Assembly (NCBI GenBank): GCA_035578905.1
Contig: JAQJVL010002685.1
Coordinates: 22,231 to 86,230, forward strand
From: Stictocephala bisonia
Lineage: Eukaryota > Arthropoda > Insecta > Hemiptera > Membracidae
Direction: 5' to 3'
DNA: 64,000 nucleotides
In this document: positions 1 to 64,000 of the stretch, one piece after another
Position numbering within the stretch: the first letter of the stretch is position 1
How the letters are laid out: each line of letters opens with the position of its first letter
Translations under genes and position numbers: made by a program
Notes under the pieces: generated by a model
What the model was told of the DNA's origin: nothing
What the model saw: only the letters and a program-made list of their open reading frames with translations
The model's database searches: none

Positions 1-589
1 TTACTCAAGAACTTTATATAGATATAATCTTTGAACTAAATATGAGTTCAATAACACTTCAAGTTTTAAATACAGATTTGTAACATGACTTAATATGCAT
101 ATCATGCTAGCAGATTTATATACTCAATTAATTTGTTGGTCCACAAAATTACCTACCAACGTAATTATCGATGATTAATTAAAAATGTCTATGTTTTCAA
201 TTACTGCACTAATAGATAATATATTAAACATTTATTCTACACTACAGTTAAGCTTGATTTCTTCTTCTTACTCATGTAAGATTTCACGAATAAACTTATT
301 CTGTATTAGTAGTTATAAATAAAATCAATTAATAAATATCTTTATTCACCATTGACAGATACGTAGAATCCGAATAGGCTTCGTCAAATGAGTTATAAAT
401 CTACAGTTAAATTACTTAATATTACAAGTCATCCTAACTCTAAAACTAAGAATAAATTAAGCTTTTTCTATATTAACATGAGAAAAATTACAAATGAAAA
501 AGATTTGTATTCAGCATACTATTCAGTCATGGTGAATATAGGCAGATAGATATCCATAAAGTCAGAGTAATTATAAATTACTCTAGATA

Positions 590-3110
590 AAAGAAAATAT
601 TTTAACTTATTGCTAATCCTTAAGTACGAACATTCCTCTCTCAGCTCGGCTGGTAACATATTGAAATACTTTATTGCAGAATAGGATACTCCTCTTTCGG
701 TGAGTGCTAGATAGTGTTTAGGTGTGCGATATAAATCACCATGTCTTGTATTTTAATTATGTATTTGGTTGTTTTTGGGATAATTATTTTGGTTTTTTTT
801 TTAACTAAGTAATTCATACAAATATACGTGTACGGGTGGGTGGGTGGGTCATCACCACTGTAAGTATATGGGTAGTGAAGTCATTAACTACAACGTGTGA
901 AAGTAAAGTATATAGTTACAAAAATAGCTTCTATTATTCTTCTATGCTAAAACTTTGAAATGTATAAAATTTCCGGTCAACTACGTATTGAAATATAAAA
1001 GCAGTATATTGATGAATTTTTCAGTAATAAACGTGTAAATTTGATGGACAGTGAATTTTAGTTACTCTTTTGTTCCTACTAGGACCAACATTTTTAAAAC
1101 TTGTAAAATTTAAATATGTATGACATAACGCACAATCAAAGGAGGTAGCCAATGAGGTAGTTTGATTTTTCAAATGCGTATTAGTTTCTTAGAGAACAAC
1201 CTTCATAATAAAATAAACTATGAAAATATTGTTTTATGAACTACAATAAATAAATAGTAATTCATACAAACGTGGGTGAAAACAGGGGGAAAATTTTATA
1301 TTTTTAAAATAGAGGTCTGCAAGATATTTTCTGAGTACAATAACTAATAATCCTCAGTGCCCTTTTTTGCTTTTTAAATATCGTTTAGCTTTCAACTGAA
1401 TTGCTCCAAAAGATTATGCCATATGAGAGGTATGATTGAAAATAAGAACAATACACGAGTAGTAACGTTTTAAGATTGGCAATTGGACTTAATTGACGAA
1501 TGGCGTAACAAGCCGATCTGAGTTATGGAATAAGTCCACCTATATGCCCTTTCCAGCTGAAATTACAATCTACAACTAAACCTAAAAACTTAACTCTATC
1601 AGTATTGCTAATTAATTTGGAATTTTGCCAGTCAACATCATGTGCTAATAAGGGTTCAACATTTAGAGTAGGCTAACAAGAAAACTCAATTAAGTGTGTC
1701 TTAATATGATTTATTATTAGTTTATTGGAAGAGAACCAATTTGACAGATTATTCATTTTTGTAACAAGTAATTCTGATTGTTCAAATTAGTTTTTATGTT
1801 TCACAAGAAGTGTTGTGTCATCAGCATATAAAATTACATCTGCAGGTTTTAAAAACTGTGGTAGATTATTTATATATATATATATATTAGAAACAGGAGT
1901 GGTCCTTGAATAAAACCCTGAGGTACTCCATGACGAATGGGCAAGAATGTTGATTGTATAGATTTTCCAGATGATTGTATGATAAATTTTTTGCTTCTTC
2001 ACTTGTATGAAAACTTAATGGTATATCTGTTTATATTTTTAAAGTAATTTTGAAAGCCTTGATTGTGATTAAATATTTTAAACTGATGTAATATTTTAAT
2101 TTTTTTACGTGACATTTTATGCCTGTAGTAAGCCAATCATTATAGAATTTATTTGTTATAGGAATATTTTTTCAGGAGCTGCTGTGTCAACATGATATGA
2201 AAAAATGTTTAGAAATGTATTAAACGTTTCGTTAGGATCATTTTTCAATAAAACACTCTCCCAATTTTTACTACTTTAAACTTGCTTCCATTTATATTTT
2301 TCTTTTTCATTAAAAGGTCTAATTTTGGTGTAACTGTGTTTATTTAAAATAAAGTTAGGCATAAATATCTCCATTACCTGTCCCTTATGGTCAGATAAAC
2401 CTGTGTTGATAGTTGACCCATTGAAATATTCAGACTTAATATCCGTTAAAATATAGTCTATTAACCTTTTTAATCTGTTATTCTGGTAGGATCGTTGGTT
2501 ACTAGGCTTAGTGAAAATGATTGCATTATAGAACAAATGTTATCCTTTTTCATTTGAATTTTGTAGGTAGTCAATGTTGAAATCCCCACAGCAAATAATG
2601 TGCTTGTCTTCATGGGCAATTTTTGAAAAAATAATTTCAAGAGTATCAAATGGAAGGTCAAAATAGTCATTGGGAGGTCGGTAAATATTAAGAATTACAA
2701 TTGGCTTCATTTTAAATGACTTATTATTTTTTTCAGTTTTACTTTAATTGCACTAACTTCAACCCTCTTTGCTTAGGTTAACTAAATCATCTATATTGTT
2801 AGAATGTGTAACTAAATGATTGCTTACAAAGATACAAGATCCTCCATAATTGTTCACTCTACTGTAGTCAGACAATCTTGTGTAATTCTCTAAAGAAAAT
2901 GAATTACTAAGTAATGAGTTCTGCCAATGCTCTGTAAAACAAAGAGTATTAAAACGTGATTTATAGTTGTGAATTATTGCTTCAATTTCTAGTTTCTTGT
3001 TACTTAAGCTCCTAAGATTTTGATTTAAAATGCTTAGGATTGGAGTTTGTCTAAAAAAAGAGTCTGTTTTCGGCAGGGAAGCTGGAAAGGATTTTGGATG
3101 AGGTTTGACT
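590..3110 (-). pseudogene. LINE-A ORF2: endonuclease plus reverse transcriptase, broken
   Basis: The N-terminal endonuclease begins near 3090 (ILNQNLRSLSNKK, then TEHW near 2930) and continues with an SDHKGQ motif near 2385, typical of APE endonucleases. A linker similar to the WLTxGIK region of such LINEs runs to about 2050. The RT resumes at about 1990 with a degenerate PQG/IYINNL block and has YADDTTLLVKHKN near 1810-1835. The C-terminal thumb region is recognisable down to about 600 (NMLPAELREE near 640). Several frameshifts and stops are present, and the palm motifs that should precede YADD are deleted. The encoded enzyme would have nicked the target DNA and primed reverse transcription; this copy cannot do either. 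Confidence 0.8.
826..882 (+). repeat. Short cluster of the GGGTGGGTGGG minisatellite
   Basis: The sequence around 826-882 has the same motif order as the larger array at 3.1-3.55 kb: an ACGTGTA-type start, GGGTGGGTGGGTGGG, then a CATCACCACTGTA-type end. It lies inside the 3' part of LINE-A, so it is a second cluster of this family in the same element. Confidence 0.8.
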
Positions 3111-3111
3111 G

Positions 3112-3555
3112 AAGTAACACAGTGCATGTATGGGTGGGCGAGTGGGTCAATACCACAGTGCGTGGGTGGGTGAGTCAATACAACAGTGTGTGTATGGGTG
3201 GCGGTTGGGTCAATACCACAGTGCATGTATGGGTGGGCTGTTGGGTTAATACAGTAGTACGGATCCAATTCCAATTTACGTATATGGGTGGGTGGGTGGG
3301 CCATCACCACTGTATGTGTCTGGGTAAGCGGGTGGGTTAACACCACTGTATGTGTATGGGTGGGTGGGTGTGCCATCACCACTGTACGTGTATGGGTGGG
3401 TGGGTGGACCATCACCACTGTATGTGTCTGGGTAAGCGGGTGGGTTAACACCACTGTATGTGTATGTATGAGTGGGAGCTGGTCAATACCACTGTACGTG
3501 TATGGGTGGGTGGGTCAATACCACTGTACGTGTATGGGTGTGTGGGTAAAAAGCA
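3112..3555 (+). repeat. G-rich minisatellite array, unit about 30-40 bp
   Basis: About a dozen units share the pattern TATGGGTGGGTGGG, then CAATACCAC or CATCACCAC, then TGTACGTG. Units vary slightly in length and sequence. Runs of three or more GGG tracts separated by single T could form G-quadruplexes. The array sits exactly between ORF1 and ORF2 of LINE-A. Long open frames here on both strands are translated repeat (Val/Trp/Gly-rich or His/Pro/Thr-rich) and not genes. Confidence 0.95.
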
Positions 3556-3649
3556 TACTTTATAATAAATAATCCCAAACACATTTTTCTGTATTTATAT
3601 ATATTTTATGAATAATGATCCGACACCATTTGCTAGGTATGTGATTTTA

Positions 3650-4781
3650 ATTTATGCATTTTTTACATTGTTTTTTTGTTTTTTTTTTTTTCAATGCCAT
3701 TGCTGGAGATGAGGAAATTTGTTGGAGGGATAGGCTACGTTTTTGGTTCTCCTTAATGCTATTAGCAATAACATTACATAGCAAGTTGTTTCCTAGTTTA
3801 TTAAAATGCAGGCCATGCCTAGTGTGATGTCTGTAATTAAAAGTATCTAACTTAATTGAAGTAAAATTGAACCTTTTTGCTACATCAATATCTATGCCTG
3901 CGTTAACCTTACTAATGTTTCTATTAAACCTAGTATTATCAAACCGGAAAGGAACATGTATTAAGTGAACGTTCGTACTTACGGGTATGCGATCCAGTGG
4001 AGATAGATTCAGGGCAGGTGATTGGCAATGTGGGGCAGTAAAATCGGTTGTTCCTGCGAGGACGACGAGATGGTCTCCAGAAACGAGGTCCTTAGACATG
4101 GCTACAGCAGATTCTGCGACGTTTTTGAAGGGAGCGCCGGGACGGCTGAGTACCATACTCTGATAATCTTCGCCCAGCTCCTTCTGAAGATTCATACCAC
4201 ACCTCTTGCCATGGCTATTGGCAATGACGTACACTCGCTTCTTCTTTCTTTGAGTTGTTCCAGGTTTACTGTGTGTTACTTGCTGAATATGACTTTGGAT
4301 TTGATTATGGCTCTGGCTATTTTCTAATATCGTGTAACGGGGTTAGAAGCAGGAATCGGATTAGATTTGAGAACTTCACTGTAGTTCCTCCTCTTGGTGG
4401 ATGGTACTTGCTGCCATATTGAATCCTGTACTCTGTTTGATGTCGGCGTCTTCAATGGTTCTGAGGTGATCTTTGATGTTATTTCACGATCAAGTCGAAT
4501 CTTCAAACTTTTTATTGTTTTCTGAGCTTTCTCCAAGTCAGCAGTCAAACACTTTATAATTTATATTTTAGAGTCTACGTCACAGTCACATATCACACTG
4601 GGATTCCGCGAAGTATATTAAACTTGGTCCACACAGTTGACACACCTCAATGTAGATCTTCTTTTACCTACACTCATCCAGTCGTCTAAGCTTCTACTTA
4701 GACATGAAAGTTTAGCTTACATTTGTAGTGACTTATATTTTCACCACTTCGCGTTACAAAGCAGACTTGACAAGTGGCCAT
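3650..4781 (-). pseudogene. LINE-A ORF1: zinc finger, coiled segment and SGNH-type hydrolase, broken
   Basis: A start at 4781 gives a C-x2-C zinc-finger beginning that reads through a KCKLNFHV block, as in PHD-like ORF1 fingers, then a stop. A Lys/Leu-rich, probably coiled segment follows at 4324-4548. An open stretch at 3647-4234 carries three SGNH-hydrolase-like blocks: NSHGK near the start (block I, Ser), AGTTDF (block III, usually GTND) and HTRHGLHFN (block V, with the catalytic His). Esterase-type ORF1 proteins are known from CR1-like LINEs, where they are thought to act in RNP formation. The GTTDF form differs from the canonical Asn, so activity would be doubtful even if the frame were intact. 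Confidence 0.75.
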
Positions 4782-4879
4782 GACGACGAAAACGACTACT
4801 AAAAGTTGTGACTCACGCGGAACGGAACGAGGGCTTAAGCACGGTAGGGAAAGGGACGTCCGCACCGTCTTTTCATGTC

Positions 4880-4938
4880 AATATCACTGTACGTGTTTGT
4901 GTGGGCGGGTGGGTCAATACCACTGTACGTACATATCA
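4880..4938 (+). repeat. Short cluster of the GGGTGGGTGGG-family minisatellite
   Basis: Two units of the same family (ATATCACTGTACGTG, GGGCGGGTGGG, CAATACCACTGTACGT) lie just upstream of the LINE-A ORF1 start, marking the 5' limit of the recognisable element. Confidence 0.85.
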
Positions 4939-5384
4939 CCTCTAAGTAATTATTTTAATTTATTAATGAATATATTTTAAGTGTCATATCACAAGTGCCT
5001 ACACTAGTAACTAAATAAATTAACAAGTGCATATTACTAGACTTCGGCTACTTGAACTAGAATGAGGGTTAATTTCTGACAGTTAATTTCTGAAAGAGCT
5101 GGTCATATCAATGAACATAAAATAAGAAAATAAATGTATATCGTCATAACTTTTCATCATATACCCTCACAATTAAGAGGAACTGTAAACGTGTTAAAAA
5201 AATAAAGTAGATGACGATTTGATAATATAAAAAAGAGGCAAGCAGTTATTTTTTAGCTAATTGATAAAACTATATTCCAATAGATAACAAATATAATTAG
5301 CATATTTATATCCAATAAATATAAATAATACTTTAAAATTGTGTATATACATTTGCCTTTACATTCACAACTGCTGCCATATTA

Positions 5385-5905
5385 CTGACTTTATGGTTTG
5401 TTACTCTATGAATGTAAAAGGCATTTCCAATCTGTGTTCCGTGTAAAAAAAAATCTGTGACGTCACTGACTTTTTGATTTGTTACTCTACGAATGTAAAA
5501 GGCATTTTCAATGTGTGTGCCCTGTAAAAACAATCTCAAATGTCACTGACTTTGTGGTCTGTTACTCGATGAGTGTAAAAGGCATTCACCATCTGGGTGC
5601 TATGTAAAAACTCCAACTGGGTGGCTTGTTACTCGATGAATGTAAAAGCCATTTCCAATCTGAGTTCCGTGTAAAAACAATCTGTGACGTCACTGACTTT
5701 TTGGTTTGTTACTCTACGAATGTAAAAGGCATTTTCAATGTGGGTGCCCTGTAAAAACATTCTCTAATGTCACTGACTTTGTGGTCTGTTACTTGATGAA
5801 TGTAAAAGCCATTTTCAATTTGGGTGCCGTGTAAAACAATCTGTGATATCACTTAATGTGTGGTTTGTTACTCTATGAATGTAAAAGGAATTTAGCTCAA
5901 ATGTG
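5385..5905 (+). repeat. Tandem satellite, about 80-bp unit, about seven copies
   Basis: Landmark GTTACTC(T/G)A(T/C)GAATGTAAAA recurs near 5400, 5481, 5561, 5628, 5708, 5788 and 5867, with spacing close to 80 bp except one unit of about 67 bp. Between landmarks the units share GGCATTTTCAAT, GTGCC(G)TGTAAAAAC and TCACTGACTTT. Divergence between units is moderate. Open frames across it are repeat translation. Confidence 0.93.
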
Positions 5906-6487
5906 TCCATCGAGTAAAATCTTCTTGTTGTAATGATTTTTACCTCAGAATCTCATATCTGTGGGTAGTATAAAAAATCAATTCAATGCAATTATATCCA
6001 CCCCTTTTATTCCACCTAAACGTCGGTCACAATAGGATGATTAAATGCCTTTATTACCCGGTTGTTCACCCCGGAAACAAATGGGTGGCAATATCCAGCA
6101 AAATGCTTTTCAAATTATCACACTTTATTGCACTCCAATATCTGCTAGACAGCTTTTTGGTTAAATTTTATCATTTTATCGATCTTTTTAAAACTTACAG
6201 TGATTTTGTTTTTAACATGAATACCAACAGCAGCAGTGTAATACAACTATTGTTATCAACTTTTAGGGATAAGGGTTGAGTTTAGGAATCGGCCTTAATA
6301 AACTTCAGTTAAGGGCTGAAAATATTGAACAGAAAAAATCTTGATAACCAGAATGAAATCATATTTATATACGTCTTAGTAAACCTTATCAATTCCTTAT
6401 TAATTAGTAAGACGATGATCGTCAAGATATGGGCAAGTATGAGGGGTGAATGAGGGTGATGAGTTTAGGTGAACGAGTCAGTTCATT
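5906..6487. other. No gene seen
   Basis: AT-rich sequence with one 97-codon open frame that has no recognisable motif. I regard it as chance. Confidence 0.6.
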
Positions 6488-6722
6488 GTCACTAAGGTTG
6501 ACTGTTCCTCAGAAACAGCTATTTATTAGTAGCCCAATTGCCAGAGCTACACAGCTTTATGTGGAATCCGAACCACGTGGTGTTGGTCTGATTTTCAGAT
6601 AACCTGGCAAGCCTGACACTCAGTTCGCTTCCCTACACAACATTCGAACCTTCACTACCATCTAACATGAACACCCCAGACTTCTCTAGTAGTATCCAAG
6701 CTGATGGCAACCATTGAGCGGC
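6488..6722 (-). repeat. SINE-like dispersed repeat, copy 1 (minus orientation)
   Basis: Read on the minus strand it contains ACACTACTAGAG, AGTCTGGGGTG, a CAGACCAAC block, GTGGTTCGGATTCCAC, AAAGCTGTGTAGCTCTGG and TATTAATAAATAGCTG. The same ordered blocks appear at 15.1-15.7, 32.75-33.1 and 46.2 kb, so it belongs to a dispersed family of about 330-350 bp. GGTTCGGATTCC resembles a pol III B box, hinting at a SINE. Confidence 0.8.
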
Positions 6723-9700
6723 CATTACATAAGGCATTCATATTTTAACTACATGTTTATTTATTTCAAAGTGTTATATTAAATAAAATCCATCTCATTG
6801 ATATTATTTCCCAAAATATTGTAGGACCATAAAGATAAAGATTGTTTTCATTCATGATTCATAATTTTCGCGCAGAATTTTTAATGTGATTTAATTACTT
6901 TAATTACGTAATAAATAACGAATAGGTAAAAATTAAGCTAGTTTTTTTATAGTTATTATTGATCAATATTCGTTTTGTTTTAGTCCCGTACTGCGTACTT
7001 ATTTCTACATGACCTCCTTACAACATGTTTCTAACATTTCTTATTTCATGCTTCCATGTCATTTTCTCGTTCATTTGCTTTGACAAACGTTTACAGGGAA
7101 GAAAGCTATTCTACCCCTCACTGCTCTTCGAACTACATAGATTATCTGAAGTACTGGCAATATCGATGTTGGTGGAAATACATTTTCTACGATAAAATTG
7201 TTTTTATTTGTAAGTATAAATAGTTTTTATTAGTATTATTATAACATGAGGCCAACACAACTTTGTGCGTAGCCTATTTTAACGTAAATATTAATAGCTA
7301 GGGGACACCCTTGCACGCTTCGCGTACCAACCCCGACTATCGCTGCGCTCGATACATCTCAGCCTTCGGCCTCGGCATGAGACTTTGACTACAAATTTAT
7401 TTGTAGTCAATGTCAGAAATAATAAGGATAAAATTTTTTTCAAACATAAGTGCTATGTAGTAACGAAAATAAAACTGAATCGCTCAATACAAACAAATAT
7501 AACAAATCCCTTTATAAATAAATAATATTTACTCTTTTCAGAAATCTTTGTTATTACTCTAAATAAGTGAATTTAGTATGACATAATTTTGTTCTTAACT
7601 TTGACGAAGAACAAATTAATTAGATAAAAAACATATAGCAACCGCTTTAAATACGACTCCTTGAAAGTCTGAATGATGATATCTTTCAGGCTAAGCGAAT
7701 TACATCAATTTGAAATTAAGTTTGTAATTTTAATTACAAGGACTATCTCTCCTAAATGAATGACGTTTCATGAGTTAAAACGCTTTAAAGTTATTTTCGT
7801 TCACCAAAGATGTAGCCCTTTTTTATAAAAGACATTTATTTAACTTAGGTGTGGCTTTATATTAAATAAATACATATTACATGAAATGAACCTTAATAAT
7901 TTGTTTCGTATGTATTTCAAGCGGGTGGTTTTTAATTATAGTCCTTTATAGTATATAATATTTACATTTATAGTATATAATATTTTCCAATATTATATAC
8001 TAATAAATGCACCAACGTCAATCACTTTTTACCACATCAACAACTAAATTAATAAAACTAATAACAATAAAATCTTAAACTTAATAATATAATAACACAT
8101 AAAATATAATAAAATGTAATCATGTGTGGCATATCATGCTAAATAAACCAATCAAATGTAGTAATAAAATCATCAATAAGTAATAATTAACAATAGTATA
8201 TATAAAATTTATAAATTAAATAACAACAATTTAAAATTCTAATAAAATACTGGTCATTTGGTTTTAAAATAGTGCAAGTTGTGCTCATTAAAAGAAAGTA
8301 AAACAGTAGTCTTATTATTTATTCCGTCTCCCTTTATTGCTATGGCACACATGCTACTCTCTCATGCATTCCTTTTATGCTGGTTGATAAGGGGAGCATT
8401 GTCCTAACTATGAAGATGGTTGACACTACTCCCACTGTCGGTGGCCATCTGATGTCTCGGGACCATCTGATCGTCTCCGAGATCATCAACCGTCTCATGA
8501 CTCTGGAATACTAGTCATCTGAGGATGGCTTCGGAAACGTTCAAGAAAATTTTATTTTATTTTAGTTTTTAAATATGAGTTTCATATACAGTATTTTAAT
8601 TTCTCAAAAAATCGTTGTACTTTTTTCTTTATTTATTTATTAGTATATCTAGGTATATTATTCGGGAATATGGACATTTATCGATGTGTATATATAAAAT
8701 GATACTTTTATGTTGAATTTAAAGAACGGCATACAGATTAATATATGTAACCTTTATGTCTTCCAGTACTTAATATTTCAGACAAATCAGCTCCGTTGTA
8801 TAAAATAATTATTAAAACTTTACTTGATTCATTTAGTTTTCATTCTGGCCTGATTCAAACTAAAACTGAAGGCTATTAAAACAGTACTTACTCACTCAAA
8901 CAGGAACTCAAAATAAAATATACTTCTCTTCAAATAAAATAAAACCGTATTTAAAGAACAAATGAAAACTGGCACAAATAAAAATAATATAAATTCAAAC
9001 TTAATCACTTTACTACTTTTATATTTAAAAATCACTTTTCCCTTATCTCAGAGAAACTACTGAGGATGCCACATCACAGTATGGGCGAAACGTTTGGTCA
9101 TCTTGTAAATATTGTAGATAGTACCTTGACGTGGTTGTCACCGGAAACTGTAGAGTCTAGTTTAGAACAAGATGTTAACACTTTCAAGTCTGGTTAAAGA
9201 AGAAGGAGGGTAGTCTCACACACACCCTAAACTTTGAGTGTATTTAATTTCAACCAATCAGGAACATACAAAATTAAACAGTTGATTCAGTCTATAAATT
9301 AACTTTTGGTCTTTGAAAAATGTATATAATCTTTTTTACACATCAAATCATATGCTAAAAACACATGCAAAACATCAAACAGTAGTTTAAAAAAGGTACC
9401 CATGAGGTAATAAGTATATTTTTTTCTTTATTAGATGATGTGGGTTTTTTTCTTCAAATTATAAATATCTCATAAGTGATTATCTTCGAGATAATTGGAC
9501 TCTAAATTATTAAAATCCTGTGATAATTATTATGTGTTGCGATCGGTATAATATCATTAGTATCATTTAATATATATTCTTAATTGTCCTTATGGATCAA
9601 CTAACCTTCTCGTATATTTTTGCAATCTCGAAAATATTAATTTATTTTAAAATATTCAGAAGATTTTTCCTAGTTATATACTCTGCGAAATTGTAGTAAA

Positions 9701-10500
9701 GATTTTAGTGTGTTTAAACCATAATAAATGTATATCTAAAACATTTAAAATTTCCATTTTGGAGCTATATAGTAGGTTTTTATTGACAATAAATGTTTTA
9801 TTATTTAAGTACGATTTTTTTCCTAGACGAGTTATGACATTATATTAACTGATGAATTTCTTTGGACCACAAAGCAAATTAATTTTAGGCCTCTCAAAAC
9901 TTATTTTGTATTTAAAAATTCAATGTGTTTAAATTTGTATCAGTCATTTTTATATATTTCATAGATTTTTAAAGCATTTATTTTATTACTGTTTAAGCTT
10001 TGTTAAAATTAAATTTATAAAATGGCACGCAATATTATATGAGGAAAACATGTTTTAGACAAACTTAGCAGAAAGTAAAATAGTCAATTTACTCTATGAA
10101 TTTGACTGCTGAGTAATGTAAACTATAAATGGCTCATTTTTGTAGGTTTAAGATGATGATACAATTTTGTACACATGCTGTATTTTTCCTAGTAAAGAAC
10201 ATTAAGCTAATTTAATAATATATATATATATATTATAACTTATACACATTATATGTGCAATAATAGGAATGGAATAATAATGCAATGATATGAATAATAA
10301 CACGTTTTAACAAAGAAATTACAAATAATAATATTTTTATACTTCATTCATAGCCAGTCCTCAATAATTATAAACGCAATAAGGTAAAAAATGATTTACT
10401 ACAGTTAGTTTTTTTTCAAAATAATTATAACATATAAGTTATATCATTTATTGTATATACAAATAGATTTCCTAGACCTTTTCTGTTAATTCACTACCAC
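6723..10500. other. Gene-free AT-rich stretch with short palindromes and repeat fragments
   Basis: No credible coding sequence. It holds a GC-richer patch at 7295-7385, followed by an inverted pair GACTACAAAT/ATTTGTAGTC at about 7390-7412. A palindrome built on TAGTATATAATATT lies near 7970-8000. A GC-richer repeat-like block occupies 8320-8545. Near 9056-9170 is a dispersed repeat piece (GTTGTCACCGGAAA) also found near 17.88-17.93 kb. Confidence 0.6.
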
Positions 10501-10504
10501 TAAT

Positions 10505-10562
10505 TTGCTTTGGTTATGTTAGGTTTGGTTACGCTCCGTTAGGATTGGTTAGGTTTAGTTAA
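10505..10562 (+). repeat. Degenerate GGTTAGGTTTGGTTA tract
   Basis: Several imperfect GGTTA/GTTAGG units occur in 55 bp. They resemble the short TTAGG-related tracts scattered through many insect genomes. The tract is too short and degenerate to be a telomere. A complementary CCTAACCAACCTAACC tract lies near 17358. Confidence 0.5.
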
Positions 10563-10569
10563 TTAGTTA

Positions 10570-10985
10570 ATTTATTTATTTATAATTGAAAAAATGTATT
10601 ACAACATCTGGCCCGATCAAGTGAACAAGACTTATCGATAGGGTACATATACATTACATTCATACAAACATTTTGGCTCAAAATATATTACTTTTTAAAC
10701 TAATGTTAAATCCAAATTATAATGCTGGTGGACTTGGTGCAAACGGCAATATTTATAAAAAGTGGCATTTTTAACATTATTAAAGGATGCATAAAGGATA
10801 GGAACATTAATGTTTTGTAAAAGGCATGAATTTCAATAATTATATTTTCTAAATGAAAGACATTAAATGTACTTAAACAACAAATTAGCATGAAAAAAAT
10901 GTATACTCATTTATAAGACTATTAACTAGACCTATTTAACTTTCACTTGAAATGCCTGGACTGCATTCTTTTCATTTAGGGTCTA
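10570..10985 (-). mobile_element. Possible LINE 3' end fragment
   Basis: The strand and texture resemble the 3' ends of the other LINE copies: a TTTATTTATTTATAATTG start followed on the minus strand by a decayed frame rich in Leu/Phe/Lys. No RT motif is preserved, so the call rests on resemblance only. Confidence 0.3.
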
Positions 10986-13900
10986 TTTATTGACTGGAGG
11001 AACCTCGGGTCAGTACCAGTGTGTAGGTCTTTAATGTGCATCTAAAATTATTACTCTAAATTAATGTAATTTGTTATTTTCTTAAAATGTAATAGGATTA
11101 AATGTAACTGTTAGTGAATTAGTGCACCAGTGGTCAAAATAGCTTTCTTGTAATCTAATTTCTATTGGGTCAAAAACCTCTGCGATTTAAATGTAAGTAA
11201 AATAAAATTTCATTGCCTTAAATTACTTAAATTTTGTAGATGAGAGAATGAATATTATGATGGCAGATAGTCTTGCAAAAATGTAACTTTTTGATCTATA
11301 TGGCTTACTATAATTGTCTATAAGCAATATGAACAATCAAAGACTTTTTAATTCATTAACATCACTACAAACTAAATAACAACATACATATATATTCTAA
11401 TAGGCTATATAAAACAGTTAACGATATTCTATATTTGCCAAACACAACAAAAACATATAAAAAATATAAAATATAGCTGGGTTTAAAATAAATAGCATAG
11501 CAAGTTAACCCTACATGGGTCAATCATTGTACTAGGTACTGTACAATTGTTAAGTCTAAAATCACAGTGAAATGCCATGTGCAAAAAACAATTAACTATG
11601 CTCATTAATTATTTTTAAGGAAAAAGCGGACTTGGTTATTTAATTTTTATTAATACCGAAAACACACCCACAGTCTTGATGTATTAGCCTTTCTAGCACT
11701 ACATTTTCAAATCTTTACCAACTCATTATATTTCCAATGTCATGCGGAAAGATTTATAGTAATGGGGGACATAGTATTCGGGTAGCCTTTCTCCATATCA
11801 ATCTTAGGTACAATATATTTTACTGTAGATCTGGTATTACAAATTTTAATTTTTTTTATATTTACAATCCACTATTCTTTATTGAAACTTCCAATAATCA
11901 TTTTATAGATCATCTTCTTTTTTTAAATTCATTACATTGTTTATTAATTTATTATTTAGTAACCTGTCACCATCAAATAATATTTTTAAACACGTATTCC
12001 GTAAGATTTTTATGACATTCAAATGTGTTGGTTTGGCTATGTCAGGTTAATCTAAGTTATGGTTATGGTATTGGATTGACGTAAAAGATCCGATTTTCCA
12101 TCCAATGTTAAATTTTGAGTCACAAAATATCAGCTGTTTTTGTGGTCCGTTGTGGAGCGCTCCCATGTAAATGTGATGCAGTTTAACCCAGCTGTGATTG
12201 CGGGCCTCACTAATTAACAAAATTACGGGCACATTTCCTATTACATAGAATATCTATTGTAGGTGTATATAATCAAGGTTCATATCCAACAAACCAAAAA
12301 GCTTTACGAACGATAGTTTCTAAATATTGTTTTAAAGAAGCTATTATCACGTGATCGTATGTAACTTGCTACTGAACATTGTTCAGAACACGTATTCAAA
12401 GTTCTTAACTGTCGGAACTATCACTAAACCATTAAAAACCCATTCCTGGCTCCAGAAAGTAAATTTAACTAACAGCAAGCTGCTCCTAACGAGTTTACAA
12501 TTTGATGATCAAAGTTGGGTTATGTTCTGGTCTGTAACAATTACGAACGCTTCCTGATTTCAAATTAGGTTACTTTTTTATGATAAAAATGTAACTAAAA
12601 AACAAGTACCTAATTAAGTTTTTTATCTCACTATGGTTATTTTTTATTAAAAAAATGTGTGTCGATAAATAATTGTTACAAACAGTTGTTATATAAATTA
12701 TGATCAATTGTCATTATTTAGATTAATGAAGGCAGACAGCCAGCTGTTTAGGTTACTGAAATAGTTTCTAAGGATTTATATATTAAAAATATATTTAAAT
12801 GTGTTTGATTAAAAAAAACAGCGGTGTTAATACAAGTTAGTAAGTTATTCTACATTTCAAAATTTATTTCAAATTCAGGTGACGTTTTCTTTTTTACTTA
12901 AAGCTACATATCTTGTAACTCCAAATTTTTATTGCTGGATAAATGTAACGTAATAGTATTCATATTGAAGCTTTTGGTCAAATAAATTCATTAGAAAAGT
13001 GAAGACCCAATATGATATGCTAAATTATAATAATAAAGTTTATTACGACAATCATTAACGCATAATATTGTCATACTTTCAGTAATAACAATTTTCGTTT
13101 GAGTGCAAATTTCTATCAATACCATCTTAATTGTGTATAAGTATATTACAAATAGTTACATTGAAATTAAACACATTGTAGCTAAAAATTTTCTACACCT
13201 TTATGAAAAAAATACTGATGACTATTTTTTCAATAGTCATTATACTTTTCTCCATCATATAACTCTCCATAAAGCTAAGAATAATAAATCCACCAGTATA
13301 TGTTTTTCATTAATAATAATAAATTAAGTTTTTTTTTTTTAACTTAGTTGTATTAATAAAGGGTCACTTATATTTGATTCATGTTCAACATCAAAGACTT
13401 TTTCGTTTTTCGTGTATTGTTGTACTAACTACGTTTGCATTATTATTTTTCATTATTAGTATCTATTTTATATTATCAACTGTCTATATGTTATACCTAA
13501 TGAAAAAAGACTGATTATAATAATTATTCTTGATACGAAATTATCCGTTCACTTTATCTTATTTTTCCTAAATAAATTTGATCAAAACATTATTATGTTT
13601 TTTATTCTAACTAAATAGTTATTTTGATTTTAATAAAACTGTTAGTGTAAATTTAAATTAAAAGATGTATTAAGTAATTTAGAAAAAAATATTTCAAACG
13701 TTAGTATATTTTAACTGATGATTTGAAACGTATGATGATGATACCACTAGAATTGTGTGTATAATTATTTTTCCCAAAAAGATCCTTTGTATCAATAAAC
13801 ACAGTGGGCGTTTTACCTAAATGTAACTTATTTAATTTTAATAATAATTAAGTAATAATTAAATTATAATAATGATTAAATAATAATTCAAATAAAGATC

Positions 13901-15115
13901 TCTTTTTTTAAATCATATGCTTTTTCTATTTATTGAATTTTTGATCAGAAAAAAATTTGAATTCGTTTCATTAGATAAACAAAAACATGTTTTTATGTAG
14001 AAAATGTACTTACTTATTCAATCAGTAAGTGATTTAATTATTAAATTGGTTAAAAATGTATGAATGAAATTTACTAGTTTTACATAACCATCCCTGCAGC
14101 GGGTAGTTTGATCTTTCTTGTTTTTTTAAATTAATTTTTAATATTTATTAACTCATTCAAATGTTATTTCAATTGTTATTACTGCTTTGGTACTTTCTAA
14201 GTTTCTACTAGATAATCATATTGTTTTTGTTGCTATTTATGATTATTTGTAGTGCACTTTCGTAATTTAATACGCTTAGTTATTTTTAAAAGGTTCCCCT
14301 AAATATTTCATGGGTTTTATTGATGAAATAGTGGACAATAATAGCTTCGTGGATTTTACCCATTTATTATAAATAGTGTGTAATTTATTGAATAATAACA
14401 CACTATTCAAAACGTTACCTGTATTTTCTTTTAACGGTGTAATGTAATTGACTTTGCCTGTTTTATAGCCTTGGAAGCGTAAATAAATGAATAATTATTA
14501 GAAAGTCAACTTCTACCTGTGAGAATGTCATTTAATTTTACAAAAAAATGATAAATACACCAACATTATTAATAAAACAAATATTCATTAAAACTACATA
14601 ATTCCTGTACATTCTAGATTATAATCTATTATAATGAGCACAACGAAATTCTTATACCTTTTTTATTAAGAAGGAATATTAAAACGTTTTTTATGTTTAC
14701 TACCACCAGTCTCGGAATGACTGGCATTTGAGCACCAAGTACAATTAGTTGTGCCAGCTCACGCCAGATGTCGTGTGGCTTGGTCAAGGTATATAATTCT
14801 AATACGACAAAATAACGCAATATGATTTCAAGGTAAGAGAGGCAATTATAATTTGTTTTGTCGCTTTAATCCATTTGAATTGCAATACTTTTTACCTAAG
14901 ATTGCTCAGTTTTACAACACGATTGCCTTGAGTGCAATTTTACTACTTTTTTACAATTCTGAAGCTCTAAAATATTTTTTGGGCTGATCTACAGTTAAAA
15001 ACTTTAAATATGTGTCATTTCCTGTTCCCATGTAAAAAAAGCGTTAGTTAACATGAAATATAATTTTATCTGACGAATATACGTTTACGTTTTTTTATTC
15101 CGCATTACAATAGTT
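10986..15115. other. Gene-free AT-rich stretch
   Basis: Only short open frames without recognisable motifs, and simple AT-rich sequence such as repeated AATAATTA near 13840-13890. I see no RNA gene or mobile-element core. Confidence 0.6.
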
Positions 15116-15725
15116 AGTCGGCACTAGTAGCGAAGTGCTGTAATCCAACTACTTGGGGGATACAGTGGTGAAGATTGTAGGCGATAGGTTCTATGGTCGG
15201 TTCTCATAATTGTGTCCACTCCATAGTTGCCATCGACGAGGACACTACTAGAGAGGTCTGGGGTACCCATGTTGGGTTGGTGGCACAGAGAAGAAAGAAA
15301 CAGAGGTCGCATTATTGTGCTGAGTAGTTATTCTCCATGCGGATTATATGATACTGAATAAAAAAGTCAGCAGCTTGTCAGTCCCTCCCTTTATATCTCC
15401 CAAGTCGTCAATTATAAACATAGTAAGTAATTTGATAAAACCTTCTATAAAATTAACAGACGTACATTAGTTGAAACATATTTATGATTGTCACTTTCGC
15501 ATTCACTGAACCCATAAGAAAGCTACCTCTGTATATTTCTTTTCTGTGGTGGTATTCAGTGATAGGATGTTGTATAGGGAAGAGAACTGAGTATGAAGCT
15601 TGTCCATTAGCTGAAAATCAGACTATGTGGTTCGGATTCCACCTGAAGCTGTGCTGTAGGTATCTTAGTTACCCTGGCTAGTGGAATATTAATAAATGGC
15701 TCTTTCTAAGGAAGAGTCAACCTTA
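15116..15725 (+). repeat. SINE-like dispersed repeat, copy 2, possibly split
   Basis: The 5' half lies at about 15120-15310 (CTACTTGGGGGA, ATTGTAGGCGATAGGTT, GACACTACTAGAGAGG, CCATGTTGGG). The 3' half lies at 15545-15720 (GAGTATGAAGCTTGTC, TTAGCTGAAAATCAGAC, GTGGTTCGGATTCCAC, CCTGGCTAGTGG, AATAAATGGCTC). About 235 bp of unrelated AT-rich sequence separates them, so the copy may carry an insertion. Open frames on either strand here are repeat-derived. Confidence 0.8.
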
Positions 15726-18700
15726 ATAAAAATGACTACACCAGTTCTTTTACACGTATCACACTTATCCCTCAGATTAGTCAATATCTCTACGATCGGG
15801 GTCTTAGTTAATGATAGTACTATTAGGCTATGTTGTATCAATAATTTAGCTATTTAGTTCTATCACATGTATTGCAATCACCTTGACTCTTGATTCTATG
15901 ATAAGAAACATCACATATCCAGATAAATAACAATCAATGTATGTTTTGTTCATATAACATTAAAGTTGGGGAAACGAGGTGAATTTTAACCTTCGAATCA
16001 TAATTACGGTATTTACATAATCACATAATATGCTTATTTTTAGACGCTTATTTCAAGGCTGCATGTACTTATTATTGACTTTAACTTTCAGATCTATTCA
16101 TTGTTCTATAAAATTTAGACGGTTATGAAAGAAGTATCTGTTTTATTTATTGTAGAATAAATACATGTACAGGGTAGACAAAATATGGAAACGCTTTCAC
16201 AACTGTTCTATGACTTCACTAGTAAAAGTGCAATATTGTACATGATCATGGTTACAAAGAACATACTTTTTGACGCCATTGACGATATTTCATCTTTTCA
16301 GGGGGACGACCCACGAGTGAACGAAAATATTTAATGTTAGCCTAGGTCGAGTTTGGTATCAAATGACAGGGCTATTCAAGAGAAATCAATTGCCGTAAAT
16401 CGGACTTCAAAAGGTTTATCTTTCCAGAGTAGTGGGCATTTGAATTTCAAAGTAACTAATTTGAACAATATAAATTCTCCGCTATTTAACAGTTTTAAGA
16501 AAACTATTCTGATCAGTAATTGTATTTCATTAAACTCAATTATGATATAAAAATAAACTTATCAAATTAAATGGAAAAAAAATACGTTGTTGTGAAAGCA
16601 GTTTCCATATTTTTCCACCCTGTATATTCAAGAAGTATTTTTTACATGAAGGACATACTATATTATTCATAGATATTCTACAGAAGCTTGGAAAACTGAT
16701 GTATAGTTTTGATAAAATTACACTCATAAATATAATTTTACCTTTAAAGTTAAAGTTCTTTTTGTGTAATACACTGCTAACACCACGTAACTTGGTCGTG
16801 AGTGAATAATTTATTCACTTTAGCAGTTTATTTGTCTTTTACTCAGTCTTTTAAGTTAAATAAAGTTATTATATTAAGCAAAACTTATAAAAGGGTTGGA
16901 CAAAGTTTTATTAAATCATACTACAAAGCGTTAATTTCAGTCACTAAAACTTAAAATTAAAATGTATCACATTGATTTTGTAGCAATAACTTGTTACATT
17001 AATTTTAGGACAGTAAAAATATTGAAAAAAGTATCCAGAATAGTAAGGTGGTTAGTTTTCCATGCGTTTTCAGTCAAATTTTTACAAATTTCAGACGTGT
17101 ATGGTCTTACACCATCTAATAAAAACTTCGGATCTGTTCCTTTAATTTACTATCACTAATTTATTCCGTTAATTCACTACCTCTTGATTAATATTCTATT
17201 ACTCTAAAAACTGTTCTCCAATCATTTTTACGTCCACTGTGGTATTCCTTATCCACTAGGAATCCGATATCGCTAGCCATATCTTACCGCTTTCCAAGAG
17301 TGCGCATTCAGTGGAAAGTCAATCATTGGAATTACCAGTTTGTGATTAACTTTAGTCACCTAACCAACCTAACCTAACTGTAGTTGCAATATTAAAAGTA
17401 GTGGTAGTTAATTAGGGGAAAAGTCCAAAAGTTCTATTATAAGAATCAGCTGTATATCAATTAAAATTTTAAATTAAACATTAGCTATTATTTATTATAA
17501 TAGGAATTATTTTTTATTTCCTATATTATTTAGATAAACAGTTTCATTTTCATTTTGAGTGAATGTTTTGAGTAAAAGTTTGATTTAATTTGGTGAATTT
17601 TTATAATTTCAATTGGTTTTATAAAAATAAATTTAAGTAAATAAGAACAAGACGTTTTACAAAACGTATCTTACATATATTGTTTGAGTAATTAAATATA
17701 AAAAATAAGTGTGCTACTTTTATTTTTTTTATAGCACAAGTGCTTTCTTGATGTGCTCAAAATCAAATTTCAAGTTAAAATCAGTGACATCGTTATCTCT
17801 ATCTACTACATTAGCCAGATTATCTAATGTAGTAGATTATCTAACCAGAATCTACGTCTGGTAATCTTGTTAATACTGTAGACAGTACTTTGACGTGTTT
17901 GTCACCGGAAAATTTAGAATTTAGTCATGACACCGGCCGCTTAAGCTTAAGTTATAAGATTATCTAAATTTGTCTGGATAAAACTAATCCTGGTAAACCA
18001 GAAACTTCAGTACTACTAAAGCTAAAAAAGTATGTTTGGTTGTGAAAGTAACTGAGGATTACGAGTTCAAAAATAATTCAGTAGTGCGAGCATGTACAAA
18101 GTATGGGGTTTTTAAATGTTTTTTGTGTCCGAGTTTGTAGTCAGAATCACATACAGTAAAATGTGTTCGATGAATTTTTTCCAGTGATTTAAAGTTTTAT
18201 TATATTAAAGAGATTTTTTACGTATCAAATAAAACGCAATATGTGTTTGAACAATCAAAGTACTTACTAATAAATCACAGTTCTTCATTGGGTCAGATTC
18301 TTTTGTAATAGAAAACGATTTAAACTTAACCTCTCCAAGCTAACAGAAAATGTAAACCCGCTGAGTGACTTAGATTTTTCAACTCCAATACATTTTTATG
18401 GTAAATACTGTATAAAAATATTCATCGAAGTTTAAAACAAATATGAAACTGTATAGTGGATTCATGATTTCTACAGGATTTAAAAATAAATACAAGATTC
18501 AATAAGGACAAGATCCCTTATAACACAATACTAATATCGTAAAAAAGGTTATACAGTAACAATTTTCTAAACGTAGAAATCTTTATATTTCACCACCTGA
18601 GGAAACGAGACTCGTTGGTTTGATGTATGAAATCCGTGTTCAGCGTTTTCAAACTAGAAGCAATTTTCGTCTTTCCACTACGTCATCTTCAGCCTCGTAT

Positions 18701-20155
18701 CATCACATTTTATATAGTTTTCTTTTTTTTCTGGTTTAAGGTCTTTATGTCACTACTAGGGGAGGCGAATGAACTCTGCACGCTTCACATGTCAACCCTA
18801 TAATCACTTACGAGTAAAATTGTTATTATTATTCACAATGCACGCCTGAATGGTTAAAAATGACCTCTTATTTAAAAATTTACGTCCGAATATATGGTAA
18901 CGAAGACTACGATTAACCGATACTGCAACATTTTTATCTACCTTGAACTAGCTCTTTAAGAGAAAATATTTTAAAACCCATCCTTAAAACGCATCTAGCC
19001 TATAAGGCCAGTTTTTAAAGAATACGTGTGCCAATGTTCACGGTCCAAATCCTTACCCCTTTTGAGAAACCATGATCAAAGGTACTTGACTTTTATATTT
19101 AATGATAACTTATATGTTGTTTTTGTGTTTTGTCTTATGAATGTTGCTTGAATTCATCTCCTTTGTCTGTGTCATATCGTATAAAAGATAAAAATGTCAA
19201 TAAAATTTAATTTACGTAAATAAAGTGGTTTTATATTCTTACATTAAATATTTAAACAAACAAACACTACGAATAACGTGTACTATTAGCGTTTTATTCG
19301 TGTATAACCACCTAAGTGAAGTAATTTTCATTATTATTGTTTAGGTGGGACCCACCCACTTATGTGTGGTTGTATGGACTGAGAATTTGAAAACTATCTT
19401 CAGAATCTTCCACTATAGCAGCGTATTTAAAACTCTTTAAGCTGCTAACATGCTGTGGCCAAGCTGAAACGTGTTAAAAACCCGTTTCTTTTTGGCGAAT
19501 CAACAGGTTCAAACAGTTCGCTGACATTTTCTGACCACTATTATACTTAAAACAAATAACACTCACAATTGTGAATACCGTAACCTAATAAGTTAATATT
19601 TATATGATTAGTTACAATTATACTAATAATTTTTAAATATCTGTGAAACTTAATTGGTGTTGTTTTTACATATATTTATATGAATTTATCCCATGAAATA
19701 TTTTTTTTACTTTGAATAATAAAATTAATACGGTAGTACAATACTTAGGGGAAAAAATGAAAACTACTATTTAATTATGTATATTAGTAGAATTAAAATG
19801 ATTTCTTCGACATTTCTTTGACAAAATGGCCAAATATTTCAATAATCAAGTTTGAAATACCTTGATGACATTCTGAAATTACTTCGTAAAGCTAGCTATT
19901 AATTTGTTTATCTTTTGACATATTTTCTGGTATGGCTAGACAATGTGATTGTACAATAAGATTTTTTTCTGTTTTTCCAGACAACTTGATTATTAGACAA
20001 TTTAGCATGTGTCCCATTTTACGTAGCTACGGGTAACACAAAGTCTATCCATATTTTTCAAAACCAAAAAGTGGGCTCAAGGCTTATGAAACTGGGATAG
20101 ACTGACTCTGAGGTACTGACTCTGTACTATTTCTAGTAAATGTGAACCTACCCTC
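15726..20155. other. Gene-free stretch with a hairpin and repeat pieces
   Basis: No credible gene. A perfect 12-bp stem CTACTACATTAG / CTAATGTAGTAG lies at 17803-17835. A copy of the GTTTGTCACCGGAAA repeat is at 17875-17930. A CACCTGAGGA...TTTTCAAACTAGA repeat piece is at 18595-18665 and matches one at 23612-23690. Confidence 0.6.
18595..18670 (+). repeat. Dispersed repeat piece, pair with 23.6 kb
   Basis: CACCTGAGGA, a GTTGGTTTGATGTATG-type middle and CAGCGTTTTCAAACTAGA are shared in order with 23612-23685. This is an interspersed family, probably the end of a larger transposon, of unknown class. Confidence 0.6.
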
Positions 20156-20700
20156 TGGGCTATGGAAGGATCTCTAACATAAATGTAGGAAAAAATTTAA
20201 AATTATTTTTCCGTTTTCTCAAAGAGAAAATTAAAAGAGACCTACACTTCTGAGCAAGTTTGACTGGGTGAGGCAGAGAAGGAAAGGTACCGTGGCTGTC
20301 CATGGTCCCTCTACAGTGGTTTTCCATGCTGGAAGGGATACGCATAGAGGTTCCCAAATCGGGTAGTGGATATCGTGTCGGTCTACGGATCAACATCCTA
20401 AAATACACATCGGTCGGTGAACGTCCCACTTGTTGACCCTACAACAGGTAATACGGAGACTTGGGGTGCCCTGCGTCTTCCATCATCTGGTTGTCGTACA
20501 CCCGCCATTACGGGCGGGTAGTGGTGGTGCTGTCATTTGTTATAGGACCTTCTTTGGCCCATTTGAGACTAGGTGGTTGCCTCTGTTTCTATACTGAACA
20601 AGTCCTAAGACTCCTTCTGTACGACGGGGGTGGGTAGGCTCGGCCTACCTCGGAATAGGTGCAAGCCTGGCAGGGTGATATCCAGCAGTAACACTGTGTA
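20156..20700. repeat. GC-richer unidentified block, probably repeat-derived
   Basis: GC content is clearly above the surroundings. An 89-codon frame on the minus strand (20160-20429) shows no known motif. The texture (CGGGCGGGTAGTGG, GGTGGGTAGGCTCGGCC) resembles other GC-rich repeat islands of the window, such as 8.3-8.5 and 46.0-46.2 kb. No other copy was found within the window. Confidence 0.35.
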
Positions 20701-23700
20701 TAATTGTTATATCTCGTTCTCCTAATGTAGTTTATGTTACTATCAGCTTTTTTTATTAGTTAAAAAGAAAAATACACTGCAGTTCTTACAACATTATATT
20801 TTTCTGAGAGTAAAACTGTTCAGGGGATCTAAAATTCTCTCTGAGAGCAGACGGTGTCATCATCAGGCTACATGAAGAACCGGTTCTCCCTACTACTTCA
20901 GTTCTAAGGGACTGATATGTAACGTCACTTCTGTACAGTCAACTAGGGATATCACTTCACTCTGATTAACTAAATAAAATTATACATATTTAACATTATA
21001 TCTTAGTGGACTGTATCAAGCTATATTACACACATTATTAAGTATGGATGAAGACCCCTACGTTAAAAGGATGTAAAAGAAGGTTTATTAATCATTTTCT
21101 TCCTTTTAGGGACCCCTTTTAATTACTTTGAACTATGACAAACAGGATTATCTCATATGCCAATTTCTGCTTCATCTCCTAAGAGTTCAAAATGGGTGAA
21201 TATTGAAAAAAAAACTACGATAATGGAAGGAAGCGACAAATAAATAGAATTAGTTTATTATGTACTTACATGTACAGTTCATTATTTCTAAAGGAATGTC
21301 CAGCATGTAAATTGGTAAAGTATTTTTAATTTACATTGTTGTATATTTTAAGTGTACTGAACTATGTGCATATAATGCAGTAAAATACCTCTTTTACCAA
21401 AACTCCGTTGATAATAAATTGTTCTACAGTAAAAATTAAGGTATTAAAAGAAGCAAATTACAATTATCAAAAAAATATTGTTTGTATGTAATATTGACCA
21501 GTTTGGGCGCTTAAACGATATTTGGAGTTAATAATGTTAAATAGCCCCAATTTGGAAATGGCTACAGATACCTAAATGGCTATTTTTTTGTTCATAAAAA
21601 ATAGTTAGTGCAAATAAGTATGCTGAATCTCAAGTAAGACGATTAAATCACGTTTTTTATTTATTTATTTTTTTATATCAAAAACACAAAGGACAGATAG
21701 ACACTAAACTGAGCAGAGTTCGCACAAATGTTATCCTTTTTATATTTTCTCTATCTTAAGTGTTAAATCCAAAATTTACAGTCAGGACCTTTTTGTGACA
21801 TCATGATTGAGTAAATTAACTGAATTCCAATTAGTGAGTGTTTCCAACGGTAAAAAGTTTCACTGGCGATAAAAATTTACTTAGCTAAGTAAGCTCGCGG
21901 TCAAGCCGACCGTAATAATCCAATGTTTAAGACTCTCTGATTTCAACAAACTTAAACATTTCATTGTAACTTTATATCATGAAATGGGATCTGAAAAACA
22001 CTTTGGAAATGAAATATTTACGTTTCTTTTCACTTTATAAGTGTACTCTAAGGAAAATAGTATTTTTTTGTTGTTGTTTTACATGTTATTGCCATTACAT
22101 ACAGGAAATTTTCTTGTAATACATTTTTTTTAAAGTGTTTAGTGAGTTTCTTTTGTCTCAATATTGTCTTTGATAAAGCTAAAGTAAAATTTTAGTACTA
22201 AATTCAACGGAATTCGTCGTTTAGTTATATTCAGTCTTATCGTATTGATATAATTCACTATTAGGACTCAATAGTAATAATCATATGACAACGAATACTA
22301 ACAAATAAACATTATTAATATTACATGTTAATAATTTATTTAGTTTTAAGTTGGTTTCAAGACCAACAGTCATGGACTTATACATTTCGTACACATTAGG
22401 CTGGCGTTGATTTTGAAACAAAATTTTTTATTTGGTATAAGATTGGGGATAGGGACCATTATATCGTCTACTATAAGTGCATGAATATTGAACAAATGAA
22501 CAAGTCCAAAGATCATGTTCATTTAACATATCAAATTAAATATAAATGATGAATGTTCAGTTTTGTATCATTCTAAGGCCTTTTCGAAGTTTTTCATATT
22601 GTTGTAATACATAAATTTAGTTTTCTTATAGAAAAAAGTAGTATTATAATACGATTTCCATTGGTAAAAATTATAAATAATATAAATCTTGATGCTTAGT
22701 AAAACAAATTTTACTTTTAACTGAAAACTAAATTTATTATTTTATTTGAGTTACACATTATTTTATTTAATAAACTGTTATATATTATATATATATAGTT
22801 GCCAAATATTTTTCAGTTCTCTTAAAATAAAAAAACACACACACACAAATAAATATTATTCAAATAAATACATTTGTATAATTTAAAAATTAAATAACAT
22901 TTTAACGGCAAAATTGTAATGATATTATTCATATATTTGTAGTACACTATATAGTCTAGTTGTTAATTTAAAAAAGTTTTTAATTCATAATATTCTTTTT
23001 ACCTAATTTTCTATTAAGGGTATATGCAGTATATTGAATTTAACGTTATTCTCGACTCTAAACTACGTTTACGTTCCTTGTTTTCTTCAATACATTCTGA
23101 CCAAAGTACTTTATGTTGATCATCCAAAATATTTCCAGACTAACTAGAATTATTTTCTTTTTTATTTATTTTTATCAATTGTTTAAGAGGTATTGAAAAA
23201 TTTATTTGATAATATTTGAAATATGACTAAAAACTTTACCCGATTCAGTTATTTTTGGCTTTATTATAGCCATTTTCTATAATACCATAAAAACAAGATA
23301 ACGTAATGAGTAAAATCTGAATTTTTCACTACGAATACAAAAATTTAATTTGTAATATATATTTTTTAATAAATAACTTAATCTTTTATTTTGGATACAA
23401 ACTATTTCGTTGTGTAAACATAAAAAATATCACATGTACTTGATCGAAATAAAAATTTTCAATTGTTACAATTGTAACTCCAGTCATTAAAATACACGAG
23501 ATTTTCTGTAGTTTACTTTTTTCGATTCATTTAAAAAACAAACATAGGTGAAGTCTAACAGAAGTCCACAGTCAGCTGCCAAGTCAACAGATACTAAGGT
23601 ACTCCATTACTCACCTGAGGATGCGACCCTCACATCGTTGATATATGGGGTTCGTGATCAGCATTTTCAAACTAGAGAGCATTTTTATTAGTATCCTCAG

Positions 23701-24600
23701 TTTTCTTTTATCAACTGTAATATAATTTTTCTTTTACTGGAAAAACACCAATCTGTTTTCTTTTTTGCTTTTTTTTAGTAACTTATATGTGTTCATTAGG
23801 TTTTATTGTAAATAAATATTACATTTTAATATGAACAGTAGTAGAAAAACACGTCGTTTCATTATTAAATATATTTTACTAATAAATGTATCTAACTATT
23901 ATAATAATAAGTGCCAGTTTTATAATATTCATTATACATTTTATAAATTAATATTTTTATTCAACAATCACTTATATTGAAATAGCTGGAGTATCAAACA
24001 ATAGTAGCTATATACCAGCAAGCAAAAATCAAAAAGTGGTTATTTCCTGAATACACAAGTTATCTACTTATGAAACTTATTTGGATCTGTTTGTTTTTGT
24101 TGGATTTGATCAACATTAAATATCTTGTTAGTATAAAGCATCGTAAATAATACGAGGATTGTTAAATTACTGTAGTCGTAATCCCTAGTGGTAGATTGAT
24201 TAGTTACAGCACAGTGCTGCCAACCCCGGAACTCAATCTCTGTTTTATGAGGAAGGAAAGGGGTTGGCAACATGTTTGATGTCCTATAATTACCCTGGAC
24301 ATGGTGGGCTGCTTGTAATATTTAGCGCATATAATAGGAGCGGTGTAGAGGAAACGTTACATCACGGCCTTCAAGCTTCCATCTGTTATCATAGATAACA
24401 CTTTTACTGCACAATTTTGTGTTATTATTATAATTATTGTTTGTGTTAGGCCTACTTTTTTTTATAAATTATTATATGAATACGAAATAATAATTTTTAT
24501 CTAAGCTTGTTTCATTAGTGTTGAAAGAATCAACTTATGGCAACTACTTCTAGTGACGTAATTGGTGGGGCTTGTTACTGATCAGCAATACTTACTGTGA
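20701..24600. other. Gene-free AT-rich stretch
   Basis: Nothing convincing apart from the dispersed repeat piece at 23612-23690. Short open frames here, such as the one at 24064-24273 on the minus strand, have no recognisable motif. Confidence 0.6.
23612..23690 (+). repeat. Dispersed repeat piece, pair with 18.6 kb
   Basis: It shares CACCTGAGGA, a GTTGATATATG block and CAGCATTTTCAAACTAGA with 18595-18665, in the same order and orientation. Confidence 0.6.
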
Positions 24601-24604
24601 CCAA

Positions 24605-24665
24605 TTTGTATGAGTGGGTGGGAGGGTCACTATCACTGTGTGTATGGGTGGGCGTACTCAATACT
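24605..24665 (+). repeat. GGGTGGG-family minisatellite, two units
   Basis: GAGTGGGTGGGAGGGTC followed by ACTATCACTGTGTGTATGGGTGGGCG is the same motif order as the array at 3.1 kb, here outside any LINE. Confidence 0.8.
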
Positions 24666-25599
24666 AATTTTGTAGTCTGCTGGACCCTAGAAAATAAAAA
24701 CCAAAATACTGTAAAAGCATTTGATAGAAAGATATTAAGACTAATTTAACGTCTGGTGAAGGGAGGTGTTGCATACAGGATTTGTAACAACAGCTAGGTG
24801 GAAGAACTGATTAATAGAGAGTACATTGTCAGGTATACTGGGCCTTGCTACTAACGACCTACCGTCTACACTGGTTTCCATGACAACGAACAGTATTTTT
24901 GACACATTGTGGGAAGGAATAGTTTTATCTCTCTCTCTCATGTCCACCACTCAGTGCATCCCTCTCATACTAGTGCTTTCAGTCTGTCAAAATTAGCGTT
25001 AATTTGTGAGGTTAGTTATAGCTGAAATATTATGGTTTCAAGCTAATAAAGTTGGCTTATTTTAGCTTAATTTGATAAATAATCACTTTAAGCTTTTTAT
25101 AATCCTGTTAGTTTTATCAATGATTCTTTAAAATGGCATCTTCATATATGGATTATTAGAATAAAATTGGAACAAATCAAGGAGAAGGAATAAATAATGT
25201 GCTTTATGAAAAGAAAAAGGGGTATTTTTTCTCCGCTCCTTCAGTTGAGCTATTCTTAAGGCTTATAACGCATAAGATTCAAATATTTTTGAGCATATTA
25301 TATGTTTTGCGCAATTGGGTATAGTATGTTAACACTAAAATAAAATTCTTGAATATATTTATAAATTGTTAAACTATTGAAAGAAACACAATGAAACTTT
25401 GTAGTTATGTACTAAACATGTACATATATTTTAATTGTTCTTCGTATAGCTAGGAGATGGCCCACGACGGAAGTTTTAAAAATGTTATAAAATCTAAATC
25501 TTTATTTACTCACTGAAATACACAAAGCATAAGGTTACATAAATTACATAATTACATGAAAGAAAGAAATTCATTGATATATCAATTCATATATAGGGT
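24666..25599. other. No gene seen
   Basis: AT-rich sequence. The 69-codon frame at 24741-24950 on the minus strand has no recognisable feature. Confidence 0.55.
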
Positions 25600-25891
25600 T
25601 AGACAACATTTAAATAAATAAAATAGTTACTGTTATATATGTGAGTGCCTTCCACATAAGCCCAAGGTTTGAGCGTGGAAGGGAGTTCTTAAATTCCAAA
25701 AATAAAAGAGATTAAAAAGCTTAATCTTAAAGAGCAAAATGAACAATAAATTAAGCTGACCTGTGGAAATTTAAAAGGGTTTGGTACATTTCTAAACAAC
25801 AGGTGAGCAATGTAATACGAACAAGTATAATTAACTGTTTTGAAAATGTTTGTAACTAAGGGGTTTAAGCCTATTGCATGCATGCCGAGTT

Positions 25892-26204
25892 TCATAATGC
25901 AAAATTTAATAATTTCCGTGTAAAAATAAATAGCATAATAGTACGAATAAATAGCCAAAAAATTGTTAGAACTTTTGTGGTTTTAAATAATTCAATTGAA
26001 GGAAACCTTTTGCCTATGCCAAGGATGATTTTAAGTACAGATTTATGGTTTATATTTAGTTGTTCTATATGTGTTCTGTAAGCTCCTTCCCAGCATATGA
26101 TCCCATATTGTAATACTGATTGGACATGTGCATAATAAACATACTTAATTGAATTTAAATCTGAAATTCCATGAAGTTGCTTGAAGGCAAAGATTAACTT
26201 ACAG

Positions 26205-26235
<31 letters not shown>

Positions 26236-27448
26236 TATGAACATCCCATTTTAACTTATTGTCATATATAACTCCAAGATATTTATATTGGCTGACGCTA
26301 TCTACTTTGTAACAGTCACAATTATAATTCATATAATTGCCACTCGTGTGACCAATTAAGGCTATCCCCATTGGTGGTTCGTTCCCTTCCCTTAGTGCAA
26401 TTGGTAAACATTTGGTTTTGGAGATATTCATTGTTAACTTATTTTGGTCAAACCAAGTTTTTGTTAGACTCAAATCTTGAGTAGCACCGTTATAGATCAT
26501 CATGATTTTTTCTATCAGAAAAGCAGTATCATTTGCAAAGAAAAATAGTTTGGATCTGATATTAATTTTAGATAAATTATTAATATAAATAAGAAACAGA
26601 ACTGGTCCTAGGGTACTTCCCTGGACAGCTCCGAAATCTATTGGTCTCGCTTCGCTCAAAAGAACGCCAAGTGCCACAACTTGAAGCCGATCACTTAAGT
26701 AGCTCTTACACCATTTGAGAGTGAAACCTCTAAATCTGATAAGTTCTAACTTTTTAAAAAGAATATTTCTATCTAAAGAATCAAATGCCTTGGCAAGATC
26801 AATAAAGCATATAAGTAGTTTGTTGTTGCGGTTGACTGAATTCATAATATGTTCATTAATTAAATAAAATGTATCAGAAGAGTTTATTGCATTCCTAAAG
26901 CCAAATTGATTGTCACACAATAGCTTATTGTCTTCGTGATAATTTTGGGTTTAGATCTTATCAACTGCTTCAATAATTTTAGATTTAACACTCAATAAAC
27001 ATATAGGACGATAATTATTAAGATCTGTCTTATCATTATTCTTGTATAAAGGAATTACTTTTGCTATTTTAAATACCTTAGGAAAAAGTCCCAAGGTTAT
27101 ACTTTGATTTATAATATACGTTGAAGGATTAACTAAAATTTCTTTATTATATTTTACTGCTCTTGTGGGAATATTATCGTAACCGGGAGCAGAGCCACCT
27201 CTGAGGGACCTAACACACTGCGTCACCGAACTTAATGAAAACTCGCATTCAGCTTGAAAACCTGAAGAATCTACTATAGGAGGACTTGTAGGAGAAATTG
27301 TATCGGCCAGATTATTTCCAATTTGAGAAAAATATTCATTGAATAAATTTTCAATTTCTAACGGACCACCCTCCATGATGTTATTGAATTTTAATTTATT
27401 TTTTGCTTTCCCTAAACCTGAAATTTCTCGAATGGTTTTCCAGAACAA
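25892..27448 (-). pseudogene. LINE-B reverse transcriptase, two frames, mutated active site
   Basis: The N-terminal block (27448-26951) contains SAPGYDNIPTRAVK, VFKIAKVIPLYKN and NNYRPICLLSV, conserved RT fingers motifs. A stop/frameshift near 26945 separates it from the palm block, which has FIDLAKAFDSLDR (motif A with its Asp), AVQGSTLGPVLFLIYINNL (motif B region) and FFANDTAFL in place of the expected F/YADD. Later blocks SKTKCL and KYLGVIYDNKLKW match motifs D and E. Replacing the first catalytic Asp of motif C by Asn would abolish polymerisation. The final frame after about 26000 has drifted. Confidence 0.85.
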
Positions 27449-27635
27449 CTTTGGATTGCTTATCGAATTAGCAAATTGGGTTTTATAGTAATTGGTTTAT
27501 CTGATTTGATTTGGTGGTTAATATTTGCTCTTAGATCAAGATATTATATTCTATATTCATGATTAAATTGATTTGTTTAACCAATTTACTAATTTTATCT
27601 CTTTGCCTATTGATTTTTATTATGTCCAATGTAAT

Positions 27636-28130
27636 CTAGTGTTTCAGTTTTTTCAGTCTGGTTGCATTTAATTTAGGTTTGGTAGCTTTTTCTATTGCTA
27701 ATTTAATCTTTTTAGAAAACAATTCACAAGCTGTGTCAATATCACGGCACCCCGTGATGTCACCCCACACTTCCTCCCCCAAATTCCTACTCAAGAGAGC
27801 CCAATCTAAATAAGTTTTTGTTTTGATGGTTTGTTGCATATTTTTTCCAATTTCTTTGGAATAATTAATGTTCAGTCCAATCATATAATGATCAGTAATA
27901 TCGGTTTCAAGAGTAAAGGTAGCAATCACACTGTCATCTACGTGACTAGTAAAAATATGGTCAATACCTGTACTTGATTCTTATCACACGAATAGGTTTA
28001 TCAATACATCAGGTCAGTCCCGCCCCCGAGAGACAGTCAAGGTACTTTTCTCTATTATAATCCACGTTTCCTGACAAAATATCAATATTAATATCCCCAA
28101 TAAAAATATATGTACAATTTCTTTTGTAAC
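27636..28130 (-). pseudogene. LINE-B endonuclease, C-terminal part
   Basis: GDINIDILSG near 28100 is the GDFN-type motif of APE endonucleases, and TDITDHYMIGLNI near 27900 is the SDH-type motif with the catalytic His. A frameshift lies between about 28020 and 27930. The following segment, to 27636, is the usual Lys-rich linker toward the RT. The part upstream of GDIN is missing. Confidence 0.75.
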
Positions 28131-28140
28131 TATAGTAATG

Positions 28141-31100
28141 TAAGTTTACTTCAAGTTATACCATTTTAAAGTTGTTTGAACAATACAGCAGTGCAAACAT
28201 GAGATTAAAAAGATGACAGAGTCAGTAAATACAGTTACTCAAAGAATTTGATTTCATATTGCTAATTCTTCTTAGTTATACGGCTATTAATTTATCTCTG
28301 TTGTTGATTGTTAACAATCGTAACGAAAAACTGCTTCATAAAATAACTATGTTATTTAACAAAACTTTTTAAAAAGTATTTAAACTCATTTGACGTGAGG
28401 AATACCCTAAGTAGTATAAGATAATTATTATAAAGGTTTGTTACTTTTTTTGTAAAAATTAATTAATTTCTCATATTCTTTCAGTTACGTTATAGCTATA
28501 CGCAGCAATAGATAATAACTATCTCATCCTTTTTCTTAGCTATTTTATTAGTTATATGACATAAAATTTTTGAGAGACTATATTTTATAACTGGGCCATC
28601 CTTTTGATCTCAGGTTTGCACTTTTGTGTTGTACAAACAAAGAACTTTATAATGAGTTCTAACTCGAAGTCACTTACAATTATAATTTTTAAAACTTTCC
28701 TCATGGGCTCTGGCTTTGGGAAAAACAAAAAATATATGTCTAAATGTTGATGATATAGGGACATGTACATAACTACAAATGTTCGTTAAATTTCTTTCGA
28801 TAGTTTTTAAATTAGTAAATATAGTCCATACTTTTATCCAAATCTGTATATTTTAGAGGTTTTTCATACTGATGCAGCTATAAAGTTAAATTTAATTCAT
28901 TGTTCAGTAATTTCAAATTTTGTTACTGGAAAAAAGATGTTTACAAACAATATTTTATTCAAATTTAAACTATTTTTATAACCTCTTTACAGTGGGGGAT
29001 GATGTTGCATACATTATATGTGAAGCCTTGTCGAGTAATAAAATTTAAAATTTCTGTTCGATAAATTTATTCTGGAAAATGTAAAAATATAAATAATCTC
29101 TTCACGCAGAAACATGTTCGTTAAAGTACGTATTTTATTCTAAATATATTAATAAATATTATGTATTATCTTCACGAACATTATTTTTATAATAGAGTCT
29201 TTTGTTAAATCAATGAATGGCCTTCACAAATTATAAAAAAAATTATCAAATCTCATTGTTCGTCATAAATTATGCAAAGCACTGGATATTGGTGTTTTTA
29301 TAATTTCCGGATCTGAGGTCCCAATAGACAGTTAGGTGTTTATATTTCAAACTGTTAATCCCACCTATTGTTTGTTCATGCTATCCATAACCCTATTTCC
29401 ATTTCCATGTGGAATACAGGAAATACAAACATAATACATTACGTGATATTTAAACACAAATCTATTGTACTGCTTGTATTGCAAAAATGTTAACAGTTAT
29501 TTTAAATTTATAAAACAATGTTTTTTTATAATGTTGGAATGCAGTAATATCTCTCCAGATAACGTTATAGAAAAACTAGATCAATTATAATTGTTTATTT
29601 TTAAAAACGTGTGAGAACGTATTTATTAATTTAACTTTGTTGTAAGGAATTTAAACGACACATGTTAAATAAACTGTCTTTATGTAATCTGGTTTAGTTT
29701 TATCATTATTTATTTTTTATAGTAAATTATTTCAGTTGTTAGATATTTTAATAAAAGCAGTTCATTATTCTTTTAACATGGAGTAATACTGTATGGTACA
29801 AATCATAAAATTGTGTATGTGTAGTTATTTCATCAAATAATCAAATTGTACTCAATATTTCAACGTGGATTTCTATTGTACTGTATATTATTTAATAGCA
29901 AATTAAAAAGTATACTCTATAGTAAAAATATTAATAAAGCCGGAAAAATTACAGAACGTTATCAAAAATTAATGTACAAATGTTAAATTTACATTGCTTG
30001 GATATTCTGTGTAAATGTAGTGCATAGTTATTAGATGTGTATATGATATAGAAAAGGGTGTAAGATGCTAAATAACTGTGTTTAATGTGTGTGCGTGGTT
30101 ACCTATAAATATGTATGTAGGGCTGTGTTCAGTTCACCTAGGGAGGCTATTGATAAAGAAGTGTTGTAGGTTGACAAGAATGAAACTTGTACGTTCAGTA
30201 TGGTTATAAAAATAAATAGGTTATGAAATAATGCCTGATTAGTTAGTTGCATTAGTTAATACATGTTTGTTATAAAAAGTCATAAACAAACAATTTAGTG
30301 GAAATATAACGGACAAGTAAATTGACTAACGTAATTCACGATCAAAACTAAAAATAGGTAAGGATAGAAAGTATTTTAACAGTAAACATTTCTTTTTTCC
30401 AAATATTGTCTGTTAGATGAGTGCAGCAGCTTCTCCCACTGATTTAGAATAGAATTGGATTTGACATATCGACAATCGAATATCCATTCAATAAATCCAC
30501 GAACTATTTAAATTTATTATATACTATTCACATTCTACTAAGTCAAGGCTAGTGGTTTTTACCACAGGGCCCCGACATTATCGCAAGATAATGGCGTCAA
30601 TCAACATCGATCGTGGCTGTTCCTTGGATGAGTGACCACTGAGTCCACTCTATCCACTTGCCTGGCCACTACTTTAGGCTGAAAAATACTAAAGACTCAC
30701 TCTGCCATTGACATTTAATGACTGGATTGGCTAAAGGGTGTCTTTTTATAAAATTCCCTTACAATCCTGAAAGTTTCAGTAATGTAGACTAGAATAGTCC
30801 CGATCGTCTGAGAAGTTCTAACCACACCTTGGAGGCCATACTTGAAAACTGTCATTTCGAATTTTCTGAGGGCTTCCCCATTGTCTGTCAACCATAAATT
30901 ATCTATTTCTAATCATTAAAAGAGTAGAAATTAATTCACCTCGGTGCCTTTTTGTCGGTCTCAAGTTTATATATTACAGAGGTCTTCTAAGATATTTACC
31001 AGGTAAAACAAGACAGGCTTTAAATTTTAAGTCAAGAAAAAAGTAAAGATTATTTTAAATTCATATGTGTATATTGTCATTTCTAAAGAAAATAAACTAA

Positions 31101-31170
31101 TAACATCGAAACTAATAAACTTGTAAATGTAGGTTGCCATGTCATAAAACATAAAAACCTCTACCCATAT
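28141..31170. other. Gene-free AT-rich stretch
   Basis: No coding signal. A GC-richer block at about 30540-30690 stands out but is not recognised. Confidence 0.6.
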
Positions 31171-31174
31171 AGAA

Positions 31175-32160
31175 TAGAATAGGACTTTATTTCTTGATGC
31201 ATAATAACAATATCGTTACACATATATTTTACATTTAAATAAATAAATACAAAAAATACAGAAGCATAATCCTATAACAGTTCATAAATAAATAAAAGTA
31301 ATTCATACATAAATGAAGTTAATCCTCCCAGACAAAGACTGATTGGAGGAACTCATACTTAAATTACACGCAACTATAACAGTAGTTGACAGACGCAATA
31401 AACACACAAAAAAGTACACAGAAAAGGTGTTGCATTTAATAACAAATTATTATATATAAGATTATGCCGAGATAAGAAAGTTACAAAAACAAAAATATTT
31501 AGTGGTAAGAAAATATAATATAAATCTATTATCACCACATACCTCTTCCATTAAAATATTCTTAATATTAACATTTATACTCATAACTAAATTAAATATA
31601 ATAATAATTCAACGAGGACTGTATCAATTAATGTAATCATAACTATTTTCAAACTATTATATTAAAAACCATTGTTTCAATATATTGTATAGTAAATAAC
31701 CACTTATGCAACTTTTGGCCAAAGTGAGATTTAGTAGTTAAATTTTTAATATTTGCGGTAATTTATTTAACATTTTAGGTGCAAGAAAACTTTAAGTTTA
31801 TCTATAAAATATATTTGATGGTTTAGGTATTTTATAGTCTTGATTTAATCTGAACTTAGTTTTATAGATGTTAATTTGTTTTGAGTTCTTGCTCCTGCTA
31901 AAATATATTTTAAGTACCTTATATAATATAGATTTAAAGATAAATTTTTTTAACAAAAAAGAGAATATGCAGAATCAGTTTTAATACTTCTTGATATTAT
32001 TCTGACTAATATATTTTGTATAGTAATTACTTGCTTAATATTTGTAATATAAGTGTCACCCCAATATATATTACCATAGCTAACTTTACTATGAACAAGA
32101 GAAAAATATAAAGTTCTTAAGATCATACCATAATATGAATTACGCAGAAAACACGAGAAA
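31175..32160 (-). mobile_element. LINE-C fragment: RT C-terminal region plus 3' end
   Basis: On the minus strand, 32130-31950 reads LRTLYFSLVHSKVSYGNIYWGD followed by an IQNILVRIISRS-type block, the thumb region found just before the end of CR1/Jockey ORF2 proteins. Further decayed coding sequence follows to about 31750, then an AT-rich 3' region ending near 31175. Everything upstream of the thumb is missing. Confidence 0.65.
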
Positions 32161-32750
32161 AAGCTCTCAAAAGACCCAGGTAATCTCTAAGTTCATTAAT
32201 AAATGTTTCATTTGTAGATGTCTGCAACTTAAAAAATGTAACTAAATGAAATATTTGCTAGGTACATTTGGATTTAAGCTCTAATATATCTGCTGATAAA
32301 GCGAATCGGTGATGAATCTACTTCTGTCCTACTAGTGTGTACAAAAACAACAACACAAACAGATCGTTTTCTTTCATAATTTTTTATTAAAAGTTCATAC
32401 TTATGAATTTTTTACAAATTAACTTCAGATTCTTTGATCTAAATTTCAGAAAAAACAAAAAAATTAGGGTAAATATTTCAATGCACTTAGTTCAACAAGA
32501 AAACCGTCAACATTTTTACGTGTACTTCTAATATTCAAGTGAACAACGACAAAACCAGACTGCTGACTTAAAACATAAATATTGGTACTTAGATTGGAAC
32601 AGTTTGGTTATGTAAAAAAAATGTTTACATAGTTATAAATTAAATAAAACATTATTCACACATTCAGGAGGTCAGCCTGGCACCTTACCTCAGTCACTGG
32701 TCCATTGTCTTCCTTCCTTATGAAAATCTTTCCTTTTTTACCAATACTTA
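32161..32750. other. No gene seen
   Basis: AT-rich sequence without recognisable features. Confidence 0.55.
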
Positions 32751-32754
32751 CTTA

Positions 32755-33108
32755 CAGCCACTGGTGGCGCAGAGCTGTAACCCAGCTACTTGGGGACAAG
32801 GTGTTTGGGAGATTATAGGCGATAGGTTGGATGCTGGGTCTTCTTAATACCGACATGGTGTCCGCTCAATGGTTGCTATCGGCGTGGACACTACTAGAGA
32901 AGTCTGGGGTGTCCATGTTGGGTGGTAATCATTGTACGGATGTTGTGTGGGGGAGATAACTGAGTATCAGGCTTGTCAATTAGCTGAAAATCAGACCAGC
33001 GCTACGTGGTTCGGATTCTACGTAAAGCTGTAGGTCCCTTAGTTGCCCTGGCTATTGGGCTATTAATAAATTTCCCTTTCTGAGGAACAGTTGAACTCAG
33101 TTAGTAAC
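32755..33108 (+). repeat. SINE-like dispersed repeat, copy 3, most complete
   Basis: About 350 bp with all blocks in order: GTAACCCAGCTACTTGGGG, AGATTATAGGCGATAGGTT, GACACTACTAGAGAAG, TCCATGTTGGGTGG, GAGTATCAGGCTTGTC, GAAAATCAGACCAGCGC, GTGGTTCGGATTCTACG, GCCCTGGCTATTGG and AATAAATTTCCC. It is the best reference copy of the family. A possible pol III B box is GGTTCGGATTC; no clear A box was placed. Confidence 0.82.
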
Positions 33109-36100
33109 CAGACTACACTCATCCACACTCATCCTACACTCATATAATCATTTATATTCGCCTTAAAATACCAACAACGTTGTGTCGGAGTCTCATATGT
33201 AAGAATGTAAGAAGAGAGAATGTAAGCCTTGCCCCCTCTCAGGTCTCGTGCTGCAGATAGTAAATTCCTCCTAATACAGTAGTTGTTAGTGAGTCATTAA
33301 TAAACACAGGATTATCAGTTGGACGTCCCAAATGTCAAGGAGAAAAGTCTCTTTCTGCTCCGTATGATATCAGTTATTGTTTTCATTTACTTAAAATGTT
33401 TCACTGTACGTAGTATATTAATATGTGTACCTTTTTTATCAGGAAACATTTCCAATCTATATAAATAAAAAGCGTTTTTATTAATATAACGATTTATATT
33501 AAAATCAATTATATTTTTAAAATTTTAATACTATTAAAATAGAATATTCGTAATCGGATAGTCTATTGTAAATAAATAATCGATATTCGGTTCTAAATCG
33601 TCGCAGCGGATCTTGTTGCAACCCTCTCACCCCACCCCACCCAATAGCTCAAAAGAAATGTTATACGGATAACCTTTATAAGAAGTGTACTATCGACTGA
33701 TTTGCCTCGTGTGTTTACTTACTCTTTACTTCTAAGGAACTTTGAACAACCCTGGTGCACGTGTGACATACGTGCCTTTGTACCTCCTCTGTTGTTTGTT
33801 GAATCACCAAAAACCTTTTAACACCCTACTTCCGCAAACAATTCACACGTTTGACCGGTGTTTCTCCATTACATAAAAATGTGATTGTTGGTTGGCAATA
33901 TGTATTGATCTCTTTTATCTACCATGCTGATAGATCTACCGTATATCTCCTTAAGCAGCCATATACGACCTAAATTTCAGGTCAATTTAAAATTTTGTTT
34001 ACAAATTTAAAATTGTAGTTAAATATGTATTTGGAAAATAACAATATAAAGGTACTAGATACACAAAAAAACAAAATGTATTAACATAAATCACTTACAT
34101 TTTGTACAGTAAGATAACAACAGTTTGGTTTATCTAGTATTAAAGTGATTTAGAGTCAATGGAACTTTTGGATAGTAACTCAATCAATTAAACGATATTG
34201 GATAAGTTTGGAAAGCTCTCTTCATTTGTCACGTTCTAGACTTTCAGTTGTTCATCCTCCATGGTATTAAATATGTGATAAGTCTTGTTTCTTGGGTTCA
34301 CTGACTTACTATGAATGATTTTCCCAAATGTTCCACAATGATTTTTTTAATATAAGAGAAGCCTAGCATTCCGATCTTCATCATAGTTTCCATCTTCCGT
34401 CTTCATTTATATATCTTATCAACCTAATAAGCTACATTTTCTACAGATTGCAGTGTTGTATTAAGCAAACGACATAATTAATGAAATTGAAATCTAAGTA
34501 CTACATACTTTTTTTACGTTCTCCCTTAAGCGTTAGCATAGAGAAAGTAATTTGATCGTCAAAAAAAGATATTTTTACAAGTTGGTCTAAAAATCCATTT
34601 TAAGGTACCTTGAAACAAAAAAAAGGGTTTTTTAAAGATTTTTGTGTCTGTCTTTGTGTATATGCAGTTCGCTGGAGACCAAACAGATAGATATATTTTT
34701 ATGAAATTTGGTATGTAGGTGTATTTAGCCACATTATCTTCAGAAAAGTTTATTACTTTTTAGAAATTGTTTGTTTAATTTTTATCGGCAAAAACATACA
34801 GAAATTTAATTTTCTCGTTACCGGCTCTAACGATTTTGATTACATTTTTAGGAAAGATATGAATTACATTAAAATATATTTAAGTAAAACTCGCGTGTCA
34901 CTAACGTGACGAGCTTTTGAGTTATGGCAAAAAACATATTTGGGAATCAAACTGGTAATTTTCAAACTTTCTATTTATTTTAGTGTTTAATATGGGGGAA
35001 GGTTTGTGATAATTCTTTGGAACCATTTATTTTCTTACATCTCTCAAAACATATATAATCCTAGACAATTATTTTTAATTAATTAATTGGTCACTAAAAG
35101 AACCTCAATGGGCCGGCAATATATTATGTGTAATATCCGTTTTATTAGGATTTGTTTAATACTTTCAAATATTACCGTGTATCATTAAAAAAATTTAATC
35201 CACAGTGTTTTGTAAAATTTAATTCATTTCATAGAAATATTTTGAAGTTATACTTCTTTGCGCCCGTTAGACACTTTGGGATGGGATGTTGGTCGAGAAA
35301 CCGCGTCACGCTGAAAAGTAAGAACAAATTTTTAAGAACTATCGATTAATCGATTGTTAATCGAAGAAATTTAATCGAAGAAATTACTGATAATGATAAT
35401 ATAGGTGTATAATATAATAATGAAGTCACGTATAATATATTGAAGATAAATATATTGAATTATATTGAAAAATGTCTTATATTTCATTTATATATCCTGT
35501 CTGTTTGTGTGCGTGAGTGGGTGTATGAGAATGGCCAAAGAAGTATAACTTCCACCGTGTGGTCCGACGCACACCCAATTTTTTTTTTAACTGTCTGCCT
35601 CTAGGGATTAGTGCTGCAAGCGTTACGGTTGTTAGAGTACTATGGAAAATTACAAAGAAAGAGATGCAGATAATTGTTGGTACTTTATGGAAAATTTGTA
35701 CAGATTAGCTTTTACTAGAAAAGTCATTTTGAGTAAATCCTTTTAAGTTTTCAGCGAAAAGTATTCTTTTCTAAAAATTTAGTACTCTTTACCAATATAC
35801 GTGTAGGGTGGACGGGTGGGCCAATACCACGTCCATCTCACCCTATGTGCTTGCAAGGATTTAGCATGCTTGTCTAAACAAGGTAACGCCTCCGTGAGAC
35901 GCTCGAGAATGCGTTTATTTTATAGAACTATCATTAAAAACAACAAGCCTAAGATGTGCATAAAAGACAACAATTACTACACAAGACATTCAAATAAGGC
36001 AACTTTTTACATTAATTTTTCCTTAAGTGGAAATATTTTTTTGCGAAAAAAATTGTATTTTGTGCTGGAAAGATGGGATTTTTAATTATATTGTTTTTTT

Positions 36101-36222
36101 AAATATGGTGAATTTGTAATTATTCTGTAACTATTGTAATGTAAGAAATGTTACAATACACTTCAAAGGCAAAGCTCAAAATGAGATGTTATATTTCATT
36201 TCAATACGTTTATTAGATTTAA
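33109..36222. other. Gene-free stretch; one minisatellite unit
   Basis: Mostly AT-rich without coding signal. At about 35797-35845 is a single unit of the GGGTGGG-family minisatellite (ATACGTGTAGGGTGGACGGG, then CCAATACCAC). Confidence 0.6.
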
Positions 36223-36243
36223 TTTTTTTTTTTTTTTTTTTTT
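36223..36243. repeat. T homopolymer, 21 nt
   Basis: A run of 21 T. It lies on the 3' side of the minus-strand LINE-D fragment and could be its poly(A) tail, though about 300 bp separate them. Confidence 0.7.
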
Positions 36244-36539
36244 ACAGTCAATTCTTTACAGAAAATTGTAGATTTAAAGTGACACTATTATTTTTGTCAA
36301 AGAAAATCAGAAGAACTAATCGATAACTAAACCTTCGTAATAAACACTAAATAAACTATGACTGTTTATTGCCAGCACTACTCATCAAATAGTACAACTC
36401 GTATTACTAATTTAAATAAAAGTGGATGTGTTCAACCCAAAGCATGACAATTTGTTCCAAAGACTGCTTTATATGTCAGGGTGGTGTCAGCATTTTATTC
36501 AGCAGGCGATTTCCTTTCTTTCACGCTGTCATTTTCAGC

Positions 36540-37245
36540 CTTTCTCTTGTGTCATCTGATTTTTCTTTTTCTTTTTTTTACGATTGGGAGGGCCAGGCTT
36601 CAATAGCTGGTAACGGCCCCTAAGCCAAAAGGGGCCGTTTACAGGATGTGCGCCCTTTTTTACAGGACTGCAAACCTCATCCGATCTAAGATTCTTAGAG
36701 AACCCTGAGATTGCCTTGGTGAGGTTTTCTTGTGCTTCGCCTTGGTCACGTTCTAAAACGCCATCCAAGGTGAGAGCCCGCTTCTTAGCTAGGGCGGGCA
36801 GTGGAAGAGGATGTGCCGTCCAGACTCTTCCTCCTCCCGACATTTCCTATACAAGAGAATGGAGGTTGGAAACCCCATCTGGTTCATGTGTGTCCGAAAC
36901 GTCCAGTGTCCAGTTATAAAACCAACCACCCTTCAGAGTTCTGATCTTGCAAGAAAAAGAGCTTCAACCGTGTTGGAGTACGACGGCCCCAACACGACCT
37001 CCTTTGCTTGCCTGTTACCTGGCGTTGCCTCCCAGGTCTCTTGGTGTTTGCCAGCGACCCATATAAAGGCAACCCCGCATGCCGACCCTGGGCCAGCGAG
37101 ACGTACCTCAGTGCCTCTCTTGGCACAGTGGTATGCCCTCTCGTTTCCCAGTACCCTGGTGTGACCTGACAACCATGACAGGATTATCCTATTGGAACGC
37201 ACCAGTGTTTTAAGAACCCCGTGACAGTACCAAACTAGACTCAAT
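36540..37245 (-). mobile_element. LINE-D fragment: RNase H and C-terminal zinc knuckle
   Basis: This block is distinctly GC-richer than its flanks. On the minus strand, 37180-37110 reads SWLSGHTRVLGNERAYHCAK, matching the W-x-GHSGIxGNExAD block of RNase H domains at the end of I/R1/Jockey-type LINE polyproteins. A Cys/His knuckle with HILFHCPALA follows near 36790-36840. The expected Asp after GNExA is Tyr and the frame shifts at least once, so this is a dead, 5'-truncated copy from a clade different from LINE-A and LINE-B, which show no RNase H. Confidence 0.7.
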
Positions 37246-38750
37246 GTACATTGTTATCTGATTGAATCTTGGTTTGGTTTTAAATACTAAGAATATTTCA
37301 GAAGGAATCACAATTCAAAATGTTTAAAGGCCTAGGACATATTAATGAAGTGTTACACATTCATGAAATATTCATGGTGTAGATGATCTTAAATATTTGT
37401 AATAAATGACGTGAGTTAAACAAAAGTGCCAGAAATAAAAAGGATCAATATTGATTGGGAAACTTTCTGACTCAGATGATCTTAGTTATAAACTAAGTTA
37501 AGAATGCTTTGTTTTTTATCGTGTTAAATAATCTCGTCTCCATATGCAGGACTATGATTTTTCCAATATATTCTATAATATACTGTAATATAAAACCTTA
37601 TGATCAGCTCTCTACTCAAAATTATAGTTATTTGCAATAAGTTAGTTCCCGTATCCAAAGAACTTCTTATTTCGTGAAAAGCTGCAAATAATCTTTTTTC
37701 GTAAAATGTGTTAATAAACTAATTTTATGAAAAAAATTTATTTTTATTTATAGGTTTTTTTATATTCTGTCCCTGATTTCATGTGCCTTTTTTTGCCCCC
37801 CTTCCCCCCATATCAAGTCCTCCCTCACACCTTGACTTCCACCTTGGTGGGAAAAGTGGTATATACCAAGGAACTATATCTCCCTTGATTTATTTCAAAT
37901 ATATTATAATGTATTATTATAACCAATTGGAAATGTGTTTATTACCTTTCTCTTTAATCGTTTAACGGTTTGCTGTGTTACTTGTATTATATTTATTGAG
38001 CGTGACTTTTAACTGCTGCTATTCAATTAGCATACACTTAACCACGTCGTCTGCACCTGACACTAACCCTGTGGTAAAGTGCCCCTTTACACTTTAACAG
38101 CAAGCAGTGATTTTAATTTATGTAAAATATTCGGTCTCCTTGTTGAGTATAATTTAAATGTGTGGAATATTTTCATCGTTTTTGATTTTATGATTTATCT
38201 AAACGTATATATATATCCTAGAGGAATAAGTTAACTATTTACAGTATATTTTAAATAGATCTAATGAATTTAGATATTTCTTTTATAATTTACCCATTAG
38301 AGCCTTGTAACTGATATGAAATACTATGAAAGTCAACTACCAATGTCTTCAGTTTAAAAAAATTGCTTTAGATTGCAAATCATATTCGTTAATTCAGGGA
38401 CAAGAATTCTTCTGAGCATCCAACTTACTTGTTTGACACTTATTATTATTAAGCTGTATGTTCAGAAGAATTCTCTTTCCTAAATATATGAATGTGACTC
38501 TGGAGTTTAAATCAATTTGATTTTTTAACTGGAGACGAATCAGATAATTAGCAGAACTAAATAGTAGATATTTATTCTCTCTACAAGATAATATGTAGCT
38601 GTATCAGAATATTTCTTTTGATAATTTTTTCAATTTACATTTTATAAGACGTTAATTACATGTTATTATACTTTACAAAAATATAAATTCCTGGAATATC
38701 ATCAGCTGTCGTACTACCATAAATGTGAGATAACAGGGTGTCACTACCTG
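37246..38750. other. No gene seen
   Basis: AT-rich sequence. The 60-codon frame at 37783 contains a run of Pro/Ser codons but no recognisable motif. Confidence 0.55.
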
Positions 38751-38756
38751 TCGTAA

Positions 38757-38908
38757 TATTACACCAGTCTGACAATCTATGTCATGGGTTCACTACTCAA
38801 CTTGCCGTAATCTCATTTGTATTCAGGACCTATGTATTCTGGTGGAATACACTAATAAACCCAGTCCTGCCAACGTTATAGTCTCAATACAAGTCCCAAG
38901 ACATACCT
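38757..38908 (+). repeat. Dispersed repeat, inverted partner of 44.6-44.78 kb
   Basis: TCTGACAATCTATGTCATG, GGTTCA, ATTCAGG, TGGAATACACT and AATAAACCCAGTCCTGCC occur here and, reverse-complemented and in reverse order, at 44605-44775. The two copies lie about 5.8 kb apart in opposite orientation. Confidence 0.8.
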
Positions 38909-39184
38909 CATCAGACGTTGAAGCTTATATTTTCACTGGACATTACTCCGAAATGGCGTATGTAAACCGTATTATAACGAAATTAAGAAATAATGTTAAA
39001 TTAAACAACGACACTTGTAATTGTAAAAAAAATTTTATTGGTAAAACGTATGTTATTTAAAAATGTAAACTAATTAAAACCTAATGGAAAAGAAAACTTT
39101 AGAGAAATTTAACTGAATAAAAATTACACGAGATCTAATCTGTCCAGTAGACGTTGATGCTTCCCATGAACAGACTGATGAGAG

Positions 39185-39440
<256 letters not shown>

Positions 39441-40140
39441 TACATATTTTAGAGTTCCACAATATATGTTATTGTATTGTTAGTAACAATGGGTTTTGGC
39501 CCTGAATGTTAAATTCTTGTAAAATTACTTTACTCCTGAGAAGTGATAATATTGTACTTATAAACAGCACGTATTACTTTTAAAGCTGATTGTGGTGTTT
39601 TATTATTGATTTTATTTATTAATGAATTTCATACAATATCTTAATTAATGGTTTTTGATAGTGCATATAGATTGAGAATGTGTTACATAGAAGACTTTTC
39701 TTATTTTGTTCCCCTTATTTTATTTTCAAATGCTATGCAACAAGAATTTTAATATTCCAAATGCAATACAACATTAAGAATAATAATATATGTGATAACT
39801 TTATAATTATGTTAACGGAGGTTAGCACTAAGATTCTTTTTGCAGGCCTAGACAACTGTCTAAACTTATAATAATGTTTGCTGTTAAATGTCTTATTATT
39901 TTATTGTTTACTTAGCTAATGGAAGTGTTATTTGTCAATTTGGTTTAATGAAGGATTTCATTTAAACAAAACATTTTTGTATAAATACACAAGTACAGTA
40001 AATATCTTTTTCACATAAAACTATCCAGTGTTAATCAGCCTCGTACTACGTTTTTCAACATGTTTACAACTGAAACGTATAATTTTCACAGATATGTATC
40101 AAAATAGCCTTCATATTAGATTATTTTATATTGTTTAAGT
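39441..40140. other. No gene seen
   Basis: AT-rich sequence without recognisable features. Confidence 0.55.
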
Positions 40141-40149
40141 GTTTGAAAA

Positions 40150-40290
40150 CGGCCTTTAAGGGAACGGTCAAAGTAGTACAAAAGCTGGGCGATACCAAGT
40201 TGAATGGGGCCAATATCGTTTTACAATGGTGAGGCCGAGTATTTTTTTACCTGAGCGGGTTTAGGATTCAATTGTTTGCAATTTATTTCC
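40150..40290 (+). repeat. Dispersed repeat, inverted partner of 43.44-43.6 kb
   Basis: GTACAAAAGCTGGGCGATAC, AAGTTGAATGGGGCCAATAT and a GAGGCCGAG block match, in inverted orientation, the GCTCAGCTTTTGTAC and GGTCCCATTCAACTTTGTA blocks near 43530. Confidence 0.7.
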
Positions 40291-40722
40291 GAGTGAAAGC
40301 AGGCAAACAGCTGACTGAGGAATGAAGAACTTTGAGAATAAAGGAGGTAATTTCATAACCAAAGTGGGGATCTGCAAGGATTTTGTGTTCATGAGTTACG
40401 GGCCTATAATACTTGGAATTACCTATTTCATCAAATCCCTTAAGACACTGTTTTACATTTGCTAACTAAACATTTAGATTAATAAGGAGTTTTAAGCTGT
40501 TATTACACTAATTTGTTCTAAATAATTATATAGTAAAAACTGTTTCCATGGGACGTTATTTTATTTCACAAATTTGAATTTGATTTAATTTTGTACATCA
40601 AAACAATGTTTCAGTTGATATAAGTTTTATTGTGCTGTGTATTGTACTATAATTTAATTTAATTATCTGTACACTGACGTATAATGACCGACCCTATGTC
40701 CAATACACGCACTAGTATTTGA

Positions 40723-40788
40723 ATCACTCACCCACACACACGTACGTGGTATTCGCCCACCCACCCATACATGTACAATAGTAATCGT
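40723..40788 (-). repeat. GGGTGGG-family minisatellite, minus orientation
   Basis: CACACACGTACGTGGTATT followed by CGCCCACCCACCCATACATG is the reverse complement of the family unit. Confidence 0.8.
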
Positions 40789-41344
40789 ATCATTTAATCA
40801 TTTAAGCATTAGTTCAAGGCTCTTTTTACGTTCAAATGTGCAATTATAATAAGCTAAATTAAACAAATAAGACTATTTTTTGGTAATAAAATAGACAGGT
40901 ATGTTATGATAGCATTTTTTATAGTTATTAATTATAATTGTTATATATTTATTAAGACAAGTGTTACGTATCAAATATTTTATAAATCAATATTGCGTAT
41001 TTCAAGAAACGTACTTATTTTTGACTCTAACATGAGCTGAAACGTTGCCTTCTGACAACAGTATTTTATAACTTTCTCACAATAAAAATATAACAATAAA
41101 ATCGTTTTAATGAAGAAAAAGTCCACTCTCAGATATAATGAGGTTACTCAAACACTGATTAATTAATTGTGGAGGATTTTTATTACACATTAGGAAACAC
41201 ATTACACGTAAAGTAACTGGCAATGTATTCGACGGGCTTTCCTGTGCCTTTGATCAACGAATAGCAACAAACAGCCGCCCTCCCTGTCCCCCAAAACCAC
41301 CTTCCTTTGGGATGTGTCAACCGATTTCCTTTCAATTCAAAATC

Positions 41345-41695
41345 AATATTCTAGTCCACAAGGCCCACATTTGAGTCTGCAAAGTCCACATTCTAATTAT
41401 AGTTTACAAATTCCTCATTCTAACCCATAAAGCCCACATTATAGTCCACAAAGACCGCATTATAGTTCAAAAAGTCCACACTTTGGTCCAGAACGTCCAC
41501 ATTAAGGTCCTGAACATCCAAATTATATTCTACAACGTCCACATTCTAGTTCACAAAATCCATAATCTAGTCCAAAAAGTGCACATTCTTGTCCACAAAG
41601 TCCACAATCTAGTCCACATCTTCCAAATTATAGTCCACGTTCTAGTCCACAAAGTCCTCATTCTAGTCCACAAAGTCCAAATACCATTCCCACCC
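41345..41695 (+). repeat. 21-bp minisatellite, about 16-17 copies
   Basis: The unit approximates TCTAGTCCACAAAGTCCACAT with 10-25% variation between copies. Because 21 is a multiple of three, one frame stays open and reads a pseudo-heptad (VHILVHK-like, 71 codons at 41483-41698). That frame has no upstream context and I treat it as repeat translation. Confidence 0.92.
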
Positions 41696-41944
41696 TAGAC
41701 GAAACCTTATTTAATCTTACCATACCAAAAATCAAAGACACTAGTTGAGATGGTGAGTAATTGAGAGGGTTATTCCAATTCACTCCTCCATGTAGCTCTC
41801 AGCCTTGTTCTCCCTGATGCTTTTCATATTTATGTAAAATAATGATACGTACATTATATTTATGTTTAATACATGGAATCCTAAAAGCACCACTCCCATT
41901 TTTTTATAGGTTCTTGTTTAAATGGACATTTGGTATTGATTTAT

Positions 41945-42015
41945 GGTACAATGACACTGTACGTGTAGGGGCAGGTGGGGGGTGGCCAATGCCACTGTAC
42001 GTGTACTATATTAGT
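41945..42015 (+). repeat. GGGTGGG-family minisatellite, two degenerate units
   Basis: CACTGTACGTGTAGGGGCAG and GGCCAATGCCACTGTACGTG show the family motif order. Confidence 0.75.
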
Positions 42016-43435
42016 GGGTAAATATAGGTACGTGTCACTTGAAGCTCTAGGATTTCAATGGAGGATAAGTTCTATACAATCAGGTATTACTGTGAAACTA
42101 ATAAATGCACTTCTGTTTATTTAAATTGAACTTTCATTGTCAGTGATATTTTAACTGGTACTAAATATTTGAATATACTATATTGTTAAATGGTAGTTTT
42201 TAGGAATGTTGAGTATCCCCATCCAATATTTAGTATTAAATCCCCATCCAATATTTAAATTGAGGGTTGCAGGAATTCTAATTAGGGAAAATGTTTATTT
42301 ATGCGTGTACATATGTAGGGATGATTTTGTTTTTGAATGTGTGCGTGTGTGTATGTATGTAGTTTTATTATTTGAAATTAACTATATTATTGTACAACTA
42401 AACTATTTTAAATGTAGTTTTAAATATTTTAGTCATATAAAGCAATAAAGAAATATTCAATATCCAGATTACTTTGACAAAAGGTAAATTGTGTTTTTTG
42501 AGTCGTTTCTTTTTTTCAGCTGAAAGAATTTGTTCTACTCGAGTTATTCAAAAACAGAAAGTTGACACTCTTTAACTTTCTTATTTTCTCTCTCCACTAC
42601 ACAAGCTCACTTTCGAATTATTTCCCTTGTGAAATTTTAAACTTCAAAATAATATCTTGCCTAATGTTTTTAAAAACATTTGGTGCCATGACATTTTACT
42701 TAAATGATTTAATTGCTAGCTATTTATCGTTTGAAATACTGTAAAACCGTTAAAATTGAAGCTTATTTTTTACTGTCCTTTAAACTATCACTTTGTAAAT
42801 AGTTTGTATATTAAAACAACACATGTATAAATAAAAAAATTTTTATAAATATATTAATTTGTAAACATTCAACTTATATCTGACTCAGACTTACTGTTGC
42901 TGTTATTATTATTTAATGCCCCGACTTGACTTCAGAGCTCCCTTACGATAAATTCTGGAACTTATTGTAGTTTGGGAATGCTACAACCAATGGTATGACG
43001 GTGTAAGCCAGTTGTAACCTTAGTAACGCCGTTACGTCTCACATCGTTGCCACGTTTCGGTTCTTTAACGGCAGGTCCATCATAACCTATTTATTAATAT
43101 TGTGAATTTTAGTGCGCGTAAACGTATTATGGTCGTGGATTTTCCTATCAATTATAGATTGTTCTTATCACATTATCTATATATCGTTATATTATATTAT
43201 TGTTTTAACAATTAAAAATGCCTCATCAAGTATATTTATAATCAATAGGTAATAATGATTTATTCTCTACCATATGTCAAAATCAAATACGTTCGTCTCA
43301 GCTAAACTCAAATGCCACTAAGCTTGCTCATGTGAAGTCGGAACATTCATTAATTAATTAACATTTTTATTTCGAAATTAACCTCATTCTTCTTATTCTG
43401 AAAGTTTTTCACTCCTCACTAAGCCGTTAGCCTGT
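42016..43435. other. No gene seen
   Basis: AT-rich sequence. A GC-richer patch at 42920-43085 is unassigned. Confidence 0.55.
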
Positions 43436-43605
43436 CCTTGGAAACAAATGGCAAACAATATAAACACAAAACCCCTCCGGTAAAGACCCCTTGGCCTGGC
43501 TATTGTTGGAGATATTGGTCCCATTCAACTTTGTATTGCTCAGCTTTTGTACTTCTTTAAATGTACCCTAAAACTTTCTCCACAGATTTTCGTATTGAAT
43601 TACCT
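43436..43605 (-). repeat. Dispersed repeat, inverted partner of 40.15-40.29 kb
   Basis: Read on the minus strand it matches the GTACAAAAGCTG and AAGTTGAATGGG blocks at 40175-40210. The copies lie about 3.3 kb apart in opposite orientation. Confidence 0.7.
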
Positions 43606-44600
43606 CATTTCCTATTGTTGAAAAGTAATAAATTTACTGTGAAAGTTCTTTCTCTTAATTCATTAATATTCTTGTAGTAACCAAATTAATAAATACAGAG
43701 GTCTTCAATGTGAAATTTAAAATTTAAAAAAACTATAAAACATTTGAATCCAATCAAAAATATTAATGAGGTGATATTGACACGTTTTGATTTGTTGTAG
43801 GGCGCAAAGTACGATCGAATCAATTACTAGTAAACAAATAAGCTGTTTATAAAATGTTTCAATCTTCTAACGTCGTGTTCAAAAAGTGTAGAACTGACAT
43901 TTATTACAGTTAATGGACATATAAATAAGTCATCACTCCCAGCCTTCGATTGTATTTTATCACATAAAAGAGGACGATTTAAATATAGTTCAAGGAGATG
44001 TAGTTGCTTTATAGTAGGGTTAATGAATCCAATAACACCGTACGTTTATGGGATATATAGTAGATTATGAGACAGTCAGAAATGTTCATTCAAAAAGAAA
44101 ATTATATATTCCTTCTATTGTTACCAAGAACAGGAAATAGAGCAGTTTTAGTTTTTGCTTTTACTAAGTTTATTAAACTTGATTTAAAAGAATTAATTAT
44201 AAGGTGTTTATATTTATACACATTTTTTATGTAAATATTTTATTTTTATTAGTTGTGGTGTACAAATTTACGTGTAGTGTAATATCAAAATTCTAATGCG
44301 TTGTAAGGCAGGTTTACATTTTAATCGTGTTTTTCAATATCTTTATCGAAACGACACACTATTGAAAATGTATTTTAAGCTAGACTCTAAATATAAATAT
44401 ATAATACAATAATAAAATTAAAAACTAAATACTACTGGATTTTTACTACAATATTCAAAGTAATTTATGTTTTTAGTAGTATAATATGGATCCCAGATAT
44501 AAAATGGTTTAAATTAGAAGTGACATTAAAAATAAATAATCAATTATACTAACAATGTAGTTCTCTTAACAAAGGTATACATTTAGTAATATGAGGTTTT
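43606..44600. other. No gene seen
   Basis: AT-rich sequence with a single degenerate minisatellite trace near 44035 (AACACCGTACGTTTATGGG). Confidence 0.55.
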
Positions 44601-44604
44601 GACC

Positions 44605-44778
44605 TATATCTAATGAGATGTAGCTCAGCTTGGTACTCTCATTAAGGCTGTAATGTTGGCAGGACTGGGTTTATCAGTGTATTCAAGCAGAATATATGGG
44701 GCCTGAATACAGATGAGATCATATCTAAAGCTGATTACTGCTGAACCCATGACATAGATTGTCAGATTAGCATAATAT
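44605..44778 (-). repeat. Dispersed repeat, inverted partner of 38.76-38.91 kb
   Basis: It contains GGCAGGACTGGGTTTAT, AGTGTATTC, GCCTGAATAC, TGAACCCATGACATAGATTG and TCAGATTAG, the complement of the copy at 38.76 kb. TAGCTCAGCTTGG at 44622 resembles a pol III A box, so a tRNA-derived SINE is possible, but no B box was found. Confidence 0.78.
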
Positions 44779-44917
44779 TATGGCAATATATGCGTTCCGT
44801 TTTACAGTTATCTGTATTGTATATTGGAGGTGTAACAGAGAAAAAATAAATAGAGGTCGCTTTCTTATGGCCACAGTGAACACCTCAGTATCAGTTACGT
44901 ACAGTGTGTTTGGCACT

Positions 44918-45768
44918 TGGTGTTTTAAATTTTACTGGGTTATTATACATGGTATTTTGAATAAAATAGTGGTTTACAATTTTTTTAATTAAATCTCTTT
45001 TTAAATAGTGATTTTTAAAGTTTTTACAAAATTAGTGACATGTGACTAGCAAAGTCAGTAATTGTAAAAAGTTTTACAAATTTACTTGTAACTTTAAAAA
45101 GACTTTTCATTACAAAAAAACGAAAGTAAAGGGTGTCAAACTATCTTAAATACTTCCCTAATAAATCCTCTTTTATTTGTTACATTGGACTCAAAGACTT
45201 ATTTGTTACATTGGACGTCTTTCATTGGCTTTATGTTTTGTAACTGAAAGCACTGGTTAAAAACTAAAAGGGTGGAAAAATAATTTATTGAAACAAGTGT
45301 TTTCAGTTACAAAACGTAAAGCTATATCAGCCAAGAAAGACGTTCGTTAAGTCCAATGTACCAAATAAAAGAGGATTTATTAGGAAAGTATTTAAGATGG
45401 TTTGACAATTTTCACATTCGCTTTTTTGTAATGAAAAGCCCTCTTAAAGTTACAAGTGAATGTGTAAAGCTTATAAATTGCGTTTTTTCATTAACCTAAA
45501 CCATAATAAAATACAACCAATATTAACGGGAAACAGTTTATTCTGTTTAACATTAAACGCTTTTTAATAATATACCACACTTTTGAGTATTTTATGCCGA
45601 TTATTATAGGAAAAACTAACTTTGTTAATTGTTAGTCACAAGTCACTAATTTTGCAAAAAGAAAAACTCTAAAAATTACTATTTAAAGAAGAATTGTAAT
45701 ACATTAATTCTAACAACACCGTTACACTCCAAATACCATGTACAATAACCCAGTTAAATGTTAAACAC
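44918..45768. repeat. Large imperfect foldback, arms about 330 and 470 bp, loop about 45 bp
   Basis: Arm 1 (about 44918-45250) and arm 2 (about 45296-45768) are reverse complements over most of their length. Matching pairs include ACTGGGTTATTATACATGG with CCATGTACAATAACCCAGT, CTAATAAATCCTCTTTTATT with AATAAAAGAGGATTTATTAG, and TGTTTTGTAACTGAAA with TTTCAGTTACAAAAC. Arm 2 is longer through insertions. Open frames here are incidental. It could be a foldback/MITE pair or a hairpin-RNA source. Confidence 0.88.
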
Positions 45769-46190
45769 TAAATGTGATTCAACCTGTATAGATTACTAAT
45801 ATACATCTTCATACATATGTAGTAATAATTACTATTTGAGGGGAAATAAGGGAGGGGCTGACAAGGTGCTGGTCCTGCCATCGCATGACATACTGGAGAA
45901 CTAACTACTTTATTTTATTTTTATTGCGTAGTAACAATTTTTAACATTTCATGCAATCGTCAATATTATATACTCAACATACTAACTAGACGCATGTTTA
46001 GACCACTATTGGATGTAACCTCTTTTTCTTTGTTCTCTGTGGAGTTGGAAGTACTGAAGGGAGGCGGCGGTGAGGCATTACTCAAGATGAAGGGTGGTGA
46101 AGCCATGGACCCAGGGTTGGTGAGCAGTAGATACAGAGGACGAGGTTTGCCCTTCACCTGCAGACTGGCCTCCTTGCCGTATAGCATAAA
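45769..46190. other. GC-richer unidentified block at 46014-46190
   Basis: A patch with GGAGGCGGCGGTGAGGC and GAGGTTTGCCCTTCACC is open on both strands (89 and 73 codons). No motif is recognised. It directly abuts a SINE-like fragment, which suggests repeat origin. Confidence 0.4.
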
Positions 46191-46194
46191 GAAA

Positions 46195-46290
46195 CATTAC
46201 ATGGTTCGGATTCCACGTAAAGCTGTAGGTCCCATAGTTGCCCTGGCTATATTTTGCTATTAATAGATAGTCCTTTCTTAGCTAAGTCGA
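46195..46290 (+). repeat. SINE-like dispersed repeat, copy 4, 3' part only
   Basis: ATGGTTCGGATTCCACG, TAAAGCTGTAGGTCCC, GTTGCCCTGGCTAT and ATTAATAGATAGTCC match the 3' half of the copy at 32.75-33.1 kb. Confidence 0.8.
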
Positions 46291-47685
46291 AGTTCAGAAT
46301 ATTATGTTTCTAATATCTCGTTACAGTTAAAAATTATACTCTAAAGACTATAAAGCTCGATTTTATGATACCAATCTTAATATGCATCATAACCTTAGTA
46401 TGAAAGTTTTATATTAAAATAGTAAATATAACACATAAACGTTTTGTATGGACAATTATTTACCACTTAAAATGTTTTGCTGACAATATTAAAAATTTAA
46501 ATATTGACTAAAAACCTTAAATGTGTTATTGCATATTTTAAGATGACTGTTTCTTTTTATTGTTAACTATAAGAATATCATGATTTCCCTTCTTTCTCTT
46601 CTAAAATTAAATAAACTTCTTTTGCTTCATTAACTATTATCTATTTTTTTTTATTTAGTATTATTTATAAAATAATTATTTTTAATATTAAATTTTATCT
46701 TCATTGTTGTTCAAATCATTTTTCTAAACCCTCATTCAGTATGGTATTGCCTACTTCAGTTTTCACTCCGTTTCTTCTTAAAAGATAGGAAGGGTGAGAG
46801 AATATATTAAAATATATTACAAACATTAGATATAATTTTCTTAGCTGGTTTAAAACATATGACCAGAGTTTGATACTAAAAGTAGGTGAAAAACAGTTTG
46901 TGGCTTTCAAACGTGGACCTACGGTTAACAATTGAAAAATGTATGAGATAAGTTGTTTGGACTGACCTCAACAACCCCTATCTAGTATGCTTAAAAATAT
47001 ATTTTTCAATATTTAATAGAAATATGTATATTTTACCTTTTTTTTAATCTAAATTATTAGTATGAAAAACATTCTTGTGACCATCAAACTGGAGATTTCA
47101 TTTTACTGGTTAAGAGTCTGCTACAACTGGCACCATATTGGATTTCATTATCCATGAGGCCAATTTTAATGACAAACAAAGTTAACAGCTTAATATGTGG
47201 AAGTACTATTTTGAACTTGGCCTCATTTGAAACAAACACTATTATTCTAATTAACCTTGAGATAATATTTTAATGTAATCCTTTTTTTTTCAATTTAAAA
47301 TAACTATTGCTCTAATTCAAAATTTTTTTAATACATCATAAGCAGTCGGACTCTAGTAACACTGTACTTCAAAGCATGTTAACATTTTAAATACATATCA
47401 TAAGTTCAAAAGTGTAATCGTGAAACCTTTTCATGTGATAGTAGTGTTAGTAATGATAGTAATGTTTAACAGCTAAAGTTGATAAAAACTCTCCTTGAAA
47501 GACTCTAGTAGGGTTGTACTGATACTTCAAAATGTTGAAAACTGTATTTAATATTAGGAAGAAAAACTAATGTCTACTTTAAAACATTTTTATGTAATGT
47601 AAAATGTTACTTAATATGAATTTTACCAATTAACACCTCCATAAGATAGTAAATCACTATTGATTAATACATTAGCAATGAGCTT
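46291..47685. other. No gene seen
   Basis: AT-rich sequence without recognisable features. Confidence 0.55.
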
Positions 47686-47689
47686 CTAA

Positions 47690-47935
47690 CAACTGTACTT
47701 ACATGATAGCAGCTACATATCTCCAGTTACGTAATTGTAGTTCCATGAATTTAGTTAACTTATTGTAGTTACATTTCTTCAGTTACGTAAGTATAGTTAC
47801 ATTATCGTAGTTACATGAATATAGTTAGATGACTGTGTTTACACTAATTTAGTTGCATGATTGTGGTTACTTTATTTAGTTGTAGTTGCAAAATTGTAGT
47901 TACATGACTTTAGACAGTTACTTGATGCAGATACG
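47690..47935 (+). repeat. Degenerate minisatellite, about 14-bp unit
   Basis: ATTGTAGTTACATGA-like units recur at least fourteen times with substitutions and small indels (GTAGTTACATGA, ATAGTTACATTA, TTAGTTGCATGA and so on). Confidence 0.85.
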
Positions 47936-48655
47936 TGAAAAGAACGTAGTAGAGTAACAGCAACCGTAATACATTCTACAGACGCTGATCACGCACTCAA
48001 CTCATCAACTCTACAAAATTGTGTTTTCTGAGCGAGGATATTAAACAGCTAACTGTTATTTTCCCTCACGGTTTCTAGTAACGTTTCGAGTAAACACATT
48101 CTTTTGGAACAATGTGTAAATTAGAGATAAATTCGAAAGACAACCTTAAAACATACATTTAAGGGTGAAGTAATTCAGGATGTATAGTTACATTTGACAG
48201 TTGTTCCATACAACAGTAATATGAATTTCTAGCCTAATATATTTTTGAAACGGCAAATCTCTTTATTCAGAGGCGCATGACTACTAAACGACAAACAGTT
48301 AAACAGTATTAAGGAATGATAGATAAAACAACCTGAAAAATGTACAAATAACAGTCTTTTATTACTTTTAATATAATCATTTTCAAAAACTGTGAAATAT
48401 ATTTAACACAAAAAAGGATTGTCATATAGAGTAATTGAACATCGTTAAATGTATTTAAAATGAAATTTATGTTATAGCTAAAGTCGTGAATAAAAAACTT
48501 AAATATCAATAAAATGTAAAAGAGTGCTTATAGGTTTAGTTAAAACATTACCAATTAATTTGATTTGAAGTAATTTTTCTAAACAAACATAATTTTCACT
48601 GACATACTGTCAATATTAAAATAATTGTTTACATATAATTTTAATCAATATAAGT
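47936..48655. other. No gene seen
   Basis: AT-rich sequence without recognisable features. Confidence 0.55.
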
Positions 48656-48664
48656 AGTGTAAAA

Positions 48665-49010
48665 GGCGGGTTCTGGGGGACCTTTTGACCTCTGTTATCA
48701 GTGTTATCACCACGTGTTGACCCCAGAGGTCAACTTTACTATTGTTTACAACTGATAATCAGCAAGGTCGTTGACCTTTCATTGATAATCACCACGTGGT
48801 GACCTTGAAGGTCAAGTTTACTACGAGCACGTGGACCCCCCGCAACGTTGTCGTAGGTCAGTGTTGTTTTGGTGTGACGTCATGCCGTTTTCGCGCTCTT
48901 TTTTCTGTCAGTAGTACACACATACTATTGTTTACTACAAGCACGTGGACCCCCCGCGATGACGTTGTCCTAGGTCAGTGTTGTTTTGGTGTGACGTCAC
49001 GCCGTATTTA
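48665..49010. promoter_or_regulatory. Duplicated block rich in CRE, E-box and AGGTCA-type sites
   Basis: A 75-bp segment occurs twice (48816-48888 and 48930-49006), each copy with an AGCACGTGGACCCCCCGC block and a TGACGTCA element (48875-48882 and 48992-48999). Upstream are perfect inverted pairs: GTTGACCCCAGAGGTCAAC (48715-48733) and TGACCTTGAAGGTCA (48800-48814), plus CACGTG boxes near 48711 and 48793. Such sites are known bHLH, bZIP and nuclear-receptor targets. No gene start is recognised beside them, so function is inferred only from motif density. Confidence 0.5.
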
Positions 49011-49044
49011 TTAAAATTAATTGTATTTATTTGAATTGCTGGCA

Positions 49045-49132
49045 AAAAGTGTCGAATACCGGAGCCGGGATCGATCCTAGAACCTTCCGTTTGTGAAACG
49101 GAGTCGATACCACCGCAGCACAGTGACACACC
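49045..49132 (-). repeat. tRNA-Val(CAC)-like sequence, probably a SINE head
   Basis: On the minus strand a 5-bp anticodon stem TCCGT/ACGGA encloses a canonical 7-nt loop TTCACAA, giving anticodon CAC with T33 and A37. A D-arm-like GTGGTATCGA precedes it, and a T-arm-like CTAGGATCGATCCCGG with one mismatched pair follows. Outer GTGTC/GACAC can pair but are separated from the T-arm by extra bases, and TTTTT follows. The T-loop ATCGATC departs from the usual TTC start. This fits a tRNA-derived SINE or tRNA pseudogene rather than a working tRNA. Confidence 0.6.
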
Positions 49133-49199
49133 CGAGAGGGTAACGTAAGTAGCGGCAGAAGAACGTGTGTGACGTCCGCCGCCGCCGCGAGCCAGATGC

Positions 49200-50225
49200 A
49201 TTTATACTATATGAAATGTATATTTTTTTTCTCCCAATAATTCGTATTTAATATAGTATTACTGTCGAAAAAAAACAATTCAGTTTCTCTTTATACTATA
49301 TAAAATGTACCAACTGTTTTTTTTTCACAGTGTTACCAACTCGCACGATTAATTGCCAAAAAAAAATATATGTCAGTGCTACCAACTCACACGATTTATT
49401 ACATTATACTATAATAAATACATATACGATTATTAAATTATACTATATTAAATACAAATACGATTATTAAATTATACTATATTAAATACAAACGCGTTTT
49501 TCGGTGTTACAGTAATATTATTTTAATTCGTTATCCTTTTATATCCTTTTCAGTTGCGAATAAATACGTTAAAACGGTCGTCAAGTATTAGGAGAACAGA
49601 ATTTGGCAAGATCTCTGAACTCAGCCATTGATATCATGAGCGCGCTATCATATCGCTTGACCTCAGGGTCAGGCGGCGCGCTCTTTATCAGCCCGCTGGT
49701 GCACGACTTTTCTTGGCAACAATTACGCTTCCTCTTCACTTCTGCTAGCCTAATACTGTATTTATTTTAAAACCTCTAAAATCGCTCACCTGAGCTAAAC
49801 AAGGTATCATATGTTTAAATAAAATTAATTGAAGGATTGTTCTTAACCAGTCAACGTCTTTTTTTCCCTGATTTAATCCTATAAAGAGTATTTACATTAT
49901 AGTACCTACATATAGTAGATGATATTCATATAATAATTAATATTTATATTTTTGAAAACTCTATGAAAAAGGTTATGCTTTAATTAAAGTGTATTTTTTT
50001 TCTCGTTACACGGTAAACAGTATTAATGTGAATTATAATAGTAATATTTTGTATTTTATATAGTATTAATTTGTTCTGACCGTTTAACAAATGAACCAGA
50101 GGTTTTTTTCTTGTTGTTGTATAGTTTTCATAACAGCTGATTTTTTTTTTTTTTTACAACAGCTGATGTGTCTTCTGCTACCAGAGAACTCTTTGTATAC
50201 GAGAAAATGTTCTAAGTCTAATTTT
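49200..50225. other. No gene seen; left flank of the viral element
   Basis: AT-rich, with a GC-richer patch at 49600-49730 (GAGCGCGC, a CTTGACCTCAGGGTCAGG inverted pair, GGCGGCGCGCTC). The element's left boundary lies somewhere between here and 50300. No terminal inverted repeat or target duplication was identified. Confidence 0.45.
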
Positions 50226-50300
50226 GCTGATGCAATATTTCATCATCTGTACTTTGAGTTTGGATCTTGACCACCACGCGGCCTAACACGTGTGCACGCG

Positions 50301-50366
50301 GTCGGACACATGTTCAATTGACGTCATTTACTGAGTATAAATACACCAAGATTTCAAGCACGCAGT
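50301..50366 (+). promoter_or_regulatory. Viral left promoter: CRE plus TATA box
   Basis: TTCAATTGACGTCATTTA (CRE TGACGTCA at 50319-50326) is followed by GAGTATAAATACACCAAG, with TATAAAT at about 50336-50342. Transcription would begin near 50365, just ahead of the first leader exon. A clearly related copy lies inverted at 62401-62466, sharing the GTTCAATTGA, TATAAATAC and CAAGATTTCA blocks in order. Sharing between the two outward ends of the gene cluster argues that both are used promoters of one element. Confidence 0.75.
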
Positions 50367-50470
50367 ATCTGCAGTTGTTTCAAGTTCTAGAGACCAACGG
50401 CCCCAACGTCTTTTCCGGAACCTCTAGACTTGAACAACCTGATCATTGGCTGTAGCAGATATTGAATCTG
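50366..50470 (+). other. Putative non-coding leader exon 1
   Basis: About 105 nt from the expected transcription start to a strong splice donor CTG|GTGAGT at 50471. A matching acceptor with a pyrimidine tract ends at 51232. No open frame uses it, so it would be 5' untranslated leader of the dUTPase/ORF296/PolB transcripts. Confidence 0.5.
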
Positions 50471-51029
50471 GTGAGTAAATGATTTAGATTTCCCAATTTA
50501 TTAGCATTATTAGTTATGAACAGTAACTATTTTATATTATTCTCTAACATCATTTTCAATTAATATTTTAACAAAATAATCATTATACTCTTTATGAAAA
50601 CTAATAATTTAAAATTTATTTACAGATATTTCTTTAACTAAATTATTTAACAACACATTTTAATAATACCAATAATGCGTTAGTATTATAAAATGCTTGG
50701 AGAATACAAATTATTTAATTTATGTAAAAATTATATTTATGATTTTAAACAATATTTTAACATTAATTGCATGACATTATTTCTTAAACCTAATTACAGT
50801 TGTGTTTTATTTATTTTTATTTTCAACCATACAACTAATTTAACTAAATTACTTCATACTATATGTTCTGATTATAATTTATTTCTTTCTTAAATCATCT
50901 ACCACATTATTCAAATACGCGTTTATGAAATATTAGTTTGTGGAATTATATTGTATATTTGGTAATGTATGAACTAAAAGATATTGTACACTAACCTTTT
51001 TAAATCATTGTCGAACAGACTAGTTATTA

Positions 51030-51905
51030 ACGGTAACCATTTTATTTATTCAACATCAATATTTTAGTAAAATAATAACTATCCAGAGCTTAAATTCATA
51101 TTATAATTATATTAACGTTACTGTGACTCTTAATACTCTATTTCACAACTTATTGTTTGAAAAAAATAAGAACCATACGGAATGTTTTTAATAAAGTCAT
51201 ATTGTAATAAAATTTTTTTTTCTTTTTTTCAGGCTGTCCATCTGCTTATAGCGAGGCTGTCCATCTGCTTATAGCGAGGCTGTCCATCTGCTTATAGCGT
51301 GCAGTACATCTGTTATATCGCATAGATTAGCTACTCAACAAGAAACTCATCTGTTTCATCGCATAGACTTACCACTCAACAAGAAACCTGCCACTTCGTA
51401 GAGCATCCATTGTCATTACTAACGGTAAATATTTTATATATTTAACATCAATATTTTAGCAAAATAATAACTATCCTTTTTATGAAAATCAGTATGATCA
51501 ACCAATTTTCAGTTGCGTTTTTCACTAAATATTTCTTTATGTGCTTTCAACCAAATTGATTATTTTTGCTTGAGTTCAAATAAATGTCAGTTTAGAGCTT
51601 AAATTCATATTATAATTATATTAACGTTACTGTGACCCTTAATACTCTATTTCACAACTTATTGTTTGAAAAAAAAAATAAGAACTATACGGAATGTTTT
51701 TAATAAAGTCATATTGTAATAAAATGTTTTTTCTTTTTTTTTCAGGCTGTCCATCTGCTTATAGCCTGCAGTACATCTGTTCTATCGCATAGATTAACCA
51801 CTCAACAAGAAACTCATCTGTTCCATCGCATAGACTTACCACTCAACAAGAAACCTGCCACTTCGTAGAGCGTCAATTGTCAAGCAAATACATTACTAGT
51901 ACGTA
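51030..51905 (+). repeat. Tandemly duplicated intron-plus-leader-exon unit
   Basis: The segment from about 51035 to 51424 is repeated from about 51425 to 51905. Each copy has an AGCTTAAATTCATATTATAA block, AATAAAGTCATATTGTAATA, a T-rich tract ending in CAG, and an exon starting GCTGTCCATCTGCTTATAGC. Copy 1 additionally carries the exon start in three tandem 23-bp repeats (51231-51300). Acceptors end at 51232 and 51745; donors of the form GTAAAT lie near 51425 and 51903. Alternative leaders are therefore possible. The region precedes the dUTPase start directly. Confidence 0.85.
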
Positions 51906-51928
51906 AATTATTTTTTATTACTTTAAAA

Positions 51929-52390
51929 ATGTCTCAAAATACAGAATTATGTTACTTAGGTTATATGAAAATAACGGATAATGCTTACCCACCTGAGTTA
52001 GGTTCTCCTAAAGCAGCAGGATATGATTTGAGTAGTGCTTACGAGTATAGTATTCCTCCTCATGGAAAAGAATTAATTAAAACAGATTTAAGTATTCAAT
52101 TGCCAGAAGGAACATATGGACGAATTGCTCCAAGATCTGGTTTAGCGTGGAAAAAATTTATTGATGTCGGGGCAGGAGTCATAGATCCAGATTATACCGG
52201 AAATTTGTGCATAGTTCTTTACAACCATTCAAATGATGAATTTAAAATAAATAAGGGCGACAAGATAGCTCAATTGATCTGTGAAAAGTTTATGAGACCT
52301 AATATAGTGGAGGTAAAAAATGAAATAAAAACCAAACGGGGACATGATGGGTTTGGTTCAACGGGTGTTCAAAGGCTTAAGTTAGAGTAA
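51929..52390 (+). CDS. dut: Trimeric dUTPase, 153 aa, intact
   Basis: This enzyme hydrolyses dUTP to dUMP and pyrophosphate, keeping uracil out of newly made DNA. All five motifs of the trimeric family are present in order: SPKAAGYDLSSA (about residues 28-39), PRSGLAWKK (about 72-80), GVIDPDYTGNLCIVLYN (about 87-103), GDKIAQLICEK (about 111-121) and the C-terminal RGHDGFGSTG (about 137-146) that closes over the active site. The length fits the family. The first ATG (AAAAATGTCTC) is used; a splice-donor-like GTAAAT lies just upstream. It is the first gene downstream of the left promoter and the only recognised enzyme gene of the + strand cluster without a break. Host genomes also encode this family, but position and strand tie it to the viral block. 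Confidence 0.93.
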   Translation: MSQNTELCYLGYMKITDNAYPPELGSPKAAGYDLSSAYEYSIPPHGKELIKTDLSIQLPEGTYGRIAPRSGLAWKKFIDVGAGVIDPDYTGNLCIVLYNHSNDEFKINKGDKIAQLICEKFMRPNIVEVKNEIKTKRGHDGFGSTGVQRLKLE

Positions 52391-52479
52391 AAACTTTATT
52401 TTAATCATATAAATAGTTTCTTAGCAAAATATTATTCATTTTTTTAATACGATTTTTTATTTTTAATTAGAACTAAAAG

Positions 52480-53370
52480 ATGGAGAGCTCACAATGGGAA
52501 AATGCTGCACACTCTTTTGTTGACGAGTCATGTTTAACACCACCTACGACTGAATATGTAATTGGAACCCTACCACCTTCACCTCCGAAACCAAAAGGAA
52601 CTCGTGTGGGTAAAAAGACTCAACTAAAGCCTGCACTAAAATCAAATCCAAAACCAGGTACGTCAAAAGGTTGCAAAGAATTTACATTAAAAACCGTTGT
52701 TGAACTCCTCCTTCTCAAAGGGCTATGTTCTATAGCCCTATGGGAAAACTCGCTATCAGCAATTAGGAATCAAATTTCGAATTTAGTTAACCAAGAGGTG
52801 TTACAACTATATCTAAATTTAAAAACTGTTTGCACTGCCATATCTATTGGAATATTGCAAAATAGCGACCTTTCTCAAGAAAAAATAGAAAGAATTAATG
52901 AGCAGGACCATCAATACGAGGAGTTGATGGTATATGTTGGAGAAATATTACCAACTGTTAGCAATCCTGCATTTTACTCCCAGGAGAGTGTAAAATTGGT
53001 TTTAGACCTAATAACAGCTTTTATTGACAAAGAATCAGAGAATGAAAATAAAAGTGAAACTGGTGATGAGCAAAATCTAGATCCTGAAAATGCTTTACTA
53101 CAGTTGTTCGGCAGTGTTCAGAAAAAGAGGAAAACTAAAGATTTGCTCATCAACCAAACGTTTGCCCTCAGAACCGAGGATATGATTAGGAAACTAACTA
53201 CGCCCGGAGAGACAGGAGAGTTTATGGTTAAAATTGAGATAACAGATTGTAACGACTTGAAAGGTGTGAGCAAAGATGTCCAGTGGACAAAAGTCTGGAA
53301 AAAGATTATATTTTTAACTGACGAATCTAGCTCTACGTATAAAAAAATTAATGATATAATTTTGCAATAG
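52480..53370 (+). CDS. Orphan ORF, 296 aa, early-region protein of unknown function
   Basis: I do not recognise this protein. Residues about 30-70 are Pro/Lys/Ser-rich (PPSPPKPKG, KPGTSKG) and probably disordered. The middle, about 70-190, alternates hydrophobic and charged residues and looks helical (TVVELLLLKGLCSIALWE). An acidic stretch at about 188-205 (KESENENKSETGDE) is followed by a basic QKKRKTKD that could serve as a nuclear localisation signal. There is no signal peptide and no clear zinc finger. It lies 89 bp after the dUTPase and ahead of polB on the same strand, so an early replication or regulatory role is plausible but unsupported. After the TAG stop the frame stays open for 28 more codons to a TGA that overlaps a strong donor GTAAGT at 53447. 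Confidence 0.7.
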   Translation: MESSQWENAAHSFVDESCLTPPTTEYVIGTLPPSPPKPKGTRVGKKTQLKPALKSNPKPGTSKGCKEFTLKTVVELLLLKGLCSIALWENSLSAIRNQISNLVNQEVLQLYLNLKTVCTAISIGILQNSDLSQEKIERINEQDHQYEELMVYVGEILPTVSNPAFYSQESVKLVLDLITAFIDKESENENKSETGDEQNLDPENALLQLFGSVQKKRKTKDLLINQTFALRTEDMIRKLTTPGETGEFMVKIEITDCNDLKGVSKDVQWTKVWKKIIFLTDESSSTYKKINDIILQ

Positions 53371-53446
53371 GCAGCAAAAATAGCGAAAACTAAAGAGGTT
53401 CATACTCTTGAGTATGAAACCATGGAAGAAAAACCTACAACTGTTC

Positions 53447-53582
53447 GTAAGTGAACAAAATATTCTAGGCAGTAAGAAAAACGGGGAAGAGTAATTATTT
53501 AGATATATTATACTTATTGGTTAGGAGTCTAGTAGTTATTTTATTTATTTTTTTATTTTATTTTTTTTTTTTTTATTTACAG
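53447..53582 (+). other. Putative 136-nt intron ahead of the polB start
   Basis: Donor TTC|GTAAGT at 53447 and acceptor ATTTACAG ending at 53582, behind a long T-rich tract. The polB ATG follows immediately at 53583. The dUTPase leader shows the same arrangement, with T-rich acceptors before short exons. Splicing would remove the 3' flank of the orphan ORF and place the polB start codon at the exon edge. Confidence 0.6.
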
Positions 53583-56500
53583 ATGGAAAAGCATTTACCT
53601 TTTAAGAAACGATTCAGCCGTATTTCTCCCGAACCAATGGATATTGATCCAGGCCCCTCAAATATAACTCAACCAGGTATATCAGGCTTAAATTGTAATA
53701 TCAATAACGAGAATGGTGATGACAGTGACTCCGATGATGATGATGATGATGATGTGCGATTTAAACGTTTCAGAATGAACATTACCGCTAATGCATGTGA
53801 TTAGTTTATTGAACTTGAATCTGCTTTTGGAGGGAGAGTAAAATCATTTTTCTTAAGAAATAATTCAACCCAAGAGAAAGATCTTTGTTTTTTGCTTTCT
53901 CTACACAAAGATGCAATGATAAGAATCATAAGTCAGCAACTGAACGTGTATGGATCTTTAAAATTTAATCTAGTGGTTGAATGTGATTATGAGAAACCTA
54001 TGACTAGTGAACGTCAAGATCGGTCTTTTAAAACAAAAAACTATCCTGTGTTTAATGATACGAATATCAGCAGTTTATTACATAATCTGTTTAGTAAAAT
54101 ATGTAAAGAAGAAGTTGATATGCAGGCTCGAGGAAGTGGTTGGACTTTATCTAAAGTTGATGGAATCTTGTTGCGGATGAGTCGGTATAGACCTTTGAAA
54201 GGTAATACTTTCATACCTCTGCCACACTCTATAGAGTTAAAAAAAGCTGTAATCAATCCTATAAATGTAGACAGTTATTGTTTTAAGTGGGCGGTATTAT
54301 GCCATTTTGTAAAAGGTACAAAAAGATGTAATGTTGACAATAGATATTACAAACTATGTAATTTGTTGAATTTTAACGGAGTGGAATTTCCAACACCTTT
54401 GAAACATGTTACGAAATTTGAAAAAAATAATCCGCAAATCTCAATTAATGTTTATGGGTTGGATGAATTGAATGAGGTTTATCCTTTAAGAGTATGTGAC
54501 AATGAAAAGAAAACACACATAGATTTACTATTAATTTCTAACGAGAAAGGTAATACTCACTATTGTTACATTTCAAACTTTTCAAGATTATTATCATCTC
54601 AAATTAACAGTCATAAAAACAAAAAGATCTTTTGCAAGAGGTGTTTAACTTGTTTTGATTGTTCTAAAACAAATGCAAAACTAAATGAACACAAAAAGAC
54701 GTGTACAGAAAACAAGCCTGTTAGGGTTTTGATGCCAACAAGTGTGAATGCTTTTCCTCCTGTTTTGAAATTTACTAATCATCAAAATATGTTTAAGTTA
54801 CCCATTGTAATATATGCAGATTTCGAGTGTATTTTAAAACCTGTAAATAATCAATTGACGAGATATACATATGTGAACAATGTCCACGAACCTATGAGTT
54901 GGTGTGTTTATATAGTCTGTGATGAATCTGTTCCACAATTCATTATAGATTCAATTCCAACTGAAGTGTTCATATATAGAGGTCCCAATGCGGCAGAGAC
55001 ATTTATGTCACATATTGTTGATACAGTAAATAAAATTGTTGATTTAGTCAAAACAAATATTCCGATGTTACCACTAACAGTGGAGGAAAACAGACGTGTA
55101 AATACAGCAACTCATTGCGAACTATGCAGTAAAGAATTCACATCAATTTATCGGCCTCAAAGAGACCATTGTCATTTGACAGGTAAATTTAGATCAATAT
55201 TATGTTCAAGATGTAACTTAAAAAGACAGTATCAAAGAAACATCTCAATTTTCATCCATGGTAGTGCTAACTATGATACACATTTTATTGTAAAACAACT
55301 AGGTATTGACAATAGACGTGTCAGTGTTATTCCAAACACAAGTGAAAAGTACATTACTTTTTCTAAAAACACATCGAGCGGATTGAACATTCGATTTATT
55401 GATACATACAAAATAATGAATTGCAGTTTAGCTACTTTAGTTAAAAATCTACCAAACGATAAGTTTATTCATATAAAGAAAATGTTTAATGATAATGATA
55501 TGCCTCTGGTTACTCGTAAAGGTGTGTACCCATATGAGTACACATCTTCATGGGATGTATTGAACGGAAAAAGACTTCCACCTCGAAAAAGCTTTCACAA
55601 TAGTTTGGATAATACTGATATATCTGATGAGGATTATAAACATGCTACTATGGTCTGGAATCATTTTAAAATAAAAAATTTAGGTGAATACAGTGATCTG
55701 TATCTTAAACTAGACGTTCTACTTCTTGCTGATGTGTTTGAAAACTTTAGACAATTGTGTTTTAATTCTTATCATTTAGATTGTGCTCATTATCTCACTC
55801 TCCCCAGTTTTACTTTTGACGCAATGTTAAAATTTACAAATGTTCAATTAGATTTGCTAACAGATTATGATCAGTATTTATTCATAGAAAAGGGGATTAG
55901 AGGTGGTATTACATCTTGCATCAAGCGGCATTCAACTGCTAACAATCCGCTTGTTGAAAATTATAATTCTAATTTGCCAACCTCATATCTAACTTATGTA
56001 GATTGTAACAATTTGTATGGCTGGGCAATGAGTAACCCTATGCCTATAAATAATTTTTCCTGGTATAAGGGTGATGTGAATAATTTTCCAATAATGAGTA
56101 TTCCTAATAATTCTGATATTGGATACTTCTTAGAAGTTGATATAGAATATCCACATAGCCTTCATGATGAACATAATGATCTTCCATTTTTTCCTTGTAG
56201 TAAATGTCCACCCAATTCTAAACATAAAAAGCTCCCTCATTACATTAGAAAATAAAGTAAATTACGTATGTCATTATGTAAACCTTAAACAAGGTATTGA
56301 ACATGGACTAGTATTAAAGAAAATACACAAGATTCTACAGTTCAATCAGTCGCCTTGGCTGAAACCCTATATTGATTTCAATACTGAAAAAAGGCAGAAA
56401 GCAAATAATTCATTTGAAAAAGATTTCTATAAACTTTTAAACAATAGCATGTTCGGTAAAACAATAGAGAATATTAGAAAAAGAATAAATCTCGAATTAG

Positions 56501-57264
56501 TAACGTCTGAAAAGAGATTGCAAAAATTAATTAACAAACCCTCCTTTGTTGACAGACAAATTTATGGCGAGTCGATTTGTTCTGTAGAATCTTCTAAAGA
56601 AACAATATACTTTGATAAACCAATTTATGTTGGATTTTCTGTATTAGAGATTGGCAAAATCAAAATGTATGACTTTCACTATAACATTATGAAAAAAAAG
56701 TATGGTTCTAATATTAAGATTTTATATATTGATACCGATTGTTTCTTTTATGAAATACTGACTGATGATTTTTACAGCGATATTAAAGATAATCCCGAAT
56801 TTATGAGCCATTTTGACACTTCTGATTATCCTCCTAATCATAAGTGTTATAGTTCAATTAATAAAAAAGTGCTAGGAAAATTTAAAGACGAATGTAAAGG
56901 AATTGTATTGTTAGAGTTTTTTGGTCTTAGACCTAAACTATACTGTTTTAAAACACCAATTCCACTGGATGATGACTGTAGTAACAAAATACAACCTAAT
57001 GTTCAAAGGAAAGCTAAAGGAGTGTCAAAAGGTGTCATAAATACGAATATTACTTTAGATGATTATAAAAACTGTCTTTTAAATAATCTGACAATTAGGA
57101 AAGAAATTAAAACCTTTCGTTCTAAAGGACATGTTATCAGTACTTTAACTGTAAACAAAATAGCGCTTAGCTGTAATGATGACAAGAGACATATTTGTGA
57201 TGATAAAATAAATACTATAGCTTATGGACATTATTCACTCTTAGACAATATGGAAGATTTGTAA
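53583..57264 (+). pseudogene. polB: Protein-primed family-B DNA polymerase, two breaks
   Basis: The protein would replicate the viral genome, priming from a terminal protein. About 1,220 codons long, in order: an acidic N-terminus (Asp run, about residue 55), a Cys/His finger CKRCLTCFDC...HKKTC (about 350), exonuclease motif I YADFEC (about 412), an endonuclease-VII-like Cys/His module CELC...RDHCHLTGKFR...LCSRC (about 510-550), exo II HGSANYD (about 560) and exo III YLKLD (about 707). The polymerase motifs are A CNNLYG (about 806), B KLLNNSMFGKT (about 950), C YIDTDC (about 1051) and KLY (about 1118). Breaks: an in-frame TAG at 53802-53804 and a one-base frameshift near 56226-56235, after which the frame used by 56164-57264 carries the C-terminal half. 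Exo II has Gly where an Asn is usual. The start at 53583 directly follows a splice acceptor; the longer upstream frame is intron. All catalytic polymerase motifs survive, so decay is recent or the breaks are sequence errors. Confidence 0.92.
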
Positions 57265-57432
57265 ACTGTATATATATATTGATATTCTTTGTAAAACAAG
57301 TTGTTGATGTATCTATTGTACTACTCTTAGACAATATGGAAGATTTGTAATACATTTAATTTCTAGTGTGTAAACTGTATATATATATATATATTGATAT
57401 TCATTGTAAAACAAGTTGTTGATGTATCTATT
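57245..57432 (+). repeat. Tandem duplication of the polB 3' end
   Basis: CTTAGACAATATGGAAGATT, TTGTAA, AACTGTATATATATAT, TTGATATTC, TTGTAAAACAAGTTGTTGAT and GTATCTATT occur twice, about 85-110 bp apart. The first copy includes the last codons and stop of polB. The second is non-coding and contains an added insertion and a longer TA run. Confidence 0.9.
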
Positions 57433-57564
57433 TTTTACTAATTAAAATAATTATATTTTATATTTCAATGTCTTCTTCTTTTTTCACAAAATAACCTTTT
57501 ACAATACCAAAAAGTGGGAGATTAAAAAAAATTCATAGTACATTTAAATTAATATTCGTTTATT
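57433..57564. terminator. Convergent 3' ends of polB (+) and capsid (-)
   Basis: An AT-rich spacer between two convergent genes. On the minus strand an AATAAA-type signal (TTTATT on +) lies immediately beyond the capsid stop. On + the best candidates are imperfect AATTAAAATAATTA blocks near 57440. It is a shared polyadenylation zone by position only. Confidence 0.4.
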
Positions 57565-58776
57565 TTATATAATTTTCTTTACAATACCAGAGAGGGGTGT
57601 ATATTGGATCAAAGCATCATGAATGATCAGACAATACGCCGTTGTATCCTTTGGTATATCGGCAGTTGTTTGAATCTCGATGCGAACATCCAATGATCCA
57701 GTCTTTAAAGTCTCAACTTGTTTTGAACAATCAATTACTATTAAAGGTGTCTTCTCTTGAAAAGTCATTTTATCCAAACAAGGTTGATCATCACCACCTA
57801 TGTAATATGATGATTGAAATCTTGAATACATATCATATAAAATTGATTTATTTCCATTTAAATTATCATATGGATAGTACTTGCTGTTCAAGTACAGTTT
57901 TATATTATCTAAATTACAAAAATCAAAATGCGAAGCATTCTTATTTGCTTTGTCTTTACGATCAGTTTGAAAACCAATTATTACATATCTTGGCTTCTCC
58001 ATCATGGATGATGTTTTGACTGTCCAAGTTAAAAAATTTTGTAATTGGTAATGATGGGTACTCATGTAACTGCCATCTTCTGAATGGTATAGATATGGGC
58101 TGATCTCTTTCAGTCAAACGTAGAAGAGATAATTTCACTTCATCGTCAACTCGAACATAAGGCATTTTCCAAACAATTTTGTTAAGTTGAATTTGAAAGT
58201 CAAATAAAGATGCAGCTGGTTGAAGCACAACATTTTTATCATTAGATGAACGTAACAGGACTAGTTCTTGTTTTACATTCAGTAAAATATGATTATAATC
58301 CTCGGCAAAACCGAGTAGTAATTTAAGTAGAACACAAAACGAAAATGATGTTCTATCAACCATCACACCCATGGTTTCGTTTTGCCAACATGCGTTCTGC
58401 ATCCAGTACTTGTCTCCTGGTCTAGAGGTAAGTAAATTCTTTATTGTTGTAGAAATACCTACGTTTTTTTACTCTATCAATTTCAGTTCCACACAGTTCG
58501 TATCTGATTTCATCGAACAGAAATGCCATAGAATTACTAACTAATTGAGTTGTGGTGTCATCAGTTGGAGGTGTACCTGTCTTGACTAGTTTACCTTCCA
58601 AAAGTAGATAGCTTTTACTAGGTAATGTGGTAAACATCTTGCTGATGAACAGGTATCCGTATCTCATCACTTGTTTTGTAAGAATTTGACGTATACGGAT
58701 TATGAGAATGCCATTCAATATCAATGATAGAACTATCGAAGCTAGGATTTGTTCCTATATCTAAAATATTATTCAT
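57565..58776 (-). pseudogene. Major capsid protein, double-jelly-roll (hexon-like), three frameshifts
   Basis: This would be the main shell protein, forming pseudo-hexameric capsomers. The start at 58776 (NNILDIGTNPS) leads into DEIRIPVHQQDVY, then LPSKSYLLLEGKL and MAFLFDEIRYELCGTEIDR (about residues 85-105), the most characteristic block of adintovirus/Polinton-like capsids. NACWQNETMGVM, RRWQLHEYPSLP and MEKPRYVIIGFQTDR follow, and the chain ends at about 403 codons, a normal length for the family. Frame changes occur near 58640, near 58466 (a 7-T run on +) and near 58035 (an A-run/T-run junction). Each is consistent with one extra base. The ATG overlaps the stop of the 56-aa ORF upstream. 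Confidence 0.85.
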
Positions 58777-58939
58777 CCTTACTCTTGAAAGAGGACACTT
58801 TTGTACGTAGGTATATTTTGTTCCGTAATGTTAACTGCTTAACGACTTGTTCACGACTGACACTAGATTCTCTTTTTGTGGTCAATGTTTTATGTTTATC
58901 TTTATTCGATACAGTAGCGGCGAGAAATACTAAACCCAT
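58769..58939 (-). CDS. Small basic protein, 56 aa, between penton and capsid genes
   Basis: It starts MGLVFLAATVSNKDK and ends with SSFKSKDE. It is Lys/Arg-rich, with no Cys pair and no clear membrane segment. The ATG sits inside TAATG, sharing bases with the penton stop, and its own stop overlaps the capsid ATG (GATGAATAA). That fit on both sides, in a compact late cluster with no other open frame for the gap, is the main evidence that it is real. A small capsid-associated or DNA-binding role is possible; no function is recognised. Confidence 0.6.
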   Translation of the reverse strand: MGLVFLAATVSNKDKHKTLTTKRESSVSREQVVKQLTLRNKIYLRTKVSSFKSKDE

Positions 58940-59634
58940 TATTTTCTTCTCGGCCTAATATCTACTCTTATATTGATATATTCTTCTCTAAAATTAATTA
59001 AATTACCAAATTGATCTTCTAAATTAATATAAAATTCGCTCAAACTCAATTGCTTGTTTATTGGTAGATATTTAACTGTGTTCGGGATTTCTACAATTTT
59101 AAATCCCGGCGCTACAGTTGGATAGAATTCATGTAGTACGTGACCTTCAATCCCGTCTCTATAAGACCCTCGGACTAAATTACATGTGATTCGTATGATG
59201 TCTACTTTATTAATGAACACTTGATTAGGAGACTTGTGCACTTTATTCGCTTCTAATTTCACACCCTTTTCAAATCCTAATAAGGACGCAATGGTGTTCT
59301 CTTTGGTGAAATCGATCTCTAGTGAACAACTTAAGTGACTTTTTAGCGTATTGTTGTTAGCCTCGAGTTTAAAATGCGTTGTAGGAGACTTTACCTTTAA
59401 TTCCTCAATCACAAAATTATTTATATCATCTATTTCATAAGCACCGGTAGCTATACTTATTTCTATATCTTTACCGATATACAGTTTATTATTTACATTC
59501 TCTTCAATATTAGGAATTGAATTGTAAGTCATGAGGTCCATAAAACCCATCTCCCATTCGTCTGACGATGAAAGATCCATAGCTGGAAAAAGTGTGCACT
59601 TGAGGCTTGAACTTCTACCTGTAATACAAATCAT
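58939..59634 (-). CDS. Minor capsid protein, single-jelly-roll penton-like, 231 aa, intact
   Basis: It would form the pentameric vertices of the capsid. The chosen start (59634, MICITG) places the family-typical block LKCTLFPAMDLSSSDEWEMG at about residues 10-30, followed by MTYNSIPNI. A central LEIDFTKENTIASLLGF is the signature shared by penton proteins of adintovirus and Polinton-like elements. The end is RVDIRPRRK. No frameshift or stop is present, and length is as expected. The ATG overlaps the TGA of the PLA2-protease gene (ATGA), and its TAA overlaps the next ATG (TAATG). An upstream in-frame ATG at 59673 lies within the protease gene and is less likely. Confidence 0.82.
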   Translation of the reverse strand: MICITGRSSSLKCTLFPAMDLSSSDEWEMGFMDLMTYNSIPNIEENVNNKLYIGKDIEISIATGAYEIDDINNFVIEELKVKSPTTHFKLEANNNTLKSHLSCSLEIDFTKENTIASLLGFEKGVKLEANKVHKSPNQVFINKVDIIRITCNLVRGSYRDGIEGHVLHEFYPTVAPGFKIVEIPNTVKYLPINKQLSLSEFYINLEDQFGNLINFREEYINIRVDIRPRRK

Positions 59635-60563
59635 CTCCGTCTTGCGAGAAAGTCTAAACACAAATGACCACAATTTACAGTATTAAATTCTTGTTTAGGA
59701 AAGTAATTATATCTAATCACCACTCGATATGGTCCGCTGTTAAAATACCTCTGAAGTTCTAACGGTGGTCTCAGATTACCGAAACTATCAAAATATTCAA
59801 TGTCAAAATCACGCTTATAGTAACATACCCAATGCGTACCCCATCCTGTAATACTGTCTAGATTTACAACACCAGATTCCTTTTCGTTAATACTTGATGG
59901 AAGTAAATCTCTCATAAATACACCTCTGAAATATGGTATTTTCAATAGTTTCGCATATTTGATTATATCTTTATTTGTTAGCGGAACATTTGGTATAGTG
60001 TCTATGAGTGGTGATGAGTATATTAGTTTTTTTTTAACTGATCCAGATCCTCTGTACGGTTTTAAGTACAAACCTTTACCCTTCTTTTTGTTTATTGACT
60101 GTCTTTTTTTTATTCTTCTATTGTTAGATTGTTTCCTTCGAGGCTTTTTACTCTTACGTCGACGTTTTCTGTTATCACAGCCGCTACCTAATTTACTTTT
60201 AGCTTTCATTACGTTTGTAACTAACCAAGCAGCAGCCTTTTCACCTAAACTAGAATCTGATGACCTCACTCTTTCCCAAGCTCGTTCGGCCAATATTCTA
60301 TCGGCTGTTGATCTTCGCTCACTGTCCTTATACTTATCGTATGCGATGTCGTGATCTTTACAAGCTGAATCTAATTTATTAATTCCTCTATCACCTCTGG
60401 CTAATCTCTGTTTTACGTTAGTACCAGGACCACACCACTGATAACCTGGTAAATGTAGTTCTGTGGGTAATATATCTATAGCTCTATTAATGACACTACC
60501 AGCCACACTCCCTAATGTACTTATCAGTCCTGCGCCACGATAAGAACTAACACGTCTGTTCAT
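59631..60563 (-). CDS. Phospholipase A2 / adenain-like protease fusion, 310 aa
   Basis: The N-terminal third carries a parvovirus-VP1-type PLA2 domain: LPGYQWCGPGT (Ca2+-binding loop, about residues 38-48) and LDSACKDHDIAYD (about 62-74, with the catalytic His-Asp pair). In parvoviruses this domain breaches endosomal membranes during entry. The middle, about 130-180, is strongly basic (NRKRRRKSKKPRRKQ) with Gly/Tyr patches, like a core or nuclear-targeting protein. The C-terminal third matches the adenovirus-type Cys protease: GTHWVCYY (His), EYFDSFG (acidic residue) and NTVNCGHLCLDFL (Cys), with a Gln-containing KQEFN before it, the expected order for capsid maturation. Starting at MNRRVSS (60563) avoids overlap with the divergent fibre gene 33 bp away; an in-frame ATG at 60623 would overlap it. 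No break is seen, and the ATGA overlap joins it to the penton gene. Confidence 0.87.
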   Translation of the reverse strand: MNRRVSSYRGAGLISTLGSVAGSVINRAIDILPTELHLPGYQWCGPGTNVKQRLARGDRGINKLDSACKDHDIAYDKYKDSERRSTADRILAERAWERVRSSDSSLGEKAAAWLVTNVMKAKSKLGSGCDNRKRRRKSKKPRRKQSNNRRIKKRQSINKKKGKGLYLKPYRGSGSVKKKLIYSSPLIDTIPNVPLTNKDIIKYAKLLKIPYFRGVFMRDLLPSSINEKESGVVNLDSITGWGTHWVCYYKRDFDIEYFDSFGNLRPPLELQRYFNSGPYRVVIRYNYFPKQEFNTVNCGHLCLDFLARRR

Positions 60564-60596
60564 CGTGTACGTCAGTTTTATAGTGTCAGTATAATC
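60564..60596. promoter_or_regulatory. 33-bp divergent gap between PLA2-protease and fibre genes
   Basis: CGTACGTCAG/TTTTATAGTGTCAG lies between two divergent starts. The TATAAAA on the minus strand (60576-60582) is only about 13 nt from the protease ATG, too near for a normal TATA-driven start upstream of the codon. True promoters may lie within the neighbouring genes. Confidence 0.35.
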
Positions 60597-61388
60597 ATGA
60601 GCGTCGATAAGTTTGGACGTCAAAATGTTAGTAGTAGCAGTAACAAAGGTCTTAGAGGACCTAAAGGAATCGGGTTTGAATTAACTAAGGAAGGTGATTA
60701 TGACATTCGTCGCAAAAGGTTGCGTAATGTAATGGAACCCGAAGATGATGGAGACGCTGTAAATTTAAAACGACATAAATCGTCATTTAATAAATGTTTA
60801 AAATTAAATGATGATAAAAGTACGATGCTAAAGGATCAACAGTTTGTCATGTAGGTGATCCGACTAATCCGACCGATGCTGTGAACTATAAGTTTATCAA
60901 AGACCGCTGTGTAACATTTGATAATACAGAAATTAATGCAAGAAATCATACAATTAGCAATGTGTCAGATCCGAAAAAATATCGAGACGCTGCAAATAAA
61001 TTGTATGTAGACACAATGTGTCCACCCATGACTGAAACTTATTGGAATTTTAAAAACAAGCGATTGGTGAATGTCAGTGATCCAATAAACATGAACGATG
61101 TTATCAATTTAAAGTACTTCTTCAGTAAAACACTCAAGTCCGATTCAACTTCTTGGGACTTTGTGAATAAAAGACTAACTAATGTGGCCCGACCCTATTC
61201 ATATGCAAGATGGTGTTACGCTAAACTATTTGGTTAGATCAATTAGTAATATTTTATATGAACTATACAGATTATTGGCTCCAAGTGGTGACCCAATCAG
61301 AACATTAAAGAAAGAAGACTGGATAGACATGAATATTGTCAACCCATTTTTCATAGATCCAAAAACAAAAATTGCTAGAAATAACTAA
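60597..61388 (+). pseudogene. Fibre-like attachment protein with repeated KRLxNVxDP units, two frameshifts
   Basis: The start MSVDKFGRQN is followed by GLRGPKGIGFELTKEGDYD and then by repeats of about 20-45 residues: RKRLRNVMEPEDDGDAVNLK, a TISNVSDPKKYRDAANKLYV unit, NKRLVNVSDPINMNDVINLK and NKRLTNV...DPIHMQDGV. Such (K)RLxNVxxPxxxxDAVNxxY units are known from phage tail fibres and from fibre-like proteins of related elements, where they build trimeric shafts. The C-terminus (LYELYRLLAPSGD onward) would be the tip. Frames change near 60800-60850 and near 61186 (GCCCGACCC), so three pieces are needed (60597-60854, 60881-61237, 61182-61388). It is encoded opposite to the other late genes. Confidence 0.75.
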
Positions 61389-61452
61389 ATTGTAAGTAGT
61401 TGGTGAAAATAAAATTATACAGTAAAAATGGAATATTATTTTATTTATTACC
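61389..61452. terminator. Convergent polyadenylation zone
   Basis: AAAATAAAATT (AATAAA on +) lies shortly after the fibre stop, and TTTTATTTATTACC (AATAAA on -) just after the opposing gene's stop. The two signals face each other within 64 bp. Confidence 0.6.
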
Positions 61453-62166
61453 TCAATCTACAATACTTTTACCAGTTAAATTAATACATTTCTCATCTAA
61501 TTCCTTTAATTCTTCAATTATAGAGTTTATTTCATTCTGATGTCCAGTGTGACCAATATCTTCCGAAGCATTCAAAATCCTCAGGCGGTCGACCAGTTCG
61601 TTGGGATCATCATAATATATGAAGTTTGGTTTGGCGTCAGTCAAGACAATGCCACTTCCACTCACGGTCTGTTGCACCAAATCTGAATATGTGCTCATTT
61701 CATTTGTTAATTCATTTTCTCGTGTAGCAATTAAAGATATGATGTTTTTATACTTATTCCCCCTGTTAGACTTCACTTTCCCTCTAGGTGAATAATTTAT
61801 CTTGTGAGCATTGGTATCTCTGAGAATCATAGCGTAACTATCGAGATCTTCTTCACTGTACACATAAGGATTAGGTATATTCATAAATAAAAGTTCGTAT
61901 AAACCACGTGTACCCTCATATCTTTTACCATTTATTATAAAATCATCTATATCGATTTCTAATGGCTTATCACCAATCATCCATTGATCGCCTTCGACTC
62001 TTATACCATAATTATGATCTACTTCTTTACCACCTTTAAGTAATTTTAAAAAGTACTCTTTCGCTAGTCTTCCCTTAAACTCACGTTAGTACGTATTCCC
62101 TAGCTAAATTTTTTCCTTGAGGTGTTTTCAACAGGTCTTTACCCGATACCACAGCCGGTGAACGTA
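61453..62166 (-). pseudogene. Conserved virus-associated protein of unknown function, N-terminal part broken
   Basis: The clean part (62092-61453) reads LAKEYFLKLLKGGKEVDHNY, GIRVEGDQWMIGDKPLEIDI, GTRGLYELLFMNIPNP and YSEEDLDSYAMILRDTNAH. I associate this pattern with a family of conserved proteins accompanying such elements in arthropod and cnidarian genomes (from memory DUF8207; unverified). Function is unknown. The N-terminal side is in another frame (62166-62083, with SPAVVSGKDLLKTPQGKNLA) and ends at a stop, so at least one shift lies near 62085. Everything further upstream is in low-quality sequence. The gene is read toward the fibre gene from the right-hand promoter. Confidence 0.65.
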
Positions 62167-62606
62167 CGTTTTTTTTTAGAAGGATGCCACTTTCACATTA
62201 TTCTTTTTACAATATAAATCCCAAAAAAAATCATTTTTCAATAAACGCACTTTGAAAAAGGGTAAATTTACTAAAATATTATATTATAATTCTAATGGTA
62301 ATGTTCTTTATATGATCTTCTAATATTTTTTCCCCGATTTTTCTGACAAACCAGATCTTCTCTTCTTCATCACCATTTGTACACAAAAAACTCACGAAAC
62401 TGATTCCCTGAAATCTTGAGTATTTATACCATAAAATGACTCAATTGAACCGTGTCTGACAACGTAACATTTTTTTTAAGTACTCCCGCTAAACGTCTTG
62501 ACCAATATTTCTACAATTCAGAGTTCTGTTTTCTTTTTTCTTGCAAGTTTTGAAAAAACGTTTGGATCTTGCACAGTTCACCTCCATGTCCGACATGATT
62601 TTTGTT
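62167..62606. other. Transition zone, low-quality sequence
   Basis: Homopolymer runs (9 T, 8 A, 8 T) become frequent from about 62170 and no frame stays open for long. Apart from the promoter copy, a short minus-strand frame near 62600-62490 beginning MSDMEVNCARSKRFFK is visible; I cannot tell whether it is real. Confidence 0.5.
62401..62466 (-). promoter_or_regulatory. Viral right promoter, inverted copy of the left promoter
   Basis: On the minus strand: GTCAGACACGGTTCAATTGA, GTCATTTTATG, GTATAAATACTC and AAGATTTCAGGG, matching 50301-50366 block by block with a few differences. The bZIP site reads TGAGTCA here and TGACGTCA on the left. It lies about 235 bp upstream of the first recognisable codons of the last gene. 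It sits in the indel-prone part of the window, so small differences from the left copy may be errors. Confidence 0.7.
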
Positions 62607-64000
62607 TTTTGAAATTTACTAATCATCAAAAATATTTTTAATTTACCCATTGTATATATGCAGATTTCGGTGATTTTAAAAACCTGTAAAAAATAAATTG
62701 ACGAGATATCATATGTAAAATGTCCACGAACCTATGATTGGTGTTTTATATAGCTGTGAGAATCTGTTCCAAAATTCATTAGAGTTTCATTCCAACTGAA
62801 GTGTTCATATATAGAGGTCCCAATCGGCAGAGACTTTAGAAAATTTTTGTTGATACGTAATAAAATTGGGATTTAGTAAAAACAAATATTCCCGAGTTCC
62901 ACTAACAGGGGGGAAAAAACTGTAAATACAGCAACTCATTGTAACTAGCAGTAAAGAATTCACATAAATTTTTATCGCCCTCAAAGAGCCCATTTCATTT
63001 GACGGGTAAATTTAGATAAAAATATGTTCAAGTTAATTTAAAAAAGACAGTATCAAAGAAACACCCCAAATTTTTTCATCCAGGGAGGCAACTTGATACA
63101 CATTTTATTGAAAACAACTGGGTATTGACAAAACGTGTCAGTTTATTCCAAACACAAGTGAAAAGTACATTACTTTTTCTAAAAAAAACATCGAGCGGAT
63201 TGAACATTTGATTATTATACATACAAAATAATAATTCAGTTAGCTACTTTAGTTAAAAATCCTTTTCCAAACGAAAGTTTATTCAATAAAAAAAAATGTT
63301 TTTTGATAATGAAAATGCCTCTGGTTTCTCGAAAGGTGTGTACCCAATGAGTACACATCTTCAGGGGTTTATTGAACGAAAAAGACTTCCCCTCGAAAAA
63401 GCTTTTTACAATAGTTTTTTATAATCTGATATATCTGTGAGGATTATAAACATACACATGGGCTGGATCATTTTTTAAAAAAAAAATTTAGGTGAATACA
63501 TACTTTTTTAAACTAGACTTCTACTTCTTGCTGATGTTTTGAAAACTTTAGACAATTGTGTTTTAATTCTTATCATTTAGATTGTCTCATTATCTCACTC
63601 CCCCCATTTTTTCTTTTTACGCAAAGTTTTAAAAATTTTCAAATGTTCAAATTATTTTCTAACAGATTAGATCGTATTTATTCATAGAAAAGGGATTAAG
63701 GGGGTATTACATCTTTCAAACAAACGGCTTCAACTGCTAAAAAACCGCTGTTTTAAAATTATAATTCTAATTTTCCAACCTCAATCTAACTTAGTAGATT
63801 GTAACAATTTTATGGCTGGGCAAAGATAACCCAAAGCCTAAAATAATTTTCCTGGTATAAGGGGGATGTGAAAATTTTCCAATAATGAGTATTCCAAAAA
63901 ATTCTGATATTGGAATTTCTTTGAAGTTGATATAGAATATCCCCATACCTTCAAAGATAACATAATGATCTTTCCCTTTTTTTTCCTTTTAGTAAAAGTC
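62607..64000 (+). pseudogene. polB: Second, indel-riddled copy of polB (middle part), runs off the window
   Basis: This stretch follows 54760-56220 in order and on the same strand: TTGAAATTTACTAATCATCA, then CCCATTGTATATATGCAGAT, CACGAACCTATGA and GTACCCAATGAGTACACATC, then GACAATTGTGTTTTAATTCT. Differences are overwhelmingly single missing bases and short stretches collapsed into A or T runs, with long identical blocks between. That pattern resembles uncorrected long-read sequence more than evolutionary decay. No frame is usable. The copy begins abruptly within the polymerase gene, beside the right promoter. Confidence 0.9.

Follow-up and report, generated by a model that had tools for sequence, protein, structure and literature searches.

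The right-hand part of the 64,000-nucleotide stretch of DNA analysed here (the window) carries a compact group of virus-like genes, and the question that it raises is whether a dsDNA virus has become resident in an animal genome at this locus and, if so, how much of that virus is left. A preliminary description had identified positions 50301 to 62466 as a near-complete adintovirus or Polinton-like virus, integrated in an arthropod-type genome and bounded by two inverted copies of one promoter. We consider it likely that an adintovirus-like dsDNA virus of the Polinton type is present here in endogenous form, in an arthropod-looking genome, and that the right end of the element enters poor-quality sequence. 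The gene block itself is real, with gene kinds of the adintovirus/Polinton type supported by profile matches in Pfam and PHROGs. 'Near-complete' proved too strong, however: the reading frames of three genes appear to be broken, and at its right end the element disappears into uncorrected sequence in which part of the PolB gene is repeated.

Gene content and organisation

The lists of open reading frames (ORFs) bear out the strand plan originally proposed, with genes on the plus strand at 51.9-57.3 kb, on the minus strand at 57.6-60.6 kb, on the plus strand again at 60.5-61.4 kb and on the minus strand at 61.5-62.1 kb (Table 1).

Table 1. Features of the virus-like locus and its surroundings (positions in the window)
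Feature	Position	Strand	Remarks
Left promoter-like stretch	50301..50380	+	TATAAATA at 50336, CAGT ~27 bases further; local alignment and pattern match
Possible 5' leader intron	50471..51745	+	GTGAGT donor at 50471; pyrimidine-rich CAG acceptors ending near 51232 and 51745; read by eye
Partial tandem duplication in leader	51085-51474 and 51594-51950 (span 51085..51950)	+	Self-BLAST, ungapped blocks
dUTPase	51929-52390	+	153 aa, open; PF00692 2.1e-43, phrog_135 8.5e-47
296-aa ORF	52480..53370	+	Open; without family match
Small acidic ORF, doubtful	53583..53804	+	73 aa; ORF only
Polymerase, first piece	53916..56255	+	779 aa; endonuclease VII module at residues 398-435
Polymerase, second piece	56164..57264	+	366 aa, other frame; motifs B and C by eye; overlap and frame
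Double-jelly-roll capsid	57565-58954	-	Up to five overlapping pieces in successive frames
231-aa ORF at the penton gene place	58939..59634	-	Open; position only
PLA2-like domain and probable adenain/S273R-type cysteine protease	59631-60563	-	One open frame, 310 aa
Fibre-like gene	60516-61388	+	Up to three pieces in successive frames; first ATG at 60597
'Accessory' ORF	61453-62085	-	ORF only; upstream DNA is uncorrected sequence
Right, inverted promoter-like stretch	62385..62460	-	TATAAATA at 62428 on the minus strand, CAGT ~27 bases further
Direct repeat of polymerase 54763-56208	62607-64000	+	Uncorrected long-read pattern; reaches window end

The dUTPase is confirmed by its Pfam profile. The two ORFs next downstream of it lack a family: the 296-aa ORF has none at cut-off in Pfam or PHROGs, and none was matched by the 73-aa acidic ORF. 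The best Pfam row for the former, AbiJ_NTD4 (0.032, below its cut-off), was set aside as chance-level, as were rows for FYVE (0.017), Gad1 (0.053) and DNTTIP1_dimer (0.065).

The polymerase had been described as a protein-primed PolB with an endonuclease VII-like module. Both the polymerase and the nuclease module are matched by profiles, the first piece giving PF02945 in Pfam (3.1e-07) and phrog_1907, 'DNA polymerase', in PHROGs (2.2e-08 over residues 438-673). An exonuclease motif and motif A can be read by eye in the first piece, and the B-family motifs of both pieces were judged against the family consensus. As exonuclease motif I precedes the module, the nuclease seems to be set within the exonuclease domain. 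A tblastn search against phages with the first piece returned nine records, mostly annotated as endonuclease VII or HNH, in which short segments align with the nuclease region (E 7e-3 to 7e-2). The second piece has no significant match in Pfam or PHROGs and none in the phage tblastn search, and neither the polymerase nor the capsid pieces match a PDB sequence at E 1. Protein priming, a trait of the family, is the part of the description that did not find support, PF03175 not being listed for the polymerase pieces in the Pfam searches.

On the opposite strand, the double-jelly-roll capsid is identified by PF21738, which matches three separate pieces: 57565-58065 (2.7e-52), 57962-58402 (6.3e-30) and 58422-58667 (1.4e-05). 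The first two are above the curated cut-off, whereas the third, at 24.9 bits, is under the Pfam cut-off of 27. The two 5'-most pieces have no Pfam match and were placed by adjacency. Next to the capsid, a penton-like protein had been proposed for the 231-aa ORF. This assignment is unconfirmed, position being what suggests it: the ORF has no significant match in Pfam, PHROGs, PDB or the phage tblastn search and no IMG/VR locus, and its best rows are at chance level (phrog_13778 at 0.023, a PDB chain at 0.88). Its single-sequence fold has a pLDDT of 32.0 and that of another open ORF 36.5, so that neither was of use for fold search.

The third leftward gene appears to combine a PLA2-like domain and a probable protease in a single frame. 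A phospholipase A2 (PLA2) domain, absent from the preliminary description, is matched by PF08398 (5.8e-15), and a PDB sequence search gave a weak likeness to the VP1 chains of a parvovirus, AAV (best E 0.023). The protease that had been proposed is matched by no Pfam family; nevertheless, the protease part resembles African swine fever virus (ASFV) S273R weakly in the PDB search (E 0.024, or 0.081 with the whole ORF), and a His-Asp-Cys order can be read by eye, so that the evidence leans towards an adenain-type protease. The two halves thus each show a weak sequence likeness to a known protein, the parvovirus VP1 PLA2 and ASFV S273R, respectively; unlike in either of these, they lie here in one reading frame.

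Fibre-like repeats were also confirmed in the proposed fibre gene, the middle piece of which matches phrog_2710, a family of phage tail fibres (1e-08). The best PHROGs value for the first piece is 0.0064, while the last piece, which has no Pfam match, was placed by adjacency. The accessory ORF at the right had been called conserved, a term that finds no support in Pfam or PHROGs, where no family reaches cut-off.

Frame changes

Comparison of stop-to-stop frames reveals as many as seven changes of frame, but in-frame stops are absent, the polymerase being spread over two frames, the capsid region over five and the fibre over three. The surest of these are the two between the capsid pieces that each match PF21738. 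The polymerase frame change is read from motifs identified by eye and the first one in the fibre from one good and one weak match, while adjacency is the basis for two further capsid changes and for the final one of the fibre. The dUTPase, the 296-aa ORF, the 231-aa ORF and the PLA2-protease ORF are open.

If the sequence is taken as it stands, complete capsid and polymerase proteins would require that their frames be joined by splicing or by programmed frameshifting. The frame changes are compatible with decay at an early stage and equally with errors remaining from assembly. It is possible, though somewhat less likely than not, that the animal carries an intact element and that all of the breaks stem from residual errors of assembly, of the kind seen in the last 1.9 kb of the window. 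All of the breaks are frame changes rather than stops, four ORFs are open, and a plainly uncorrected stretch lies in the same sequence. Their uneven spread, with up to four within the 1.4 kb of the capsid gene, speaks against this, as do homopolymer counts in 50-62 kb that resemble those in 40-50 kb.

The right end of the element

From roughly 62.09 kb the DNA looks like uncorrected long reads; this start, judged by the closing of the accessory frame, is inexact. Runs of at least 6 A or T, or of at least 5 C or G, occur 0-4 times per 500 bases between 40 and 62 kb, whereas the final 2 kb has 6-8 such homopolymers per 500 bases. Within this region, self-BLAST aligns 62607-64000 with polymerase positions 54763-56208 at 87% identity with 83 gap openings. 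Between the polymerase copies, 66 of the 70 substitutions copy a neighbouring base, where 36 would be expected at random, as do all 30 inserted bases; of the 80 deletion gaps, 78 are single-base and two are two bases long. The differences are therefore nearly all of the read-noise kind, implying that the underlying polymerase copies are nearly identical. The spread of substitutions over codon positions 1, 2 and 3 (21, 18 and 31) was considered as a sign of selection and rejected, the third-position excess being slight.

The abrupt junction at 62.6 kb may be explained by a true tandem copy, by chimerism of a read or by misassembly. That 62607-64000 is a real second, truncated tandem (or concatemeric) copy we regard as rather unlikely. 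The two copies share their orientation and are nearly identical beneath the noise, as such a copy would be; however, the repeat starts abruptly in the middle of the polymerase, is confined to uncorrected sequence and is cut off by the end of the window, and a chimeric read or a misassembly would give the same appearance. Whichever of these holds, a noisy PolB repeat follows position 62466, which is thus not a demonstrated border with host DNA, and the claim that the element is bounded is unsupported.

Putative integration and host

To the left of the element the same sequence holds a reverse transcriptase at 25892-26950 (PF00078, 2.9e-18), which is probably the remnant of a LINE, and tandem repeats, of which there are 39 rows in the sequence. 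Because of these neighbours, integration of the element is plausible. No base-level junction was found, and the DNA to the right of the element does not belong to the host. An arthropod host is presumed from how the promoter and the repeats look. The window contains no tRNA and no Rfam family at gathering thresholds.

A search of the window for terminal inverted repeats and target-site duplications found none beyond a promoter-like match of ~80 bases. Thirteen inverted pairs of at least 20 nt occur in 49.0-64.0 kb, and one of these lies near both ends (pair I10, 50030-50053 with 62269-62292), although its arms, 24 nt at 75%, are weak. A long terminal repeat suggested by a looser alignment was rejected, its score of 493 comparing with a mean of 505 and a maximum of 574 for 100 random sequences.

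The observations on the ends would also suit a false join between host DNA and the sequence of a free virus or a contaminant, given that neither a terminal repeat nor a target-site duplication was shown and that DNA other than the host's flanks the element on the right. There is, however, no clear step on the left side in GC content (0.28-0.34 in 2-kb bins over 46-54 kb) or in homopolymers. This is weak evidence against a false join, which we nonetheless hold to be improbable.

Relationship to known elements

Adintoviruses are characterised by a double-jelly-roll capsid, a penton with a single jelly roll, an adenain-type protease, a protein-primed B-family DNA polymerase, a retrovirus-type integrase and a packaging ATPase of the FtsK/HerA type. 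The element resembles them in carrying, within animal-type DNA, a capsid of this kind, a DNA polymerase and a probable protease of the adenain type; it differs in that its right end is missing and that neither integrase nor packaging ATPase was found in the 25 frames given to Pfam, of 91 stop-to-stop frames of at least 40 aa overlapping 50-64 kb. These 25 were given whole or in part, and the remaining frames, the noisy end or DNA beyond the window could still hold either gene. With Polintons/Mavericks it shares the kinds of genes and its apparent integration, whereas long terminal inverted repeats, a target-site duplication and an integrase were not seen here. The adintovirus label is therefore upheld in part: profiles for the capsid, polymerase-nuclease, dUTPase, PLA2 and fibre, with a weak one for the protease, favour it, but the family is unproven, as neither integrase nor ATPase appeared among the scanned frames and the penton is unconfirmed.

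In the NCBI taxonomy Adintoviridae leads to the family Eupolintoviridae, with the genera Alphadintovirus and Betadintovirus. There are 98 taxa under 'unclassified' Eupolintoviridae, and among the 40 listed are adintoviruses of a moth, a spider and a springtail. Arthropod adintoviruses are thus an already known kind, to which the element adds one member. Searches of IMG/VR with five query proteins and of GTDB contigs with the first polymerase piece, both having only close relatives within reach, gave no relative. Animal-integrated elements are sparsely represented in these collections.

It is very improbable that the element instead represents a novel lineage, that is, an integrated animal virus without integrase and ATPase, having its maturation protease fused with a PLA2 of parvovirus type and an HNH nuclease inside its polymerase, and made tandem or concatemeric by recent replication. 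If it did, the PLA2-protease fusion would constitute one protein for entry and maturation. The locus contributes one adintovirus-like element, which has a clear inverted pair of promoter-like stretches and an ORF for a PLA2-protease. The case serves as a warning, too, that uncorrected sequence can make such elements look bounded or tandemly repeated.

Promoter-like pair and putative expression

The two inverted promoter copies of the preliminary description were recovered as promoter-like stretches, though the ends of the element are not thereby established. The stretch at 50301-50380 aligns locally with the reverse complement of 62385-62460 with a score of 71, against a maximum of 49 in 200 random sequences generated, not permuted, with the same dinucleotide make-up. 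No other 500-base window on either strand exceeds 29, besides two that contain or overlap the promoter query itself. The flanks of the pair align no better than shuffles, their scores being reached by 210 of 500 (outward) and 59 of 500 (inward). Similarity thus stops at ~80 bases, pointing to a shared promoter or the remains of a terminal repeat. The pattern TATAAA-N18-24-CAGT was discarded as evidence by itself, having nine matches in the window.

We infer that the rightward early genes, namely the dUTPase, a protein without family match and the polymerase, are driven by a TATA promoter with a spliced leader, and that the inverted promoter copy serves the accessory gene, which points leftward. 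Genome copying would fall to the polymerase, while the leftward late genes would supply the double-jelly-roll capsid, the PLA2-protease and perhaps a vertex protein. The PLA2-protease may process virion proteins and help in the crossing of the endosomal membrane, and the rightward fibre would mediate cell binding.

The donor and acceptor motifs upstream of the dUTPase suggest splicing of the leader and duplication of the acceptor region. The two copies of the partial tandem duplication are 78% identical over 406 columns by self-BLAST, and the ungapped blocks D1 and D3 within it reach 95% and 97%, respectively.

At the right end of the window (62086-64000), the sequence has an error pattern like that of uncorrected long reads, and gene calls within it are unreliable.

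In the late cluster of the adintovirus-like element, a single open frame (59631-60563) holds a PLA2-like domain together with what is probably an adenain-type protease; the former is an addition to the preliminary description, which did not mention PLA2. The 5' leader, ahead of the dUTPase gene, is partly duplicated in tandem (51085-51950), and splice-acceptor-like sites recur there.

A Pfam search with the open stretch adjoining the reverse transcriptase remnant returned no match. Together the two span 25892-27496.

Repeat and retroelement features in the window
Feature	Position	Strand	Remarks
Tandem array	5384-5894		units of ~80 bases; longer periods of 147 and 227
Reverse transcriptase remnant	25892-26950	minus	
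Open stretch adjoining the remnant	26951-27496	minus	shared frame, one stop between
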